DNA from: Luteolibacter sp. Y139
GTDB lineage: Bacteria; Verrucomicrobiota; Verrucomicrobiia; Verrucomicrobiales; Akkermansiaceae
Assembly (NCBI RefSeq): GCF_038066715.1
Contig: NZ_JBBUKT010000006.1
Span: 186,001-250,000 of the forward strand
Length of the DNA: 64,000 bases
Direction: 5' to 3'
The notes under the pieces are model-generated. The model saw only the letters and a list, made by a program, of their open reading frames with translations. It ran no database searches and was not told the origin of the DNA. The stretch's first letter is position 1, and every line of letters starts with the position of its first letter. The position numbers and the translations under genes were made by a program. Positions 1-64,000 of the stretch are shown piece by piece.

Positions 1-2283
1 GCCGAGCTCCTCCACCAGCTCGCTGTCCGCAGAGTAGGTGTGGAAGGCGAGCTGCCAGGTGGCGCCATTCATGCGCAGCTGCACCGGGAAGTGGGGAGCG
101 CCGGCATTTCCCGAGTCGCGGTGCATCCAGAGCTGGTGGAACTGGCGGAGGTAGCTGGGGTCGTTGTACTCGGAGTTGAGATTCAATTCACGCTGCGCGG
201 GCAAGTCCGGCGACCATTGGAAATCGCGGCCGGGGTTGAAATCGACGCGGTGGGAGCGCTTGAAGAGATAGCGGGAGGTGGTGCCCTTGATGCGGATCAG
301 GACGTTATCGTAGAGCTTGCCGCCGCCGAAGAAGGCACCGCGAGCGCCGCCATCGGAATCGATGCCGGTCTGGGTGGTGGTGGTGGGAAAGACGTAGTCC
401 GGGACGAAGAGCTGATAGACCGGCAGGGTCTGGCCGGTCGGTTCGCCGCCGACCACGGTGCCCTCGTAAAGCGGCAAGGGCTGGTTGGCATTGGTATTCA
501 CCGGCCAGCGGGAGGCGCCGCCGGCGCTCACGAGCAGGGCGCGCCAGCGGACCATCTGTCCGGTGGTGGCACCGGCAGGGATGACCGCGGTCCAGGTGCT
601 GTCATTGGCGGTCACGTCGCCGTTGAGTCCGTTGTCAGAGAGGGGAACCGTTTGAACGCTGCCGTGCATGACCACGTAGCTGAGCGTGGGCGTGCCGGAG
701 ACTACGACGTCCGGGGTGACCCGTACGGTGACCGTGATGGGCTGGCCGACGGTGGGAATTTGCGGGGTCCAGGACATGCCAGCGATCGAGCCGGCGGAAT
801 AGATGGTGGATGATGCCGTGCCGGGCGTGGGGAGGAAATAGCGCCAGCCGGCGCGTCCATCGGAAGGCTTATTGCTCGCGTTGAGACCGAAGGAGACATT
901 GCCTTCCTGGGGCGGGTAGCCATCGAAGACATGCGCCAGGATTCCCGCGGGATTCGAGAGCGCGAGGTAGCCGCCATCATCGCCGAGCTTGAAGTCGGTG
1001 TGCAGGTTCGCTGCTGGATTCCGCCGGTCTTTTCCAGATGCGAAGATCACGCGACGCTGGCCGGGCTGGAGGATGACGGAAGGTAGGACCCAACGGCGTG
1101 GCAGGGCGGGATCGTCCGTGAGTGCCCAGCCGGCGAGATCCACGGCAGCGGTGCCGGGGTTCAGGAGCTCGATCCAGTCCGGGGTATCGTGATCCTCATC
1201 TTCCTGGCCGCCCGCATTCCTCGTGAGGAATTCGGAAATGATGACCTCGGGTGTGGGCAGGAGAGAGCTGAAGGTCGCGGACCACGGGGCGGGTTGGGCA
1301 GGGGTTCCATTGAGCCCGGTGATCCCGTGAGCGGCTGCCCAGGTGAAGTTCACCGGTCCCTGGGAAGGTGCGGGGAAGGCGAAGCGATAGTGCTTCGAGT
1401 CGATCACTTGGAGGCCGTTGGCGATAGTTCCATTGATCAGCAGGTCGGAGGCACCGACGCCGCTGACGGGGAAGGAGAAGGTCACATCGGCGGAGACGAG
1501 GGTGTCCACGGTCTGCCCGGCCTGCGGAGTGGTGGCGGTGATCACGGGCCAGGTGATGGATTCCACGCCGCCTTGGAAGAGGCCGGTCATTTCGGTGGCG
1601 GTGAGGGCGTGATCGAAGATCGCCACCTCATCGAGATCGCCGGTGAAATTGTGGGCGGCTCCGTTGTTGCGTGAGCCGATGTTCAGTTCTGCCTGGGTGC
1701 CATTCGCGATGCTGCTGCCCAGCGTATCGAGGCTCGTGGTGACCGGCACCGCCACGCCATCGATATAGATCTTCACGCCCGCCGCGGTACTGGATCCATC
1801 GTAGGTGAAGGCGACGTGATGCCACTGCTGGTCCAGCACCGGGAGCGCGGCATTCACCTGAAGGGCGATGGCCGGGTAGTCATTGCTCAGCCATACCGTC
1901 ACGCTGTCGGAATTCGCGCCGTTTGCGGACGAACCGACATGCATTTCCCAGCCGCGGTGCAGCTCGTCCTCAACCATGTCGCCGACGATGGTGCTATCCT
2001 GCGCACCGCCTTTGATCCACGCGGTGGCCGAGAAGGACTGGTCACGGTCGAAATTGATCCCGGTGCCTGCTTTCAGCCAGCTGCTGGAGAGGGTGGCCGC
2101 CGCGGTGCTGTGAGGGGACGCCACCGTATTGGAATAGGCGGCGGTGCCTTCCCAGGTCGCCGGGTAGGAGGCGACTTCGTCCGCGGTAGACGAGTCGAGT
2201 TTCCAGTGGGCAAGCAGGCCTGCGCTGGCCGTGGAGGGCAGGACGCAGGCAAGGAGGAGGGCTAAGGCAGGCAGGGAGTTCAT
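1..2283 (-). CDS. Secreted LamG / lamin-tail / CotH-type protein, truncated by the window edge
   Basis: An uninterrupted minus-strand frame runs from an ATG at 2283 to position 1, giving 761 codons with no stop, so the C-terminus lies outside the window. Residues 1-22 are a Sec signal peptide (MNSLPALALLLACVLPSTASA). Residues about 23-205 look like a LamG/concanavalin-type lectin domain (AHWKLD near the start, HHVAFTYDGSS, GDLDEVAIFDHALT). Residues about 310-430 match the lamin-tail domain (VIISEFLTRNAGG, PDWIELLNPG, LAGWALTDDP, LQPGQRRVIFASG). From about 610 the sequence resembles CotH kinase-like proteins (ELNLNSEYNDPSYLRQ, then a DSGNAGAP-type stretch and VQLRMNGATW). Such multidomain exported proteins are common in Verrucomicrobiota. 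Domain identities are read by eye. The substrate is unknown. Confidence 0.85.
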   Translation of the reverse strand, partial: MNSLPALALLLACVLPSTASAGLLAHWKLDSSTADEVASYPATWEGTAAYSNTVASPHSTAAATLSSSWLKAGTGINFDRDQSFSATAWIKGGAQDSTIVGDMVEDELHRGWEMHVGSSANGANSDSVTVWLSNDYPAIALQVNAALPVLDQQWHHVAFTYDGSSTAAGVKIYIDGVAVPVTTSLDTLGSSIANGTQAELNIGSRNNGAAHNFTGDLDEVAIFDHALTATEMTGLFQGGVESITWPVITATTPQAGQTVDTLVSADVTFSFPVSGVGASDLLINGTIANGLQVIDSKHYRFAFPAPSQGPVNFTWAAAHGITGLNGTPAQPAPWSATFSSLLPTPEVIISEFLTRNAGGQEDEDHDTPDWIELLNPGTAAVDLAGWALTDDPALPRRWVLPSVILQPGQRRVIFASGKDRRNPAANLHTDFKLGDDGGYLALSNPAGILAHVFDGYPPQEGNVSFGLNASNKPSDGRAGWRYFLPTPGTASSTIYSAGSIAGMSWTPQIPTVGQPITVTVRVTPDVVVSGTPTLSYVVMHGSVQTVPLSDNGLNGDVTANDSTWTAVIPAGATTGQMVRWRALLVSAGGASRWPVNTNANQPLPLYEGTVVGGEPTGQTLPVYQLFVPDYVFPTTTTQTGIDSDGGARGAFFGGGKLYDNVLIRIKGTTSRYLFKRSHRVDFNPGRDFQWSPDLPAQRELNLNSEYNDPSYLRQFHQLWMHRDSGNAGAPHFPVQLRMNGATWQLAFHTYSADSELVEELG

Positions 2284-2516
2284 GCTTGGGGCATGGGGGC
2301 CGCGAGGGACGGTCGCGCCGTGGGTTTTTATTAGTGAAACCGGGTTAGGGGGCTTTTGCAAGGTGGGGATTCCTCGCAGAATATGACGGTTCATCCGTCA
2401 TGATGTCGGAAAGATGCAAGAATGCGTGGCGGCACGCCGCGTCAATCCTCCATCGTTGCGATGGGGATATGATCCTGAACAGATGCCGGATGCCCGGTGA
2501 TCGGGCTTACACGGCT
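2284..2516. other. Intergenic region between potD and the CotH-type gene
   Basis: Both flanking genes are on the minus strand. The region holds two short hairpins, ATGACGG/CCGTCAT at about 2382-2400 and GCCCG/CGGGC at 2490-2504 just after the potD stop. Neither is followed by a clear T-run, so termination of the pot operon here is only possible. No small gene is seen. Confidence 0.4.
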
Positions 2517-3575
2517 TCAGGGCTTCTTCACCTTGTCCCACTCGGCGGTCCAGAGCGGGAGCTTGTCGCCGAGGTCATCGATGGGCTCGCACTTGGCGAA
2601 GAGCTCTTCCGGCGGGAAGAGCACCTCGCTGCCGCGGAAATCCTCGCTCAGGCTGGCGTAGGCAGCGGAGTTTGGCGCGCGGTAGCCGATCCACTCCATA
2701 TTTTCAGCGGCGACGCTGGCCTCGGTGACGTGATTGATGAAGGCGTAGGCGAGATCGACCTCCTTCGCGCCCTTCGGGATGCAGAGGTCGTCGCAGGAGA
2801 AGGCGGCGCCTTCCTTCGGGATGAAGATCTTCATGTCTTCATTCTCCTCCTTGGCCTGGATGAGATCGCCGGCGTAGCCTTGCACGAGGAAGAATTCTCC
2901 GGACGCGATGCCGGTCTTGTACTGCTCGTTCTCAAACTTCGCGATGTTGTCCTTCCAGCGGCGCGCGACTTCGCCCGCGGCGGCGAGCTGGGTGGGATCG
3001 GTGGAGTTCAAGGGATGGCCGAGGAATTTCAGCGCGGCGCCGAGCACCTCGCGCATGTCATCGAGCATGGTGATGCGGCCCTTCAGGTCCGCGCGGTCGA
3101 GCATGGCCCACGAGTTCACGGGATTGCTCACCTTTGACGCGAGATAGCAGAGGCAGGTGGGTGCCATCATGTAGGGCACGGAGAATTCCATTTTCGGGTC
3201 GAGCGCCTTGGCGAGGTAGGCGGCGTCCATGTTCTTGAGATTCGGGATCTTCGCGTGGTCGAGCGGCTGGACCATGCCCTTTCGCTTGAGCGCCTGAACG
3301 GCGTAGGAGGAGGGAACGAGCACGTCGTAACCCACCGCGCCGGATTCCAGCTTCGCGAGCATCGCTTCGTTCGAATCGAAGGTGTCCACGACCACGGTGC
3401 AATTGTGGGCCTGCTCGAAACTCTGCTTGGCCTTCTCGCTGAGGTAGTCCGCCCAGGTGAACACGGTCAGCGTCTTCTTGGCGCCCGAAGCTCCGGTGGA
3501 TCCGACCTTCTGCTTGCAGGCGGGGATGGACGCGGCGGCGAGCGCGGAGGCGGCGATGAAGTGGCGGCGGTTCAT
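2517..3575 (-). CDS. potD: Polyamine ABC transporter substrate-binding lipoprotein (PotD/PotF family)
   Basis: This is the periplasmic spermidine/putrescine-type binding protein of the adjacent permeases and ATPase. It has 352 aa, the usual length for PotD/PotF. The N-terminus combines a twin-arginine-like NRRHFIAAS with a lipobox SIPAC (Cys20), so it is probably exported by Tat or Sec and lipid-anchored. The mature part begins with the family pattern LTVFTWADYLSEKAKQSFE, followed by GYDVLVPSSYAVQ and later FINHVTEASVAAENMEWIGY. It is the last gene of the pot operon, 60 nt after potC. The exact ligand cannot be read from sequence; putrescine or spermidine is inferred from the family and the operon. 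Confidence 0.9.
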   Translation of the reverse strand: MNRRHFIAASALAAASIPACKQKVGSTGASGAKKTLTVFTWADYLSEKAKQSFEQAHNCTVVVDTFDSNEAMLAKLESGAVGYDVLVPSSYAVQALKRKGMVQPLDHAKIPNLKNMDAAYLAKALDPKMEFSVPYMMAPTCLCYLASKVSNPVNSWAMLDRADLKGRITMLDDMREVLGAALKFLGHPLNSTDPTQLAAAGEVARRWKDNIAKFENEQYKTGIASGEFFLVQGYAGDLIQAKEENEDMKIFIPKEGAAFSCDDLCIPKGAKEVDLAYAFINHVTEASVAAENMEWIGYRAPNSAAYASLSEDFRGSEVLFPPEELFAKCEPIDDLGDKLPLWTAEWDKVKKP

Positions 3576-3635
3576 GGTGGATAGACGGTAGAGGGGAAAT
3601 GAGCGGAAGGGGAATCGGAAACTGGGCGGAAATTC

Positions 3636-4421
3636 TCACTTGGACTCGGCCACGGCCGGCCTCGTGAGGCGCTGTGAGACGGCGACCACGGCGAAGGTGA
3701 CGATGAGCATGAGCGAGGACAGGGCATTGATCACCGGGAGATCCTTGCTTTTCTTGATCATGGAATAGACGAGCGTCGGAAGGGTATCCGAGCCGGGGCC
3801 TTTGACGAAGTAGGTGATGACGTAGTCGTCGATCGAGAGCGTGAAGGCAAGCAGGCCGCCGGCGAAGATGCCCGGGGCGAGCAGCGGCAGGGTGACTCTC
3901 ATGAATGCCTGGGTCTTCGTGGCGCCGAGGTCACGGGCGGCTTCCACCACATTGAAATCGAAGTCCTGCAAGCGGGCCTGCACGACGAGCGCGACGTAGC
4001 TCAGGCAGAAGGTGATGTGGGCGATCGAGATGGTCAGCAGGCTGAGCTTCATCCCGAAGGAGATGAAGAGCAGCAGCAGGCTCATGCCCATGAGGATGTC
4101 CGGTAACACCAGCGGCACGGCGACGAGGAGCTTGTGGGCGTCCTGCAGGCGGGACTTGTAACGCTGGAGTGCGAAGGCGGCGGCGGTGCCGAGCACCATG
4201 GAGACGAGGCTGGCGGCGGTGGCAACCTTCACGGAATTGGCCAGCGCCGCGAGGATGTCGGTGCGCTCGAAAAGCCGCGTATACCAGCGCGTGGTGAAGC
4301 CGCTCCACGTCGAGGCATAGCGTGAATCATTGAAGGAATTCAGCACCAGGAAGCCGATCGGCAGGTAGAAGAAGACCAGCGTCAGGATCAGGGCGATGAG
4401 AGGGACGCGGCTTGGCTTCAT
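3636..4421 (-). CDS. potC: Polyamine ABC transporter permease (PotC family)
   Basis: This 261-aa inner-membrane permease has about six hydrophobic segments and starts at TM1 (LIALILTLVFFYLPIGFLVL). The EAA loop that docks the ATPase is clear in its C-terminal half (EAARDLGATKTQAFMRVTLP), followed by GGLLAFTLSIDDYVITYFV, a stretch typical of PotC. The ATG overlaps the potB stop by 4 nt (ATGA, 4418-4421), so the two permeases are translationally coupled. It would form the PotB-PotC heterodimer of the importer. Confidence 0.92.
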   Translation of the reverse strand: MKPSRVPLIALILTLVFFYLPIGFLVLNSFNDSRYASTWSGFTTRWYTRLFERTDILAALANSVKVATAASLVSMVLGTAAAFALQRYKSRLQDAHKLLVAVPLVLPDILMGMSLLLLFISFGMKLSLLTISIAHITFCLSYVALVVQARLQDFDFNVVEAARDLGATKTQAFMRVTLPLLAPGIFAGGLLAFTLSIDDYVITYFVKGPGSDTLPTLVYSMIKKSKDLPVINALSSLMLIVTFAVVAVSQRLTRPAVAESK

Positions 4422-5251
4422 GCGGTCTTCTCCTTTCTCCTGAGGAACATGGGAGCCAGCACGAGGAGCGCGAGCGCGCCGGAGAGCGCAGCGGCTTCGG
4501 GAAGATTGCGGTCGGTGAAGTTCCGCTGGGCGATCTTGTTGCCGATCATCTGGGTGGTGGTTCCGCCGACCATGTCTGGCACGACGTAGGAGCCGAGCAT
4601 GGGGATGAAGACCACGAGGAAGGCGGTGATGGCGCCTTGGCGGATGCCGGGGATGAAGACGGAGAAGAAGGCGCGCAGGGGTTTAGCACCGAGGTCGCGC
4701 GCGGCATCGAGGAGGCCGAAGTCGAATTTTTCGGCTGCGGCGAAGAGCGGCAGGATGGCGAAAGGCAGGTAGGTGTAGACGCTGACGATGATGACGGCGG
4801 TGAGGTTGCCTAACAGACGCTCGTTTTCTCCTAGCAGCCCGATGCTGCGCATCGCCTCGGCGACATAGCCTTGGGCATGGAGGATCTGCTGCCAGGCGAA
4901 GACGCGGATCACGAAATTCGTCCAGAACGGCACGATGACCAGTAGCAACACTCGCGAGCGCCAGACAGGTGTCAGGCGGGCCATTGAATAGGCGACTGGC
5001 AACGATATGGCGATGGAGAGCACCGTGGTCGCGGCTGCCGTGAAGATCGTGCGGGCGAATAGTGCGGGATAGCTTGGATCGGCAAGTGCGCGAATGGCAT
5101 CCAAACTCCAGCCTTCACCGATGCCACCGGCTGCAAGCGCTGGCCGGAAGGCGATGGCGAAGATGATCGCCACTGGGACCAGCACGAACATCACCAGCCA
5201 GAGGAAGCTGGGCGCAGTTGAGAGAAGCTCGGGTTTGCGGTCCGTTTTCAT
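4418..5251 (-). CDS. potB: Polyamine ABC transporter permease (PotB family)
   Basis: This is a 277-aa membrane permease with about six transmembrane segments. TM1 is LWLVMFVLVPVAIIFAIAF, and the EAA-type cytoplasmic loop is DAARDLGAKPLRAFFSVFIP. The sequence FVIRVFAWQQILHAQG before the core is characteristic of PotB. The gene is sandwiched with a 1-nt overlap to potA upstream and a 4-nt overlap to potC downstream, which indicates one transcript with coupled translation. Confidence 0.92.
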   Translation of the reverse strand: MKTDRKPELLSTAPSFLWLVMFVLVPVAIIFAIAFRPALAAGGIGEGWSLDAIRALADPSYPALFARTIFTAAATTVLSIAISLPVAYSMARLTPVWRSRVLLLVIVPFWTNFVIRVFAWQQILHAQGYVAEAMRSIGLLGENERLLGNLTAVIIVSVYTYLPFAILPLFAAAEKFDFGLLDAARDLGAKPLRAFFSVFIPGIRQGAITAFLVVFIPMLGSYVVPDMVGGTTTQMIGNKIAQRNFTDRNLPEAAALSGALALLVLAPMFLRRKEKTA

Positions 5252-6396
5252 CAGCTGGCGTCTGGAAGGGTCAGCATGCCTTCGTCTTCCTCACGATATT
5301 GCTCTAGCAGGAAGCCGTCATTCGCGTCCCACAGGAGCCAGACGGTGTCGCCCCATTTGGGCGGGGATTCGTCCAGCTGGAAGGTGCGGTGCTGCATTTC
5401 TGCACACAGGCGCCATTCGCCGCAGCGGACCCAGTAGCGGGTGTGGGAGCCGTAGTAGATGACGTCTTCGACCTTGCCTTCGACGGCGTTGTCCATCGGC
5501 GAGATGGCGGGTTTGTCCCGGGAAACCATCAGCTTCTCCGGGCGGATGGAGAGGTGGACGCGGTCGCCCACTTTGACCGCTTTGTCATTGTCGATGATGA
5601 TGCTGCCAAAGTTCTTCACCTCGCAGCGAGAGAAGCGGGCGTCGATGGCTTCGGTGATTTTGCCATCGAGGAAATTCGTGTCGCCGATGAAGGCGGCGAC
5701 GAAGGAGGTGCGGGGGGCTTCGTAGATCTCTGCGGGCGGGCCAACTTGCTCGATGATGCCTTTATTCATCACGGCGATGCGGTCGGAGATCGACATCGCC
5801 TCGCCCTGGTCGTGGGTGACGTAGATGAAGGTGATGCCGACTTCGTCGTGGATGGCATCGAGCTCGACGATGAGGCGCTGGCGGAGCTTGAGATCGAGGG
5901 CGGCGAGCGGTTCGTCCAAGAGGAGGACCTTGGGCTTATTGACCAATGCGCGGGCGATGGCGACGCGCTGCTTCATGCCGCCGGAAAGCTGGGACGGCTT
6001 CTTGTCGCCGTGGGCCTTGAGGTCGACGAGTTCGAGCATTTGGTCGACGCCCTTGGCGATTTCGGCTGGGGTCCATTTGGCGATCCTGGGGCCGAAGGCG
6101 ATGTTCTCGCGGACGCTCAAGTGCGGGAAGAGCGCGTAGCTCTGGAAGACCGTGTTCACCGGTCGCTGGTCGGGTGGCAGCGGGGTGATATCCTTGCCAT
6201 CGAGATAGACGCGGCCGAGGTCGGGCTGGTCGAAGCCGGCGGCCATCCGGAGCAAGGTGGTCTTCCCGCAGCCGGAGGGTCCGAGCAGGGAGAAGGTCTC
6301 GCCCTTTTCGATGTCCAGGGTGACATCATTGATGGCAGTGAAGGTCCCGTAGCGGCGGGTCACATTCTCGAAGCGCAGGTAGGCCATTTCTTCCAT
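5251..6396 (-). CDS. potA: Polyamine ABC transporter ATP-binding protein (PotA)
   Basis: This is the ATPase subunit of the importer. Of its 381 residues, about 1-240 form the nucleotide-binding domain: Walker A GPSGCGKTT (39-47), signature LSGGMKQ (137-143), Walker B VLLLDEP (157-163) and the H-loop in YVTHDQGEAM. The rest is the TOBE regulatory region (LSIRPEKLMV and onward), as in PotA. It is the first gene of the operon potA-potB-potC-potD. A second ATG at 6387 (MAYLRFENV) has GGAAG a few bases upstream and could be the true start, which would shorten the protein by three residues. Confidence 0.93.
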   Translation of the reverse strand: MEEMAYLRFENVTRRYGTFTAINDVTLDIEKGETFSLLGPSGCGKTTLLRMAAGFDQPDLGRVYLDGKDITPLPPDQRPVNTVFQSYALFPHLSVRENIAFGPRIAKWTPAEIAKGVDQMLELVDLKAHGDKKPSQLSGGMKQRVAIARALVNKPKVLLLDEPLAALDLKLRQRLIVELDAIHDEVGITFIYVTHDQGEAMSISDRIAVMNKGIIEQVGPPAEIYEAPRTSFVAAFIGDTNFLDGKITEAIDARFSRCEVKNFGSIIIDNDKAVKVGDRVHLSIRPEKLMVSRDKPAISPMDNAVEGKVEDVIYYGSHTRYWVRCGEWRLCAEMQHRTFQLDESPPKWGDTVWLLWDANDGFLLEQYREEDEGMLTLPDAS

Positions 6397-6485
6397 CTAG
6401 CAAGGCGGATGCGTCAAACAATGTCGATGTGGAAGTGCCGGGGAATTGCGTTTGCCGACGGGGCCGAATGGGGTAGGAGAGCGGC

Positions 6486-6956
6486 ATGATCGACATGCTC
6501 GTGCGCCTCTACGACCTGCCTGAAAGCGCGGAACTCTACGCGACGGTGGCCGGGCAGGGGATCACGCTGCGGCGCGCGCGGGCTTTCGAGAAGCATACGG
6601 TGGCTGAGTTCGCGCGCACCCATTTCTCGGCGAAGTGGGTCAGCGAGGTGGAGGTGGCGCTGAGCCGTCAGCCGGTGGCGTGCTTCATCGCGACGAAGGA
6701 CAAGGCGATCCTTGGCTTCGCCTGCTTTGACACGACGATGCGTGGGTTCTTCGGGCCGACTGGCGTGGCTGAAACGGCCCGCGGCACGGGGATCGGAAAG
6801 GCGCTGCTTTTCAAGGCGCTCGAGGGGCTGCGTGATATTGGCTACGCGTATGCCTTCATCGGCGGGGTGGGACCGCGGGAGTTCTATGAGAAGGCTTGTG
6901 GGGCCATCGAGATCCCCGGAAGCGATCCGGGGATCTATGGGGACATTTTGCCGTGA
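6486..6956 (+). CDS. GNAT-family N-acetyltransferase
   Basis: This 156-aa protein carries the acetyl-CoA binding motif A of GNAT enzymes (ETARGTGIGKALLFKAL, with RGTGIGK), preceded by a strand that contacts the substrate (LGFACFDTTMRGFFGPTGV). The start is supported by TAGGAGA about 7 nt upstream. It is divergent from potA and convergent with glpX, so it is probably a single-gene unit. The acceptor substrate cannot be predicted. Confidence 0.85.
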   Translation: MIDMLVRLYDLPESAELYATVAGQGITLRRARAFEKHTVAEFARTHFSAKWVSEVEVALSRQPVACFIATKDKAILGFACFDTTMRGFFGPTGVAETARGTGIGKALLFKALEGLRDIGYAYAFIGGVGPREFYEKACGAIEIPGSDPGIYGDILP

Positions 6957-6970
6957 AGAGGTCGCGGTCG

Positions 6971-8020
6971 TTAGTCTAGCAGCAGCACCTCGGCGCTCTT
7001 CGAGCGAAGACGGAAGGTCTTCTTGGAGAGGTCATGCGCGGCCTTGATCGAGCGGACGGTGCGGCTCTTCACCCGCATCAGGACGGAGTGAGTGCGGGCG
7101 ACATTGCCATTCACTTCCACGCCGCGGAGCAGCGGGCTATCGGAAATGCCGGTGGCGCTGAAGAGGATGCGGTCACCTTTGGCAAGATCCTTGGAAAGAT
7201 AGACGCGGTCCAGCAAGTGACCGAAGCCTTCGGCAATGAGGACGCGCTTTTCGAGGCCGTCCTTTGGCCAGATCTTGGCCTGCAGGCCGCCGCCGAGGCA
7301 GCGAAGGCCGGCGGCGGAAAGCACGCCTTCCGGAGCGCCGCCGATGCCGATGTAGAGATCGACATTGCTCTCTGGCAAAGCGGGCGCGATCGCGGCGGCG
7401 ATGTCGCCGTCGGAGATCATGCGCAGCTTGGCGCCCATGCGGCGCACGGCGTCGATGTAAGGCTGGTTGCGCGGACGATCGAGGATCATCACGACGATGT
7501 CGCGGATGTCCTTCTCAAGGATCTTCGCGGTGATCTTGATGACCTCTTCAGTTGGGGCTTCGACGCTGATGGGAAGCTTGGGATCGGCGATGAAGGCCTG
7601 GCGGACTTTCTCCGGATAGGAGAGCTTCTCGAGGTAGAAGGCGGGGATGTCTTCGAGCGCGCTCTCCTCGCCATCGACCGGGATGGCGGCGGCGATGCAG
7701 GACACCGAGTTGGCCATGCCCTTCGAGACGTTGGTGGTGCCGTCGACGGGATCGAGCGCGATGTGGAATTGCGGCGAGCCTTCGGCCCAGGTGCCGACCT
7801 TCTCGCCTTTGAAGATGCCGGGCGCTTCGTCCTTGATGCCCTCGCCGATGACGACTTCGCCGCGCATGTCCATCAGGTCGAACATGCCACGGATGGCATC
7901 GCAGGCGGCGGCATCGGCAGCTTCTTTCTCGCCACGGCCCATCCAACGGTGGGCGACGATGGCGGCTCCCTCGGTGGCCCGAAGGAAATCCATTTCAAAA
8001 ATGCGTTCGGGGTCGATCAT
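6971..8020 (-). CDS. glpX: Class II fructose-1,6-bisphosphatase (GlpX)
   Basis: GlpX hydrolyses fructose-1,6-bisphosphate to fructose-6-phosphate in gluconeogenesis. The 349-aa protein shows the GlpX N-terminus (FLRATEGAAIVAHRWMGRG), the GEVVIGEGIKDEAPG stretch, and the Li-sensitive phosphatase metal site DPVDGTTNVSKGMANS. Near the C-terminus is ATGISDSPLLRGV. Length is normal for the family (about 320-350 aa). It sits between the acetyltransferase and rhamnulokinase on the same strand as the latter, 57 nt apart, so co-transcription with the sugar kinase is possible. Confidence 0.92.
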   Translation of the reverse strand: MIDPERIFEMDFLRATEGAAIVAHRWMGRGEKEAADAAACDAIRGMFDLMDMRGEVVIGEGIKDEAPGIFKGEKVGTWAEGSPQFHIALDPVDGTTNVSKGMANSVSCIAAAIPVDGEESALEDIPAFYLEKLSYPEKVRQAFIADPKLPISVEAPTEEVIKITAKILEKDIRDIVVMILDRPRNQPYIDAVRRMGAKLRMISDGDIAAAIAPALPESNVDLYIGIGGAPEGVLSAAGLRCLGGGLQAKIWPKDGLEKRVLIAEGFGHLLDRVYLSKDLAKGDRILFSATGISDSPLLRGVEVNGNVARTHSVLMRVKSRTVRSIKAAHDLSKKTFRLRSKSAEVLLLD

Positions 8021-8077
8021 GGGTTCGGAGTGGGGAGGAGTTGGAGCGCGGAAGATGCAAATCGCGGGCCAATCCGC

Positions 8078-9550
8078 TCAGCGTCCGATGAACGCTTTGA
8101 ATCGCTCGTATGCGCCTTGCCATTCGTCCCCATTTTTCGGTGCATAATTTTGGAACTCGAATGACTCGCGAATCAAATGACGGGCGGCGGCAAGGTCGGG
8201 CAAGTGGCCGGTGGCGATCATCTGGACGACGATGTTGCCGCATGAAGTTGCCTCGATCGGGCCGGCGATGACGTCGATGCCGAGCGCATCGGCGGTGGCT
8301 TGCGCGAGGAACGCGTTCTGAATGCCGCCACCTCCGGCGTGGAGCTGCTCAAAGCGTTTGTCGGCGAGAGCACAAAAATTCTCGAAGACGACGCGATACT
8401 TCAGTGCCAGCGATTCGGAGGCGACGCGGAGGATAGTGCCTTTGTCCTTTGGCACGGCTTGGCCGGTGCGTTCACACCATGCGCGGATCTTCGTTGGCAT
8501 TTCACCGGGTGCGGCGAAGACGGGGTCATCCGGGTCGATGAAGGCGGTGAAGGCTGGTGCGGCTTCGGCGAGCTTGGCCATTTCGCCGTAGGAGATGCTT
8601 TCGCCATCCAGTGTCCACTGGCGCTTGCACTCCTGGATGAGCCAGAGTCCGGCAATGTTCTTGAGGAAGCGCACGGAGTTCTCCACGCCGAGTTCATTGC
8701 AGCAGCGCGCAGCAAAGGCCTGAGGGGTGCGGATCGGATCCTTTCGCTCAAGGCCCATGATCGACCATGTGCCGGACGAGAGCCAAAGGGCGTCATCGCC
8801 TTCCATCGGGATGCCGGCCACCGCCGAGGCGGTATCGTGCGAGGCGCTGGCGACGACGGGAATACCTTCCATTCCGATCTGGCGGGCGACCTCCTTGCGG
8901 ATCGGGCCGAGGACGGTGCCAGGCGAGACGATTTTCCCAAAGATGCGCCTCGGCAACCCGAGCGTCTCGATCACGCCCCAGGCCCAATCACCAGTGCCGG
9001 CATCGAGAAGCTGCGAGGTGGAGGCGATGGTCCGCTCGACTGCCTGCACGCCGCATAGCCAGAAGGCGAGCAGGTCGGGGATGAAGAGCAAGGTGTCCGC
9101 CGCTGCGAGGGCGGGGGACGCGACTTGTTCCTCGGCCAGCAGGTGCAGGGAGGAGTTGTAGAAATTCGTGGTGATGCCGGTGAGCGAGTAGATCTCGGCT
9201 TCGCTGAGCTTGGCGTGCATCACGGCTGGCATGCCTTCGTGACGGGCATCGCGGTATTGGTGCGGCATGCCGAGCAGGCGGCCGTGTCCGTCTAACAGAC
9301 CGAAGTCACAGCCCCAGGTATCGATGCCGATGGCGACGATGTCCTTGCCGTATTTTTCCACGGCACGACGCAGGCCTTCGACGATATCGCGGAAGAGACC
9401 GACGATGTTCCAATACGAGCCGCCGGGCAGGTCGGTGCCAGGATTGTCAAAGCGGTGGATTTCCTCGAGTTGGAGGGTTTTCAGGTCGGAGACGCCGGCG
9501 ATGACGCGGCCGCTGCCGGCCCCGAGGTCGATGGAGAGGAAGACGGGCAT
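8078..9550 (-). CDS. rhaB: Rhamnulokinase (FGGY family)
   Basis: RhaB phosphorylates L-rhamnulose to rhamnulose-1-phosphate. This 490-aa FGGY-fold kinase begins with the phosphate-1 loop IDLGAGSGRVIAG and has the RhaB-typical GSYWNIVGLFRDI, GIDTWGCDFGLLD and PHQYRD. Later come SHDTASAVAG and the C-terminal ATP-site segment LHAGGGGIQNAFLAQATADA. Neighbours support the assignment: a DeoR regulator lies 51 nt upstream, and beyond it is the divergent rhamnulose-phosphate aldolase/dehydrogenase. No L-rhamnose isomerase is present in the window. Confidence 0.9.
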   Translation of the reverse strand: MPVFLSIDLGAGSGRVIAGVSDLKTLQLEEIHRFDNPGTDLPGGSYWNIVGLFRDIVEGLRRAVEKYGKDIVAIGIDTWGCDFGLLDGHGRLLGMPHQYRDARHEGMPAVMHAKLSEAEIYSLTGITTNFYNSSLHLLAEEQVASPALAAADTLLFIPDLLAFWLCGVQAVERTIASTSQLLDAGTGDWAWGVIETLGLPRRIFGKIVSPGTVLGPIRKEVARQIGMEGIPVVASASHDTASAVAGIPMEGDDALWLSSGTWSIMGLERKDPIRTPQAFAARCCNELGVENSVRFLKNIAGLWLIQECKRQWTLDGESISYGEMAKLAEAAPAFTAFIDPDDPVFAAPGEMPTKIRAWCERTGQAVPKDKGTILRVASESLALKYRVVFENFCALADKRFEQLHAGGGGIQNAFLAQATADALGIDVIAGPIEATSCGNIVVQMIATGHLPDLAAARHLIRESFEFQNYAPKNGDEWQGAYERFKAFIGR

Positions 9551-9601
9551 GCGGGAGATGGTAGATAGTGGATCGTAGATGGCAGATGCTTTAGCACATG
9601 C

Positions 9602-10366
9602 TCACCGGGCGAAGCGGAGTTCGTAGGGGACGCTCTTGAGTTGGCCCTTGGCGTAGGCCTTTGACTCGCGGTCGGTGATGACCACATCGAGGTCGGAAGG
9701 CGTGGCGAAGAAGTGATTGGCCTTGATGCCGAGTTTCGAGTGGTCGAGCAGGGCGCCGTTCCACGAGGAGATCTCGATCATCATGCGCTTGAGCCGCGCT
9801 TGTTCGGGATTCGGTTCGCTGATGCCCTGGATGGGATCGAGTCCTGCACCGGAGAAGAAAAAGCGATCGATTTTAAGGAGGCGGAGCGCTGATTCCGTGA
9901 CCATGCCGGAGAAGCGCCGGCCGCGGGCTTCGTAGATGCCGCCGAGCTGGACCAGCTCGAGATCGCCTCTGCCAGCGAGACGTTCGATCACCGCAAGCGA
10001 GTAGGTCACGACCCGCACCGGCATGTTTTCCGGCAGGTGGCCAGCCAGCTCCAGCGCGGTGGTGGACGCGTCTAACAGGATCGTCTCGCCCGGTCCGATG
10101 ATCCGCACCGCCTCACGGGCGATCTCGATCTTTTCCTCCAGCTTGCGGGCTTCGCGCTCGCTCTGGGAGAGCTCGCCGAGCGGGGCGGAGGCATCCATGG
10201 CGCCGCCATGGGTGCGGCGCACATGGCCGCGGCGGCCGAGGTAGTCGAGGTCACGGCGGATCGTCTCCTCGGTCACGGCAAAGTCCTTTGCCAGCTCTGC
10301 CGTTCGGACAGTGCCGTCACGGCGGACACGGTCGAGAATCTGGCGTTGGCGTTCGGCGGCGAGCAT
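9602..10366 (-). CDS. DeoR-family transcriptional regulator, probable rhamnose repressor
   Basis: This is a 254-aa DNA-binding protein. The N-terminal winged helix is MLAAERQRQILDRVRRDG, then AELAKDFAVTEETIRRDLD and GHVRRTHGGA. The C-terminal effector-binding DeoRC domain contains ILLDASTTALELAGHLP and QLGGIYEARGRRFSG. I chose the ATG at 10366 because DeoR proteins nearly always start with this M-x-A-x-E-R-Q pattern; an in-frame upstream start at 10414 would cross the operator candidate. It lies between rhaB and the divergent aldolase/dehydrogenase, so it probably senses a rhamnose catabolite. Confidence 0.88.
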   Translation of the reverse strand: MLAAERQRQILDRVRRDGTVRTAELAKDFAVTEETIRRDLDYLGRRGHVRRTHGGAMDASAPLGELSQSEREARKLEEKIEIAREAVRIIGPGETILLDASTTALELAGHLPENMPVRVVTYSLAVIERLAGRGDLELVQLGGIYEARGRRFSGMVTESALRLLKIDRFFFSGAGLDPIQGISEPNPEQARLKRMMIEISSWNGALLDHSKLGIKANHFFATPSDLDVVITDRESKAYAKGQLKSVPYELRFAR

Positions 10367-10450
10367 GTGGGTTTTTGTGGGAAATTGCTTGCTTTCGTGG
10401 GTTTTGTCCCGCACACCCCCGGCACGTCAATCGCGAACTTCGACCAACCC
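10367..10450. promoter_or_regulatory. Divergent regulatory region with a direct-repeat operator candidate
   Basis: Between the DeoR gene and the divergent aldolase gene, GTGGGTTTTTGTGGG (10367-10381) recurs as GTGGGTTTTGTCCC (10397-10410). The copies are 30 bp apart, about three helical turns. Spaced direct repeats are a plausible binding site for the adjacent DeoR regulator. Binding itself is inferred. Confidence 0.5.
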
Positions 10451-12646
10451 ATGCCCTCTGACTTTAAAAATGTGAACTTCTCGTGGGATGATGCCTATGC
10501 AGCGACCCTCGATCCCGTCGAACGCCTCGTCTATCGGTCCAACATTCTGGGTGCGGACCAGCGCATCACGAACACCGGTGGCGGCAACACCTCCTCGAAG
10601 ATCGTCGAGAAGGATCCACTGTGGGGTGCGAGCGCCGAGATCCTTTGGGTCAAAGGCTCGGGCGGCGACCTCCGCACTTCGAAGCGCGAGAACTTCTCCT
10701 CGCTCTACCAGGAGAAGCTGATCGCCCTGCAGGACGTGTATGCGGGCCGCGGCGCCAAGGGTCTCAAGTCGCAGGCCGAGGACGAGATGGTGGCGATGTA
10801 TTTCCACACCACCTTCAATCTCAACCCACGCGCTTCCTCGATCGACACGCCGCTGCACAGCTTCCTGCCGGGCAAGCACGTGGATCACATGCATCCGAAC
10901 GCGATCATCGCGATCGCCGCTTCGAAGAATTGCGAGAAGCTCACGCAGGACATTTTCGGTGGAACCATGGCCTATGTGCCGTGGATGCGCCCGGGCTTCG
11001 AGCTCGGCCTGGCGATGCAGGAGATCGCAAAGAAGCAGCCGGACGTGAAGGCGATCATGATGGGCCAGCACGGCTTCATCTCGTGGGATGACGACGACAA
11101 GGTCTGCTACACCCGCACGCTGGAATTCATCGAGAAGGCAGCGGCTTACATCGAAGGCAAGTATCAGGCGAAGGGTGGGGATGCTAAGGCCTTCGGTGGC
11201 CAGAAATATCTCACGCTTCCCGAAGAGCAGCGTCACGCGACGCTGGCTGCGATCCTGCCGTGGCTGCGTGGCCAGGTGTCCCAGCAGAAGCGCTTCATTG
11301 GCACCGTGCAGGACGACATCAAGATCCTGCGCTTCGTGAATTCGGCCGATGCTCCGCGTCTCGCCGAGCTTGGCACCTCGTGCCCGGATCACTTCCTGCG
11401 CACCAAGATCAAGCCGCTTTACGTCGATTGGAACCCGCAGGCCGAAGATGTCGCGGCGCTCAAGGCGAAGCTCAAGGCTGGCCTGGATCAATACCGCAAG
11501 GACTACGCGTCCTACTACGAGGCCTGCAAGCACGCCAACAGCCCGGCGATGCGCGATCCGAATCCGACCGTGGTGCTCATTCCCGGCCTCGGCATGATCG
11601 CATGGGGCAAGGACAAGTCCGAGAGCCGCGTCACCGCCGAGTTCTACAACTGCGCTGTCGAGGTGATGCGCGGTGCCGAGGCGATCGATGAATACATTTC
11701 CCTGCCGCAGCAGGAGGCTTTCGACATCGAGTATTGGCTGCTTGAAGAAGCGAAGCTCCAGCGCATGCCTGCCGAGAAGGAACTGGCGCGCCAGATCGTG
11801 GTCGTGATTGGTGCCGGTTCCGGCATCGGCAAGGAGACCGCTCATCGCCTGGTCAAGGAAGGCGCGCACATCGTTTGCGTGGACCTGAACAAGGAAGCCG
11901 CCGAAGCGACTGCCAAGGAGATCACCGACAAGCATGGTCTTGGCATCGGTGTCGCTGGTAGCGGGATTTCGGGTTGCGGACCGGCCATCGGGCTTGCTGC
12001 GAATATCACGGATCGCGCCAGCATTCGTGCGATGCTTGATCAGGTCGCGCTCGCCTATGGAGGCTTCGATCATATCTGCGTGACTGCCGGCATCTTCGTG
12101 CCGAGCGACACTTCCGGGCACATCCCGGATGACAAGTGGGCGCTCACCTTCGCGATCAATGTCAGCGGCTCTTACTACGTTGCCGATGAAGCGGCGAAGA
12201 CGTGGAAGGAGCAGGGTCTGCGCGGCAATCTTGTGCTGACCACCAGCGCCAATGCTGCTGTCGCGAAGAAGGGCAGCCTTGCCTATGACACCTCGAAGGC
12301 CGCCGCGAACCACCTTGTGCGTGAGCTTGCCATCGAGTTGTCGCCGCTGGTGCGCGTCAATGGCGTCGCTCCCGCGACCGTGGTCCAAGGCTCCGCGATG
12401 TTCCCGCGCGACCGCGTTATCGGCTCGCTGGCGAAGTACAACATCCCCTACACGGATGACGAAGCCACCGAGTCGCTGGTAACCAAGCTGGCGCAGTTCT
12501 ACGCGGATCGCACGCTGACCAAGTCCCCGATCACTCCGGCTGACCAGGCGGAAGCGTATTTCCTCCTCGTCACGAACCGTCTCAGCAAGACCACCGGCCA
12601 GGTCATCACGGTCGATGGCGGCCTCCACGAGGCCTTCCTGCGCTGA
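10451..12646 (+). CDS. Bifunctional rhamnulose-1-phosphate aldolase / short-chain dehydrogenase
   Basis: This 731-aa fusion has two parts. The N-terminal two thirds is a class II aldolase domain (GGGNTSSKIVEKDP near the start, zinc-ligand stretch GKHVDHMHPNAII, then IMMGQHGFISWDD). The last third is an SDR dehydrogenase with nucleotide loop VIGAGSGIGKET, catalytic Ser in VLTTSANAAV and YDTSK. The fusion matches the RhaEW type, in which rhamnulose-1-phosphate is cleaved to DHAP and L-lactaldehyde and the aldehyde is then oxidised to lactate. The ATG at 10451 gives the family N-terminus MPSDFKNVNFSWDD; earlier in-frame starts lie inside the divergent regulator. A strong terminator follows. Confidence 0.92.
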   Translation: MPSDFKNVNFSWDDAYAATLDPVERLVYRSNILGADQRITNTGGGNTSSKIVEKDPLWGASAEILWVKGSGGDLRTSKRENFSSLYQEKLIALQDVYAGRGAKGLKSQAEDEMVAMYFHTTFNLNPRASSIDTPLHSFLPGKHVDHMHPNAIIAIAASKNCEKLTQDIFGGTMAYVPWMRPGFELGLAMQEIAKKQPDVKAIMMGQHGFISWDDDDKVCYTRTLEFIEKAAAYIEGKYQAKGGDAKAFGGQKYLTLPEEQRHATLAAILPWLRGQVSQQKRFIGTVQDDIKILRFVNSADAPRLAELGTSCPDHFLRTKIKPLYVDWNPQAEDVAALKAKLKAGLDQYRKDYASYYEACKHANSPAMRDPNPTVVLIPGLGMIAWGKDKSESRVTAEFYNCAVEVMRGAEAIDEYISLPQQEAFDIEYWLLEEAKLQRMPAEKELARQIVVVIGAGSGIGKETAHRLVKEGAHIVCVDLNKEAAEATAKEITDKHGLGIGVAGSGISGCGPAIGLAANITDRASIRAMLDQVALAYGGFDHICVTAGIFVPSDTSGHIPDDKWALTFAINVSGSYYVADEAAKTWKEQGLRGNLVLTTSANAAVAKKGSLAYDTSKAAANHLVRELAIELSPLVRVNGVAPATVVQGSAMFPRDRVIGSLAKYNIPYTDDEATESLVTKLAQFYADRTLTKSPITPADQAEAYFLLVTNRLSKTTGQVITVDGGLHEAFLR

Positions 12647-12674
12647 GCGAACCCACCTTCCAGGTAGTAGGTCC

Positions 12675-12712
12675 GAACGGGCGGCTTCTCACGGGGCCGC
12701 CCGTTCACTTTT
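12675..12712 (+). terminator. Rho-independent terminator after the aldolase/dehydrogenase
   Basis: An 11-bp perfect stem GAACGGGCGGC (12675-12685) and GCCGCCCGTTC (12696-12706) encloses a 10-nt loop and is followed by ACTTTT, 28 nt after the stop codon. Confidence 0.85.
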
Positions 12713-12806
12713 GGGGCGAAATTACCCGGTTCGGGCCGGTTTTCCCCCTTGATCGGGGAACTCCGCGCGGGGCTTGTCAGGGGCGGGTGGGCGGCTAGCG
12801 TGGGGC

Positions 12807-13886
12807 ATGCGTTTTTCGATTCTCCTCGCGTCGGTGCTGGTCGCCGGCAGCTTTTCCGTCCATGCCGGGACTCCGCAGCAGGCGGATGGGATCCGCCGGT
12901 CCTACGAGGCGGATTTCAAGGGGTGGGTATTGAAGCTGCACGTCGCGGGGAGCGATGCAGAGCGCAAGAAGGTCGCCGAGGAGCGGCCGGACGCGGCCGC
13001 GGCGGCGAAGCGGATGTGGGCGGCGATCCAGCCGAATCTGGCCGAACCGTGGACCGTGGAGCCGGCGGCGTGGCTGCTGAAAATTTCCGCGGGGCTGGTG
13101 GCTCCGGGAGAGAATGGCATGGCCAAGCCGCTGATGGGCGAGGCAGCCATCGCAATCCGCGCTGCGGTGGAGAAATACCATTTGGCCGACAAGAATCTCG
13201 CTCCGATGTGCCTGGCCTTGGTCGCGGCACCGGATCCGGCGTCGCTGGCACTGCTGGAAAAGGTCGAGCGCCAGAATCCTGACAAAAAGGTGCAGGGCGT
13301 GGCCGCACTGGGAATCGCGATGTTGCTCAAGGACCTGAGCGACGAGCCGGAGGTGATGCGCCGCCGATTGACGATGCTGAAGAAGGCGATCATCGAGAGC
13401 AGCGATATCGAGGTGAACGGGGTAAGCGTGGCGAAGTTGGCGGAGGATGAACTGTATATCATCCGCTTCCTCAGCAAGGGGCGCGAGGCTCCCGACCTGA
13501 CGGGCACCGATTCCGGTGGTCGGCCGATGAAGCTTTCCGACTATCAGGGGAAGACCGTGGTGTTGCTCTTCTGGCGGTCCGAGGACGAGGGGACGGAGGC
13601 ATTGTGCGAGATGGTGAAGAAGATTCGCACGCGCTTTGCGGGCAAGCCCTTCGAAATCGTGGGGGTGAATCGCGATCCGCAGGCAGCGCTCCGGCAGCTG
13701 CAGGCCTCAGGCACTGTGGATTGGCCGAACTTTTCCGATCCCGATGGCAAGCTGACGGGTGAGTATCGCGTGGGCGTGTGGCCTCTGGCCTACGTGCTCG
13801 ATGGTACCCGCAAGATCCACTACACGGGAGCGATGGGCTCCTTCGTGGAGCTCACCGCATCGGCGGTGATGTCGGACAAGAAGTGA
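12807..13886 (+). CDS. Exported thioredoxin-fold protein lacking the CxxC motif
   Basis: The 359-aa protein has a Sec signal peptide (MRFSILLASVLVAGSFSVHA). An alpha-helical region of about 210 residues without recognised homology follows, then a C-terminal TlpA/AhpC-like thioredoxin fold (GREAPDLTGTDSGGRPMKLS, YQGKTVVLLFWRSEDEGTE, VGVNRDPQAALRQ, VWPLAYVLDGTRKIHYTGA). In TlpA proteins the position after FW carries WCxxC. Here it reads RSEDEGTEALCE, with one Cys shifted several residues on, so a dithiol redox function is unlikely. The ATG at 12807 directly precedes the signal peptide. It may be a structural or regulatory relative of TlpA in the envelope. Confidence 0.75.
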   Translation: MRFSILLASVLVAGSFSVHAGTPQQADGIRRSYEADFKGWVLKLHVAGSDAERKKVAEERPDAAAAAKRMWAAIQPNLAEPWTVEPAAWLLKISAGLVAPGENGMAKPLMGEAAIAIRAAVEKYHLADKNLAPMCLALVAAPDPASLALLEKVERQNPDKKVQGVAALGIAMLLKDLSDEPEVMRRRLTMLKKAIIESSDIEVNGVSVAKLAEDELYIIRFLSKGREAPDLTGTDSGGRPMKLSDYQGKTVVLLFWRSEDEGTEALCEMVKKIRTRFAGKPFEIVGVNRDPQAALRQLQASGTVDWPNFSDPDGKLTGEYRVGVWPLAYVLDGTRKIHYTGAMGSFVELTASAVMSDKK

Positions 13887-13892
13887 CCGTGG

Positions 13893-14930
13893 TCACGCTG
13901 GCTGCGGATAGACATGCACTGACCATGGGGCGCTTTTCCACGCCTCATCGCCACGCGTAAGATCGACGATGAAGCGTGCGATTTCCGTGCCGCTGTAGTC
14001 GCGATGGTTTCGCTCCCATCCCTTGCGGGCCATGGCGAAACGTGATGAGGCGTTCTCGGAGAAGTGTCGTACTTTCGCGGCGAGGTCGTCGATGTCATCG
14101 AAGTAGGCGATCTCGTCCTCGCCATACAGGCTTTCCAAGCCTGCGCCGCGAGGAGTGAGGGTGAGGATGCCGTTGCCCATCAGCTCGGCGATCCGCGAGG
14201 ATGAGTAGAGCGGGACATCCGTGCGGCGGGAGAGGTTCAGCGCCATCTTGGAACGGCGGATCACCTGCTCTTTTTCCCAGCCGAAGATGCCGGGTTGATC
14301 GAGGCAGCCGTAGTAGCCCACGCGCAGGTCGGGTAGCTTCGCCTTCAGGTCTTGGAGGAAGGCGCGGCGTCCCGGTTCGCCCTTGTCGCGGCCGAAGAAG
14401 AGGAGGTCGTGGAGAATTTCCGAGTCCGGGGTTTCGAAGGCGCGGTGGCATTCGATGCCGGCGTCGACGGCGCTGGGAATGAATGCGGCGGGGCAATTCG
14501 GGCGGGCGAGCGCTTCTAACAGCGGGCCGCCGGTCGAGCAGAAGAGCGCATCCAGCACGTCCAGCCGGTGGCGAAGATGTTCGGTGTCGTCCTTGTCCCA
14601 AAGCGGATCGACATACCACAGTCCGATGCGGATGGACGGCAGGATGCGGCGGATCTCGCGCAGGGTGTCCGCCGTGATGAACTGCGCGTGGCCGAGGATG
14701 AGGAGGTCGGGGTGGACGTTGCGGCAGGTTTCGATCAGCGCCTTGTTCGCGCGGCCCTTGCCGAAGGTTTTGCTCTTCGTCGGCGAGAGCATCCGGGCGC
14801 GGTCATTGATCGAGAAGGGATAGACGAAGTGTCCTAGACGGATGAGGCCGTGGTGGATCTTCTGGTCCTGGTTCCACAGGTGCGCGCCGTCCTTGTCGAG
14901 CTGCAGGTTGGCGGCGTGGACGATGCGCAT
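13893..14930 (-). CDS. Glycosyltransferase family 1-like protein
   Basis: The 345-aa protein looks like a GT-B glycosyltransferase of the CgeB/Glyco_trans_1_2 type. Its C-terminal nucleotide-sugar half contains LFFGRDKGEPGRRAFLQDL, then SSSRIAELMGNGILTLTPRG and a final ERNHRDYSGTEIARFIVDL. The N-terminus MRIVHAANLQLDKDG at the ATG at 14930 fits an initial Rossmann strand; longer in-frame starts give low-complexity residues. It ends 6 nt from the convergent thioredoxin-like gene and lies 43 nt downstream of dnaB. The sugar donor and acceptor are unknown; a cell-surface glycan is likely. Confidence 0.75.
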   Translation of the reverse strand: MRIVHAANLQLDKDGAHLWNQDQKIHHGLIRLGHFVYPFSINDRARMLSPTKSKTFGKGRANKALIETCRNVHPDLLILGHAQFITADTLREIRRILPSIRIGLWYVDPLWDKDDTEHLRHRLDVLDALFCSTGGPLLEALARPNCPAAFIPSAVDAGIECHRAFETPDSEILHDLLFFGRDKGEPGRRAFLQDLKAKLPDLRVGYYGCLDQPGIFGWEKEQVIRRSKMALNLSRRTDVPLYSSSRIAELMGNGILTLTPRGAGLESLYGEDEIAYFDDIDDLAAKVRHFSENASSRFAMARKGWERNHRDYSGTEIARFIVDLTRGDEAWKSAPWSVHVYPQPA

Positions 14931-14973
14931 GGGGAAAGGGTGAGGTTGCGGACAAGAAGTGCCAAGTTTCACC

Positions 14974-16431
14974 TTACTCGCCAGCACCATCGCGCTCATC
15001 CCGCGCGCGGGTTTCGAAGCGCATGAGTTCGGCGATGAAGGTGAGGGGGACGTGGCCGGTTTCACCGTTACGGTTCTTGGCGAGAAGCAGCTCGGCGCGG
15101 CCGGCTTCGGCTTCCTTCTCTTCCTCGGTCTCGGCGTAGTAGGCGGTTCGATAGAGCAGGCCGATCATGTCGGCGTCCTGCTCGATGGTGCCGGACTCAC
15201 GAAGGTCGGACATGCGGGGCACACCGAGCGACTTGCCGGTCCGGCCTTCAGGACCGCGGTTGAGCTGGGCCAGCACGAGGATGGGGAGGCTGAGTTCCTT
15301 GGCGAGGGCCTTGATGCCGGCGGAGATTTCACCGATTTCACGCTCGCGGGAGTTTTGCGCCTGCTTCGATCCGGACTTCAGGAGCTGGAGGTAGTCGATC
15401 GCGATGAAGCCGATGTTGTCCTCGCGTTTCCGGCGGCGGGCCTTGGCGCGGAGGGTATCGATCAGGATGCCGGCGGTATCGTCCACGAAGAGCTTGGAAG
15501 AGGCTATCTCCTCGGCGGCGCGCTTGATGCGCATGAGGTCTTCCTTCTTCGGTTTGAAGCCCTTGCCCAGTTGGGCCATCGGGAAGCGGGCGCGGGCGAA
15601 AAGGAGACGCTGGACGATCTGGAAGGCCGTCATTTCGCAGGAGAACACCATGCTCGGGACGCCGAGATCCACGCAGATGTGCTCGGCCACGTTCATCATG
15701 AACGAGGTCTTGCCCATCGACGGACGGGCGGCGACGACGAACATTTCACCGGGCTTCAGGCCCTTGCACATGCGGTCGAGGTCGGAGTAGCCGGTGGCGG
15801 TGCCATGCACTTCCATTTCGCCGTGCACCAGTGACTCGAAGTGAGTGAGGACCTCCGCGATGGATTGCTTGATGTGGAAGCCGCGTGAGGTTTCGGTGCC
15901 TTGGCGAATCCCGAGCACACTGGTCTCGACCCGGTCTAACAGGGCCACGGTTTCTTCCGGATTCTCGTAGGCTTCCGTGGAGGCCTCGGTGCAGGTGCGG
16001 ATGATCGAGCGCAATACATACTTGTCCTTCACCAAGGCGAGGTGATGGGAGAAGTGCGCGGCATTCGGCGCGTAGGTGAAGATGTCGGTGATGGCGGCCG
16101 GGCCGCCGACGCTGTCGAGATTGCCGCGGTCGTGGAGAAGCTGGACGAGCGAGACGAGTTCGATGGTCTTGCTGGCGGCATTCAGCTCGCGGAGGGTCTC
16201 AAACAGGAGGCCGTGGCCGGGCAGGTAGAAATGGTCGCGGGTCAGGCCTTCTTCCTGCGCCAAGCCGATCCACTGCTCGGGGTCCTTGAGCATCGACGAG
16301 AGGATGCTCTTTTCCGGGCCAAGCGCGTGCGGCATCTGCCGCATCACGTCCGGATTCAGGGCGGCGGCGGGATCGGCGTTTTGCAGGGCAGGGGACTCGG
16401 CGTTGCGGAAGGGCTTGGTATCTACGGCCAT
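14974..16431 (-). CDS. dnaB: Replicative DNA helicase DnaB
   Basis: DnaB is the hexameric 5'-3' helicase that unwinds DNA at the replication fork. The 485-aa protein has the N-terminal helical domain with the family start (PHALGPEKSILSSMLKDPE). The RecA-like domain carries Walker A ARPSMGKTS (235-243), Walker B FIAIDYLQLL and the C-terminal LSQ-like stretch LVLAQLNRGPEGR, then SDLRESGTIEQDADMIGLLYR. Length is normal. Its upstream region carries several DnaA-box-like sequences. Confidence 0.95.
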   Translation of the reverse strand: MAVDTKPFRNAESPALQNADPAAALNPDVMRQMPHALGPEKSILSSMLKDPEQWIGLAQEEGLTRDHFYLPGHGLLFETLRELNAASKTIELVSLVQLLHDRGNLDSVGGPAAITDIFTYAPNAAHFSHHLALVKDKYVLRSIIRTCTEASTEAYENPEETVALLDRVETSVLGIRQGTETSRGFHIKQSIAEVLTHFESLVHGEMEVHGTATGYSDLDRMCKGLKPGEMFVVAARPSMGKTSFMMNVAEHICVDLGVPSMVFSCEMTAFQIVQRLLFARARFPMAQLGKGFKPKKEDLMRIKRAAEEIASSKLFVDDTAGILIDTLRAKARRRKREDNIGFIAIDYLQLLKSGSKQAQNSREREIGEISAGIKALAKELSLPILVLAQLNRGPEGRTGKSLGVPRMSDLRESGTIEQDADMIGLLYRTAYYAETEEEKEAEAGRAELLLAKNRNGETGHVPLTFIAELMRFETRARDERDGAGE

Positions 16432-16511
16432 GGGCGAACAGGGTGGCGACGGGAGGCAGACCCTACTCCTCTCGCAATCCGCCGGTCAATGCGGGGAACC
16501 TGCGAAAAGTA

Positions 16512-16607
16512 TGTGAATAACTACCGGGTCTTTTAAGGCCGACCCGCTCCACTGCTCAATTGGGAAGAACTGTGAACAAGTTGCGGATAATCCCGCGGTT
16601 ATTCACT
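16512..16607. promoter_or_regulatory. Cluster of DnaA-box-like sequences upstream of dnaB
   Basis: TGTGAATAA at 16512-16520 is the complement of TTATTCACA, which fits the DnaA consensus TTWTNCACA. Near matches are TGTGAACAA at 16571-16579 and TTATTCACT at 16599-16607. All lie within 100 bp in a relatively AT-rich stretch upstream of the dnaB start at 16431. Regulation of dnaB by DnaA, or a replication-related site, is inferred. Confidence 0.45.
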
Positions 16608-19221
16608 TCGCGGCGCGCAGGGAGAGGTAGCGGGCCTTCAAGTCCTCGGCCTTGGCACGCAGGGCTTGGGCGGCGGGGAGGGTGGTGTCGACCTTGGCTT
16701 TGGCCTCCGCTAGAGAGGCGGTGGCTGTGGCGAGCTTGCCTTCGAGGTCGTGGACCTTGCCGCGGATTCCTTCCAGTGCCTTCGCTGACTCCTCGATGGC
16801 CTTGGGATCGGCAGGGGCTTCGGGTTTGCCCAAGGTGGCGTGCTTCGCTTCGGCATCCGCGAGTTCCTGCCGGGCGGTTGTGAGGGCGTTGGTCTGCTCG
16901 TCGACGGCTTTCACATGGCCTTGGAAATCGGCGACGAGTTCTTCGGCTTCGGCATTCTGGCGGTCCGCTTCGGCGCGGGTTTTGAGGGCCTCGGCATTTA
17001 CCCCGGCGGCGCTCCAGTGGCGCTCGCGATCTTGAAGCCATGGCAGGCGCTGCTTGGTTTGTTCAAGCTTGGCGGTGGCTTCCTGGGCAATCTTCTCGGC
17101 GGGGCCGATGGCGTCGCGGGCTGGGGGGATGGCGGCTTCGTGATCCTTGATCTTGGCCTCGCCTTCGGTGGCGGCCTGCGTGGCTGCGGCGACGATGGGG
17201 GGAAGGGTTTCGCCCTCCTTTGCAAGTGCGGCGACCTCGGCATCCAGTTTCGTCGTCTCCTCGGCGGCGGCCTTCTGCCGGCCTTCGATCTCAGAGAGCG
17301 CGCCTTGCTCGCGGGCACGTTCGGAACGGACCTGCTCAAGGGTGGACGCGGCGGCTTCTGCCTTCGGGCGCTGGGCATTGACGGAGCCCTCAAGGGTTGC
17401 GATGGCGTCCTTCCGATCTTCGGTTCGGGCCTTCGCCAATTCGTCTTCGAGGCGCTTCAATTCCGCGGCCGCCGCTTGGCTCTCTTGATCGGAGCTCGCG
17501 ATCTTCTGGTCCACGGCGGCGATGGCAGCCTTCTTGGCCTCGGCTTCCTTGTTGGCGGTGTCGAGGCGGCCACGGGCTTGGCCGGCTTGCTCGCGCTTCG
17601 GGGGCAGCTGCTGGTTGGTGTTAGAGAGCTTTTGCTCGGACTCCTGCTTGGTCTTCACCGCGGCGGCAAGGGCGTCACGGGCTTGTTGCAGCGCGGCCTC
17701 GGCATCGGTCATGCGCTTGCGGGAGTCGGCGAGCTTTTGTTGGGCGTCGTTCGTGGCGGCTTCGGCGGCGGAGACGACTTCGGGTTGCTTGTGGATTTCC
17801 TCGCGCAGGGAGGCCAAGCGCTGCTCTACCGAGGGGGGATTCGCATCGAAGCTGCCGACGGGATTGCCGCTGGCCACGTCCCACACGGTGATCTGGCCGC
17901 GATAGTCGGCGGCGAAGGCTTTCTTGCCCTCGCTGTCGAAGGCGACCGCCACGGGAAGGTCCGGCTGATCCTTGAACTCGCGTAGCAGGTTGAAGTCGGG
18001 CTTCCACAGCTTCACCGCGCGGTCGCGGCCGGAGGTGATGAAGGAGCCGTCACGGGTCCACGCGAAGGCGAGCACGCCGCCCGGATGGGCATCGAGCTTC
18101 TTCACCTCGGTGCCGCCGTTCATTTCCCAGAAGCGCACGGTGCCGTCCTCGGACGCCGTGGCGAGCAGGTTGGAGTCGGCGCGGAAGGCGGTGGCGGTGA
18201 TGGCGGCCTGATGAGCACGCAGGGTTTGATATTCGTTGCCGCTGTCAGCTTCCCAGACGTAGACGCCGCCATTGCGGTCGCCGGTGGCCAGCAGGATGCC
18301 ATCCGGCGAGAAATCGAGGGCGGTGACCCAGTCGGTGTGCTTCTTGATCGAGTGAAGCTGGCTGCCGTCCTCAGCCTTCCAGATCTTGATAAGGCGGGAA
18401 GGGGAGCCGGTCGCGACGAGCGAGAGGTCCGGCTTCAAGTCGCTCGCGAGTACGCTGTCGAACTCCTTTCCGGCGACCAGCATGCGTTCGCCGGTCACCA
18501 CGTCGAAGGTGACGGTGACGCCGGATTTCCCGGGCACGCCGCCGCCGACGATCAGGTAGCGGGCATTCGGCGTGAAGGCGAGGGAGACCGGATCGCCCTC
18601 GGGGAAGGGAAGCACGCCGGTGAGTTCCAGCGAGTTGGTATCGAAAAGCAGCACCTGCCGCTGGCCGGTCACGGCCAAAAGCGGCGCCCAGGGCGAGGAT
18701 GCCATCGCATGGACCGATGACGCTCGCGACGCGACGACCGGCGGGTCTAACAAGACATCCACCGGCATCGGCGGCGGGCCTTCCGGCTTCTGGTCGGCGG
18801 CGGATTTGAGAGCGGTATCGAATTTCGGCTTCGAAGGTTTCCTCGCGGACGAGCTCTTGTTTTCCAAGAGTCCGCCCTCGATCCATGCCTTGAGCATGTT
18901 GATTTGGTCGCTGCCGAGCTTCTCGCCCTCGGGCGGCATTTTCGGGTCGGAGGTCTGCAGGACCACCGCGATGAGTTTCGAACCCACGTCGCCCGGCTCT
19001 GCGATCTTGCCGCCGGAGCCGCCTTTCATGGCGCCGGAGAAGGTGGAGAGATCGAGTCCGCCCTTGGTCTTGTCCGGATTGTGGCAGTTCAGGCAGGTCT
19101 GCTGGAAGATTGGCAGCACCTGGTCGTCGTAGGTGACCTTGTCCGCGGCGGACGAGATGCCGACGAGGACCGGGAGAGCGAGGATGATGGCTGCGCGATT
19201 CACCAAGGCGATTGCAGCCAT
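16603..19221 (-). CDS. Exported cytochrome c-like / WD40 / coiled-coil fusion protein
   Basis: The 872-aa protein has four parts. A signal peptide ends near residue 25 (VLVGISSAA). Next is a planctomycete-type cytochrome c domain with heme motif CLNCH (Cys43, Cys46, His47) and SDPKMPPEGEKLGSDQI. Residues about 160-470 form a WD40 beta-propeller with repeats ending in IKIWKAEDG, VYVWEADSG, VRFWEMNG and VKLWKPD. The last 400 residues are an Ala/Glu/Lys-rich coiled coil. Cytochrome domains fused to WD40 repeats are known from Planctomycetes and Verrucomicrobia, usually of unknown role, and act outside the cytoplasmic membrane. The long coiled coil suggests oligomerisation or a scaffold. Confidence 0.85.
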   Translation of the reverse strand: MAAIALVNRAAIILALPVLVGISSAADKVTYDDQVLPIFQQTCLNCHNPDKTKGGLDLSTFSGAMKGGSGGKIAEPGDVGSKLIAVVLQTSDPKMPPEGEKLGSDQINMLKAWIEGGLLENKSSSARKPSKPKFDTALKSAADQKPEGPPPMPVDVLLDPPVVASRASSVHAMASSPWAPLLAVTGQRQVLLFDTNSLELTGVLPFPEGDPVSLAFTPNARYLIVGGGVPGKSGVTVTFDVVTGERMLVAGKEFDSVLASDLKPDLSLVATGSPSRLIKIWKAEDGSQLHSIKKHTDWVTALDFSPDGILLATGDRNGGVYVWEADSGNEYQTLRAHQAAITATAFRADSNLLATASEDGTVRFWEMNGGTEVKKLDAHPGGVLAFAWTRDGSFITSGRDRAVKLWKPDFNLLREFKDQPDLPVAVAFDSEGKKAFAADYRGQITVWDVASGNPVGSFDANPPSVEQRLASLREEIHKQPEVVSAAEAATNDAQQKLADSRKRMTDAEAALQQARDALAAAVKTKQESEQKLSNTNQQLPPKREQAGQARGRLDTANKEAEAKKAAIAAVDQKIASSDQESQAAAAELKRLEDELAKARTEDRKDAIATLEGSVNAQRPKAEAAASTLEQVRSERAREQGALSEIEGRQKAAAEETTKLDAEVAALAKEGETLPPIVAAATQAATEGEAKIKDHEAAIPPARDAIGPAEKIAQEATAKLEQTKQRLPWLQDRERHWSAAGVNAEALKTRAEADRQNAEAEELVADFQGHVKAVDEQTNALTTARQELADAEAKHATLGKPEAPADPKAIEESAKALEGIRGKVHDLEGKLATATASLAEAKAKVDTTLPAAQALRAKAEDLKARYLSLRAAK

Positions 19222-19283
19222 CTACGCCAAACGTGTTTGCCGATCTTGCGGGAAAATCGATCTTCCCGCGCCGCAAACAAAAG

Positions 19284-19314
19284 AAAAAGCCCGGCACCGC
19301 GGTGCCGGGCTTTT
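19284..19314 (-). terminator. Perfect palindromic terminator
   Basis: GCCCGGCACC/GGTGCCGGGC (19289-19310) is a fully palindromic stem flanked by A5 on the left and T4 on the right, so it can work in both directions. On the minus strand it follows the small membrane protein gene and separates it from the cytochrome/WD40 gene. Confidence 0.85.
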
Positions 19315-19344
19315 GTCAAAAAACACAATCCAATCCGAAACGAC

Positions 19345-19749
19345 TCACGTGGAGTGAGGAAAGCGGAAGCTGAACAGGGCCGAGATCACGCCGAGTGCCA
19401 TGGGCATCATGGCGGTGTTCTCTCCCTTCAGGTACTGGCCGAAGTGGTAGAAGGCATTCTGCTGCGGCGAATCAAAGAGCAATGCCGGCAGGGTGATGAG
19501 GCCGAGGGCCAGGAGCGCCGGAAGCGCTGAGATGGCGATGAATGCCGCTTCCCGATGGCTGAAGCGGCCGGTCAGCAGCAAGCGCGGACCATCGATGAAC
19601 CAGCTGCGGAAGAACCGTCCGTCGAAGTGACCGAACACGTCTCCAACAGTGAGATGCCGCCTCTGATTGCCCGATGCCAGGGAGGGCATCTGCGAATCGG
19701 CCGGGGCGACTTCGGCGTTTTCGGGCTGGTTGTTAGGGTGGGACAGCAT
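19345..19749 (-). CDS. Small two-helix membrane protein of unknown function
   Basis: I do not recognise a family. The 134-aa protein has a polar N-terminal half (NQPENAEVAPADSQ, then DVFGHFDGRFFRSWFIDGP) and two hydrophobic helices, AAFIAISALPALLALGLITL and a C-terminal MMPMALGVISALFSF. I chose the ATG at 19749; a GTG at 19767 would add six residues. No Shine-Dalgarno sequence decides between them. It has its own terminator (19289-19310), and its upstream region carries an inverted operator-like repeat, which suggests specific regulation. Confidence 0.6.
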   Translation of the reverse strand: MLSHPNNQPENAEVAPADSQMPSLASGNQRRHLTVGDVFGHFDGRFFRSWFIDGPRLLLTGRFSHREAAFIAISALPALLALGLITLPALLFDSPQQNAFYHFGQYLKGENTAMMPMALGVISALFSFRFPHST

Positions 19750-19771
19750 TGCGGCCCCGGAATACACGCGA

Positions 19772-19818
19772 TCACGTAATTGGACAATTTAAAAAAATTA
19801 AATTTGAACATTACGTGA
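19772..19818. promoter_or_regulatory. Inverted repeat TCACGTAAT / ATTACGTGA around an AT-rich core
   Basis: TCACGTAAT (19772-19780) and its exact complement ATTACGTGA (19810-19818) flank a very AT-rich 29-nt core with a run of seven A. It lies immediately upstream of the small membrane protein gene. The same nonamer or a one-base variant recurs at 27886 and 39271, so a shared transcription factor site is plausible. Confidence 0.5.
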
Positions 19819-19872
19819 ACTGTGGAGTCGCCGTGAAATCCATATGTCCGAAATACCCCCTTCGCTGCCTTT

Positions 19873-22671
19873 TCAGTGGTTGAAGATGAACTCCTTTGAG
19901 TTCAGCAGGGCCCAGAACACATCATTGAGGATTTGCTGCTTTTCCCCGTCGTTTTTTCCCTCATTGACGGCTGCCATGAGCTTCTCCAGCTCGGTGGCAG
20001 TTGGCATGCGGTTCACGGTCTTGAGATAGAGCTGTTGGATGACTTCCTCCGGACTCTTTTTCTGCTCCAACATGGACTCCACGATCTTGCCCTGTTGGAT
20101 GCGATTGTGGGTGGCATCGCCATTGAGGAGATGGAGCGCCTGGGACAGGTTCGGCTCCATTTTCACCTCGCAGGAACAGACCGTGGCCCGGCTGGCGCGG
20201 CCGAAGGTGGTGAGGAAATAGGTGGAGGTATTGCCATCGGCGATCTGGACGGCACTGGAGCCGAGTGGCAGGCCCTTGAACTTGTTCGGGGTCTGGGTCG
20301 CCTGGGAGATGCAATCGAGCAGGACCTCTGCGCGGATGCGCCGGACCATGGAGCGAGAGAAATTCCGGGTGTCGGTCTCGTTCGTTTCGTTGGTCGCGCT
20401 GGAGAGCTGGTAGGTGCGTGAGGTGCAGATGTCGCGGACCAGCTTCCGCAGGTCATAGTTGTATTCGACGAACTTGCTGGAGAGTGCCGCGAGCAGCTCG
20501 GGATTCGCCGGTGGATTGGAGATCCGGACGTCGTCCACCGGATCGGTGATGCCTACGCCGAAGAAGTGGGCCCAGGTGACGTTGGCGACGTTGCGGGCAA
20601 ACCATGGATTGTCGGTGGAGGTCAGCCACTCGGCCATGGCTTCGCGGCGGGACTTTTTGCCGAAGTCATCGGGGGTCTTGGTGCCGAGGAAGCGGGGCTT
20701 CACCGGTTGCTTCGTTACGAGGTGGGGGACCTCGCCATTGCCATCGAAGACGATGCGCTCGCGGGGGTCTTCGGCAGGCTTGCGCTTCACTTGGGCGAAG
20801 AACGAGGCGAAGCCGTAGTAGTCGTCCATGGTCCACCGGTCGAAGGGGTGATTGTGGCATTGGGCGCATTGGATGCGGGTGCCCATGAAGACCTGGGCGA
20901 CGTTCTCGGTGAGCTTCAGGACGTCCTGCTCGATCTGAAAGAAGTTCGTGGCCGGGCTGGAGAAGGTGCCGCCTTCCGAGGACAGCAACTCGCGGACGAT
21001 CTCATTGAAGGGCTTGTTGCCTGCGATGCGGTCGCGCAGCCAATTGTAGTAGCCGAGAGCGGCCTTGTAGGAGACCTGCTGCGGGCCGTTGTTGAAGGTG
21101 CGGATCTGCAGGAGTTCCGCCCACTTCATGACCCACATCTCGGAGAACTCCTTGCGGCCGATCAACTCGTCTACCAGTGCCTCGCGCTTTTTCGGATTGG
21201 TGTCGGTGAGGAATTTCTCCCGCTCGGATGGTTCCGGGAGCTTGCCCACCACATCAATGAAGACGCGGCGCAGGAAGGTCTCATCATCGCAGAGGGGCGC
21301 GGGGATGATGCGGAGCTTGTGCAGCTTTTCGTAGACGGGCTTGTCGATGTAGTTGAACTCGGGAAGCTCGGGTCGCGTGTAGTTGAGGTTCTTCGGAATG
21401 ACGATCGCCTGGGCGACCTCGGTGAAGGTCATGAAGCGGCCTAACAGAAAGGCCTCACCGCGGTTCTTCGAGGTGGAGAGGCCGCTGCGGAGATTGATCG
21501 AGACCGAGTTGTCGTTCGAAGTGGAGAAGGACGAGAGTGTGGTCACGTCGCGGTCGGTGCCGTCAGAATAGGTGGCCTTAACCGTGAAAGGGGTTTCCAA
21601 GTCTTCGCCCTTGAGGACGAGTTGCGAAGGCTCGACGGTGATGCCGGTGGGTCGTGCGATCTCGCCCTGATCATACTCGGCGCCGGACTTGATCCAGGCG
21701 ACGAGGGTCTCGTAAGGCGCGCTGCCTTTCTCAAAGAGTTTACCGCCGGTGTGCGGGACTGCGCCCACCGCCTTGGTCACCATCAGGGACTCTTCCGGTA
21801 GGGAGAGATTGATGCGGCGGCCGGGGTTTTCGCGCGTGAGGCGGAAGTGATCGCCCTGCGGATCGAAGCCGAAGAGGCTGAGGTGGAAGCCGTCCTTGCC
21901 GCGTGCCGAGCCGTGGCAGGAGCCGGTATTGCAACCGGAAGAGGTGAGCACCGGCATCACGTCGAGCTGGAAGGAGATCGGGCGCGGCTTGGTGGCGTCC
22001 TTCACGGTGACCGGGACCTCTGTCTTCAGGCCGCGGTATTCCAGAGTTAGCGTGGTGCTTCCGTCCTTGAGGGGCTTGAGGGTGGTGCCTTCCAGTTTGG
22101 CGACCGACGGGTCGGCGACGCTGGCCTTGATCTGGCGGGTGATATCCTGGGTGGCCGCGTCCTTGAAGCGGGCGATGGCCAGCACCCTGTGGAAATCCGC
22201 GGAGGTCTCGAGAGACACCGTTTTCGGGAAGGCTTCGATGCCGGCGATCTCGGGATCGGCCGGTGCGTTCCAATCCGGCAAGGCGGTCTTCGGCCGCGGG
22301 GCGAACACAATGCCCTCGGGCCATGGCGCTCCTTCTTTCATCCAAGTCTCCAGCACTCCGATCTCTTCCTGAGTGAGGGGCTTGCCCTTCGGCGGCATGA
22401 TGTCGTCGTCATCCTCCTCCAGCTTCACCCGGACGAGCAGCTCGGACTTTTCCAGGTGTTCCAGCACGATCGCGGCGCCTGATTTGCCACCCTTGAGGAA
22501 GTGCTCGCGGGTGGTCATCAGCAGGTCGCCCTTGGTCTTCTCCGGGCAGTGGCAGGAGACGCACTTCGTCTCCAGGATCAGCCGTGCCTTCTCAAATGAC
22601 TCCGACGCCCCGGCGAGGGCCGGGAAGGCGAATGCCAGAAGGAGTGCAGGCGACGGAAAACCGGATGGCAT
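19873..22671 (-). CDS. DUF1549/DUF1553 exported protein with cytochrome c-like motifs
   Basis: The 932-aa protein has a signal peptide (MPSGFPSPALLLAFAFPALA). It then has a planctomycete-type cytochrome domain (CVSCH, Cys37-His41; DDIMPPKGKPLTQEE) and a second Cys/His site SSGCNTGSCHGSARG. A bacterial Ig-like domain (ITVEPSQLVLKG, VKATYSDGTDRDVTTLSSFS) follows. The DUF1549 domain has a CxxCH in RIQCAQCHNHPFDRWTMDDY, and DUF1553 follows (RREAMAEWLTSTDNPWFARN, WAHFFGVGITDPVDDVR). This architecture is characteristic of Planctomycetes and Verrucomicrobia, often in polysaccharide-degradation contexts. The reaction is not known. A ThuA-like gene lies just upstream on the same strand. Confidence 0.9.
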   Translation of the reverse strand: MPSGFPSPALLLAFAFPALAGASESFEKARLILETKCVSCHCPEKTKGDLLMTTREHFLKGGKSGAAIVLEHLEKSELLVRVKLEEDDDDIMPPKGKPLTQEEIGVLETWMKEGAPWPEGIVFAPRPKTALPDWNAPADPEIAGIEAFPKTVSLETSADFHRVLAIARFKDAATQDITRQIKASVADPSVAKLEGTTLKPLKDGSTTLTLEYRGLKTEVPVTVKDATKPRPISFQLDVMPVLTSSGCNTGSCHGSARGKDGFHLSLFGFDPQGDHFRLTRENPGRRINLSLPEESLMVTKAVGAVPHTGGKLFEKGSAPYETLVAWIKSGAEYDQGEIARPTGITVEPSQLVLKGEDLETPFTVKATYSDGTDRDVTTLSSFSTSNDNSVSINLRSGLSTSKNRGEAFLLGRFMTFTEVAQAIVIPKNLNYTRPELPEFNYIDKPVYEKLHKLRIIPAPLCDDETFLRRVFIDVVGKLPEPSEREKFLTDTNPKKREALVDELIGRKEFSEMWVMKWAELLQIRTFNNGPQQVSYKAALGYYNWLRDRIAGNKPFNEIVRELLSSEGGTFSSPATNFFQIEQDVLKLTENVAQVFMGTRIQCAQCHNHPFDRWTMDDYYGFASFFAQVKRKPAEDPRERIVFDGNGEVPHLVTKQPVKPRFLGTKTPDDFGKKSRREAMAEWLTSTDNPWFARNVANVTWAHFFGVGITDPVDDVRISNPPANPELLAALSSKFVEYNYDLRKLVRDICTSRTYQLSSATNETNETDTRNFSRSMVRRIRAEVLLDCISQATQTPNKFKGLPLGSSAVQIADGNTSTYFLTTFGRASRATVCSCEVKMEPNLSQALHLLNGDATHNRIQQGKIVESMLEQKKSPEEVIQQLYLKTVNRMPTATELEKLMAAVNEGKNDGEKQQILNDVFWALLNSKEFIFNH

Positions 22672-22742
22672 TCCGCGATTACGGGGCCGGCGGCCGCTTT
22701 CTCACAGGAGAAATCCGTTTGAATGAGGTGGCAACGGCCGCC

Positions 22743-23723
22743 TCACTTCAAGTCGGCGGGCTTCACGCCCTTCTTGTAGCCTTTGAAGCCGAAATTCGAG
22801 GGCTTGTAGTCGCCGATCGGCTCCACATCGAGCTTCGCCGGAACCGGCAGGCCGCAACCCCAGTAGACGGAGTTCACGACGAAGCGGCGGACGCCCGGTG
22901 ACTCGAAGTCGGTCGCGGCACCCATGGTGGAGCAGATCACCTTCTGGGTCTTGCCATTGTCCAGCTTGCGGTCGCGGACCCAAGCGACCGGCATCATGGG
23001 ATCGTTCTTCTTGCCGGTTACCGGAGCATCGTCCGGCTTCATGCCGGTGAGGACCGAGCCGCGGAGCAGGACCTTCGCGTCATCGGGGAGCTTGTTGACG
23101 GCATAGACATCGGTGGGTCCCCACACGTCGGTGACGCCGGTAAGCAGGGGATGGCTCTTGTTCGCCTCCTCGATCACGCCGCGGGTGCTTTCGTGGGCAT
23201 GGTTGCCGTGGTGATTCACCCACGTCTCGCCGAGGACATTTTTGCCGAAGCCGCCGTTCGCATTGTAGGACCACGAGGCGTAGGGGCTGTCCTTCTTGCG
23301 GCTGTAGCTGAACGAGTGCGTGGAGGTGCGCAGGCCGAGCAGAGGCTTGCCGGCTTCGACGTAATCGACGATGTGCTTCATCTTGTCGTCCGGCAGTTCG
23401 CGGAAGCGGAGGCCGAGGATGACGAAGTCAGCGGAGTCGATCGATTCGATGCCCGGGATATTGGTCTGCTCGTCGGGATTGATCTCGCCACTTGCGGGGT
23501 CGACGGAGAAGAGGACGGTGCACTTGAAGCCGTGCTTCTCGGCCAGCATCTTGCCGAGCATGGGGAAGGATTCCTCCGAGCGGTATTCCTCATCGCCACT
23601 GACCAGCACCACATGCTTGCCCTTGCCCGGGCCGGACTTGCCTTCGAAAACAATCCAAGAATCGTCAGCCAGAGTGGAGGAGGCGAGGGCGACCGGGAGG
23701 ATGAGGCGGAGAATGGGCTTCAT
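22743..23723 (-). CDS. Exported ThuA-like protein
   Basis: The 326-aa protein has a signal peptide (MKPILRLILPVALASSTLA) and a ThuA-type class I amidotransferase-like fold: HVVLVSGDEEYRSEESFPML, ADFVILGLRFRELPDDKM, VEAGKPLLGLRTSTHSF, then NHHGNHAHESTRGV and PVAWVRDRKLDNGKTQKVIC. ThuA homologues are frequent in Verrucomicrobiota next to cytochrome/DUF1549 proteins, where their substrates are mostly unknown. The ATG at 23723 is chosen because the signal peptide starts there. It is 71 nt upstream of the DUF1549/1553 gene on the same strand. Confidence 0.8.
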   Translation of the reverse strand: MKPILRLILPVALASSTLADDSWIVFEGKSGPGKGKHVVLVSGDEEYRSEESFPMLGKMLAEKHGFKCTVLFSVDPASGEINPDEQTNIPGIESIDSADFVILGLRFRELPDDKMKHIVDYVEAGKPLLGLRTSTHSFSYSRKKDSPYASWSYNANGGFGKNVLGETWVNHHGNHAHESTRGVIEEANKSHPLLTGVTDVWGPTDVYAVNKLPDDAKVLLRGSVLTGMKPDDAPVTGKKNDPMMPVAWVRDRKLDNGKTQKVICSTMGAATDFESPGVRRFVVNSVYWGCGLPVPAKLDVEPIGDYKPSNFGFKGYKKGVKPADLK

Positions 23724-23849
23724 GATGCGATTACCCGCGAACCAAGCGGCTTCTTGCGAAGGCGGCAAGAATCATCCCATGAAAATCCCTTGCTACTGTG
23801 GAAACGTGTTTGGTTTCGCCGGAGTGGAATATCCATGTGACACCCCGCG

Positions 23850-24767
23850 TCACTTCCACCTCACCTTGGCCCACACGGGGAAGTGATCGGACGGCTGCTC
23901 TTCGCGGGCGCGTTCGACCTTGATGTCGGATGCTTCGACCTTGGCGCCGTGGCTGACGAGGATGTGGTCCACCTTTACCCAGCCGTCGCGGTTGCCCTGC
24001 CAGAAGTGGAGGGTGCGGCGGTTCTTCACGTCGGCGTGGAGGATCTGATAGGTATCGATCAAGGGCGTGCTCCACGGCGCTTGCTTGGTGCCTGCGAGCG
24101 TGACGGACTTTCCAACGAAGTAGTCGACGGCGGGGTTTCCTTCGGTCGCATTGAAGTCGCCTAACAGAACGAGCGGCTCTTCCGGATGAGGCCGGCTTCC
24201 GATGCGCTTGGCGATCAGGGGCGCGGCCCGCTCGCGTGAGTATTGGTTGCGGTGGTCCCAGTGGGTATTGAAGACGCAGAAGCCGCGACCGGTGCTGCGA
24301 TCGACGAGGCGGACCCAGGTGGCGGTGCGGGGGAAGCCATTGCCCCATGTCATTGAACCGGGCTTCTCCGGTTCATCGGAAAGCCAGAAGGTGCCGCCGT
24401 CGGTTTTCTCGAAGCGGTCGCGGCGGAAGAAGATCGCGGCATATTCGCCGGCGCGCTTGCCGTCATCGCGACCCACGCCGTGGAAGTCGTAGTCGGGGAG
24501 GGAGGCTCGCAAGTCGGCAGCTTGCCCGTGGAGGCACTCCTGCACGCCGAAGACGTCGGGATTCATGGTGTGGATGGATTTGACCAAGCGCCCGATGCGA
24601 TTTGGCCACGCCTTCCAGTCGCGTTCGCCCGGATCCTCGTAGCGGATATTGAAGGTGGTGAGGGTTAGCGGCAGGGAACCATCTTCCGACACGGGCACGG
24701 CCTTCGGGGCCTCGTGGTGGCAGGTGGAGATGATGGCAAGGAGGCCGCTGCAGAGGAGCCACTTCAT
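23850..24767 (-). CDS. Exported endonuclease/exonuclease/phosphatase-family protein
   Basis: This 305-aa EEP-fold protein shows the metal and catalytic motifs in order: LTTFNIRYED (Asn), VFGVQECLHG (Glu), YAAIFFRRDRF, FNTHWDHRNQYSRERAA (His), LGDFNATEGNPAVDYF (Asp/Asn) and a final PSDHFPVWAKVRW (Asp-His). The N-terminus MKWLLCSGLLAIISTC is a signal sequence, possibly of a lipoprotein with Cys16. Substrates in this superfamily range from nucleic acids to phospholipids and sugar phosphates. The stop-start overlap with the PpiC gene (24764-24767, ATGA) shows coupled translation. Confidence 0.88.
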   Translation of the reverse strand: MKWLLCSGLLAIISTCHHEAPKAVPVSEDGSLPLTLTTFNIRYEDPGERDWKAWPNRIGRLVKSIHTMNPDVFGVQECLHGQAADLRASLPDYDFHGVGRDDGKRAGEYAAIFFRRDRFEKTDGGTFWLSDEPEKPGSMTWGNGFPRTATWVRLVDRSTGRGFCVFNTHWDHRNQYSRERAAPLIAKRIGSRPHPEEPLVLLGDFNATEGNPAVDYFVGKSVTLAGTKQAPWSTPLIDTYQILHADVKNRRTLHFWQGNRDGWVKVDHILVSHGAKVEASDIKVERAREEQPSDHFPVWAKVRWK

Positions 24768-25822
24768 TTGGCGGGCAGGTCGTCGAGCACGTCGATGGAG
24801 CTTCCTGCTGCTTCACGCAAGGTCTTCCGGAGTTCCTGCACCGCGTCGCGTCGCTTCACTGCTTCCAAAGCGGCGATCACCTCGGGTTTCGCCTCGTCGA
24901 AATTCCGCGGCTCCGCGGGTTTGCGTCCGGTGACCTCCACCAGATGCCAGCCGAGCTTGGTGCGGACCAGCGATGGGCGGTCCGGCGGAAGGGCAAAAAC
25001 CGAGGCGGCAAAGTCCGCCGGCAAGCGATCGCGAGTCATCCAGCCGAGCTTGCCGCTGTCGGTCTTGCTGCGCGGATCGTCGCTGAGTTCGGCGGCGATG
25101 GTGGCGAAGTCCTTTTGCTTCGCGGTCAATTCGGCCAAGGCTTTTTCCAAGAGTGCCCGTGCCTCCGCGGCGTCGCGCTGGAGCGTGGAGACAAACACGT
25201 GCCGGACCTCGATTCGTTCGGGCCGGGCAAGCTCTGCCGCATGAGTGTCGAACCATGCCCGAGCTTCCTGTTCGCTCACGCTGATGTTTGCCTTGATGCG
25301 GCTTTCGATGAATCGCTGCTGCTGGAGCCGGGCGCCAAGCCGCAGGCGCAGTTCCTTGTCCGAGTCTATGCCTTCGGTGGCGAGATGAGCGCGCATTTCC
25401 TCCGGGCTCTCGAACCGTAAGGCGAGCCGCTTCTCTGCTTCATCGAGCTCCGCGTCGGACACCGGCAGTGCGGCTGCTTCGTCTTTCGTGGCTGCGCGAA
25501 GGAGCTCGTGGTCGATGAGGTCATCGAGCGCTGCCTTTCGCTCGGCCTGCCGTTGCGCGGGTGCCAGTGAATCGAGCGTGAGGCCGCGCAGCCAGAGGCG
25601 CTCCTTGGTGGCGCGCTCGACTTGGGATGAGAGGATAGGCCTGTTCGCCACTCGTGCGACCACGCCTTGGGCCTTTGCCTTCGCGATCGACTGGGGGCTA
25701 TCGGGGAGGCCGCGCCGCATCCACTGGCGCAAGGGGCCGGTGAAAACAAAGAGATCCCCCGCGAGATAGAGCAGGATGGCCGTGAGGAAGCCGATGCGGA
25801 GGGTGCTTGTCGTCAGGCGCAC
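24764..25822 (-). CDS. PpiC/SurA-type peptidyl-prolyl cis-trans isomerase, membrane-anchored
   Basis: The 352-aa protein has an N-terminal membrane anchor (LRIGFLTAILLYLAGDLFVF). A SurA-like helical chaperone region of about 150 residues follows, then a parvulin domain at about 205-310 (IEVRHVFVSTLQRDAAEARA, FATIAAELSDDPRSKTDSGK, LGWMTRDRLPADFAASVFAL, RTKLGWHLVEVTGRK). It probably assists folding of exported proteins in the periplasm, in line with the many secreted proteins around it. It is the first gene of a two-gene unit with the EEP protein. Confidence 0.9.
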   Translation of the reverse strand: MRLTTSTLRIGFLTAILLYLAGDLFVFTGPLRQWMRRGLPDSPQSIAKAKAQGVVARVANRPILSSQVERATKERLWLRGLTLDSLAPAQRQAERKAALDDLIDHELLRAATKDEAAALPVSDAELDEAEKRLALRFESPEEMRAHLATEGIDSDKELRLRLGARLQQQRFIESRIKANISVSEQEARAWFDTHAAELARPERIEVRHVFVSTLQRDAAEARALLEKALAELTAKQKDFATIAAELSDDPRSKTDSGKLGWMTRDRLPADFAASVFALPPDRPSLVRTKLGWHLVEVTGRKPAEPRNFDEAKPEVIAALEAVKRRDAVQELRKTLREAAGSSIDVLDDLPAK

Positions 25823-25867
25823 GCGGGGAAAAGTTGCGCACCGTTACGCGATTCCCGCGCGCTTCCT

Positions 25868-27088
25868 TCAGCGGATTTCCACCGTCGCCCCGGGCCGGAT
25901 CAGGGTGGGGATGCGGATGGCATCCCAATTCGCGAGGCGGATGCAGCCGGCGCTGCGGGCGCGGCCGATCGTTTCCGGATCGGCGGTGCCGTGGAGGCCG
26001 ATGCCCGGCTTGCTGAGGCCATTCCAGATGATGCCCACCGGGCTGTTAGGGCCGGGCGGGATGTTCAGGGAGTCGCTACCGCGTTTGCCGGTCTCGAGCA
26101 GTGACTTGTCGTAGCGCCAGACCGGCAGCTCGACGCTGTTGTTGAGCTTCCACACGCCGTAGTGGATGAACTGCGGCTTGCCGGGTGTGATGGGGAAGGA
26201 GGCGACCAGCGCGTGATTCGCGACCGGAGCCTTCTTCGGCTTCACCAGCACGGGTTGGTTGGAAACGGTTTCTTCTTCGTCGATCACCAGCGCGGCTGGA
26301 GCGGCTTCGAAGATGCGGACCTGGTTCTTCTTGGTGTCCACCACCACGTGGCGTTCGGACATCGTGGGGTCGGCCTCGTAGCGCTTGCCGCTGATGCTTT
26401 CGATCAGGAAGGGCTTCACGTTTGGCACGATCAGGGTGCCGCCGGGCTTCACGCCCCAGGTGTTCTTGGCGCCATTGAGCTCGAGGATGAAATCGACGCT
26501 GGTGTGAAAGCGCTCCGACATGAACTCCGCGATGCTGCGGTAGCTCATCTGCTTGGCCTTCGCCTGGCCTGCGTGATCGTGGGAGAGTCCGCTATCCACC
26601 CACTTGGAGGCGATGTCGGGGACGAGGGCCGTCGCGAAGGCATTCGGCACGGCCTTGCGCGCGGCGGCCAGGACGGGGCCCATGTCATCCGCCTCGTGGC
26701 CGTGGATCTCATTCCACGAGGCCACTGCCTGGATGGTGAAGCGGCCGGGCTTGCCATCGACGACGCCGGGTCCGAAATTCGATTGGTCGAGGAAGACCTG
26801 GAGCCGGATTGCATCCTCGCCGGTCGGGAGATTCGCGATCGCCGGAGCGTCGGATTTCGAGCTCGGCTTGTGCTCCTGCATCTTCACCACGCCCGGGGCG
26901 ATCGGCGTGCACTGCGCGACGGGAGTCGGGGCGGAGGCCGGAGTGGCAGGCGCGGGCGGAGGGGTAACTTTCTCTTTGGGCGTGATTTCCGACGGATCCA
27001 CGGGCAGGGCGCGCAGGGGGTCGGCATTGGACGAGAGAGCAGTGGCAAGTAGGGCGGCGGCGACGGAATTCCGGAACATCTTCGGCAA
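25868..27088 (-). CDS. L,D-transpeptidase (YkuD domain) with peptidoglycan-binding region
   Basis: L,D-transpeptidases form 3-3 crosslinks or attach proteins to peptidoglycan. The 406-aa protein has a signal sequence (MFRNSVAAALLATALSSNA) and a Pro-rich linker. A peptidoglycan-binding-like segment (LQVFLDQSNFGPGVVDGKPG) is followed by a LysM-like stretch (YRSIAEFMSERFHTSVDFIL) and a C-terminal YkuD domain with the catalytic signature HGTADPETIGRARSAGCIRL, in which Cys382 is the nucleophile. An ATG three codons downstream (27079) is an equally good start. No close partner gene; it lies just upstream of the tRNA region. Confidence 0.9.
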   Translation of the reverse strand: MPKMFRNSVAAALLATALSSNADPLRALPVDPSEITPKEKVTPPPAPATPASAPTPVAQCTPIAPGVVKMQEHKPSSKSDAPAIANLPTGEDAIRLQVFLDQSNFGPGVVDGKPGRFTIQAVASWNEIHGHEADDMGPVLAAARKAVPNAFATALVPDIASKWVDSGLSHDHAGQAKAKQMSYRSIAEFMSERFHTSVDFILELNGAKNTWGVKPGGTLIVPNVKPFLIESISGKRYEADPTMSERHVVVDTKKNQVRIFEAAPAALVIDEEETVSNQPVLVKPKKAPVANHALVASFPITPGKPQFIHYGVWKLNNSVELPVWRYDKSLLETGKRGSDSLNIPPGPNSPVGIIWNGLSKPGIGLHGTADPETIGRARSAGCIRLANWDAIRIPTLIRPGATVEIR

Positions 27089-27294
27089 GTTTGAAGGTCG
27101 GGACAGAGGGAGTATTTCAGATTTCTTCCTGATGTCACGCGGGGAAGCCTAACGGTTGGAGAGGGGTGGCTGCGCCGTGGCGGTTCCGAAACTTCACGGG
27201 TCGCGCGCCCTTCGTGAAAGCCGCGGAATTCTGGTTAAATTCCGCATTGCCAAACGAAAAAGGTCCGCCTAGCTTGCGCGCCCCGACGCCGAAG

Positions 27295-27365
27295 AGCCCC
27301 TTGGTGTAATGGTAACACTACGGATTTTGATTCCGTCTTTCCAGGTTCGAGTCCTGGGGGGGCTG
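27295..27365 (+). tRNA. tRNA-Gln (anticodon TTG)
   Basis: A complete cloverleaf is visible: acceptor AGCCCCT/GGGGGCT, anticodon arm ACGGA-TTTTGAT-TCCGT with anticodon TTG, and T arm CCAGG-TTCGAGT-CCTGG. The discriminator is G at 27365 and CCA is not encoded. It is nearly identical to the next tRNA. Confidence 0.95.
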
Positions 27366-27505
27366 CTCTGTCGAGCGACACTCTCTAGTCAGTCCTGAGC
27401 ACGACAGATTTTGATCTCGGGTGTTCGAGGTGGACGGCGACAAAAGCGACATTTCCCTGTTGCCAAGGTTGGTCGATTACCTAGTTTCGGCGCGCCTTAA
27501 GCAAG

Positions 27506-27576
27506 AGCCCCTTGGTGTAATGGTAACACTACGGATTCTGATTCCGTCTTTCCAGGTTCGAGTCCTGGGGGGGCTG
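27506..27576 (+). tRNA. tRNA-Gln (anticodon CTG)
   Basis: The cloverleaf is the same as in the preceding gene, with anticodon loop TTCTGAT, so the anticodon is CTG. The 71 nt differ from the first tRNA at a single base, the first anticodon position. The copy lies exactly 211 bp downstream, which points to a duplication followed by a wobble-base change. CCA is not encoded. Confidence 0.95.
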
Positions 27577-27911
27577 CTCTTTCCTCACCACCCCGGGCAT
27601 GAAGGAAAAAGGGAGAAGAGTTCGTGGCCACTCTGAGTGGACCTTAAGAAGGAACGAACTCAACCACCGGGGCCGCCTCATCGATTTGGGAGGCGCGGTT
27701 CTTTTGGCAGCCTTACTTCCGTTTTCTCCGAGCCTGCAGCCACATGGCCTGCTCGAACGAAAAGGCCCCTCCCGGTGGGAGGACCGGAAGGGGCGTAGCT
27801 GAAGCACAACAATGAAGTAACAAACGATGTGCACCGGAAGCGGACCGGGCACGATGTCATGATGGCAGGAAAGCTGCCTGCGGCCATCACGTGATCGCGT
27901 GGCGATCTTGC
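27577..27911. other. Gene-free stretch between tRNA-Gln and the histidine kinase
   Basis: No credible gene is seen. It contains a stem CCGCCTC/GAGGCGCGG followed by TTCTTTT near 27672-27707, which may end the tRNA transcript. It also contains the minus-strand terminator candidate at 27762-27795 and the palindrome ATCACGTGAT at 27886-27895. Confidence 0.5.
27762..27795 (-). terminator. Terminator candidate after the histidine kinase
   Basis: Read on the minus strand, GCCCCTTCC pairs with GGGAGGGGC (one G-T pair) and is followed by CTTTTCG. It lies about 115 nt downstream of the histidine kinase stop. Confidence 0.55.
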
Positions 27912-29075
27912 TTACTTCGCGAGAGGAAAGGAGATGCGGAAGATGGCTCCTTCACCGGGCGGGCTGACGAGGCGGACGCTGCCGCCTTCTTCATCCACGA
28001 GGCGCTTCACGATCGAGAGGCCGAGGCCGGTGGAGGCTTCGCCACCGGTGGGGCAGGCGGTCATGCGGGCGTAGCGGGAGAAGATCTTCGGCAGGTCCTC
28101 GACGGCGAAGCCGGGGCCGGTATCGGAGACCTCGAAGCCGGCTTCATCCTGATCGAGGATCCACTCCAAGCGCACGGTGCCGCCGGGAGGGGTGAACTTG
28201 ATCGCGTTGCTGAGGAGATTGTCGGCGACGCGTTCGATGACCCATTCGGCGGCGGCCAGCTGGACGAGCGGGATGCCGTTGCGGTGGCCGAGCGTCAGTC
28301 CTTTGCTTGCCGCTGCCGGACGATGGCGTTCGAGGACGTTGGAAAGGACCGCGTGGAGGTCCTGGCAGCGGGGCTCTTGCCGGTCGCGGCGGGCGAGTGA
28401 GTCGACCAGGCGCGAGGCTTGATCGCTGGATTCGCCCAAGGCTTCCACCAGAGGGACCAGCTCGCGGGGCATGCGATCGGAGCGCTCCTTGAGGAGGTTG
28501 GTGGCCATCTTGATGCCGGCCAGCGGTGACTTGAGATCGTGGATGACCACCTCCAGCGAGCTCTTCTCGCGATGGCGTGAAATCAGCAGCTCGATTTGAC
28601 CGGCGACGAGTGCGGTGAAGTCGCGAACGGCCTCGATTTCCTGCTCCGTCCAATCGCGCGGGCGAGTGTCGATCACACAGAAGGCGCCGAAGAGATGATC
28701 GTCCGAGCCGGCCAAGGGGAAGCCGAGGTAGGCGAGCACGCCGAGGTCGGTGACGGCACCATTTCCGGACACGCGGGGGTCGAGGCGGGCGTCGCGGATA
28801 ATGAGAGGGCGGCCTTCATTGACGGCGTGCTGGCAGAAGGAGTGGCTCAGGGGCGTCTCGCGGGATTGGTCGACGGGTGCGGGCAGACCGCAGGCGCCGG
28901 CGAAGACCTGGCGGTCGGCATCGACGAGGGAAACTAGGCACACGGGCACGTCCAGCACGCGCGCGGCTAGGGAGGTGATTCGCTCGAATTCCGGCTGGGG
29001 TCTGCCTTCGAGCAGACCGCTGGAATGGAGCGCTTCCAGCCGGGCTGGATCGGAAACCAGGGGAGGTGGTGTCAT
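27912..29075 (-). CDS. GAF-domain sensor histidine kinase
   Basis: The 387-aa protein has no transmembrane segment, so it is a cytoplasmic sensor. An N-terminal GAF domain (ITSLAARVLDVPVCLVSLVD, SHSFCQHAVNEGRPLIIRDA, LGVLAYLGFPLAG) is followed by a HisKA region with the phosphorylated His in VIHDLKSPLAGI. The HATPase domain has N-box ADNLLSNAIKFTPPGG, G1 VSDTGPGF and G2 TGLGLSIVKRL. No response regulator gene is adjacent, so it is an orphan kinase. I start it at the ATG at 29075 (MTPPPLVSDPARLEAL, the usual start of GAF kinases of this kind); an upstream start at 29117 would add 14 residues. Confidence 0.88.
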   Translation of the reverse strand: MTPPPLVSDPARLEALHSSGLLEGRPQPEFERITSLAARVLDVPVCLVSLVDADRQVFAGACGLPAPVDQSRETPLSHSFCQHAVNEGRPLIIRDARLDPRVSGNGAVTDLGVLAYLGFPLAGSDDHLFGAFCVIDTRPRDWTEQEIEAVRDFTALVAGQIELLISRHREKSSLEVVIHDLKSPLAGIKMATNLLKERSDRMPRELVPLVEALGESSDQASRLVDSLARRDRQEPRCQDLHAVLSNVLERHRPAAASKGLTLGHRNGIPLVQLAAAEWVIERVADNLLSNAIKFTPPGGTVRLEWILDQDEAGFEVSDTGPGFAVEDLPKIFSRYARMTACPTGGEASTGLGLSIVKRLVDEEGGSVRLVSPPGEGAIFRISFPLAK

Positions 29076-29140
29076 TCGCGCGCTAGGCTTGGTAGCGCGG
29101 CGGGCTTGCGGGGGCAAGAACGGGTTGATTGGCGATTCGC

Positions 29141-32100
29141 CTAGAACCCACCCTCCACGAACTCAACACGCCAGAAGCGCTTAGCTTCGCCTACGGTGGC
29201 GGGCTGGGTGAAGACGAGTGGGGCACCGGTGCCGTCGCGTGTTTCGACGAGGGCCCAGCTGGTGAGGTTGGTGCTGCTCCAGAGGCGATAGGACCAGCTT
29301 GGCTCGGAGGCGACGGTGATGCTGACCTGGGTGTGGTCGTTGCTGAAGGCGACGCGTGGCTGGGGCTTGTGGGCGAAGTAGGCGGCGGCGTCCCACTCGA
29401 GCACGGACATGCGGTCGGCGGTATTGGCGGGTGGGGTGTAGCCTTCGCCCTCCGATGCCTGATAGAGGAAGTGAAGCTGCCGCTCGCGGTCCCAGAGCTC
29501 GTTGTCGATGATCGGCTCGAAGTTGCCGAGATTTTCGTGGGTGAGGTCGAACTCGATCCACACCTGACGGTCGGGATCTTCGGCCTTTGGCAGGCTGTGA
29601 ACGATGGTGATGCCATTGTCGCCAGAGTCATCGCGGTAGGCGACGATGATGCGGTCCTGGTCATCATTCACCACGACGGGGCGACCGAGGTCGCGGACGA
29701 AGGTTTCGCTGTAGCGGGTGCCGGTGGGGTCGTTGGTGCGATTGGAGACGGTGCGCGTCTGCCACGTGCCATTGTCGTGGCGGAAGACGACCATATACTG
29801 GCGGCGGAAGTTGCCGCTGGCGGTGAGCGGGGCCCACCAGGTGGCGGTGACGGGATTGCCGGAGCGATCGAGGCAGGTGCTGGCCTGATTGATGAGGCTG
29901 GAGCCTTCCGGGATGTTGACGATGGTTTCGGCACGGGTCGCTTCCACGCCGCTCTCCGCATCGCGGGAGATCGGGAGGGAATAGGGCGTGCCATCGAAGC
30001 GCTGCCACGTCTTGCCAGCGTCGGTGGAGCGGCCGAAGCACATCATGTTATTCGTCTGGTAGCCGGCGAAGCCGCCGGGCGAGCCGGGGGCTCCGGGGCC
30101 ATTGGTGGGCAGGTAGCGCCAGGACCAAGTGAGGATCAGGTCGTCGCCGTCCGGGCCGCCGAGCTGTGGCATGTTCAGATAGGCATTGTAGTCATAGGCC
30201 GGTGCCCAAGTGCCCTTGATGAAGGGGGCCTGAACGCCGCCGTTCTGGTGGACCGGGGTCCAGGTGTGGGTGGCGGTGTCCCAGCGGGTGATGAAGGTCT
30301 CGCCATTTCCCGAGGCGATCTCGCGGAAGACGAACAGCAGGTCGCCATCCGGCAGCTTCAGGAACTGCGGGTAGGTCACGGTGTTCTCGCTGCCACTCAT
30401 GGGGCCGTCTGGGCCAAGAACAATCGGCGCGGTGCCAGTGACAGGCGTGGTACTACGGGCATAGTGGAAGGCATCTCCGTGCATGCCCCACGACACGTGC
30501 ATGTAGCCCTCTCCATCGATGCCGTAGCTGATGACATCGTGGCCATCGGTGATGGTGTTCGCGGTGTAGGGCTGGCGGAAGATTTCCCATTTTGAAGACC
30601 CCAAGGTACGACGACCGATCCAGATGGTGTTATTGAACTGGGCGTTCGCGTCGTACTGGTGACGGCCATACCAGGTGATGAACTGCTGGTTGCCGACGGT
30701 CTTCAACGATGAGCGGACGAAGGCGACGGTATTGATCGCGGAGGCACCCGCGTAGCCGAAGTCGCTGGTGGCGTGGTCGCCGTCATCGACCGGCACCAGG
30801 GTGACGGCGGTTCCGGGAGGACGCGACCACGCGTCGGAGGGATTGGTGCCGGCGATGCGTTCCTGGAGATTGCTGAAGCCATCGCCATCCGGATCCGCTC
30901 CCCCATTGAGCGAAAGAGTGCCGAAGTTCGATTGCTCCCAAGAATCGGGCAGGAAGTCGGCGTCGGTGTCCGCGGCGGTCGATGCGCGGTTGTTGGGTGC
31001 AGAACCGTGGGCCAGTTCCGCGGCGGTGGTTTCGCCATCGCCGTCCGGGTCGCCATTGGGACCTTGGGAAAGGTCGCCGAAGTAGCGGATCTCAAGGGCA
31101 TCCGCCAAGGCGTCCGCGTCGGTGTCCGTCGGAGTGGAGTTGGGATTGAAGGGATTGCTGCCGGCCTGGTATTCGGCGAGGTCGGTGGCGCTGTCGTTGT
31201 CGTAGTTCGCTCCGCCGAGGCCGGACAACTCGGCGAGGGTCGGTGCGTAGAGCAGCTCCCAGGCATCGGGGAGCAAGTCGTGGTCGGTATCGGTGACGAG
31301 ATCGATCGGCTGGAAGAGGAATTGATCCGCGCCGCGGGCGACCTTGCTGATGCGGACCTCGTCGATGAGGCCGAGCAGGCCCTCGGTGGAGTTGCCTGTT
31401 AGACGCGCCTCATTGCCAATGACCAGCGGGCCGGTCACGCTGCCGGTGGTGCTCTCCGTCGTGGAGCTGCCGATGAGATTGGCGGCGGACACCGAGGCAT
31501 CCATCAGGGTCCAATAGAGCCGGGTGGCGGTGCCATCGTAGGTGACGGCGACGTGATACCAGTTGGCCGCATTGAACGCGTGGGTGCCGGTGGTAGGGAT
31601 GGTTGCGGTGGCCGCAGCACCCGCGGTGGCGATGAAATTGAACTCCAACTGGCCGGTGGAGCTGACGCGAAACTGGAAGCCGCGCGCGGCGAGGGCGCTA
31701 TCCGTGCAGGCGATTTCCCGCTGGGTGCCGGTGATGGAGGGGAGCTTGACCAAGGCCTCGATGGTGAAAGCGCCGTCGGTGCCGGCGAAGGACGATTGGG
31801 CCACCGCATCCGGGCAGGTGGTGGCGGTGCCGACCTGAAAGCCGCCGCTGTTATTTGTGTCCAGGCCGATGCCGAGATTGGCGGCGGAGATGTTGGCGGC
31901 GGTGCCGAAGGCGGAAGGGCCCGTTGCGCCCAGCACGGCGGTGCTCGCTGGCTGGGGATTGGTGGCGTGATTGAGCAGGGTGGCTCCGTCGAAGGCGATG
32001 GCGGAGCGGCCGCCCGAGACCGCATTGGCTGCCACCGAGGCACCGGCGGCTTCATTAAAATGGAACAGGTGCACCGTATCGGCATCCACGACATAGGGAC

Positions 32101-32164
32101 CAATAATGGTCGCATGCACGGGAAGCACGGCGAGGAACGGAAGCAGACGGGCGACGGACGTCAT
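29141..32164 (-). CDS. Secreted LamG / calcium-binding-repeat / BNR-4 protein, possible polysaccharide lyase relative
   Basis: The 1007-aa exported protein starts with a signal peptide (MTSVARLLPFLAVLPVHA). A LamG-like domain follows (VHLFHFNEAAGASVAANAVS, FTIEALVKL, YHVAVTYDGTATRLYW, GLIDEVRISKVARG). Residues about 295-455 form Asp-rich thrombospondin-3/EF-like repeats (DTDHDLLPDAWEL, DPDGDGETTAAEL, DPDGDGFSNLQER). The C-terminal half is a BNR-4-type propeller (FITWYGRHQYDANAQFNNTI, HVSWGMHGDAFHYAR, DLILTWSWRYLPTN). From memory, BNR-4 folds include the PL24/PL25 ulvan lyases, so a role in degrading a marine-type polysaccharide is possible but not shown; catalytic residues were not matched. 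The ATG at 32164 precedes the signal peptide. Confidence 0.8.
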   Translation of the reverse strand: MTSVARLLPFLAVLPVHATIIGPYVVDADTVHLFHFNEAAGASVAANAVSGGRSAIAFDGATLLNHATNPQPASTAVLGATGPSAFGTAANISAANLGIGLDTNNSGGFQVGTATTCPDAVAQSSFAGTDGAFTIEALVKLPSITGTQREIACTDSALAARGFQFRVSSTGQLEFNFIATAGAAATATIPTTGTHAFNAANWYHVAVTYDGTATRLYWTLMDASVSAANLIGSSTTESTTGSVTGPLVIGNEARLTGNSTEGLLGLIDEVRISKVARGADQFLFQPIDLVTDTDHDLLPDAWELLYAPTLAELSGLGGANYDNDSATDLAEYQAGSNPFNPNSTPTDTDADALADALEIRYFGDLSQGPNGDPDGDGETTAAELAHGSAPNNRASTAADTDADFLPDSWEQSNFGTLSLNGGADPDGDGFSNLQERIAGTNPSDAWSRPPGTAVTLVPVDDGDHATSDFGYAGASAINTVAFVRSSLKTVGNQQFITWYGRHQYDANAQFNNTIWIGRRTLGSSKWEIFRQPYTANTITDGHDVISYGIDGEGYMHVSWGMHGDAFHYARSTTPVTGTAPIVLGPDGPMSGSENTVTYPQFLKLPDGDLLFVFREIASGNGETFITRWDTATHTWTPVHQNGGVQAPFIKGTWAPAYDYNAYLNMPQLGGPDGDDLILTWSWRYLPTNGPGAPGSPGGFAGYQTNNMMCFGRSTDAGKTWQRFDGTPYSLPISRDAESGVEATRAETIVNIPEGSSLINQASTCLDRSGNPVTATWWAPLTASGNFRRQYMVVFRHDNGTWQTRTVSNRTNDPTGTRYSETFVRDLGRPVVVNDDQDRIIVAYRDDSGDNGITIVHSLPKAEDPDRQVWIEFDLTHENLGNFEPIIDNELWDRERQLHFLYQASEGEGYTPPANTADRMSVLEWDAAAYFAHKPQPRVAFSNDHTQVSITVASEPSWSYRLWSSTNLTSWALVETRDGTGAPLVFTQPATVGEAKRFWRVEFVEGGF

Positions 32165-32256
32165 GGAATTCCCACCATGCACCCGCTTTTCCCAGTTCTG
32201 AAAGACAAGCCGCCAATCTCCCCCCTAAAGGGGAACGGGGCCGCGTGGAAAGAATG

Positions 32257-32288
32257 AGGCCGAATCCGCCCCCCGACGGATTCGGCCT
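32257..32288 (-). terminator. Terminator after the YciF-like gene
   Basis: A 12-bp perfect stem AGGCCGAATCCG (32257-32268) and CGGATTCGGCCT (32277-32288) lies 40 nt downstream of the YciF-like stop. The minus strand continues CATTCTTTCC, so the T-run is imperfect. Confidence 0.75.
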
Positions 32289-32328
32289 GTTTGGGTGTAC
32301 ACCACACTACTTCCAGCCGGAAATCTTG

Positions 32329-32832
32329 CTATGCAGCGGCGGCCTCATTGACCCCCCGCTTGAACATTCCCCCCATTGCAATGCCCGTCAACGTGTCATC
32401 TGCTTCATTTTCAGCGGTCAATGATTCGAGGAGAGCATGGGCGTCATCCTCGAATTCGAGGCATTCCGCAAAGGCGTGGGCGGTTCCGTAGGCGGCGATC
32501 TCGTAGTGTTCGATGCGATTCATCGATGCGATCAGCACTGCATCCCGGACGCTGCCCGGGGTGGCTCGGTCCATGCGCCGCTTGGTCTCTTTGATCAGGC
32601 CCCGCATCGCCTCACATTGCTCGCCGCCGGCGTTCAGTCCGTGTTGGAGGAAGAGTTCCTGAAGGGTGGCTCGTTGCTCGCGGCCTTGGCCTAGTTGGCC
32701 GTTGAGTGTCCTGCGCAGCTTGTCGTCAGTGGCGCGGCGGGCCAATTCGGGGAGCGCGGCGACCAGCTGGGATTTGGCACTGAAAAGGTCGCGAAGTTGA
32801 TCGTAGTAGAGCTGTTCGAGATTCGTTGTCAT
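32329..32832 (-). CDS. Ferritin-like DUF892 (YciE/YciF family) protein
   Basis: This 167-aa all-helical protein matches the DUF892/YciF ferritin-like family: LEQLYYDQLRDLFSAKSQLV, ALPELARRATDDKLR, RMDRATPGSVRDAVLIASMN and IEHYEIAAYGTAHAFAE. The E-x-x-H residues of the last motif are typical di-iron ligands. YciF proteins are linked to stress responses. The ATG at 32832 gives the family start MTTNLEQLYYDQL; a longer in-frame start (32943) adds an unrelated Pro-rich stretch. A strong hairpin terminator follows. Confidence 0.88.
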   Translation of the reverse strand: MTTNLEQLYYDQLRDLFSAKSQLVAALPELARRATDDKLRRTLNGQLGQGREQRATLQELFLQHGLNAGGEQCEAMRGLIKETKRRMDRATPGSVRDAVLIASMNRIEHYEIAAYGTAHAFAECLEFEDDAHALLESLTAENEADDTLTGIAMGGMFKRGVNEAAAA

Positions 32833-33020
32833 GGCTTCGAGGGGTTGCTGGGGGATAGGGTGCAGCCCCTGTGCCGCGAATCCAAAGGACTGATAATCAG
32901 AGGTCGGATACCCTGGTGGTGAATTATGCAATGCATCGTGCAATCCCTAAAAAAGCCTACTTGTGGCAACTTGCACCCGTTTGGTCGCATCTGTTGGAAG
33001 CATGCCGGATTTCTGGCTTT

Positions 33021-33048
33021 TTGAGCCGTTAGACCCGGCACCTATTCT
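33021..33048 (+). promoter_or_regulatory. Sigma-70-like promoter candidate for the MFS gene
   Basis: TTGAGC (33021-33026) and TATTCT (33043-33048) are separated by 16 bp. Transcription would start only a few bases before the ATG at 33058, so the mRNA may be leaderless. No Shine-Dalgarno sequence is visible. Confidence 0.35.
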
Positions 33049-33057
33049 AAATCGCCC

Positions 33058-34368
33058 ATGGAAACCCAAATCCTGACGGAAGCCGAACAGCGTGCGGTGA
33101 TTTCGAAAATCACCTGGCGGCTGATTCCGCTGCTCTTCGTCTGCTACATCGTCGCCTACATTGACCGGATCAATGTCGGCTTCGCAAAGGAGCATCTGGA
33201 GCCGGTGCTGGGCGTGGACCCCAAGATCTTCGGCGAGGTGTTCGGGACTGGGGCGGGTCTGTTCTTCATCGGTTACTTCCTGTTCGAGGTGCCGAGCAAT
33301 CTGGCGCTGCAGAAGTTCGGGGCGCGGCTGTGGATTGCCCGGATCATGGTGGTCTGGGGGATCGTCTCGCTGGGCTTCATGTTCCTGAACGGGAAGACTT
33401 CGTTTTATGTGATGCGCTTCCTGCTGGGGGCGGCGGAGGCGGGCTTCTTCCCGGGAATCATCCTCTACCTGACCTTCTGGTATCCGGCGAAGGAGCGGGC
33501 AAAGACGGTTGCGCTATTCGCGCTCGGTGGCATCGCGGCGGGGATCGTGGGCTCGCCACTTTCGGGAGCGCTTCTCAAGATGAATGGGATTCTGGGCATC
33601 GAGGGGTGGCGATGGATGTTCTTTCTGGAGGCGATCCCGGCGATTGTGCTCGGGGTGGTGGTGTTCGTGTGGCTGCCGAATGGTCCATCGGACGTGAAGT
33701 GGCTGCAGGGTCGCGAGAAGGAGTGGCTCCAGAAGACGCTGGCGGCGGAGGCGGTCGAATCACCGGGAGTGAAATACCGGCTGGTGGACGCCTTCTCTGA
33801 TCTTCGCGTATGGCTGCTGTGTTTGCTTTACTTCCTCGTGAACGTGGCCGGCTACGGGTACGAGTTCTGGGCACCGTCGCTGCTGAAGACCTTGTTTCCG
33901 AAGGCGGATAGCCTGGAGCTCGGGCTGTGGAATACGCCGGCGTATGTGGCGGCGGGCGTGGCGATGCTGATGGTGGGCCGTCATTCCGACCGGACGGGTG
34001 AGCGGCGCTTTCACGTGGCCGTTCCGGCTGCGATCGCTGCATGCGGAGCGGTGCTGGGAGCCTTCGCGGGGAATCCGTGGCTGGGAATGCTCGGGATGGT
34101 GATCCTGCTCGCTGGCCAGAAGTCGACGCTGGGACCCTTTTGGGCGCTCGGCACCGCGGCGCTTCGCGGCACGGCGGCAGCGGGGGGCATCGCGCTCATC
34201 AATTCAACGGGCAATCTCGGCGGCTACTTCGGCCCGAAGATCGTGGGCATGATCAAGGATCAGACCGGTGGCAAGGACACGGCGGTATTGCTCTTCCTCG
34301 GAGGAGCACTGCTGCTGCTGGGAGGGCTGGCATTGATCCTCCAGCCAGCGCGTAAGGCGAGTCTCTAA
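33058..34368 (+). CDS. MFS transporter, anion:cation symporter (ACS) family
   Basis: This 436-aa carrier has about 12 transmembrane helices. It has the ACS-family N-terminus (ITWRLIPLLFVCYIVAYIDR then INVGFAK), GYFLFEVPSNLALQKFGAR in TM2-loop 2, and MRFLLGAAEAGFFPGIILYL. ACS members take up organic anions such as tartrate, glucarate, hexuronates or phthalate derivatives; the substrate is not predictable. No catabolic genes are linked. The stop codon overlaps one copy of the TCTAACAG motif. Confidence 0.88.
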   Translation: METQILTEAEQRAVISKITWRLIPLLFVCYIVAYIDRINVGFAKEHLEPVLGVDPKIFGEVFGTGAGLFFIGYFLFEVPSNLALQKFGARLWIARIMVVWGIVSLGFMFLNGKTSFYVMRFLLGAAEAGFFPGIILYLTFWYPAKERAKTVALFALGGIAAGIVGSPLSGALLKMNGILGIEGWRWMFFLEAIPAIVLGVVVFVWLPNGPSDVKWLQGREKEWLQKTLAAEAVESPGVKYRLVDAFSDLRVWLLCLLYFLVNVAGYGYEFWAPSLLKTLFPKADSLELGLWNTPAYVAAGVAMLMVGRHSDRTGERRFHVAVPAAIAACGAVLGAFAGNPWLGMLGMVILLAGQKSTLGPFWALGTAALRGTAAAGGIALINSTGNLGGYFGPKIVGMIKDQTGGKDTAVLLFLGGALLLLGGLALILQPARKASL

Positions 34369-34388
34369 CAGGACCCTCTAACAAAAGG

Positions 34389-34430
34389 AGGCGCGGACCG
34401 TGTTCCCCCCCAGGAATCCGATCCGCGCCT
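34389..34430. terminator. Hairpin terminator candidate between MFS gene and hydrolase
   Basis: AGGCGCGGA (34389-34397) pairs with TCCGCGCCT (34422-34430) around a loop with a run of C. It lies 21 nt after the MFS stop. The minus strand has CCTTTTGT after the stem, so it could act in either direction. Confidence 0.55.
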
Positions 34431-34647
34431 TGAGTTAACTGGGACCACCTCGACCTCAGCCAGTGGAAATTCCCCCCGGAATTCAGCACCGGCACCGAAG
34501 TCGATTCAGTTTCCAGCTTCGTTCGCCCCGCGAACGGGGCAAACGCTCCGCGCAAAATGCCATAAATCGAAGAATTCCGAAGGATTGAGTGCCCGCTAAA
34601 TCGGCCACTTGATCCCAAAATCGGACAAGGTGGAATAGACGAGGGCG

Positions 34648-35481
34648 TTACTCGCGCGCCTTTTCCATCGCGGCGTGGATTGCCTCGGGTGCCATGTCCT
34701 GAATCGTGTTGTGCCGGCCGCCGGGAATCTCGGTGTAGCGGACGACTCCGGGGAACTCCTTCGCCAACTGACGCGACATGGTGACGGGGATGGCTTCGTC
34801 GTCGCTACCGTGGAGGATGAAGACTTCGGCGTTGCCGCGCTTTTCGAGTTCCTTCAGCCGGGTGCGATTGTCGAAGCGGTGCCAGACGAGAAAGCCGAGG
34901 TCGACGCCGAACATGGCCTTGGTCATCTGCATCGAGCTGGTGAAGGGCGCGAGCATCACGCCGCGGCGGATGTCGTATTCCTCGGCGGCCATCAGGCAGA
35001 CGGCGCTGCCGAGGCTGTGGCCGAAGAAGCGGAGCTTGGGTTGATCGGCGGGGAGCGACCACTTCAAGGATGCCATGGCAGCGGGGACGACCGCTTGAAG
35101 GTTCCGCCGGATGGTGGCGGGGCGCGGGCTTCCTTCGCAGGCGCCGTAGCCGGGCATATCGATCAGCAGCCAGGCGTCCTTCTTCGGGCCGTATTCGCGG
35201 AGCCAGTCGGACCAATCGAGTGCGAGGGTGCCATTGCCGCCGACGACGAGCCAGAGTCGCTCGGGCTTCGGGGTGGGGGATAGCAGGTAGGCCTGCTGCT
35301 TGCCCGCGGTGGTGGCGTATTTGATGACGGTGGTTCCGGGCTCGGTGTCCCATTTCGTCACGTCATCCGGTCCGTAGGGGCGGGGGAAGTAGATGAGCTT
35401 GCTCTGGCAGCCGGTGAGCAGGGCGAGGAAGCCTAAGATGGAGGTGAGAAGGATCACGGAAGCCCGTCGGAGCAGACGCAT
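34648..35481 (-). CDS. Alpha/beta-hydrolase lipoprotein
   Basis: The 277-aa protein has a lipoprotein signal (LLTSILGFLALLTGC, Cys25) followed by an alpha/beta-hydrolase fold. The nucleophile elbow is FFGHSLGSA (Ser156), the acid lies in HGSDDEAIP (Asp227 or 228) and the base in GGRHNTI (His257). The oxyanion region is WLVVGGNGTLALDW. It resembles the BEM46/YfhR-type membrane-anchored hydrolases. Substrate unknown; probably an esterase or peptidase at the outer face of a membrane. Confidence 0.85.
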   Translation of the reverse strand: MRLLRRASVILLTSILGFLALLTGCQSKLIYFPRPYGPDDVTKWDTEPGTTVIKYATTAGKQQAYLLSPTPKPERLWLVVGGNGTLALDWSDWLREYGPKKDAWLLIDMPGYGACEGSPRPATIRRNLQAVVPAAMASLKWSLPADQPKLRFFGHSLGSAVCLMAAEEYDIRRGVMLAPFTSSMQMTKAMFGVDLGFLVWHRFDNRTRLKELEKRGNAEVFILHGSDDEAIPVTMSRQLAKEFPGVVRYTEIPGGRHNTIQDMAPEAIHAAMEKARE

Positions 35482-35572
35482 GAGAGGGTGTTAGCATCCC
35501 GTTCGGGTAGCGTCGAGATGCTGACACTGATGCTTGCGAGAAGTGGCGGGTTCCCGTTGTAATCCACGGATC

Positions 35573-36598
35573 ATGAAAACCCCGCTCCTCGCCTTGTTGC
35601 TGAGCCTGCCCGTGATGGCGCAAGACCTGCCGTCGATCGCCGCGATGAAGTCCGCTGCCGATGCCTTCATCGGATCGCTGGACGATGCCAAGCGCGGTCA
35701 GGCGGTGTTTCCCTTCGAAGCCGAGGACCGGGAGAAATTCAAGTTCACCCCGCCGCCTCCGGCCCGCACCGGACTTCCCTTCAAGGAGATGACGGAGGCC
35801 CAGCGTGCCGCGGCGACCAAGCTGCTGGATGCCGTGCTGAGCGAGAAGGGCAAGCTGAAGGCGACGCAGATCATGACGCTGGAAGGCGTGCTGCGGGAGA
35901 TCGAGAAGAAGCCCGACTACCGCGATCCGGAGAAGTATTACGTCTCGATCTTCGGCAAGCCAGGCGATGAGAAGGGCTGGGGCTGGAAGTTCGAGGGCCA
36001 TCACCTGGCGCTCAACTACACGGTCGTGGGTGGTAAGGAGTTCTCCGTCACTCCATCATTCTTCGGTGCGAATCCGGGCGAGGTCATGGAAGGAGAGCAC
36101 AAGGGCTTGCGTGTCCTGAAGGCCGAGGATGAGCTGGCCCACGCGCTGGTGAACGTGCTGCTGGAAGGCGGGAAGAAGAACGTGATTTTCAGCGACAAGG
36201 CTCCGGCGGAAATCCTCACGGCGGAGAACCGCAAGGCAACGGTGCTGGATCCGGTCGGCGTGACCGTGGCCGACATGTCCGAGGCACAGAAGAAGGCGCT
36301 GTTAGAGTTGATCTCCGAATACCTGGGACGTCATCGGACGGACCTCGCGGAGGCGGACATGAAGAAGATCGAAACTGCGGGGATTGAGAAGGTCCGCTTC
36401 GGTTGGGCCGGCGGGACGAAGCCGGGTGAAGCGTGGTACTACCGGATCCAAGGGCCGACCTTTTTGATGGAGTCCGCGAACGTGCAGAACAACGCGAACC
36501 ATGTGCATGAGTCGTGGAGATCGTTCGATGGGGACTTTGGAAGGGATATTCTTTCCGAGCACTACAGGGAGCACGAGAAGGAGGGGGCAGCGCACTAA
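35573..36598 (+). CDS. Exported DUF3500 protein
   Basis: The 341-aa protein has a signal peptide (MKTPLLALLLSLPVMAQ) and then matches DUF3500: FKFTPPPPARTGLPFKEMTE, YYVSIFGKPGDEKGWGWKFE, GHHLALNYTVV, PSFFGANPGEV, and C-terminal WYYRIQGPTFLMESANVQNN, then HVHESWRSFDGDFG. The function of the family is unknown. The ATG at 35573 is directly followed by the signal peptide. A TTCG-loop terminator follows. Confidence 0.88.
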   Translation: MKTPLLALLLSLPVMAQDLPSIAAMKSAADAFIGSLDDAKRGQAVFPFEAEDREKFKFTPPPPARTGLPFKEMTEAQRAAATKLLDAVLSEKGKLKATQIMTLEGVLREIEKKPDYRDPEKYYVSIFGKPGDEKGWGWKFEGHHLALNYTVVGGKEFSVTPSFFGANPGEVMEGEHKGLRVLKAEDELAHALVNVLLEGGKKNVIFSDKAPAEILTAENRKATVLDPVGVTVADMSEAQKKALLELISEYLGRHRTDLAEADMKKIETAGIEKVRFGWAGGTKPGEAWYYRIQGPTFLMESANVQNNANHVHESWRSFDGDFGRDILSEHYREHEKEGAAH

Positions 36599-36613
36599 GA
36601 GAAGCGCCAAGGA

Positions 36614-36640
36614 AAGGCAGCCTTCGGGCTGCCTTGTTTG
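36614..36640 (+). terminator. Terminator after the DUF3500 gene
   Basis: AAGGCAGCC (36614-36622), tetraloop TTCG and GGCTGCCTT (36627-36635), then GTTTGTTTG. It lies 16 nt after the stop codon. Confidence 0.85.
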
Positions 36641-36660
36641 TTTGCATGGCTCTCCCAGTG

Positions 36661-36697
36661 ACAGAGAAAAGCGCATCCGACAGAATGCCGGATGCGC
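36661..36697 (-). terminator. Terminator after pgi
   Basis: GCGCATCCG (36671-36679) and CGGATGCGC (36689-36697) form a 9-bp stem. Read on the minus strand it is followed by TTTTCTCTGT, 30 nt downstream of the pgi stop. Confidence 0.8.
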
Positions 36698-36726
36698 TTG
36701 AATGAGAAACGGAGCTTGCCGCTTGC

Positions 36727-38277
36727 TTACAGCGAGAAGTTGTCCTCCTTCGGCGTGGTGCCGATGGAGATCTGCACTTCGCCGTTGGCGGCGAGGTGGG
36801 TGAGGCAATGGTAGACGTCCTCCGGGTCGGCATCGACTTCGAAGGCGACTTCCTCTGCGGTCTTCGCTTCCGAAACGAGGCGGCTGCGCACCGAGCTGAG
36901 GAGGTCGAGGAAGATCGAGGCGGCCTTCTTGCCGGCTTCGACGCCGGGCTGGTGGTAGGCGTTGATATTGACCAGCGAGGCGTAGAAGGAAACGGTCCGT
37001 TCGAAGAGGCCAATCAGCACGCCGAGCTGGAAGGGATTCACTTCCGGGATGGAGATGGTGATCGACTTGCGGCCGGAATCGTAGAGCGCCTTGCGGGTGC
37101 CACGGAGGAAGCCCTGGAGGTAATCGGCGGAGCTGTTGCCGGGCTCGACTTCGATGGAGTCACCATGGCGGCCCTTGCGGACTTCGATGAAAGTGGCGAA
37201 GAAATTCGCCACCCCATCGCGCAGCTGTTGGACGTAGGCGTGCTGGTCGGTGGAGCCCTTGTTGCCGTAAACGGCGATGCCTTGGTTCACGACCTTGCCA
37301 TCGAGATCGTGCTCCTTGCCGAGCGACTCCATGACGAGCTGTTGGAGATACTTCGAGAAGAGGACGAGCGAGTCCTTGTAAGGAAGAACGACCATGTCCT
37401 TCTCACCCTTGCCATTGCCGGCAGCATACCAAGCGAGGGCGAGGCGCATGGCGGCGTTCTTGTCGCCGGGCTTGCGGGTTTCCACGTCCATCGCAGCGGC
37501 GCCGGCGAGGAAGGCGTCGATATCGATGCCCTGCAGCGCGGCGGGCACGAGGCCGACGGTGGACATCACCGAGGTGCGGCCGCCGACCCAGTCTTCCATG
37601 GGGAAGCGGGCGATGAAGCCTTCCTTCTGGGCGTACTGGTCGAGCTTCGAGCCGGTGCCGGTGACGGCCACGGCGTGCTTGCCGAAGTGCAGGCCCGCGG
37701 CGTCGTAGGCGGCCTTCGCTTCGATCATGCCGTTGCGGGTTTCCGGAGTTCCGCCGGACTTGGAGATGACGACGACGAGGGTCTTGGCAAGGTTCGCCGC
37801 GCCGATGTCGGAGAGGACGCGATCAATGCCGGCCGGGTCGGTATTGTCGAAGAAATGAATGGGCATGCGCGCGCCGTGGCCGATGGCCTCCGACACGAGC
37901 TGTGGGCCGAGCGCCGAGCCGCCGATGCCGATGAGCAGGACGCGCTGGAAGACGCCGCCGCTGAGAGGCTTCACCTGGCCGGTGTGGACCTTTTCGGCGA
38001 AGGCCTTGAGGTCGGCGAGGGGCTTGGTGACGGCGTCGCGGATTTCCTGGCTCGGGGCGAGGGCGGCATTGCGCAGCCAGTAGTGACCGACCATGCGGCC
38101 TTCATCGGGATTGGCGATGGCACCGGACTCGAGAGCGGCGATGTCGGCGTAGGCCTTTTCCACCTTCGGCGCCATTTTCGCGAAGAACGCCTCGTCGAGG
38201 TCCATCAGGGAGGTATCGAGCGAGAATCCGAACTGCGGGTAGCGGATCAGGGAGGATGCGTAGGTGGACCAGGACAT
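36727..38277 (-). CDS. pgi: Glucose-6-phosphate isomerase
   Basis: This enzyme interconverts glucose-6-phosphate and fructose-6-phosphate. The 516-aa protein shows the sugar-isomerase motifs [20 protein letters not shown] and [16 protein letters not shown], followed by [40 protein letters not shown] and [20 protein letters not shown] with the catalytic His. The C-terminal 100 residues add a segment with a winged-helix-like look ([20 protein letters not shown]). The ATG at 38277 is preferred because upstream residues are not conserved-looking. It is transcribed alone and closed by a hairpin terminator. Confidence 0.93.
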
Positions 38278-38388
38278 GGGAAACGTTGGATTGCGGGCGC
38301 GGAGTCTGAAAAAGCCGCGGGCCAAGGGCAAGCGGCGCGATTGTCACCCCCGGACGATCCGGTTCATCGGTGGCATCAGTCCGGCTAA

Positions 38389-38919
38389 TTAATCGTTGAA
38401 TATCAGAATGGAGACCACCTTGTGATCCCCGAGCATTTTTCGGCCGCCTAGGAAGGCGAGCTCGATCAAAAACGTCACGCCGACGACCTTTGCGCCGAGT
38501 TGGTCGAGCAATTCCAGCGCCGCGCCTGCGGTGCCGCCGGTGGCGAGCAGGTCATCCACGAGCAGGACGGACTCGCCGGGAGCGACGGCGTCTTCGTGGA
38601 GTTCGACCACGGACTCGCCATATTCCAGCGAGTAGGCCTTTTGGCGGGTCTTCCACGGGAGCTTGCCCTTTTTCCGGACGGGCACGAAGCCGGCGCCGAG
38701 GCGGTCTGCCACTGCGGCGGCGAAGATGAAGCCGCGGGCGTCGATGCCCACGACCTTGTCGATCTTCTGGCCGCCGGCGCTGTCGCAAATGAGGGTGATG
38801 GCGTCGCGGAACAGCGCGCCGTCCGAGAGGACGGGAGTGATGTCCTTGAAGACGATGCCGGGTTTCGGGAAATCGACCACGTCACGAATGGCAGCGCGCA
38901 GGGTATCGGCGGATGGCAT
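38389..38919 (-). CDS. apt: Adenine phosphoribosyltransferase
   Basis: Apt salvages adenine to AMP using PRPP. The 176-aa protein has the family N-terminus (LRAAIRDVVDFPKPGIVFKD), the adenine-side loop DKVVGIDARGFIFAAAVADR, VRKKGKLPWKT, and the PRPP-binding motif SVLLVDDLLATGGTAGAALE. Length is normal. The ATG at 38919 is preceded by GATAGGAGAG-like sequence on the sense strand only weakly; longer in-frame starts give non-conserved residues. Confidence 0.94.
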   Translation of the reverse strand: MPSADTLRAAIRDVVDFPKPGIVFKDITPVLSDGALFRDAITLICDSAGGQKIDKVVGIDARGFIFAAAVADRLGAGFVPVRKKGKLPWKTRQKAYSLEYGESVVELHEDAVAPGESVLLVDDLLATGGTAGAALELLDQLGAKVVGVTFLIELAFLGGRKMLGDHKVVSILIFND

Positions 38920-39396
38920 GATAGGAGAGTCGTTAGACTCCAGCAGGGGGCAGGCCAAGGCGGGAATGTAGCGGCGGGCTGTGACCGCGGCGTTGAGGGA
39001 CCGTTCAGCCGGCCTGGAGACCGGCGCTCCCGGTAAAACAAAAGCGCCGCACGGAATCGCCATTCCGTGCGGCGCAATTTTTGGGTGAGGCCGGGAGGGC
39101 CCTGGGTGAACAGCGATCTAGAGGGATTTGGCCCTTCGGGGGAGTTCAGCGGACAGCGCTAGGGAGGGCAGGCGGTGTCCGATGAGGCGTTCGAAGGGCG
39201 AGGGAGGAGAATCTGCTCGGTTCGCAGGCGACCGACGGTGATAGAATGTCAGGATCTGGCGATTTTCACCATTACGTGATCGCGGAGGGGCTGATCCTCA
39301 GGGCTTTTTCTTTTCCGCTGCCGGAGGTCTGCTTCATTCAAAGTTCAAGAGCCCTCCACCGGGGTTTCACGATCCTCCCTCACTCCCGTTGCCGTC
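38920..39396. other. 477-bp gene-free region between apt and the coiled-coil protein gene
   Basis: No gene is seen in any frame that I trust. The flanking genes are divergent. The region contains a strong isolated hairpin (39044-39075), one ATTACGTGA site at 39271-39279 and a pyrimidine-rich stretch with CTTTTTCTTTT near 39302-39312. A small RNA or long leader is possible. Confidence 0.5.
39044..39081. terminator. Orphan bidirectional terminator
   Basis: A perfect 14-bp stem GCGCCGCACGGAAT (39044-39057) and ATTCCGTGCGGCGC (39062-39075) with a CGCC loop is followed by AATTTTT on the plus strand. On the minus strand TTTTGTTTT follows. No annotated gene ends here. Confidence 0.7.
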
Positions 39397-40350
39397 ATGT
39401 CTGCCGATTCCACCTTGAAGTCTTTGGTCCCGCTTGCCGTGGGACTCGTGGTCGGCGTCGCAGGCGCCACCATGTTCCGCGCGAGCTTGACCGGAGAAAA
39501 GGGTTCCGCCGAGGAGCGGGTGGCCAAGCTGGAGGTGGAGTTGAAGAAGGCCAATAACAAGATTGCGGCCTTGGACGATGCCCCCAGGCGAGACGGCCGG
39601 ACGGTGAAGGACGGGCTGCGTGACATCGTCGCCGACCTGCGTGCCGGCCGGCCGGTGACACCGGACGATATCCTGAAGCTGACCAAGCCGCTGATGCGTG
39701 ATCTGGAGCCCCTGATGGCGCGGATGCGGGTGCGTGAGGAGAAACGCCGGATCGACAGCATGACCGGCGAGCTGGCCCGCAAATACAATCTCACCAGCTC
39801 GCAGCAGGAGGCGCTTCACAAGTGGTTCGAGCAGAAGTCCGAGGCTGATGCGAAGGCGTGGAGTCAGATCGTCTCCAGTGATAGCACGACCTTCGAAGAC
39901 ATGATCCGCTCGACCCACGACGTCCGGCCGGACGAGGGGCTGGATGCCTTCATGCAGACACAGCTGAGTGGGGACAAGCTCACGCAGTTCAAGACCGAGC
40001 GGATGGCCGAACGCGCGCAGCGGGTGGAGCAAGAGGCGGACCGCAGCGTCCAGAGGCTCGACAACATCGTGGGGCTGGATGACCAGCAGCGTGACCAGGT
40101 TTTCGGCATCATGGCGCGGAGCTCGCGCGACTACGACCCGGCGATGCAGCTGGAAGGGATCGGCGGACAAATCGGCACGAGCCCGAATGGCGGACGTCAG
40201 GAGGCCATGATGTCCGTGCTGCGTCCCGAGCAACGCCAGGCCTACGAAGCCGAACGCCAGCGCCGCCGCCATGAAGCCGAGGAAGATCTGGGCGCGATCG
40301 GCCTGAGCCTGCCTCCTAACTGGGACCTTCTCGACAATGACGATTTCTGA
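39397..40350 (+). CDS. Membrane-anchored coiled-coil protein linked to an ABC exporter
   Basis: I do not recognise a named family. The 317-aa protein has one N-terminal membrane helix (LKSLVPLAVGLVVGVAGATM), a short coiled coil (RVAKLEVELKKANNKIAALD) and a largely helical, charged remainder. That remainder has two regions that read like LTxxQ periplasmic sensor/chaperone repeats (NLTSSQQEALHKWFEQ, GLDDQQRDQVFGIM) and RPEQRQAYEAERQRRRHEAE near the end. The final 14 nt overlap the start of the ABC ATPase gene, so it is probably part of the same operon and transport system. Confidence 0.7.
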   Translation: MSADSTLKSLVPLAVGLVVGVAGATMFRASLTGEKGSAEERVAKLEVELKKANNKIAALDDAPRRDGRTVKDGLRDIVADLRAGRPVTPDDILKLTKPLMRDLEPLMARMRVREEKRRIDSMTGELARKYNLTSSQQEALHKWFEQKSEADAKAWSQIVSSDSTTFEDMIRSTHDVRPDEGLDAFMQTQLSGDKLTQFKTERMAERAQRVEQEADRSVQRLDNIVGLDDQQRDQVFGIMARSSRDYDPAMQLEGIGGQIGTSPNGGRQEAMMSVLRPEQRQAYEAERQRRRHEAEEDLGAIGLSLPPNWDLLDNDDF

Positions 40351-41314
40351 TCCGCCTGCCCACGTGCCGCGTCCGGCCATCGACATCCGCGACCTGAGGG
40401 TGGACTACGGCGATTTCGTCGCGGTGGATGACCTGAGCCTGAAGGTTCCTCCCGGCGAGGTGTTTGGCTTGGTGGGGCCCAATGGTGCGGGGAAGACGAG
40501 CACCTTCCGGGTGTTGACGACGTTGATGGAGCCGACGTATGGAGAGGTGATCCTGGATGGCGTGGACGTGCTGGAGGACATTGAGAGCGCACGTCGTGTG
40601 GTTGGCTACATGCCCGACCTCGCGCCGGTGCCGGGGGACCTGAAGGTCGGCGAGTTTTTGGAATACTATGCCTCGGCCTACGGGCTTGGAAGTTTGCCAC
40701 AACGCCGCGAGCGGGTGGTCGAGTGCATGGAAGAGGTGGCCGTGACCGACCTGCGCGAGAAGTGGTGCAAGGAGCTGTCGCGAGGCCAGACGCAACGGGT
40801 GGTGCTGGCCAAAACGCTGTTGCACCGGCCGCGGGTGTTGATTCTCGATGAGCCGGCAAGCGGCTTGGATCCCTTGGCGCGGCGTGATCTTCGCAATGCG
40901 CTGCGACGCCTGGCGAAGACGGGTGCGACCGTTTTCATCAGCTCGCACATCCTCAGCGAACTGGCTGAGATGTGCACCTCGCTGTGCGTGATGAATCGCG
41001 GGCGCTTGCTTGCCTCCGGGACGGTGGAGGAAGTCCGCCAGCAGCTCGGCAATACCGAGCGCACGATCACGGCCAGCTTGCTACATCGGCATGAAGAGGC
41101 TGCCGAGTGGTTGGCCGCGATGCCGGCCGTGCATGAGCTGCGCATCGAGGGATCGCAGGTGGTCTTCGGCTTCAAGGGCACTGATGACGAGCAGGCGGAC
41201 TTGATGGAGGGGCTCGTTCGCGAGGGCTTCCGATTGCGCGCTTTTGAAGAACGCCGCTCGTCCTTCGAGGACATTCTCGTGGAAGTCGCCGAATCCAACC
41301 GCCGCTCATCATGA
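40337..41314 (+). CDS. ABC transporter ATP-binding protein (ABC-2 type)
   Basis: The 325-aa ATPase contains Walker A VGPNGAGKTST, Q-loop region ending MEPTYGEVILDG, signature LSRGQTQRVVLAKTL, Walker B VLILDEPASGLDP and the H-loop FISSHILSEL. The signature has SRGQ in place of SGGQ. The C-terminal 90 residues follow the pattern of DrrA/CcmA-type exporters. It overlaps the upstream coiled-coil gene by 14 nt and the downstream permease by 4 nt. The exported substrate is unknown. Confidence 0.9.
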   Translation: MTISDPPAHVPRPAIDIRDLRVDYGDFVAVDDLSLKVPPGEVFGLVGPNGAGKTSTFRVLTTLMEPTYGEVILDGVDVLEDIESARRVVGYMPDLAPVPGDLKVGEFLEYYASAYGLGSLPQRRERVVECMEEVAVTDLREKWCKELSRGQTQRVVLAKTLLHRPRVLILDEPASGLDPLARRDLRNALRRLAKTGATVFISSHILSELAEMCTSLCVMNRGRLLASGTVEEVRQQLGNTERTITASLLHRHEEAAEWLAAMPAVHELRIEGSQVVFGFKGTDDEQADLMEGLVREGFRLRAFEERRSSFEDILVEVAESNRRSS

Positions 41315-42984
41315 ACGCCGCTGATGCTTATCGTCATCGAACGTGGGAGGTTTGGAAGAATCCGATCTTCCGTCGCTATTGCCAGGCGCGCCTGCGTCCG
41401 AAAAGTGTCGGATTGGGGATGCTGATCACAGTGCTGATCGCCGGTTTCATGGTGGGGATGGCGCGATCCGGTGGGGTGCGTTCCGGTCTTTCGCTATCGG
41501 ATGCCTCGCGCCTTGCCCTGCCGCCGTTGCTGGGTTTCCAATGCGTGCTTCTCTTCATCCTGGGCACGGCTCAGGCCGCAGGAGGGATGACGGCGGAGCG
41601 TGATGAGGGGGTCATCGATTATCAGCGTTTGGTTCCGATGTCCCCACTGTCGAAGGTGCTCGGGTTTCTCTTCGGCCTGCCGGTGCGCGAGTATGCGATG
41701 TTCCTAGTCACGCTGCCTTTCGCCGCGTGGACGCTGTGGCTGGGGGAGATTTCCTGGCACGTGTGGCTGCCGATCTATGCGATTATCCTCACGTCCGCGA
41801 TCTGCTACCATCTTACGGGATTGGTCACTGGCACCGTGGTGAAGAACCGGCGGTGGGCATTCCTGCTTTCGATTGGAATCGTCTTTTGCCTCTACACCGT
41901 CATCCCGCAGATGGCGAAGTTCGGGCTGGTCTACTTCAAGTATCTGACGGTTTGGCCGGTGATGGAGGAATTCGGTCCGAAGCTGATGCCCCGGACCGTG
42001 GGATCTGCTCTGGAGACGCTGCAGAATCTTGCGCCGACGGCGAAGTTCTTCGGGCTCGGTTTTCCGGAATCGGTCTTCACTGCCTTTTCCCAAGGCGGAC
42101 TCATCCTCACGTTCTTCGTCATGCTCTGCCGCAAGTGGCGGAGGACGGAATCGCATCTGCTAGGAAAGACGTGGGCGACCGGCTTTTACATTTGGATCCA
42201 GATCCAGTTGTTGGGGAATTCGCTGCCACTGATGGATGAAGGGCTCGTATTCCCATCGAAGGCCTTCAGCCGGCTGACGCGAGTGATACCCAACTGGCAT
42301 CCGGATCCCAGCGAGGCGGTGGCCATGTCAGGCATCTACGGGGTGATGTCCCTGCTGCTGATCTTCATGTTCGCGATCATCATCACGCCTTCGGCCGACA
42401 GCCAGATCCGCGGTTGGCGGAGGGCGAGGAAGCAGGGTGTGGATTCGCTGCCGTTTTTCTCCGATGCGGCCACCGGCTTTTGGGCTGTGCTGATCATGGC
42501 GCTTGCCGGGGCGGCGGGATGGTTCCTGTTCACTCAAGGTCTGGTCGAATCGCGCTGGTTCCCCGGGCACGTGATGACGACGAAGATCCTCCTCTTCTTT
42601 GCGCTGGTGATGGTCACCGCGGGAGTGGGCTTCCAGGTTTTATTAGAAGCGAAGGGCGGGCGCGTCGTCGGACTGGTGACGATTTTCGCAGGGATTGTGC
42701 CTCCGATGGCGGGGGCTGTGATCGCGCCGATCAGCAAGGGGCTGGCACCCCTGTCCGTGTGGTTGTTCGGCATGTCGCCGGCGAGCTTGCCGCTCTATGC
42801 GTCGGGGAGCCTGCTATCGCTCTCCGAGCTTCCGGTAGAGATCGCGCGGGCGGTGCCGCGGGCATTTCAGTTCTGGCTCTTCATCACCACCGTGGCCTGT
42901 CTGTGGCAGATCAGCCGGCTGTGGGTGTCGAGACGAGCGAAGGCGAAGAGCGTGCTCGAGGGGAATGTGGTGGCAGAGAGGTAA
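41311..42984 (+). CDS. ABC-2-type transporter permease
   Basis: This 557-aa membrane protein has about 12 hydrophobic segments, among them VGLGMLITVLIAGFMVGMA, LLGFQCVLLFILGTAQAAGG, WHVWLPIYAIILTSAICYHL and WAVLIMALAGAAGWFLFTQG. The sequence MTAERDEGVIDYQRLVPMSP after TM2 is typical of ABC-2 permeases. The ATG overlaps the ATPase stop (ATGA, 41311-41314), so the two are coupled. It is unusually large for a single ABC-2 permease, which suggests two fused six-helix halves. Confidence 0.85.
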   Translation: MNAADAYRHRTWEVWKNPIFRRYCQARLRPKSVGLGMLITVLIAGFMVGMARSGGVRSGLSLSDASRLALPPLLGFQCVLLFILGTAQAAGGMTAERDEGVIDYQRLVPMSPLSKVLGFLFGLPVREYAMFLVTLPFAAWTLWLGEISWHVWLPIYAIILTSAICYHLTGLVTGTVVKNRRWAFLLSIGIVFCLYTVIPQMAKFGLVYFKYLTVWPVMEEFGPKLMPRTVGSALETLQNLAPTAKFFGLGFPESVFTAFSQGGLILTFFVMLCRKWRRTESHLLGKTWATGFYIWIQIQLLGNSLPLMDEGLVFPSKAFSRLTRVIPNWHPDPSEAVAMSGIYGVMSLLLIFMFAIIITPSADSQIRGWRRARKQGVDSLPFFSDAATGFWAVLIMALAGAAGWFLFTQGLVESRWFPGHVMTTKILLFFALVMVTAGVGFQVLLEAKGGRVVGLVTIFAGIVPPMAGAVIAPISKGLAPLSVWLFGMSPASLPLYASGSLLSLSELPVEIARAVPRAFQFWLFITTVACLWQISRLWVSRRAKAKSVLEGNVVAER

Positions 42985-43000
42985 GTGAGCGATGCGGGCG

Positions 43001-43348
43001 CTACTCGCTGTCGGTCTTTAGCTTTTCCACCGCTTGGCGTGTGCGTTCCGCGAGCAGGCATCTTGCGGCGCTGATCAGCAGGATGATGCAGATGGCTGCG
43101 GCCGCTCCATGAAACCAACGTGGCTCGGCACCGAGCTTCGGGATGGTGCGGGCCGCGCCTAACAGGGAGAGGATTGCGGCACCCATAATGCCGTGCCATT
43201 TCGCCTTCAGCGAGAAGAAGCCGCAGATGATGAAGCCGCCGCCGAGGGTGAGGCCGCCCTGGAGCAGGGTCGGGTCCTTCGTTTGCTGGAAGACCATGAA
43301 GCCGAGGGCCGCAATCAGGATGCCGCCGATGAAAATCAGAATGCGCAC
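43001..43348 (-). CDS. Small four-helix membrane protein
   Basis: Unknown family. The 115-aa protein has about four hydrophobic segments (MRILIFIGGILIAALGFMVF, LQGGLTLGGGFIICGFFSL, MGAAILSLLGAA, WFHGAAAAICIILLISAAR) and a charged cytosolic tail. It starts 9 nt downstream of acpH, so it is probably co-transcribed. Nothing else indicates its role. Confidence 0.65.
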   Translation of the reverse strand: MRILIFIGGILIAALGFMVFQQTKDPTLLQGGLTLGGGFIICGFFSLKAKWHGIMGAAILSLLGAARTIPKLGAEPRWFHGAAAAICIILLISAARCLLAERTRQAVEKLKTDSE

Positions 43349-43357
43349 GGGTGGAGG

Positions 43358-43984
43358 CTAGGAGGAGGCGTCGCCGCGGTCGATGACGACGTTTGTTTCC
43401 GGTCCGAGAGAACGGACCCAAGCTTCCAAGGATGGGAAGAATTCGTGAAAGCCCGCTTCAAACTCCGAGCGATGGAGGCGGAGATCTTCGATGGCGGTGC
43501 GGATGGGGAGGAAGGCGGGATTGCGCAGCGAGACGCGGTAGAAGACGCCGTCGAGGCCTTCGTCCGTGCCATAGTGGCCGAGCCAGTCGTCGGTGATTCG
43601 CTCTTCCAAGGTGTCGGCGAGAAAGGGTGGTAGGAGTTCGAAGTGATCGCGCAGGGCCGTGTTGCAGGTGTCGATGAACTCCCTGAGCGGCCACGGGCTG
43701 TGGCGGTCCCAGTGACGGGTGAGAAAGTGGTCGTGGACGAGGTCGACGATCACGCCGGCAAAGCGGCGGCGCTCCGGGGCTACCAAGGCTTTCAACCGTG
43801 CGGTTACCGGATGCTCGTCGGCGAAGCGGTCGATCGAGCGATGGCGGACGATGCCTTGCACCACTCGCAGGGGGAGCTTCTGCGTGAGTGCTTCCGGTCG
43901 CCCGGCCACGAAATCACCGAGCAGATTGCCGATCCGGGAGAGGGGATCGTCTTCGGCCAGGAGGAGGTGGGCGAGGTAGTTCAA
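43358..43984 (-). CDS. acpH: Acyl carrier protein phosphodiesterase (AcpH family)
   Basis: AcpH removes the 4'-phosphopantetheine group from holo-ACP. The 208-aa protein has the full family pattern: MNYLAHLLLAEDDPLSRIGN, LLGDFVAGR, LRVVQGIVRHRSIDRFADEH, FAGVIVDLVHDHFLTRHW and WLGHYGTDEGLDGVFYRVSL. The His/Asp residues of these motifs fit the HD-like metal site. It forms a two-gene unit with the small membrane protein. Confidence 0.9.
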   Translation of the reverse strand: MNYLAHLLLAEDDPLSRIGNLLGDFVAGRPEALTQKLPLRVVQGIVRHRSIDRFADEHPVTARLKALVAPERRRFAGVIVDLVHDHFLTRHWDRHSPWPLREFIDTCNTALRDHFELLPPFLADTLEERITDDWLGHYGTDEGLDGVFYRVSLRNPAFLPIRTAIEDLRLHRSEFEAGFHEFFPSLEAWVRSLGPETNVVIDRGDASS

Positions 43985-44068
43985 GGGCGTGCCCTATTGG
44001 AGAGCCGGAAGCGGGGTCGCGCAATGCGGGCTTTCCGATGTGTGTGAGGTTGGCGCAACATCGCGGCC

Positions 44069-44851
44069 GTGAGCTGGATCTGGTGCAATGGCGACTTTCT
44101 CGATGGCCCGCTGGCGGTATCTCCGACGGACCGCGGGTTGACGAATGGGCTGGGCCTTTTCGAGACAGTGCTGGCGCTTGATGGGAAGCCGGTCGCGCTG
44201 GAGCTGCATCTGGAGCGTATGACGGCAGGGGCGGCGAGGTTGAGATGGGACTTTGAGGGCGAGGGAATCGAAGAGGCGATCATCGGTTTGTTAGAGCGGA
44301 CTGAGCTGGCGGGCCAACGCGCGCGGGTTCGAATTGCCATGACGGCCGGGACGGGGGACTTGCGGGATCTGGCTCGCGGGGCTGGAGCGTTGATGTGGAT
44401 CACTGCTGTTGCCAGTCCGCTGCCGGCCGAGTCGATGACGCTGGTGACATCGGAATTCCCCCGGAACGAGCGTTCGCCATTGGCCGGCCTGAAGTGCGCG
44501 TCTTATGCGGAGAACCTGGTCGCGCTTGATGAGGCACGCCGGGCTGGGGGCGATGAGCCGCTGTTCTTCAATACGCGCGGGGAGCTGTGTGAAACTTCCG
44601 CGGCAAATGTGTTTCTGGTGAAGGATGGGGTGATCTCCACGCCGCCGCTGTCTTCGGGGTGCCTTGCCGGCACGATGAGGCGGCGGGTCATGCAGCGGGT
44701 GGAGGTGAAGGAGGGCGTGCTGACTGCAGCTGACGTGGCCTCGGCCGATGAGGTGTTCGTCACCTCCGCCATCCGTGGCGTGGTGGCTGTCCGCGAAATC
44801 GACGGGCGGAGTATGCCAGCCGGGCCTGTGACGGTGGGCCTGCGACGCTAA
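44069..44851 (+). CDS. Class IV aminotransferase (PabC / branched-chain-like)
   Basis: This 260-aa fold-type IV PLP enzyme has a PLP lysine at Lys142 in PLAGLKCASYAENLVALDEA. The phosphate-cup motif is FFNTRGELCETSAANVFLVK, followed by PPLSSGCLAGTMRRRVMQ. The N-terminus is DRGLTNGLGLFETVLALDGK. The length and ELCETSAANVF pattern fit 4-amino-4-deoxychorismate lyase or a D-amino acid aminotransferase; without neighbours in folate synthesis I cannot decide. Translation starts at GTG 44069. Confidence 0.85.
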   Translation: MSWIWCNGDFLDGPLAVSPTDRGLTNGLGLFETVLALDGKPVALELHLERMTAGAARLRWDFEGEGIEEAIIGLLERTELAGQRARVRIAMTAGTGDLRDLARGAGALMWITAVASPLPAESMTLVTSEFPRNERSPLAGLKCASYAENLVALDEARRAGGDEPLFFNTRGELCETSAANVFLVKDGVISTPPLSSGCLAGTMRRRVMQRVEVKEGVLTAADVASADEVFVTSAIRGVVAVREIDGRSMPAGPVTVGLRR

Positions 44852-44853
44852 AA

Positions 44854-44879
44854 AGGCCCGACCATTTCTGGCCGGGCCT
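44854..44879 (-). terminator. Hairpin terminator between convergent genes
   Basis: AGGCCCG (44854-44860) and CGGGCCT (44873-44879), extended by CC/GG with a mismatch. The minus strand continues TTTTTAGCG, so it serves the dehydrogenase; it also lies directly after the aminotransferase stop. Confidence 0.75.
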
Positions 44880-44909
44880 CGGAAAAGGGAACGTGTGTAA
44901 CCGGAAGGC

Positions 44910-46004
44910 TCAGTCGATCGGCTCGAGTTCCTTCACGCCGAGTTCGGCGGCGAGCTGGTTGAACTCCATGAGCTCGGCGGCGGTAAAGTGGAGGCCGCCG
45001 GCGTCGTCCGACTTCTTGCGGGCTTCGGCTTCGAATTGGCCGGGGAGGATGCAGTTCTCGTTGCCGTGACCGAAGATGTCCTTCAGCACGACCTTGAGGT
45101 TTTCCATCTGATCGCGGCCCTTGGCGAAGTCGCCGGCGGAGAGCGCGTCGGGGTGGATGACTTGGAAGTAGAAGGAGGCGGTGGTCTTTTCACCGGCCGG
45201 AGCCAGCGCGGAACGACCGCGGAGGGTCGGCAGCGAGCCACCGATGAGACCAGCGTAGAGCTCGTTGAGCAGGCACATGGCGTAGCCCTTGTGCGCGCCG
45301 AAGGGCAGCAGCGCGGCGACCTCATTCGGATCGGTGGTCGGCTTGCCATCCTTGTCGACGGCGGCGCCGGGAGGCAGGGATTTGCCCTCGCGCTTGAGGA
45401 CCTGGACGCGGCCCATGGCGACGGTGGAGGTGGCCCAGTCGCTGACGACCGGGAATCCGACCGCCTCGGTCGTGGGGAAGCCCCAGGAGTGAGGATTGGT
45501 GCCAAGGGTGGGGAACTTGCCGCCGAAAGGAACCACTTCCGCGAGGGTGGAGGTGCAATTGGTGTAGGCGATGTAGCCGCGCTCGGCGGCCTCCATCACG
45601 TAGCCGCCGCCCCACAAGTAGTGGAAGGCATTGTCCACGCTGACCTGGCCGATGCCGTATTGGTCGGCGAGCTCGATGCAGCGCTCGATGGCCTGGTAGG
45701 CGACGCTCTGGCCGAGCTTGCGGTGGGCATTCCAGATCTCGGAGCCGGCAAAGCGGGACTTCACGACCTCGATCTCGGCACCCGGGACGCAGCCGCCGGT
45801 GGCGCTGCCGAAAAGGTGGTCAAGGTGCAAGGCCTTGAGCGCGTGGTGAGTGCGGATGCCGTGCCGGGCCGCTTCCGCGGCCAGCTTCGCTCCCTCGGCC
45901 GCTTCTTGGGCGGTGTAGCCACGGGATTGATAAGCGGCTTCGACGAGCTTGTCGTGGGCTGCGCGGGAGACGGTCAGGAATTCGGAAAGCACTGCGGAGG
46001 ACAT
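44910..46004 (-). CDS. Malate/L-lactate dehydrogenase family oxidoreductase
   Basis: This 364-aa NAD(P)-dependent dehydrogenase belongs to the YlbC/YbiC/ComC fold, unrelated to classical LDH/MDH. Recognisable stretches are AAEAARHGIRTHHALKAL, VSVDNAFHYLWGGGYVMEAA, YTNCTSTLAEVVPFGGKFPT, LGTNPHSWGFPT and LLPFGAHKGYAMCLLNELYA. Family members reduce or oxidise 2-hydroxyacids such as malate, lactate, ureidoglycolate or sulfolactate. The ATG at 46004 begins the conserved region; the longer frame upstream is not family-like. Since rhamnose breakdown yields lactate or lactaldehyde, a link is possible but not shown. Confidence 0.85.
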   Translation of the reverse strand: MSSAVLSEFLTVSRAAHDKLVEAAYQSRGYTAQEAAEGAKLAAEAARHGIRTHHALKALHLDHLFGSATGGCVPGAEIEVVKSRFAGSEIWNAHRKLGQSVAYQAIERCIELADQYGIGQVSVDNAFHYLWGGGYVMEAAERGYIAYTNCTSTLAEVVPFGGKFPTLGTNPHSWGFPTTEAVGFPVVSDWATSTVAMGRVQVLKREGKSLPPGAAVDKDGKPTTDPNEVAALLPFGAHKGYAMCLLNELYAGLIGGSLPTLRGRSALAPAGEKTTASFYFQVIHPDALSAGDFAKGRDQMENLKVVLKDIFGHGNENCILPGQFEAEARKKSDDAGGLHFTAAELMEFNQLAAELGVKELEPID

Positions 46005-46368
46005 ACTATGGCAGGCCGAAAGTAGACGACAGGTTGTCTTACAACTCAAGCTCGGATTCCTAGCTCGATTGGGTAGGTAGGAAGGATTCTCAGAAAAGGC
46101 TGACGATTGCGCCAATCATCAGGAGTCCGACGAGGACCAGCCCGATTTTCCCTCTAGACTATTGCCCAAGCAAGCGGACTAGAAGGCGGCTACAAAATGA
46201 TTTGGACTTCTTAAAGTTCACAAATCTCAACAGGTGGTATCTAAAATCGAAATAGACCACAATATGTGGAGCTAATCCGGCCGGAAGCTTTCCCGTGGGG
46301 ATTTCCGGGTTACGGTGGCCGATGTCCGGAATCCCTCTCGGACTGAACCTCTAACCCGCTTCTGTCGC
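46005..46368. other. 364-bp AT-richer intergenic region with a possible gene remnant
   Basis: The region between the divergent dehydrogenase and smc genes is visibly richer in A/T than its surroundings, mainly at 46180-46270. On the minus strand 46090-46158 encodes 22 codons that read as a hydrophobic segment (KIGLVLVGLLMIGAIVSLF) ending at TGA. A TAG lies directly upstream and there is no start codon, so this looks like the tail of a lost small membrane protein gene. The smc promoter must also lie here. Confidence 0.4.
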
Positions 46369-49300
46369 ATGTATTTAAAATCGCTGGAGATGCACGGCTT
46401 CAAGTCCTTCGCGGACAAGACGCGTATCGAGTTCCACAAAGGAGTCACCGGCATCGTCGGCCCGAATGGCTGCGGCAAGTCGAACGTGGTGGACGCCATC
46501 CGCTGGGTGCTCGGTGAGACTTCCGCCAAGGCCCTGCGCGGTGGGGAAATGTCGGACGTGATTTTCAACGGCACCGAGAAGCGCAAGCCGCTCGGGATGG
46601 CCGAAGTGACCATGACGATGGCCGATTGCGAGGCTGCGCTGAAGGTGGACTACAACGAGGTCTCCCTAACACGCCGGGTCTTCCGCGATGGCAAGTCCGA
46701 GTACCGGATCAATGGCACGCTCTGCCGCCTGAAGGACATCCACGACATGCTGATGGATACCGGGATCGGCCGCACCGCCTACTCGATCATGGCGCAGGGC
46801 CAGATCGACCAAATCCTTTCCTCGAAGCCGGAAGAGCGCCGCATGGTTTTCGAAGAAGCCGCGGGCATCACCAAATATAAGCGCGAGAAGAAGGAAGCGC
46901 TACGCAAGCTGGAGTTCACCGAGGCGAACCTGCTGCGCGTTTCCGACGTGCTCGCCGAGCAGGAGCGCCGGATGAACTCGCTGAAGCGGCAGGTCGCCAA
47001 GGCGCGCCGCTATCAGGCGCTGGCCGGCGATGTGCGGATCCTCGACACTCATCTCGGTCACAAGCGCTTCGTCGAGTTCACCGCCGAGCGCGATGAGCTG
47101 AAGACTTCCATCCGCTCGCTGGAGTCGGCGGAGTTCGATCTTGAGCGTCAGATGGCTCCCAAGGAAGAGGCTGTGGCTGACGCCCGCCTCGATGCGCGCA
47201 ACTTCGAAGGCGAACTGGCCGACCTTCGTCAGCAGCTCAACGCCCATCGCAACGCGTTGTCCGCCGCGCAGGGTCGCGTCGCTTTCAATGAGGAGCGCAA
47301 GGCTGAACTCGAAGGCCGTATTTCCCAGAACCGCGAGGAGATCGAGACGACCCGTGATAAGCTCGCGCAGCAGGAGTTCGATGTCGTCGCGGCGAATGAA
47401 GCGCTGGAGCAACTCGCCCGCCGCATCGCCGAGCAGGAGATCCAACTTGGCGATCAGGAAGAGCGGACTCGGATGGCACGTGGCGGTCGTGAGGAGATCG
47501 AGGCCCAGCTCCGCGAAGCCCGCGCCGAAGCGAACCGCGCTCAGACGATCATTGCCTCCACGCAGGCGCGTATTGAAAGCTCGCTGGCTCAGCTTGAGAC
47601 CAGCCGGGAGCGCGCCCGCATGCTGGCGGATGAAGAGCAGCGCCTGAACCTCGAGATCGAGGAAGCGAATGAGCAGCGCAATCGCATCGTGGTGGAGTTG
47701 GAAGAGCACTCCGCGCGTACCGGCGAGCTGGAGGAGGCCTTCCAGAAGGCCGAGCGCACCTATCAGCACACCCGCGGCGACCTCGATGCCTCGCGCACCG
47801 CGGCGACGGAGGCGAACAAGATTTTGGCCCAGCGCGACTCGCGCCTGAAGGTTGTCCGCCAGCTTGTCGCCAGCGGTGAAGGCTTTGAAAAGGGCACCCG
47901 CAAGGTGCTCGATGGACTCGACGATGCCGAGCGCTTCAAGCCCGGTATCCACGGCGTGCTCGCCGGCTTCATCGAGGCCGACCGCTCCTGCGCTCGTGCG
48001 ATCGAGACTGCTCTCGGCAAGCACTTGCAAGCCGTTCTGGTTTCGGATGAGAAGCTCGCCGATGCGATCATCTCACGCCTTACCGAGAAGCGTCTCGGCG
48101 TGGCTTCGATCCTGCCAGAGTCCTTTGTCGGTCATTCGGTCAGCACCCAGATGGAAGCTGTGCCGGAAGGCGCGATCGGCTGGGCGCTGGACAAGGTGAA
48201 GTCTGATCCGCGTGTCGCCCGGGTCATCGAGAAGCTGCTGGAGAAGGTGCTCATCGTTCCAAATTACGCGACCGCGATGCGCCTGCGCTCGTCGTTGGCC
48301 GACGTGACGATGGTCACGCAAGCCGGGGAGCTGATCGGTGCCGAAGGCGTGATTCATGGCGGCGATGCCGGTGAAGGCAATGTTTCGGTCCTTGAGCTGC
48401 AGAACGAAGTCCGCGACCTTGAGACGGAGGTCGCAGGACTCGTCGAGGCCGAGGAAGCCGCCCGCCAGCGCGTGATCGATCTTGAGGCCTCGCTGTCGCA
48501 GCTTCAGGAAGAAGTCGAGATCGCCCGCGAGCGCATCCAGCGCCACAAGGTCGAGCTCTCCACGCTGCAAGGCCAGCTCACGCTCGCGACGCGCGAGGTC
48601 GAGAGCGTGCAGACGAAGATCGAGAACGTGCAGTGGGAACGCGGCGAACTTGAGAATCGTGAGCAGGCCGCGAACGACAGCCGCAGTGGACTCGAAAGTG
48701 AACTCGCGATGGCTCGCGAGCGTCTCGAGGGTCACGAGGAAGATCAGCGTCGCCTTCAATCGCAAGTCGAAGGTTCACAGCGCGACGAAGCGGAGCTGGC
48801 CCAAGCGCTCAATGAGCTGCGCACCTCGCTCGCCGTCGAACGCCAGGCGAAGCACGCTGCCGAAGCGCAACAGCAGCCGATGGAGGCGCGCCTCAGCGAA
48901 CTGCGCGAGCTTTCGATCCGCCGCGAGACGGAGATCGAGTCCTTCGTCCAGCGCATTGAGTCCGCCGCTGCGGAGAATGCGCGCCTCGCCGAGGAAGTCG
49001 AAACCCACCAAGCCGAGGCGGAAGACCTCGCGATGGAGATCGAGTCCCGCTCGGCTCGCCGCAACGAGTTGCTCGAAGCGATCGACAAGGCCGAGGCCGA
49101 ACTTTCCGAGGCCCGTCGCCGTCACGCCAAGGCTGCCGAGCAGCGCGGTCGCGAGGAAGTCGCAATTACCAAGATCGAGCTGCGCCTCGAAAGCCTGGTC
49201 GCTTCCATTCTGGAACGCCACCAAGTCGAGCTAGCTACCTTCGAGCCGGATGCGCATGCGTTGCTTTCCTGCATCGCTTCGCAAAAGTCGCAGCAATCGC

Positions 49301-50157
49301 GCGGCGGTCGCCAGAGCTTCGTGGAAAACGAAGGTGATGGTGAAGGCGAGGAGGATGAGCAGCCGATCATCGTCGTCGATGCCTCGAAGAGCAGCGACGA
49401 AATCGAGCTTCCGCCGCAGATGACCGGGGAGCCGGATTGGCAATTCGTCGAGGCCATCGTGGGCGACCTCAAGCGCCGTCTCGACGGCATGGGTCCTGTC
49501 AATGTCGACGCCATCGAGGAATACGAGGAACTCGAAGAGCGCTTCAACGAAGTCCGCTCGAACTACGACGACCTCGTCAGCTCCAAGGCGAACCTCATCG
49601 AGGTGATCGAGAAGATCAACGAGGAGACCCAGCGCCGCTTCTCCGAGACCTTCGCGCAGGTGAAGATCAATTTCCGGGATATGTTCAAGGAGCTCTTCGG
49701 CGAGAAGGGCCAGGCTGACCTGCTGCTGCAGGACGAGAACGATCCGCTTGAATCCGGCATCGAGGTGATCGCCAAACCGCCGGGCAAGAAGCTGCAAAGC
49801 ATCTCGCTGCTTTCCGGTGGTGAGCGCTCGATGACCGCGGTGGCGCTGCTGTTCTCGATCTACATGATCAAGCCCAGCCCATTCTGCGTGCTCGACGAAC
49901 TTGATGCGCCGCTCGACGAGTCGAACATCAACCGCTTCGTCAAGGTGCTGGATCGCTTCATCGATAACAGCCAGTTCATCATCGTGACCCACTCGAAGCG
50001 CACCATGGCGCGCGCCGACGTGATGTATGGCGTGACGATGGAAGAGTTCGGCGTTTCCAAGCCGGTGGGCATGCGCCTTACCAGCGCCGACGACGTGGCG
50101 AGCAAGGGCGAGGCGAAGACCGCCGCACAGAAAGCAGCGCTGCGACTCGACGCTTAA
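46369..50157 (+). CDS. smc: Chromosome segregation protein SMC
   Basis: SMC is the condensin ATPase that organises and segregates the chromosome. The 1262-aa protein has an N-terminal head with Walker A GPNGCGKSN (31-39) and a long coiled coil. A hinge lies at about 510-660 (PGIHGVLAGFIEADRSCARA, SDEKLADAIISRLTEKRLGV). A second coiled coil follows, then a C-terminal head with signature LLSGGERSMTAVALLFSIYM and Walker B FCVLDELDAPLDESN. An acidic insert (VENEGDGEGEEDEQP) near 995 is unusual. The ATG at 46369 starts the conserved MYLKSLEMHGFKSFADKT. A strong terminator follows; ScpA/ScpB are not in the window. Confidence 0.95.
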   Translation: MYLKSLEMHGFKSFADKTRIEFHKGVTGIVGPNGCGKSNVVDAIRWVLGETSAKALRGGEMSDVIFNGTEKRKPLGMAEVTMTMADCEAALKVDYNEVSLTRRVFRDGKSEYRINGTLCRLKDIHDMLMDTGIGRTAYSIMAQGQIDQILSSKPEERRMVFEEAAGITKYKREKKEALRKLEFTEANLLRVSDVLAEQERRMNSLKRQVAKARRYQALAGDVRILDTHLGHKRFVEFTAERDELKTSIRSLESAEFDLERQMAPKEEAVADARLDARNFEGELADLRQQLNAHRNALSAAQGRVAFNEERKAELEGRISQNREEIETTRDKLAQQEFDVVAANEALEQLARRIAEQEIQLGDQEERTRMARGGREEIEAQLREARAEANRAQTIIASTQARIESSLAQLETSRERARMLADEEQRLNLEIEEANEQRNRIVVELEEHSARTGELEEAFQKAERTYQHTRGDLDASRTAATEANKILAQRDSRLKVVRQLVASGEGFEKGTRKVLDGLDDAERFKPGIHGVLAGFIEADRSCARAIETALGKHLQAVLVSDEKLADAIISRLTEKRLGVASILPESFVGHSVSTQMEAVPEGAIGWALDKVKSDPRVARVIEKLLEKVLIVPNYATAMRLRSSLADVTMVTQAGELIGAEGVIHGGDAGEGNVSVLELQNEVRDLETEVAGLVEAEEAARQRVIDLEASLSQLQEEVEIARERIQRHKVELSTLQGQLTLATREVESVQTKIENVQWERGELENREQAANDSRSGLESELAMARERLEGHEEDQRRLQSQVEGSQRDEAELAQALNELRTSLAVERQAKHAAEAQQQPMEARLSELRELSIRRETEIESFVQRIESAAAENARLAEEVETHQAEAEDLAMEIESRSARRNELLEAIDKAEAELSEARRRHAKAAEQRGREEVAITKIELRLESLVASILERHQVELATFEPDAHALLSCIASQKSQQSRGGRQSFVENEGDGEGEEDEQPIIVVDASKSSDEIELPPQMTGEPDWQFVEAIVGDLKRRLDGMGPVNVDAIEEYEELEERFNEVRSNYDDLVSSKANLIEVIEKINEETQRRFSETFAQVKINFRDMFKELFGEKGQADLLLQDENDPLESGIEVIAKPPGKKLQSISLLSGGERSMTAVALLFSIYMIKPSPFCVLDELDAPLDESNINRFVKVLDRFIDNSQFIIVTHSKRTMARADVMYGVTMEEFGVSKPVGMRLTSADDVASKGEAKTAAQKAALRLDA

Positions 50158-50189
50158 CAGACAAACGGTTCTTCCGACAGAAGAGGGAT

Positions 50190-50242
50190 GAGGGACGGAG
50201 GGTAGACCCGGGTGGGTGTGCTTTCCGTCCCTCGATTTTTTT
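50190..50242 (+). terminator. Terminator after smc
   Basis: A 10-bp stem GAGGGACGGA (50190-50199) and TCCGTCCCTC (50224-50233) encloses a 24-nt loop and is followed by GATTTTTTT, a strong T-run. Confidence 0.8.
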
Positions 50243-50284
50243 GAGCTGTAGTGGCGGTCTATGACCGTTGCGCCAATCGGCCCT

Positions 50285-53008
50285 TCATTTCGCAAACGCG
50301 ATCAGCTTGCCGGTTTGGGTGAGGATCGCGAAGCCGCCGTTACCTCGCGAACACACCGCCAAGGGATCGCCGGCATCGCGTGGATAGGTCAGGGTGGCGT
50401 TGGCTTTTAGTCTAACACCTGGCGCATAGACTGATCCACCGCCGCGATGCGCGACGACGATGGAGCCGTCAGGCAAGTAGCACGTGGCAGGAGGGAGATT
50501 GGCAAGAGGATCAGAGAAGAGATTCACCGGCTCGGGGTCCTTGCCCGGCTTCGGGAAGTCGATCACCAACACTTCCCTGCCCACCGACACCAATGCCTCG
50601 AAAGTTCCACTCCTTGGAGAGAGGTGAAGGCTTGAAGGGCTTTCTCCCAGGCTCATGGTGGTGAACTGGCCGTCGGGAAAACGCCAGGCTACGAAGCCTG
50701 CGGTGGCGATGCAGAGATGGCCGCCGCGACCGGCGATGTGCCAGTCGAGTCCGGTCACATCGGGCGGTGCGAGGTCGATCGGGATTGCCCGTCGCAGCTC
50801 GGCCATCTCCGAGTAGATGTGGACGCACAGCGACGAGGTCGCGGTGTACTGCAGCAATGCGAAGTCTCCCTCGTCGCCGAATGGGCCTGCGGCCAGGATG
50901 CCGCGCAGTGTGCCAAGCGCGTCGTCGCCGGAATGCCTCACGCGGTCGAGCGCGCGATAGTGCAGGCGGCCGAATTTTGTAAAATGAAACAGCCGGCCGC
51001 TGCCACGCGCCGAGGTGACCGCCAGGTGCCGGACCGGCGAATCGCCCGGATCATCCGACGTTCGCAGCGCGGAGGTGTGGCAGCCATTGTCACGGAGCTG
51101 GCCGACGGCGAGCATCTCCTGGCCATAACCGGCGATGGAGATGCCCCTCGGCAGGGGCGCAATCGAATCCCAGCGGATGTGGCTGGAGACCGTGATGATC
51201 TGCTCCGGCTTCAGAGTGCCTGTGGGCGGGCCGGACTTGGGAACCCGGGGCGGGTTCTTCCGGATCGAATAGCGCTTGGCATCGCGCTGGAGCAGCAGGT
51301 CGTCAGGGTCGAGTTTCGGCAGGAAATCGAGCAGTGCCTTGCTGTCGTTACTTTGGGCTGTCAGCGCCTCGCCGATTCGCCGGTAGGCTTGCCTTTCCAA
51401 GGCCGCTCGCAACTCCGGGGTGTTCCAACCATTTGATTGTGAGAATCCGATTTTCAGCTTCGCATCCAAGGGTAGTGAGCCGACCCGATGTTCGAACATT
51501 GAGTCCAACAGATCCACGCTGGCGGTCAGATCATTGTCCTGGCGGAGGGTGCCAAACATCATCTGCAAGGCTTCTTCCGGACGGTTTCCGCTCTTCCAGG
51601 TCTGGTCTAACAACGCCAGCGCCGCCGGCCGGTCATTGAGCTTGGTGGCGAGCAGCCGTCCCTTTTCCAGCGGGTCACGCTGCGCTTCGAGTTCCGCGAG
51701 CCACATCTCCCGTGCTTCGGCGTGGTTGCCGAGTTTCGCGTGGAGGTCGCCGGCTTTTTCGAACTGCTTGGCTTCCGCATAGGCGGCGGCGGCCTGCAGC
51801 AGCAGGCCCGCGTCTTCCAGGCACTTTGCGGCGGCGGCGCGGTTATTGAGCTTGTGGAGGTAAATGGCCACGGCGTCGCGGTAGCGCCCCGCATCGGCCA
51901 GCGCCTTCGCCGCGCTGGCCCAATCCCCTAACAGATTTCCATAAATGTAGGCCGCGCGTTCATGGCGGCCGAGCGCGACCTCGCGCTTGGCGGCTTCACG
52001 GTACTGCCGCTCAAGTTTCAGCCGGGCGTCATTGGCGATGTCCCAGCCATCGATCGCTCCACCTCCATGGCCCATCTTGAAGCGAGCGTCTTTCATGCCG
52101 AGCTTCCACGTGGGGCGCGCGGTGCCGCGCGATTGTTCGATGCCTGCGAGAGGCAGCGCATAACGAAGCCCCTCATCGGGATTCGTTTCCATCAATTTCA
52201 TCAACCGATCAATCTCGCGATTGCGGCTGTCTGCGAGTTGCTCCCAATGCTTTTCGGCCCATTCGCGGAGGCGGTCGAGTGCTCCCGGCCCACCGGAATG
52301 GCGAGTGCTCCCGGGGCCATGGCCGCTCCCAAGCAAGCTTTCCGCCTTGCCAAGTGCTCCGATGATCCAGCCCGCGCCGAGCATCGCCCCACCAGCAAGC
52401 CCGAGTCCCAGCGTGGAGGCCTTGTCCATGAGACCGCTGCCGGGCTTGGGCAGATCCGCGCGGTCGCCGATTTCCTGCGCCGCTTCGTCGAGCATCGCCT
52501 GCGGATCGGGTGGCTCGGCGACCAGGATCACCTTCAACTCCGGCGCGAAACGACCCACCGGCACCGCATGGTTCCAGTAGGCTTCTCGTTCGGATGGCTC
52601 CTCTAACAGATTCGCCGGTGCCAGCTCATCCTTCGGATCGAAGCCGACCAGTCCGAGCGACGGATGGAAGAAGTGCAGCGTGTAGGGAAAGAAATAGCCG
52701 CGCTCATTGGGCGGCAGGCCCGCGGACAAGGCGGCATCGGCTGGCGCGTGGACGCCGGGCTGCAATTCGACAAGCTCCTGCACACGAGGCCGAAAGGAGG
52801 GAACCTTGCCGCGAGGTATGAGGAGGACGCCGGCAGCCCGTGGGTCCGAGGCCGACCGTGCTACCGGATAGAGAGCGACATCGGCCCCTTGTTTCTGGCA
52901 ATGCGCGACCTCTCGCAACCACTCGACCGGATCCGGCGACGCAAGCCATCCCGCCGACACCACGGGTGCCGGTCGCGCGACGCGGACGAGGGTGAGGGGA
53001 TGGGTCAT
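50285..53008 (-). CDS. bpX6-like protein: N-terminal domain, TPR-like repeats and beta-propeller
   Basis: The 907-aa protein is the last gene of the MoxR operon. Residues about 1-165 resemble the bpX6 domain of MoxR-vWA-beta-propeller systems (VVSAGWLASPDPVEWLREVA, VLLIPRGKVPSFRPR). A Gly-rich hydrophobic stretch follows at about 198-222 (LGLGLAGGAMLGAGWIIGAL), which may insert in a membrane. Then come basic amphipathic helices, and TPR-like repeats at about 330-440 (REVALGRHERAAYIYGNLLG, GRYRDAVAIYLHKLNNRAAA, KAGDLHAKLGNHAEAREMW). A beta-propeller with short WHIAGRGGHLCIATAG-type blades fills the C-terminal 300 residues. The start at 53008 overlaps the upstream stop by 4 nt (ATGA). No enzyme motif is visible; it is likely a recognition or scaffold subunit. 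Confidence 0.8.
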   Translation of the reverse strand: MTHPLTLVRVARPAPVVSAGWLASPDPVEWLREVAHCQKQGADVALYPVARSASDPRAAGVLLIPRGKVPSFRPRVQELVELQPGVHAPADAALSAGLPPNERGYFFPYTLHFFHPSLGLVGFDPKDELAPANLLEEPSEREAYWNHAVPVGRFAPELKVILVAEPPDPQAMLDEAAQEIGDRADLPKPGSGLMDKASTLGLGLAGGAMLGAGWIIGALGKAESLLGSGHGPGSTRHSGGPGALDRLREWAEKHWEQLADSRNREIDRLMKLMETNPDEGLRYALPLAGIEQSRGTARPTWKLGMKDARFKMGHGGGAIDGWDIANDARLKLERQYREAAKREVALGRHERAAYIYGNLLGDWASAAKALADAGRYRDAVAIYLHKLNNRAAAAKCLEDAGLLLQAAAAYAEAKQFEKAGDLHAKLGNHAEAREMWLAELEAQRDPLEKGRLLATKLNDRPAALALLDQTWKSGNRPEEALQMMFGTLRQDNDLTASVDLLDSMFEHRVGSLPLDAKLKIGFSQSNGWNTPELRAALERQAYRRIGEALTAQSNDSKALLDFLPKLDPDDLLLQRDAKRYSIRKNPPRVPKSGPPTGTLKPEQIITVSSHIRWDSIAPLPRGISIAGYGQEMLAVGQLRDNGCHTSALRTSDDPGDSPVRHLAVTSARGSGRLFHFTKFGRLHYRALDRVRHSGDDALGTLRGILAAGPFGDEGDFALLQYTATSSLCVHIYSEMAELRRAIPIDLAPPDVTGLDWHIAGRGGHLCIATAGFVAWRFPDGQFTTMSLGESPSSLHLSPRSGTFEALVSVGREVLVIDFPKPGKDPEPVNLFSDPLANLPPATCYLPDGSIVVAHRGGGSVYAPGVRLKANATLTYPRDAGDPLAVCSRGNGGFAILTQTGKLIAFAK

Positions 53009-55506
53009 CTCGTGATGGGGGAGGCGGAGTTGGATTTGAGAAATGCCAGCAGAAGTCCGGCCGACCATCCCTGGTCTCTCGTGGTGCCTGGGGGCATGAG
53101 TCGCGGGTCGATCGAGTCCAAACCGTGAGTGGGGATCCATGCGCTCGCGGCCGGGGTACTAAGAAGGATACTCCAAAATTGGTTGGGCTCTTGTGCATCC
53201 ATTTGCCGGAGGTGCAGGAGGCCTCGTGAGTCAAGCCATGCTTCCAAGCGACCTACCTGCGCGACTCGCAATGTGACGCCGCTGGCAGGAGAGTGATCGC
53301 TTTCCTTGAAGGCAGCAAATCGAGCCGGGCCGGCCTTCCCATTTTCCCAAGCCAATTTCCACGGGTTGAACTGATAAACGTTGCTGCCGCACATCAGGCG
53401 CAGCACGCCCTGCTCAATCGAGATCTGGTCCGGCGAAATGAGACGCGGCCACGAGCTATCGCGCAGGCTCCAGCCATCGAGTCCAAGACTGGCTTTCATG
53501 CCAGAGTCGAAGACGCGGATCGTTTCACCATCGAAGTCGACCACCGGATTGGCGGGCAGCTTGGCGACGGTGTTTTCAGCCACACGCCGGCCGGATTTCA
53601 ACGAGAAGGCCTCGGCTCGGTCTGCGTAGACGAGCACCACCGCGCCACCGCTGACTGCTGCATGGCGGGGGAAGGCGTGGAGAGAGGGTTCGATTTCGAT
53701 CTCTCGCAACTGCTGATCACGGAGGTTGAAGGCGCGGACATGGCCACCAGCTTGCTCGGCGGAGGCAATGACGATCTGCTCATCACCTGTCCCGCGACCG
53801 AGCCAATGCTGACGTCCGGGAAGCTTTCCCGGAACCACCTCCAATGCGCCCCATCCCGGCTTCGGCCATCGCATCAGCCGGTGGTCGAACGAAACCCCCA
53901 TGCCGCCTTCTTGATCACTGGCTCCCGCTCCATCCGGCAGATACGCTGAAGCTTGTGGGATCACGGGAAACAGGAACGGCAGTTGCTCTTCCTCATAGAT
54001 CGGCAGCAGACCGTGAAGTACATTGGCCTGTGCGCGTAGTGGTGGAGGGGCGGGCTTCTTTGGAAGCGGTTCGGCAGTCGGCGGCTTGAGGATCTCGGCG
54101 AGATCGATCATGCCATGGAAGAGCGTGTGATTGCCAGCGGGTGACCATGCCTGCACTTCGAGATTCCCCAAGCGATCTACGGCAACCACCTGGAAGCGGC
54201 CGGCCCGCTCGTGGATCCACCCGGCGATCTCGCCTAACAGCCTGCGTGTCGTCGCGTCCTCGAGATGCTCTTTTGCGGTGATGAACGAGACGTCAGGAAT
54301 CGCGACGTCATCGACGATCCGGGCAACATCCCACCAAGCGATGAGGAAGGCATTCGGCGAAGCTGCGGGCAAGAGCACTTCCAGTGCTGAGCGCACACCG
54401 GCGGGCGTGGACAAATCCAGAGTCTCGTAAAGGTCGGTCGTGGCTGCAACTCCTCCAAGGAATTCTCCTGGACCATTCAAAGCAGGGTGGTGCCACAGTC
54501 CGAGTGCGACTCCGAGCGAGAACACCCGGGCCGTGCCCCACAGCCGCAGACCGCGATCCAACAGAATCATGTGGCTGACCGCCACATGCTGCGGGGGGAT
54601 TTCGCGGCGGAAATAGAGAGCCTCGTTGTGAACCAAGCGGGCTGCGAGCACGAGATCATCCCAGGCGAGTTCGCCGGGGAGCAGGCGATCGATGGTGCCG
54701 CGGTTGGTGATGTCGGCGATTCCACCCACGGGCAGGTCGAGCGGCGCGCCGAAGCGGCCGGGGAAATTCATCATGGCGATCGCCCGCTTCGCCACCGCTG
54801 CTGCCGCGCCGCTTTCGCCGCCGGATGAAATGAGGTGGTCGAGCAACAGCCGGGGCTCGATGGGATCTTCCGCAAGTGAGGGAAGCAGCGGTTGGTGGAA
54901 CCCCGAATTCTCGATGCCCGTGCGAAGCAGGTTTTCAAGGCTCTCCGCCCCGTGGCGGGCAAGGCCGGTCTTCAACGCACGCAGGTCCCGCTGAAGACGC
55001 GCCTTTGCATCCATCTCGGGTTTCCTCTGGCTGGTATCGCCAATTCCAAAGACGGAGAGATCTCGCAACACCAGCTCGGACTCGGAGCGAGGCAGACAGT
55101 AAGGACCGCCCTCGAAGAGCGCGGACACCAGATGGCACTTCGCGGCCAGAGAGGATCTCAAGTCCCTTGGCAAGGCGTGGATTACATCGAGCCCCGTGAT
55201 GAGGATTTCGGCGGAGTCGGGGGGGATGGGATCGCTGTCGCGAATCTCCAAGGCTTTCCGAAATGCGCCATGATTCAGAGGCCGGTGAGCGATCCACTCA
55301 TCGCGGCATGCCGCCAAGACGAGCAGCACGGATCCGAGAGGCGGGACTCCGCTGTTGTTGCCGATGAAATCGAGGATCGTGTGAATCTCGGGCCACAAGG
55401 CGAGCGTCCGGCCATCTTTCCACTCGATCGCATCGTGTCCGCCACTCCACTTCCAGAAGTGGCCTTCGGGAGGGACCGCGTAGTTCGTGGTGCGGCGGGA
55501 GGTCAT
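53005..55506 (-). CDS. Degenerate vWA-like / beta-propeller protein of a MoxR ternary system
   Basis: The 833-aa protein has an N-terminal helical region, then at about 285-345 a segment with the look of the vWA part of ternary systems: NRGTIDRLLPGELAWDDLVL, NEALYFRREIPPQHVAV, then ILLDRGLRLWGTARVFSLGV. In active vWA domains the last strand carries the metal site DxSxS. Here the corresponding DRGLR lacks both serines, so metal binding is doubtful. The C-terminal 330 residues form a beta-propeller-like region (VLVYADRAEAFSLKSGRRVA, VVDFDGETIRVFDSG). No separate vWA gene exists in the operon, so this protein may supply that function. Start and stop both overlap the neighbouring genes by 4 nt. 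Confidence 0.7.
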   Translation of the reverse strand: MTSRRTTNYAVPPEGHFWKWSGGHDAIEWKDGRTLALWPEIHTILDFIGNNSGVPPLGSVLLVLAACRDEWIAHRPLNHGAFRKALEIRDSDPIPPDSAEILITGLDVIHALPRDLRSSLAAKCHLVSALFEGGPYCLPRSESELVLRDLSVFGIGDTSQRKPEMDAKARLQRDLRALKTGLARHGAESLENLLRTGIENSGFHQPLLPSLAEDPIEPRLLLDHLISSGGESGAAAAVAKRAIAMMNFPGRFGAPLDLPVGGIADITNRGTIDRLLPGELAWDDLVLAARLVHNEALYFRREIPPQHVAVSHMILLDRGLRLWGTARVFSLGVALGLWHHPALNGPGEFLGGVAATTDLYETLDLSTPAGVRSALEVLLPAASPNAFLIAWWDVARIVDDVAIPDVSFITAKEHLEDATTRRLLGEIAGWIHERAGRFQVVAVDRLGNLEVQAWSPAGNHTLFHGMIDLAEILKPPTAEPLPKKPAPPPLRAQANVLHGLLPIYEEEQLPFLFPVIPQASAYLPDGAGASDQEGGMGVSFDHRLMRWPKPGWGALEVVPGKLPGRQHWLGRGTGDEQIVIASAEQAGGHVRAFNLRDQQLREIEIEPSLHAFPRHAAVSGGAVVLVYADRAEAFSLKSGRRVAENTVAKLPANPVVDFDGETIRVFDSGMKASLGLDGWSLRDSSWPRLISPDQISIEQGVLRLMCGSNVYQFNPWKLAWENGKAGPARFAAFKESDHSPASGVTLRVAQVGRLEAWLDSRGLLHLRQMDAQEPNQFWSILLSTPAASAWIPTHGLDSIDPRLMPPGTTRDQGWSAGLLLAFLKSNSASPITR

Positions 55507-56240
55507 CGCTCGCTCCTTTCACGATTGATGCTCTCCGTCGTTCTTACTGCCGCGCGAGTGGCGGGCACCAGGTTCTCTTCATCCAGTTTCTCATGGCAGC
55601 CGTCGGGGTGGAACAAGGCCACGCGGTTGCGCCCGAGCTTCAGAACACCCTCTAACAGCTCTGGCCACGTATGATCCGGCAGCTTCCAGCCGCAGGGCAG
55701 CCACAGCTTGCCGATGGGGTAGAACGAGGCACCCGCGATCGCCGGCAACGGATGCCCTGTAACAAACACGCGGCCATCTTCCGCCGCCGCGAACCGCAGG
55801 CCTGCGAAGCGCGGCGCCAGCGCGCTATCCGCCCAACTGGCGAAGTCGGCCAGGCCGCAAAGCAAGGCACCAGCCGGTTGCATTTCGGCATCCGGCTCCA
55901 GGCGAAAGGACACCGCGGGCGGCGGCATTCCCGGAGCACCGCGCAGGGGTGGCGTGATGGCGATCACGGCGGCGAGCGTCTGCCAGCTATCTGCGGGTAA
56001 GAGCGCTTCGGCCACGAGTCGTCCGTCGCGGATGAGCCGATATTCGGAATCCATCGACCATCGGCCAACGAGCGGCAGCTTGCGGAACAGGTCTTCGTCC
56101 GCGGCCGGGACGCGCAGCCAGTGGAAGCCGGAGCCATTGCCCTCGTCACGCAAGGCCCATCCAGTCCGGTCGCGAAAGGCGGCCAGCACGCCGAGGTCGG
56201 CGGTGGCTATCCGGCCAACCCGTTGTTCAAGGGAGCTCAA
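55503..56240 (-). CDS. bpX-type partner protein of the MoxR system
   Basis: This protein of about 245 aa has features of the smaller bpX partners in MoxR-vWA-beta-propeller systems: FHWLRVPAADEDLFRKLPLV, RLVAEALLPADSWQTLAAVI, then VSFRLEPDAEMQPAGALLC, DGRVFVTGHPLPAIAGASFY and HDKL-like LFHPDGCHEKLDEENLVPAT. I cannot say which bpX number applies. A TTG at 56240 overlaps the MoxR stop as TTGA, matching the 4-nt overlaps elsewhere in the operon, so I prefer it to the longer frame that starts at 56270. No catalytic motif is seen. Confidence 0.65.
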   Translation of the reverse strand: MSSLEQRVGRIATADLGVLAAFRDRTGWALRDEGNGSGFHWLRVPAADEDLFRKLPLVGRWSMDSEYRLIRDGRLVAEALLPADSWQTLAAVIAITPPLRGAPGMPPPAVSFRLEPDAEMQPAGALLCGLADFASWADSALAPRFAGLRFAAAEDGRVFVTGHPLPAIAGASFYPIGKLWLPCGWKLPDHTWPELLEGVLKLGRNRVALFHPDGCHEKLDEENLVPATRAAVRTTESINRERSER

Positions 56241-57382
56241 TGTCCGGGTGCTTGAGTGACCTTTGCCCACAGTGTGGCTCCGCGTTCGGCAAGGGCGTCT
56301 TTCGCCACGCCAGCGGGCAGCCAGTCGAGGCGGCTGGCAAGGAGGCGGAGTTCATCAGCGGCTGCCGCGTTCGCCGGATCGACCGCGAGCTTCGCTTCCA
56401 CGTCGTCGAACCCGCGGGCGATGGCATCAGGATCCGGGGTGCGGTCGGCGCGTGATTGGGGATGATCCGCGACGTTGGCCTCGGCGCTCGCGAGCACCGC
56501 GGCGACGATCGATTCGATGACTTCGATTTGTTCCTCGCGATCCCACACATGGCGCAGCACCCACAAGTCGGACACACGGGCTGCAAGACGACCACACAGC
56601 AGGGCACTGGCGGCGATGACCCGCTGCAAGCGCACTGCGCGGCGATCGGAGATGTCCATGCCGGCGTGGCGCAGCTTGAAGACGAGATCGAGATAGGTTT
56701 CACGAACTGGCGAAAGATCTACCGATCGCACCGCCTGTTGGAATGTGCGAAGGTCGCCAGCGGTGATCGTCGCGGGAGGCAAGGCATCCGCTTGCTCCAA
56801 GTCCCAGCCCGCGGCGAGCACGCGGCCAAGCTGGCTTTCTTGGACCGGGCCGCAGCGGACGCGCAGCAGGAAGCGGTCGAACAAGGCGCGCAGGGCATCG
56901 TCTTCCGGCAAGTGATTGCTCGCTCCCGCGAAGAATAGCGCAGGGATCGCACGCGTCTCGCGACCGCGGCGGAAGATGCGCTCGTTCAAGGCCATCAAGA
57001 GGCTGTTGAGGATGGCGCTGTTCGCATTGAGCAGTTCGTCGAGGAAGACGATGTCGGCTTCCGGCAGCATGCCTTCGGTATTGGTGACCAGGTCGCCCTC
57101 GCGCAGTCGCCGGATATCGAAGGGGCCGAAGAGTTCGTTCGGCTCGGTGAAGCGCGAGAGCAGGTAGTCGAAGGTGTGGCCGTGAATGCGTGCGGCCAGC
57201 GAGTGAACCAGCGCGCTCTTCGCCGTGCCAGGCGGGCCGTAGAGGAAGAGATTCTCGCGGGCGGCAAGCGATACGCCCATGAGGTCGATGATCTCATCCT
57301 TGCCAACGTAGGCATTCTTCAGGGGATCGAGCACTTCGCTGGCGAAGCGTCGGGCGAGATCGGCGAGGGTATCGGGCGTCAT
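56237..57382 (-). CDS. MoxR-family AAA+ ATPase
   Basis: The 381-aa MoxR/RavA-like ATPase has Walker A GPPGTAKS (49-56), Walker B IVFLDE (111-116), sensor 1 in FFAGASNHLPEDD (Asn156), and the arginine finger in LFDRFLLRV (Arg170). SRFTEPNELFGPFDIRRLRE is a MoxR hallmark. The C-terminal 100 residues are helical. MoxR ATPases remodel partners that carry vWA domains. This one is followed by bpX-like and propeller proteins rather than a canonical vWA gene. It overlaps both neighbours by 4 nt. Confidence 0.92.
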   Translation of the reverse strand: MTPDTLADLARRFASEVLDPLKNAYVGKDEIIDLMGVSLAARENLFLYGPPGTAKSALVHSLAARIHGHTFDYLLSRFTEPNELFGPFDIRRLREGDLVTNTEGMLPEADIVFLDELLNANSAILNSLLMALNERIFRRGRETRAIPALFFAGASNHLPEDDALRALFDRFLLRVRCGPVQESQLGRVLAAGWDLEQADALPPATITAGDLRTFQQAVRSVDLSPVRETYLDLVFKLRHAGMDISDRRAVRLQRVIAASALLCGRLAARVSDLWVLRHVWDREEQIEVIESIVAAVLASAEANVADHPQSRADRTPDPDAIARGFDDVEAKLAVDPANAAAADELRLLASRLDWLPAGVAKDALAERGATLWAKVTQAPGH

Positions 57383-58116
57383 GATTCAGTGGCGGGTGAA
57401 AGGAGGCCGCGTCCCAACTCCGAGGTGTAGGCCCCGAGTTTCGAGCGGACGAAGGAAGCGATCGCAGGTTGGGCGAGACAGGTGGTGTCGGCGCGTTCGA
57501 GCGCGCGCTCGGCATAGGCTTGCCGTAGTCCGGTATGGGTGAGCACCGGGTGCTCGACTGCGAGGTGCATGCCGGGTGCGGACAAGGGGATCTCCTTTGC
57601 GAGATCATGCATGGCCTTCACCAGTGGATCGTCTTCCGAACGCGCGCGGGCCATGCGGTAGAGGTCCGGCCAGTGGCGCAGGCAGAGGTCCGCGGAAAAA
57701 TGAGCAGCGGGATCTTGTGAGTCCGGCAACGGCTCACGGCGGAGCAGAGCGACGATATCCGTCACCTCCATCTCGCGGAAGCAAACCAGGCAGGCCGCGC
57801 GAAATAGCATCACCGCACCCCACCATGCTGCGGCGGGATGGAACGGCAGGGGTGGTCCGGACAAGTCCAGCACTGCCTCCCGATGCCATCCCGCCAGCAG
57901 TTGAATGGCCTGCTGTCTTTCCCCAGCATCGTTGGCTGCCGCGGTCACCACCTTCGACCACTCGCGTCCGGGAGGCACCAGTTCGGCCCGGCCGGAATCG
58001 TGAAGGGACTGGAGAAATCGGAGCAGCACGCGGGTGAACGTCTGGGCGAATGCTGGCGGTCCCGCGGAAATGCGCCAAGCCGCAATTGGTGAAATGATAA
58101 CTCGATGGTTGGGCAT
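57379..58116 (-). CDS. Helical protein, first gene of the MoxR operon
   Basis: The 245-aa protein heads the operon; its stop overlaps the MoxR start (ATGA). It is predominantly helical (FTRVLLRFLQSLHDSGRAEL, AWWGAVMLFRAACLVCFREM, LCLRHWPDLYRMARARSEDD) and ends with VLTHTGLRQAYAERALERAD. In MoxR-vWA-propeller operons a small helical protein with a similar ending often accompanies the ATPase, but I cannot assign a specific bpX family. No catalytic motif. Transcription probably starts in the 104-bp gap shared with mnmA. Confidence 0.65.
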   Translation of the reverse strand: MPNHRVIISPIAAWRISAGPPAFAQTFTRVLLRFLQSLHDSGRAELVPPGREWSKVVTAAANDAGERQQAIQLLAGWHREAVLDLSGPPLPFHPAAAWWGAVMLFRAACLVCFREMEVTDIVALLRREPLPDSQDPAAHFSADLCLRHWPDLYRMARARSEDDPLVKAMHDLAKEIPLSAPGMHLAVEHPVLTHTGLRQAYAERALERADTTCLAQPAIASFVRSKLGAYTSELGRGLLSPATES

Positions 58117-58220
58117 CGATCGTTCCCTGGCTTTCCAAAGTCGTTCGTTTCGTGGTCCACCTTCTCCGCCTCCGAAAATTGGCGCTTGGCAGGCTGCGGT
58201 GCGTGCTTACCACTCCGCGC

Positions 58221-59303
58221 ATGGCGAAGGTGCTGGTGGGACTTTCCGGCGGAGTGGATAGCTCCGCCGCGGCCGCGCTTTTGATCGAGCAGGGCCACGA
58301 GGTTTCCGGGGCCTTCATGAAGAACTGGGTGAACGCCGAGGGTATTCCCGGCGATTGCCCGTGGGAGAGTGATTTGGAGGACGCACTCGCGGTGGCACGC
58401 ACGCTCGGCATCGAGTTCCGGGTGATCGATTTGATCGACCAATACAAGGAGCGGATCGTCGACTATCTGGTGGAGGGCTATCGCAGCGGGATCACGCCGA
58501 ACCCGGATGTGTGGTGCAATCGCGAGATGAAGTTCGGGGTCTTCCTCGACTATGCGCTGGAGCAGGGTTTTGAGAACGTGGCGACTGGTCACTACGCACG
58601 GAAGCGGACGCTTTCCGATGGCAGCCCGGCCATTTTACGTGGCGCGGATCCGAACAAGGACCAGAGCTATTTCCTCTCGCTGATGACGACGAAGCAGGCG
58701 AGCCATGCGATGTTTCCCGCAGGCGAACTGTTGAAGCCGGCGGTGCGCGAGGTGGCACGACGCTTCGGCCTGCCGACGGCGGAGAAGAAGGACAGCCAGG
58801 GGATCTGCTTCATCGGCGAGATCAAGATGAGCGATTTCATCAGCCACTACATTCCGGACAAGCCGGGGGAGATCGTCGATACGACGGGCAAGGTGATGGG
58901 TGAGCATCGCGGGCTGCACCTCTACACGCTGGGTCAACGCAAGGGCCACGGTGTGGCTTCGCCGCGCGAGGGCATGGCGTATGTGGTGGTGGGCAAGGAT
59001 TTGGAGCGGAACCGCTTGGTCGTCGGCTGGGATCTCGGTGAGACGCCCGGGCTCTATGCGAGGGAGTGTGTCGTTGGCAGTGTGTCTACCATCGGCAGCT
59101 CCTTGGATGGGCCGCAGTGGTTGGAGGCCCAGCCGCGCTATCGGGCAAAGGCGGAGCGGGCGGAAATCCGGCCGGGCGACGACGGCAAGCTGTTGCTCCG
59201 GTTTCAAACGCCGCAGCGAGCGATCGCTCCCGGGCAGATCTGCGCCTTCTACGACGGCGGCCGCTTGTTAGGCGGCGGCGTCTTCGAGTCGATCACGGCC
59301 TGA
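58221..59303 (+). CDS. mnmA: tRNA-specific 2-thiouridylase MnmA
   Basis: MnmA thiolates U34 of tRNA-Gln, -Lys and -Glu. The 360-aa protein has the PP-loop SGGVDSS (9-15). The two catalytic cysteines are Cys99 in NPDVWCNREMKF and Cys196 in DSQGICFIGE, and the KDQSYFLSLMTTKQ motif is present. The C-terminal barrel has LYTLGQRKGHGVASPREGM. The ATG at 58221 gives MAKVLVGLSGG; the longer in-frame start at 58152 adds non-conserved basic residues. It is divergent from the MoxR operon. One tRNA-Gln(TTG) gene, a substrate, is in this window. Confidence 0.95.
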   Translation: MAKVLVGLSGGVDSSAAAALLIEQGHEVSGAFMKNWVNAEGIPGDCPWESDLEDALAVARTLGIEFRVIDLIDQYKERIVDYLVEGYRSGITPNPDVWCNREMKFGVFLDYALEQGFENVATGHYARKRTLSDGSPAILRGADPNKDQSYFLSLMTTKQASHAMFPAGELLKPAVREVARRFGLPTAEKKDSQGICFIGEIKMSDFISHYIPDKPGEIVDTTGKVMGEHRGLHLYTLGQRKGHGVASPREGMAYVVVGKDLERNRLVVGWDLGETPGLYARECVVGSVSTIGSSLDGPQWLEAQPRYRAKAERAEIRPGDDGKLLLRFQTPQRAIAPGQICAFYDGGRLLGGGVFESITA

Positions 59304-59568
59304 GCGTCGCGAATCGCGACACCAGAAAGAAAGGGGAAACCGCTGTGCCGTCCTAGGAGCTGAGAGCCACGTTCCAGTTGCTCAACAAGTGGGAGTTCCG
59401 ATCCTGGTAGGTTGTCCTGAGAAGGCATAACCCGTATTCCGGATTCGGTTTGATCTCCCCGTTTTAATACATCGGTCCGGGCATGCTACCTTTTGTGGCG
59501 AACACAGCAGTCGGGGGTGATTCTATGCCGCCAGCGGGTGCTGGCAACCCATTTCATGAAGAGAAGCA
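59304..59568. other. Intergenic region between mnmA and the exonuclease gene
   Basis: 265 nt without a gene. It contains a hairpin GCCAGC/GCTGGC at 59531-59546 without a T-run; nothing else is recognisable. Confidence 0.4.
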
Positions 59569-60138
59569 CTACGCGTTTTTGCGTTCCGCATGGACGAGAA
59601 TTTCCTTGTAAACGCGTGCGATGTTTTTCGCGTCGTCGATTCCCCGGTGAGGCGTGCCGGTGAAGGTCAGGCCGAGGCGGTGGAGGGCTTGTCCCAAGCC
59701 AAATCGCTTTGGTGAAGCAATGGCGCTGGAGAACTCCGCCTTCAGGTTCCGGTGGCCGTTGGTGAAGGGAAAGGGCTGGCCGTGAAACTGGCAGTCCTTC
59801 TCCAGTTGCTTCCGGTCGTAGTCGCCCCATGAGCAGAATACGGGGCGCTCAAACCGGGCGAGCCATGCTGCGAATGCGGCCAAGGCCTCCGGGAAGGCGG
59901 GTGCTGCATCGACCTCATCCTGAGTGATGGTGGTGAGGGATTTGCAGAAGCCCGTGAGCGCTGGATTCCGGACCGGACGGATGAAGGTGCTGAACTCGGA
60001 GATGAGGTCGCCGGTGATGGCATTCACGGCGACGCTGCCGATTTCGATGATCTCCATTTCCTCGCGAGGAAAGGTCTGCTGGTCGCAGCAAGTGGCCTCG
60101 AAGTCGACGATGGCGAGGACGGTTGAGTATTCTTTCAT
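59569..60138 (-). CDS. ERI-1/KapD-like 3'-5' exonuclease (DEDDh)
   Basis: The 189-aa protein is a DnaQ-like DEDDh nuclease: ExoI motif VLAIVDFEATCCD (Asp, Glu), Pro/Thr-rich ISEFSTFIRPVRNPALTGFC with KSLTTITQDEVD, ExoII FCSWGDYDRKQLEKD, and ExoIII THRGIDDAKNIARVYKEI-type with HRGIDDAKNIARV (His, Asp). This ordering matches the ERI-1/KapD group that trims structured RNA 3' ends. Single gene with no obvious operon partner. Confidence 0.9.
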   Translation of the reverse strand: MKEYSTVLAIVDFEATCCDQQTFPREEMEIIEIGSVAVNAITGDLISEFSTFIRPVRNPALTGFCKSLTTITQDEVDAAPAFPEALAAFAAWLARFERPVFCSWGDYDRKQLEKDCQFHGQPFPFTNGHRNLKAEFSSAIASPKRFGLGQALHRLGLTFTGTPHRGIDDAKNIARVYKEILVHAERKNA

Positions 60139-60175
60139 TTTGATGACGCTAGGTCGGTGGATTAAGCGTTGGCAC

Positions 60176-60451
60176 TCAATGCCGGGTGAACCACCACGAG
60201 TAGCCGGCAGCTCCGAGGCCGGCGAGGCCTAGCAGGATATCGACAACCGTGCCGTGGGTGATTCCGGTGAGCAACAGGCCAGCTCCAGTGAGCAAGACCA
60301 CCACGAAGCAGATGGCGCGCTTGATGGTGCTTTCGATATTCAGCGATGCGAAGAACGCCGAGACGGCGATGGCAATCCGGAAGGCATAGCTGGAGGGGCG
60401 AAGCGCAATCAGATCGGCGAAGGGGAGGAGATTTGAGAAATCTTCGATCAT
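60176..60451 (-). CDS. Small membrane protein of unknown function
   Basis: The 91-aa product has three hydrophobic helices (AFRIAIAVSAFFASLNI, AICFVVVLLTGAGLLLTGIT, VVDILLGLAGLGAAGYSWWF) and no recognisable family. The frame is open upstream to 60583; I chose the ATG at 60451 because upstream residues are charged and unlike a membrane protein start, but 60499 is also possible. It lies 37 nt downstream of the exonuclease region on the same strand order and is divergent from the ClC gene. Confidence 0.55.
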   Translation of the reverse strand: MIEDFSNLLPFADLIALRPSSYAFRIAIAVSAFFASLNIESTIKRAICFVVVLLTGAGLLLTGITHGTVVDILLGLAGLGAAGYSWWFTRH

Positions 60452-60567
60452 GGAGGGAAGGGAATGGCCGTCTCTAATGGAAGATGGCCGGTTTGTCATT
60501 CGCGGGTAATCTTCCACGGGCTGCTTGACGGAACGGGCGGTGTCTCGCTTGCCTCGCTCGCGGGCAT

Positions 60568-61845
60568 ATGTCCGCGAATCCATCGATGGCGGGACTCATG
60601 CACCTTCGGCCAAAGCTCATCGCACTCGTGGTGCTGATGTCGGCTGCCGTGGGGTGTGCGTGTGCCTTTTTCCTATGGAGCTTGGACGAGGTTACGACGG
60701 TTCGCTTCGACCATCCGTGGTTGGTGTGGTTCCTGCCGGTGGCGGGGATGGCGGTGGCGTGGCTCTACCATCGCCACGGCGGGAGCTCGGACGGGGGGAA
60801 CAATCTCATCCTAGATCGCATTCATGATCCGGGCGGCGGGGTGCCGCGGCGGATGGCTCCGCTGGTGCTCTTCGGGACGCTGGTGACGCACCTTTTCGGC
60901 GGTTCGGCGGGGCGAGAAGGGACGGCGGTGCAGATGGGCGGAAGCATTGCCAGCGCGGTGGCTCGTCGTTTTCAAGTGGATGCGGATCAATTGCCGGTGC
61001 TCCTAATGGCGGGCGTGGCAGCGGGATTCGGCGCGGTTTTCGGAACTCCGCTCGCCGGGGCGGCGTTTGCGGTGGAGGTGGTGGTGATCGGCCGTCCGAA
61101 GCTGTGGGCGTTGCCGATTTGCCTGCTGGCGTCCTACGCGGGGGACTGGACCTGCCGTGCCTGGGGCGCGGCGCATTCGCATTATCATATCGATGACGTG
61201 GCCGGGTCGATGCTGGCCGGCCTCGGGAATGCCGGGATGCTGGGAAAGGTCCTGCTGGCTGCGGTGGCCTTTGGCTTGGTGGGTTGGCTTTTCGCGGCTC
61301 TCTGCCACCGGCTGTCGGCAGGGCTGAAGCGGTGGGTTCCGGATCCAGTTTGGCGTCCGGCGGTGGGCGGCGTGGCGGTGATCGTCCTGTTTTTGATCGT
61401 GGGCCGGGCGGATTATTTGGGCCTAGGCGTTCGGTCGCCGGACCCGCATGCTGTGACGCTGACGTCGCTGTTTGCGTCGCCGGAGATCCATTCGTGGGCG
61501 TGGGCGTGGAAGCTGGCGTTCACGGTCGTGACGGTTTCGTCCGGCTTCAAGGGGGGGGAGGTGACCCCGCTGTTTTTCATCGGGGCGGCCTTGGGGAATG
61601 CGCTGGCGGGCGTGCTGGGAGCGCCGCCGGAGCTTTTTGCGGGGCTGGGAATGGTGGCTATTTTTGCCGGGGCCAGCAACACCCCGGTGGCTTCGACCCT
61701 GATGGGAATCGAGCTTTTCGGGGCTGGCTATGCCCTGCCGATCGCCCTTTCCTGCGGGGTGGCGTTCCTGTGCAGCGGCCACGCGGGGATCTACCGGTCG
61801 CAGCGATTTGCCCTGAAAAAGCCGTTCTGGAGGCGTCCGGTTTGA
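60568..61845 (+). CDS. ClC-family transporter, likely fluoride/proton antiporter
   Basis: The 425-aa membrane protein has the ClC anion pathway motifs: HGGSSDGGNNLIL, GGSAGREGTAVQMGGSIA (115-119 GREGT) and SSGFKGGEVTPLFFIGAALG, ending with GASNTPVASTLMGIELFGAG. The HLFGGSAGREGTAVQ pattern fits the CLC-F group of fluoride/proton antiporters better than the chloride EriC group with GREGP; this is inferred from memory of the family. I looked for a fluoride (crcB) riboswitch in the 100 nt upstream and saw none. Later starts at Met7 or Met11 are possible. Confidence 0.85.
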   Translation: MSANPSMAGLMHLRPKLIALVVLMSAAVGCACAFFLWSLDEVTTVRFDHPWLVWFLPVAGMAVAWLYHRHGGSSDGGNNLILDRIHDPGGGVPRRMAPLVLFGTLVTHLFGGSAGREGTAVQMGGSIASAVARRFQVDADQLPVLLMAGVAAGFGAVFGTPLAGAAFAVEVVVIGRPKLWALPICLLASYAGDWTCRAWGAAHSHYHIDDVAGSMLAGLGNAGMLGKVLLAAVAFGLVGWLFAALCHRLSAGLKRWVPDPVWRPAVGGVAVIVLFLIVGRADYLGLGVRSPDPHAVTLTSLFASPEIHSWAWAWKLAFTVVTVSSGFKGGEVTPLFFIGAALGNALAGVLGAPPELFAGLGMVAIFAGASNTPVASTLMGIELFGAGYALPIALSCGVAFLCSGHAGIYRSQRFALKKPFWRRPV

Positions 61846-61934
61846 CCCGGGCGGGGCGGGCGGCGTTTGAAAAGATGGGCATTTCCCCTTGCTACCGGTC
61901 CGTTACGCGGATTAAACCCCTCGCCACCAACACC

Positions 61935-62198
61935 ATGGGCCAGCAAACCAAGACCATCGTCAAACGCCGCCGCCGCAAGCTCTACCTCAAGCGCAAGAAG
62001 GAGCAGGCGAAGACGGGCGGCATCGTGAAGAAGACCTCCACCGCCAAGAAGTCGGATGAGGACAAGAAGGCCGCCAAGAAGGCCCCGGCTGCGAAGAAGG
62101 CCGCCGCCAAGAAGGCTCCGGCCAAGAAGGCCGCAAAGAAGGTGGAAGACGAGACCTCGACCCCGGCTGCCGAGGCTCCGGAGAGCAGCGAGGAGTGA
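61935..62198 (+). CDS. Lys/Ala-rich histone-H1-like protein
   Basis: This 87-aa very basic protein has a conserved-looking N-terminus MGQQTKTIVKRRRRKLYLKR, then a Lys/Ala-rich tail made of KKAP/AKKA repeats and an acidic end (VEDETSTPAAEAPESSEE). This layout resembles bacterial histone H1-like nucleoid proteins (Hc1-type tails), and similar small proteins occur in Verrucomicrobiota. DNA or RNA binding is inferred. Its frame continues upstream from inside the ClC gene region, but that part is out of the ClC frame and not used. A terminator follows. Confidence 0.8.
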   Translation: MGQQTKTIVKRRRRKLYLKRKKEQAKTGGIVKKTSTAKKSDEDKKAAKKAPAAKKAAAKKAPAKKAAKKVEDETSTPAAEAPESSEE

Positions 62199-62223
62199 AG
62201 CCACTCAGACGCTAAATTTTTCC

Positions 62224-62262
62224 GAGGGCCGGTTGCGATACGCTTCCGGCCCTCTTTCTTTT
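62224..62262 (+). terminator. Terminator after the histone-like gene
   Basis: GAGGGCCGG (62224-62232) pairs with CCGGCCCTC (62246-62254), followed by TTTCTTTT. It ends 6 nt before the next start codon. Confidence 0.85.
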
Positions 62263-62267
62263 GCGAC

Positions 62268-62684
62268 ATGGAGCAGGAACAACTCCTCATCGTCGACGGG
62301 CACAGCGCGATTTTCGGCATGGAGGATCTGCGGGAGCTCCACCACGGTCCGAAGCGGCACCTCGCGCGGATCGAGTTGATTAAGCGCCTGCGAGACATCG
62401 GGGACCGGGGTGAGTGGAAGGTGGTGGTGGTTTTCGATGGCCGCCAGATGGAGCGCGGCTACGAGGGTGGGAACGACGAGGGCATCCTGATCATCTACTC
62501 GAAGGCCCGCGAAACGGCGGATGCCGTGGTCGAGCGGCTGGCCGCGCGTTTCTCGGAGAAGGGAGACCGCGTCCGGGTGGCGAGCAATGACGGCATGGTG
62601 CTGCTCACGGCCACTACCTTCGGCGCGGAAGGAATGCGGATCGAAGAACTCGAGGAGTGGTGGGAGAGGGGAGGCAGCGACTAA
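62268..62684 (+). CDS. YacP-type NYN-domain nuclease
   Basis: The 138-aa protein shows the NYN/PIN-like fold of the YacP/Rae1 group: QLLIVDGHSAIFGMEDL with the first Asp, VVVVFDGRQMERG with the second, IIYSKARETADAVVERLAAR with Asp, and VRVASNDGMVLLTATTFGAE. Rae1 is a ribosome-associated endoribonuclease in Bacillus; here the function is inferred. It lies downstream of the histone-like gene but behind a terminator, so it probably has its own promoter or read-through. Confidence 0.88.
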   Translation: MEQEQLLIVDGHSAIFGMEDLRELHHGPKRHLARIELIKRLRDIGDRGEWKVVVVFDGRQMERGYEGGNDEGILIIYSKARETADAVVERLAARFSEKGDRVRVASNDGMVLLTATTFGAEGMRIEELEEWWERGGSD

Positions 62685-62691
62685 CTGCCGA

Positions 62692-63951
62692 CTATTCGGC
62701 CGCGCCCTTCGACCAAATCCGGAGCTTGATGTCCGTGCAGGTGCCGGCGAGCCGGCCATCCGGCAGGAAGGCGATGGTGTGCACACCGAAGCCTGAACGC
62801 GGGTGAACCCATACCGCTTCGCCGGTTTCGACGTCGTATTCGCTCACGCAGCAGTCGGGGTCATCGCTCGCGACGAAGATGGACTTTTCGTCGGGAGAGT
62901 AGACCGCGCAGTTGGACGGCTTGGCCGTGCGGGCGATCACGCGTTCGTTGGAGAGCACGCCATCCTTGAGTGACCACAGGTACGCAAAGCCGTTGCGATT
63001 GGAGGCCAGCAGTTGGCTGCCGTCCTTGTTCACCCGCAGCGTGTTCGGGCGATCGGCGACTTCGATTTGGCAGACGTATGCCCCGGTTTCGAGGCTGCGG
63101 ACCCAGATGAAGTCCGGCTCGCCGCTCTTATCGAGCGAGATGATCATGTATTTGCCGTCCGGAGTGAAGGTGAAGGCGTGGCCGATGTGGGGCAGCTTGA
63201 ACTCGCCCGGCAATGGCTCGTAAGTGGAGGGATCCCAGAACTTCACCGTGAAATCCAAGCTGCTGGTGAGGAGCTTGTTGTCCGGTGTGATGCCGACCCA
63301 TGGCACCGGGACGGCCTGGTAGACTTGAGCTGTTTGTGTCGTCCCGTCGGGCATCTGCATGGTCCGGGTCTGGGGCGTCGCGGTGGGCACCATGTTCTTC
63401 TGCTCACCGGTGGCAGTGTCGTTGATCACCACGTTGCCGCTGTTGTCGGTCGAGATCAGCGTGCCGCCATCGGGAGAAAGCATCAGCGAGATCATGGGCG
63501 CGACGTTGACCCAGGAGGTCCCGGTGGAAAGTTCATTGCCCATCAGGAGCCCGGGCTTCAAGGTCGTGAGATCCCATTGCCGGACGCCGTCCTGGGAGCG
63601 GGTGTAGAGCTTCTGGCCCTTTTCATCCACGACCATGGCGCCGAGCTTCCGATTGGTGCCCGCCGTCTCATGGCCGCTCAAGGTTGCGTCAAGAATCCAG
63701 CGCACCTGGGCGATCGAACCTAACAGACCCTCCGCACGCAGCCGTGCTTCCGGCGAGGCAGCTGACTTTGCTGCTTCTTTCAACGCGGCCTGAGCCTGGG
63801 GCATCCTCCTCAGCTTTTCCTCTGCCTCGTCGCGCAGGCGGACCTTTGGCGCGCCGAGCTGCTCGATCAATGTGGCGATCTCCTTTTCGTTCTGACCTTG
63901 GGAAAGACCGGTCGTGAACAGGAAGGCCAGCGTGGCAACGACGGGAATCAT
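62692..63951 (-). CDS. Exported WD40/propeller protein with HEAT-like N-terminus
   Basis: The 419-aa protein has a signal peptide (MIPVVATLAFLFTTGLSQG), then a short HEAT-like helical part (IATLIEQLGAPKVRLRDEAE, AALKEAAKSAASPEARLRAE). A seven-bladed beta-propeller with WD40/YVTN-type strands follows (GAMVVDEKGQKLYTRSQDGV, LMLSPDGGTLISTDNSGNVV, FLPDGRLAGTCTDIKLRIW). I start it at the ATG at 63951, in front of the signal peptide. The same frame stays open to the window edge and upstream codons read GLLCLEWALRRRS, like the end of a membrane protein, so the 5' boundary is uncertain. Confidence 0.75.
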   Translation of the reverse strand: MIPVVATLAFLFTTGLSQGQNEKEIATLIEQLGAPKVRLRDEAEEKLRRMPQAQAALKEAAKSAASPEARLRAEGLLGSIAQVRWILDATLSGHETAGTNRKLGAMVVDEKGQKLYTRSQDGVRQWDLTTLKPGLLMGNELSTGTSWVNVAPMISLMLSPDGGTLISTDNSGNVVINDTATGEQKNMVPTATPQTRTMQMPDGTTQTAQVYQAVPVPWVGITPDNKLLTSSLDFTVKFWDPSTYEPLPGEFKLPHIGHAFTFTPDGKYMIISLDKSGEPDFIWVRSLETGAYVCQIEVADRPNTLRVNKDGSQLLASNRNGFAYLWSLKDGVLSNERVIARTAKPSNCAVYSPDEKSIFVASDDPDCCVSEYDVETGEAVWVHPRSGFGVHTIAFLPDGRLAGTCTDIKLRIWSKGAAE

Positions 63952-64000
63952 CGAGCGGCGGCGCAAGGCCCACTCCAAGCAAAGCAAGCCGAGGATGGCA

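What the first reader, a model, noticed from the sequence alone, without database searches (positions are those of the whole stretch)
50285..58116. Five-gene MoxR-vWA-beta-propeller (bpX) operon
Five minus-strand genes are joined by four 4-base overlaps (57379, 56237, 55503, 53005). They encode a MoxR ATPase, a bpX6-like TPR/propeller protein, a vWA-like/propeller protein and two smaller partners. Established knowledge: Kaur, Burroughs, Iyer and Aravind described MoxR-vWA-beta-propeller ternary systems as NTP-dependent conflict systems with domains named bpX0 to bpX6. The present set is compact and lacks a stand-alone vWA gene. A role in defence or self-recognition is an inference.
Basis: partly seen in the sequence, partly recalled or inferred. 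Interest (0 to 1): 0.75.

Follow-up and report, generated by a model that had tools for sequence, protein, structure and literature searches.

The report
Known bpX MoxR–vWA–propeller operon, textbook member
Five tightly packed bacterial genes encode a known but untested ATP-driven protein-remodelling machine; this copy is an ordinary member of that family, and it helps show which part of the partner protein the motor probably grips.

Summary
In detail: five minus-strand genes at 50285-58116 are joined by 4-base overlaps. All five match the Pfam families of the beta-propeller MoxR-vWA ternary system of Kaur et al. 2020: bpX4, bpMoxR, bpX2, bpX0(+bpX1), bpX3. "No stand-alone vWA gene" is the family rule, because the vWA is fused to the propeller. 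The same gene order occurs complete in 40 of 55 loci from three phyla. This is a textbook member.

Extra detail: the operon sits between smc and mnmA, which adjoin in the two closest species. It is rare: 6 of 195 family genomes, 4 of 384 in the phylum. Its vWA-like domain has a broken MIDAS in all 44 relatives. The most conserved stretch of that protein (residues 249-304) lies where NorD carries the finger that enters the NorQ pore. bpX2 and bpX3 are probably related.

A defence role is not shown. I found no defence island, phage copy or recognisable toxin, one plasmid copy, and a phylum-structured tree. ATP-driven remodelling through a finger in the pore is the likeliest mechanism.

The parts
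57379..58116 (-). P1, bpX4 protein (245 aa)
   Evidence: Pfam PF19920 E=9.3e-41; invariant D143, L197, R204 in 43 sequences, no obvious catalytic motif
56237..57382 (-). P2, bpMoxR AAA+ ATPase (381 aa)
   Evidence: Pfam PF20030 E=5.5e-95; Walker A GPPGTAKS, Walker B VFLDEL, GASN sensor 1 and FDRF arginine-finger region conserved across three phyla
55503..56240 (-). P3, bpX2 protein; TTG start at 56240 gives the 4-bp overlap, GTG at 56270 is the alternative
   Evidence: Pfam PF19918 E=1.6e-35; start read
53005..55506 (-). P4, vWA component (833 aa): bpX0 helical N-terminus, conserved pre-vWA block, vWA-like domain, beta-propeller, bpX1 C-terminus
   Evidence: Pfam bpX0 1.4e-12, bpX1 0.0099 with bpX1 hit in 41 of 44 homologues; AlphaFold2 model mean pLDDT 82.9; fold matches
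54595..54762 (-). P4 residues 249-304: most conserved block of P4, placed like the NorD finger that enters the NorQ pore (proposed pore finger)
   Evidence: mean pairwise identity 0.525 against 0.244 for the whole protein, next best non-overlapping window 0.351; NorD finger is residues 403-448, start of its VWA
54082..54582 (-). P4 residues 309-475: vWA-like domain with degenerate MIDAS (D317 kept; G/T at 319 and R/K at 321 for the serines; T410 for the strand-4 Asp)
   Evidence: column counts in 44 sequences; fold match to NorD (PDB 9qhe_G) Z 8.6, 137 aligned; weak profile match to vWA proteins, E 0.0062
50285..53008 (-). P5, third component (907 aa from ATG 53008): bpX3 N-terminal domain, low-confidence hydrophobic Gly-rich linker, TPR-like solenoid, WD40-type propeller
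   Evidence: Pfam bpX3 1.3e-23; model mean pLDDT 81.9; propeller Z 25.4 to Ski8; TPR/clathrin-type solenoid hits in homologues
50269..58170 (.). Extent of sequence absent from the smc-mnmA intergenic region of the closest relatives (junctions approximate)
   Evidence: G039 aligns to window 48943-50268 and 58171-59305 with 101 bp between; G101 to 48994-50240 and 58202-59290

Best explanation
This is a complete beta-propeller MoxR-vWA ternary system (bpX4, bpMoxR, bpX2, bpX0-vWA-propeller-bpX1, bpX3-TPR-propeller). Shown by sequence: family membership, intact ATPase motifs, conserved gene order and a degenerate MIDAS. Inferred mechanism: bpMoxR forms a hexamer; the strongly conserved segment just before the vWA-like domain of P4 (residues 249-304) enters the pore as the NorD finger does in NorQ; ATP hydrolysis rotates the vWA-like domain and pulls on the rest of P4. 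Because the MIDAS is broken, the client is probably held by the propeller and N-terminal regions and not by a metal-bridged contact. P5, docked through its solenoid and propeller, is the most likely client or output subunit, with P1 and P3 as adaptors. Its purpose is probably a switch held off until a trigger, as Kaur et al. propose; an antiviral purpose is one possibility and is not established.
For: All five Pfam matches. All five genes in the same order in 40 of 55 genome loci of Verrucomicrobiota, Planctomycetota and Bacteroidota (most others end at a contig edge). No flanking family recurs across phyla, so the five genes are the unit. Walker A/B, sensor 1 and arginine-finger regions intact. 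P4 vWA-like region matches NorD of the NorQD complex (9qhe_G, Z 8.6, rmsd 3.5, 137 residues); weak independent profile match to MoxR-linked vWA proteins, E 0.0062, and to ivWA of FtsH ternary systems in 7 of 44 (best 0.049). Residues 249-304 are by far the most conserved part of P4 and lie where NorD has its pore finger (residues 403-448, PMC13036017). MIDAS loss. MoxR dN 0.09 against 0.25-0.32 for partners at similar dS in the nearest same-genus copy.
Against: No experiment on any member was found. The finger block has low to middling model confidence (pLDDT 38-80), and its placement rests on position and conservation, not on a modelled complex. NorD Z of 8.6 is near the level that can mean a common arrangement. 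No effector domain is recognised. Faster change in partners was not tested for positive selection and can mean relaxed constraint.
Confidence: 0.6

Rival explanations
1. Antiviral or other conflict system: infection triggers ATP-dependent rearrangement that releases the P5 N-terminal region (bpX3) as an effector near the membrane.
For: Kaur et al. propose it. Sparse occurrence: 6 of 195 family genomes, 4 of 384 in the phylum. Empty site in the two closest species, and no shared flank in the same-genus relative G125. Partners have about three times the dN of MoxR.
Against: PADLOC hits in flanking genes are few (top families in 1-2 of 132 proteins; no background control was run). One plasmid hit in 72,556 records, no phage hit. 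The MoxR tree largely follows phylum (3 changes, minimum 2). Only 11 of 40 P5 homologues have a strongly hydrophobic segment, so membrane anchoring is not general. The bpX3 domain is not unusually variable (pairwise identity 0.19-0.30; propeller 0.13-0.21). The window copy sits between housekeeping genes.
Confidence: 0.35
2. Dedicated assembly or maturation chaperone, like RavA-ViaA, NorQD or CbbQO, for a cellular complex unrelated to conflict.
For: MoxR-vWA pairs with tested functions are assembly factors (PMC13036017, PMC9976466). MoxR matches the RavA NCBIfam model at 1.8e-48, below that model's cut-off. Strong purifying selection on MoxR; phylum-structured tree.
Against: No client enzyme or other gene is linked across phyla. 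The MIDAS used by NorD for its client is lost. Presence is too sparse for a core function.
Confidence: 0.3
3. Self-recognition or contact-dependent social system linked to aggregation.
For: Kaur et al. report a modest excess in multicellular bacteria for the propeller systems (44 of 118, P=0.0094).
Against: No recurrent surface or exported partner is linked; the association is far weaker than for VMAP systems. Secretion signals were not examined.
Confidence: 0.08

Closest known systems
Beta-propeller MoxR-vWA ternary systems (Kaur, Burroughs, Iyer, Aravind 2020, eLife 9:e52696, subsystem 4; Pfam bpMoxR, bpX0-bpX6)
   Same: All five products match bpX4, bpMoxR, bpX2, bpX0(+bpX1) and bpX3; variant P-loop TAKS; vWA fused to propeller; TPR-propeller third component; phyla as described
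   Different: No hydrophobic stretch as clear as in the Bacteroidota P5 proteins; bpX1 match in the window copy is below Pfam's cut-off
NorQ/NorD (MoxR AAA+ and VWA partner of nitric oxide reductase)
   Same: MoxR-class ATPase with a vWA-fold partner; conserved segment directly before the vWA in the place of the NorD pore finger
   Different: MIDAS broken here; added bpX0, propeller, bpX2, bpX4 and bpX3-TPR-propeller parts; no linked metalloenzyme
RavA/ViaA
   Same: RavA-like AAA+ core (NCBIfam RavA 1.8e-48, under its cut-off)
   Different: The match covers only residues 18-303 of the 498-residue RavA model; different partners
FtsH ternary systems (Kaur et al. subsystem 3)
   Same: Weak hits to its degenerate vWA type (ivWA, 7 of 44, best 0.049) and to fvmX7 in 3 of 45 bpX2 proteins (best 0.0073)
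   Different: No FtsH-like protein in the operon

Membership tests
Beta-propeller MoxR-vWA ternary system | bpMoxR ATPase | tested here: met
   PF20030 E=5.5e-95, 316.7 bits against a cut-off of 27; other MoxR paralogues of the genome score at most 56.5 bits
Beta-propeller MoxR-vWA ternary system | vWA component with a propeller C-terminal to the vWA | tested here: met
   bpX0 1.4e-12; model and fold search show vWA-like fold then propeller blades; NorD match Z 8.6 is moderate; bpX1 below cut-off in this copy but hit in 41 of 44 homologues
Beta-propeller MoxR-vWA ternary system | third component with N-terminal domain, TPR region and propeller | tested here: met
   bpX3 1.3e-23; solenoid 355-611 and propeller 626-934 of the trimmed model, Z 25.4
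Beta-propeller MoxR-vWA ternary system | membrane-spanning segment in the third component | tested here: inconclusive
   best 19-residue hydropathy 1.56 in the window protein; 11 of 40 homologues reach 1.6, clear cases are mostly Bacteroidota
Beta-propeller MoxR-vWA ternary system | P-loop variant GXXXTAKS | tested here: met
   GPPGTAKS
Beta-propeller MoxR-vWA ternary system | biological conflict role | not testable with these tools
   needs phage challenge or activation assays
NorQD/RavA-type metal-insertion or assembly chaperone | intact MIDAS (DxSxS-T-D) in the vWA partner | tested here: not met
   serines absent in all 44 sequences and the strand-4 Asp position mostly Thr (37 of 44)
NorQD/RavA-type metal-insertion or assembly chaperone | finger before the vWA that enters the AAA+ pore | tested here: inconclusive
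   most conserved block is at the right place; no complex was modelled
VMAP ternary system | VMAP protein | tested here: not met
   no Pfam match other than bpX families for the four non-ATPase proteins at E up to 1

The most novel reading that the evidence does not exclude
The bpX machine is a MoxR motor that has dropped the metal-dependent grip of ordinary vWA partners: it keeps the pore finger but holds its client through propellers and a bpX2/bpX3 pair of related domains, so that P5 is both client and output. [quoted passage not shown]
Probability: 0.25. Interest if true: 0.55.

Novelty: new member of a known kind. Interest (0 to 1): 0.33.

Why it matters
The propeller systems have, as far as I could find, been described only by comparative genomics. 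Fixing their five-gene unit, the broken MIDAS and a candidate pore finger turns a list of domain names into testable contacts. Finding out what the machine remodels would also decide whether this branch is immunity at all.

Tried and rejected
bpX6 label for P5: only one of 40 homologues hits bpX6, at 0.031. A novel fusion or missing vWA gene: the vWA is inside P4. Defence island: flanking proteins gave scattered PADLOC hits (RtcR-like, Cas1, RT), no recurrent one. Extra recurring partner gene: none across phyla; the DUF1501 and PSD1/PSCyt neighbours in a few planctomycete and verrucomicrobial loci are common gene families there, and I took them as background. Sequence relatives of P4 in the PDB: none significant (BamB at 0.052). 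Composition anomaly marking recent transfer: GC 0.63-0.65 in the operon, like its surroundings. Promoter scan: nothing found. Internal duplication inside bpX2: weak (E 0.0012), not claimed. Transfer between phyla: the tree does not demand it. Literature search for bpMoxR/bpX gave no experimental paper.

Full report
What is there. Five minus-strand ORFs lie at 50285-58116. With the starts that fit best (TTG 56240 for P3, ATG 53008 for P5) all four junctions are 4-base overlaps (starts of P5 homologues). Upstream is mnmA, divergent; downstream is smc, convergent. The smc terminator-like hairpin is shared with relatives that lack the operon.

What it is. Each product matches one family of the published beta-propeller MoxR-vWA system: P1 bpX4 (9.3e-41), P2 bpMoxR (5.5e-95), P3 bpX2 (1.6e-35), P4 bpX0 (1.4e-12) with weak bpX1 (0.0099), P5 bpX3 (1.3e-23). 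PADLOC-DB has no meaningful match. Kaur et al. (PMC7159879) describe a MoxR, a vWA protein that always carries a propeller, a third protein with a variable N-terminal region, TPRs and a propeller, and extra conserved small proteins. The window matches that description, so the missing stand-alone vWA gene is expected.

Conservation. A scan of GTDB genomes gave 55 close loci. In 40 all five genes stand in the same order on one strand; most others end at a contig edge. Real exceptions are L087 (rearranged), L088 (MoxR without detected partners), and L052, L069 and L099 (one or more partners not detected). All 44 P4 sequences hit bpX0 and 41 hit bpX1; all 40 P5 sequences hit bpX3; all 45 P3 sequences hit bpX2. 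Flanking genes are not shared across phyla, so the five genes are the unit.

Distribution. A high-scoring bpMoxR (over 300 bits) occurs in 6 of 195 genomes of the family, and a strict profile match in 4 of 384 of the phylum. The window's genome has 13 other matches to the bpMoxR model, all far weaker (at most 56.5 bits). In the two closest species smc and mnmA adjoin, with about 267 bp (G039) and 372 bp (G101) between the matched ends, and the aligned flanks resume on both sides of the operon. In the same-genus copy of G125, no flank of that locus matches the window outside the operon, so it lies elsewhere. The operon was gained here or lost there; the data do not say which. The MoxR tree follows phylum with 3 changes against a minimum of 2, so transfer between phyla is not demanded. 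Only one of 72,556 plasmid records and no phage record has a P4 relative.

Rates. Between the window and G125, dN is 0.09 for MoxR and 0.25-0.32 for the four partners, with dS 1.0-1.5 for all; mnmA for the same pair has dN 0.09 and dS 0.79. dS this high is near saturation. Partners are less constrained or change faster; no test of positive selection was made.

P4 anatomy. The model (mean pLDDT 82.9, pTM 0.51) has a helical N-terminus, an alpha/beta domain at about 309-475 and propeller blades to about 800. VIA-align gives NorD of the NorQD complex (9qhe_G, model 237-472, Z 8.6, 137 residues) and integrin alpha-X (vWA plus propeller) among propeller rows. A profile of vWA proteins encoded next to MoxR paralogues aligns in register, E 0.0062. 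In 44 sequences the first MIDAS aspartate is kept in 43, the two serine positions hold mostly G/T and R/K, and the strand-4 aspartate position is mostly Thr (37 of 44). Kaur et al. noted loss of one or both aspartates in some members; here the loss pattern is nearly uniform.

The pore-finger proposal. Residues 249-304 have a mean pairwise identity of 0.525, against 0.244 overall and 0.351 for the next best window, in 38 rows under 75% identity. In NorD, residues 403-448 at the start of the VWA domain form the finger that inserts into the NorQ pore (PMC13036017), and earlier work suggests this for all MoxR/VWA couples (PMC9976466). The match of place and conservation supports the same use here; it is an inference, and the model is not confident in this block.

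P5 anatomy. bpX3 at residues 33-204 of the trimmed protein, a low-confidence Gly-rich hydrophobic stretch, a helical solenoid (355-611) and a propeller (626-934; Z 25.4 to Ski8). Strong hydrophobic segments occur in 11 of 40 relatives, most clearly in Bacteroidota, so a membrane anchor is not general.

bpX2 and bpX3. The C-terminal half of bpX2 and the bpX3 domain align at E 1.4e-5 (probability 80%); 100 column shuffles gave a best P of 0.014, and 20 half-size subsets gave E from 8.7e-6 to 0.0024. Among 45 domain pairs compared, the only other non-overlapping pairs under 0.02 were propeller-propeller (0.002) and vWA-vWA (0.006). Kinship is probable; whether Pfam already groups them was not checked, and structures of P3 were not predicted.

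Function. Shown: family, intact ATPase motifs, unit of five, broken MIDAS. Inferred: finger-in-pore remodelling of P4 and P5. Open: the trigger, the client and the purpose. Defence is possible but had little direct support from the tests available.

Noticed in passing
50247-50267: One arm of a palindromic repeat (TGTAGYGGCGGTCTNNGACCG) lies at the operon's left junction. The empty site of relative G039 holds a full palindrome there; the arm occurs 16 times in G039 and 6 times in the window's genome at up to 2 mismatches. Its part in gain or loss of the operon is unknown.
   Followed up: partly
whole genome of the window (G000): Twelve MoxR genes over the AAA_3 cut-off, several next to vWA genes with intact DxSxS: a large MoxR set for one bacterium.
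   Followed up: no
L046:7357-7902: A T4 gp19-like tail tube protein gene lies about 1.4 kb upstream of the operon in this relative.
   Followed up: no
L052:7224-9194: A reverse transcriptase gene lies directly upstream of a bpX4-bpMoxR pair whose other three partners were not detected; ABC transporter genes follow. It may be a disrupted operon.
   Followed up: partly
46315-59303: smc and mnmA adjoin in the window's two closest species but lie apart in the other members of the genus examined.
   Followed up: no
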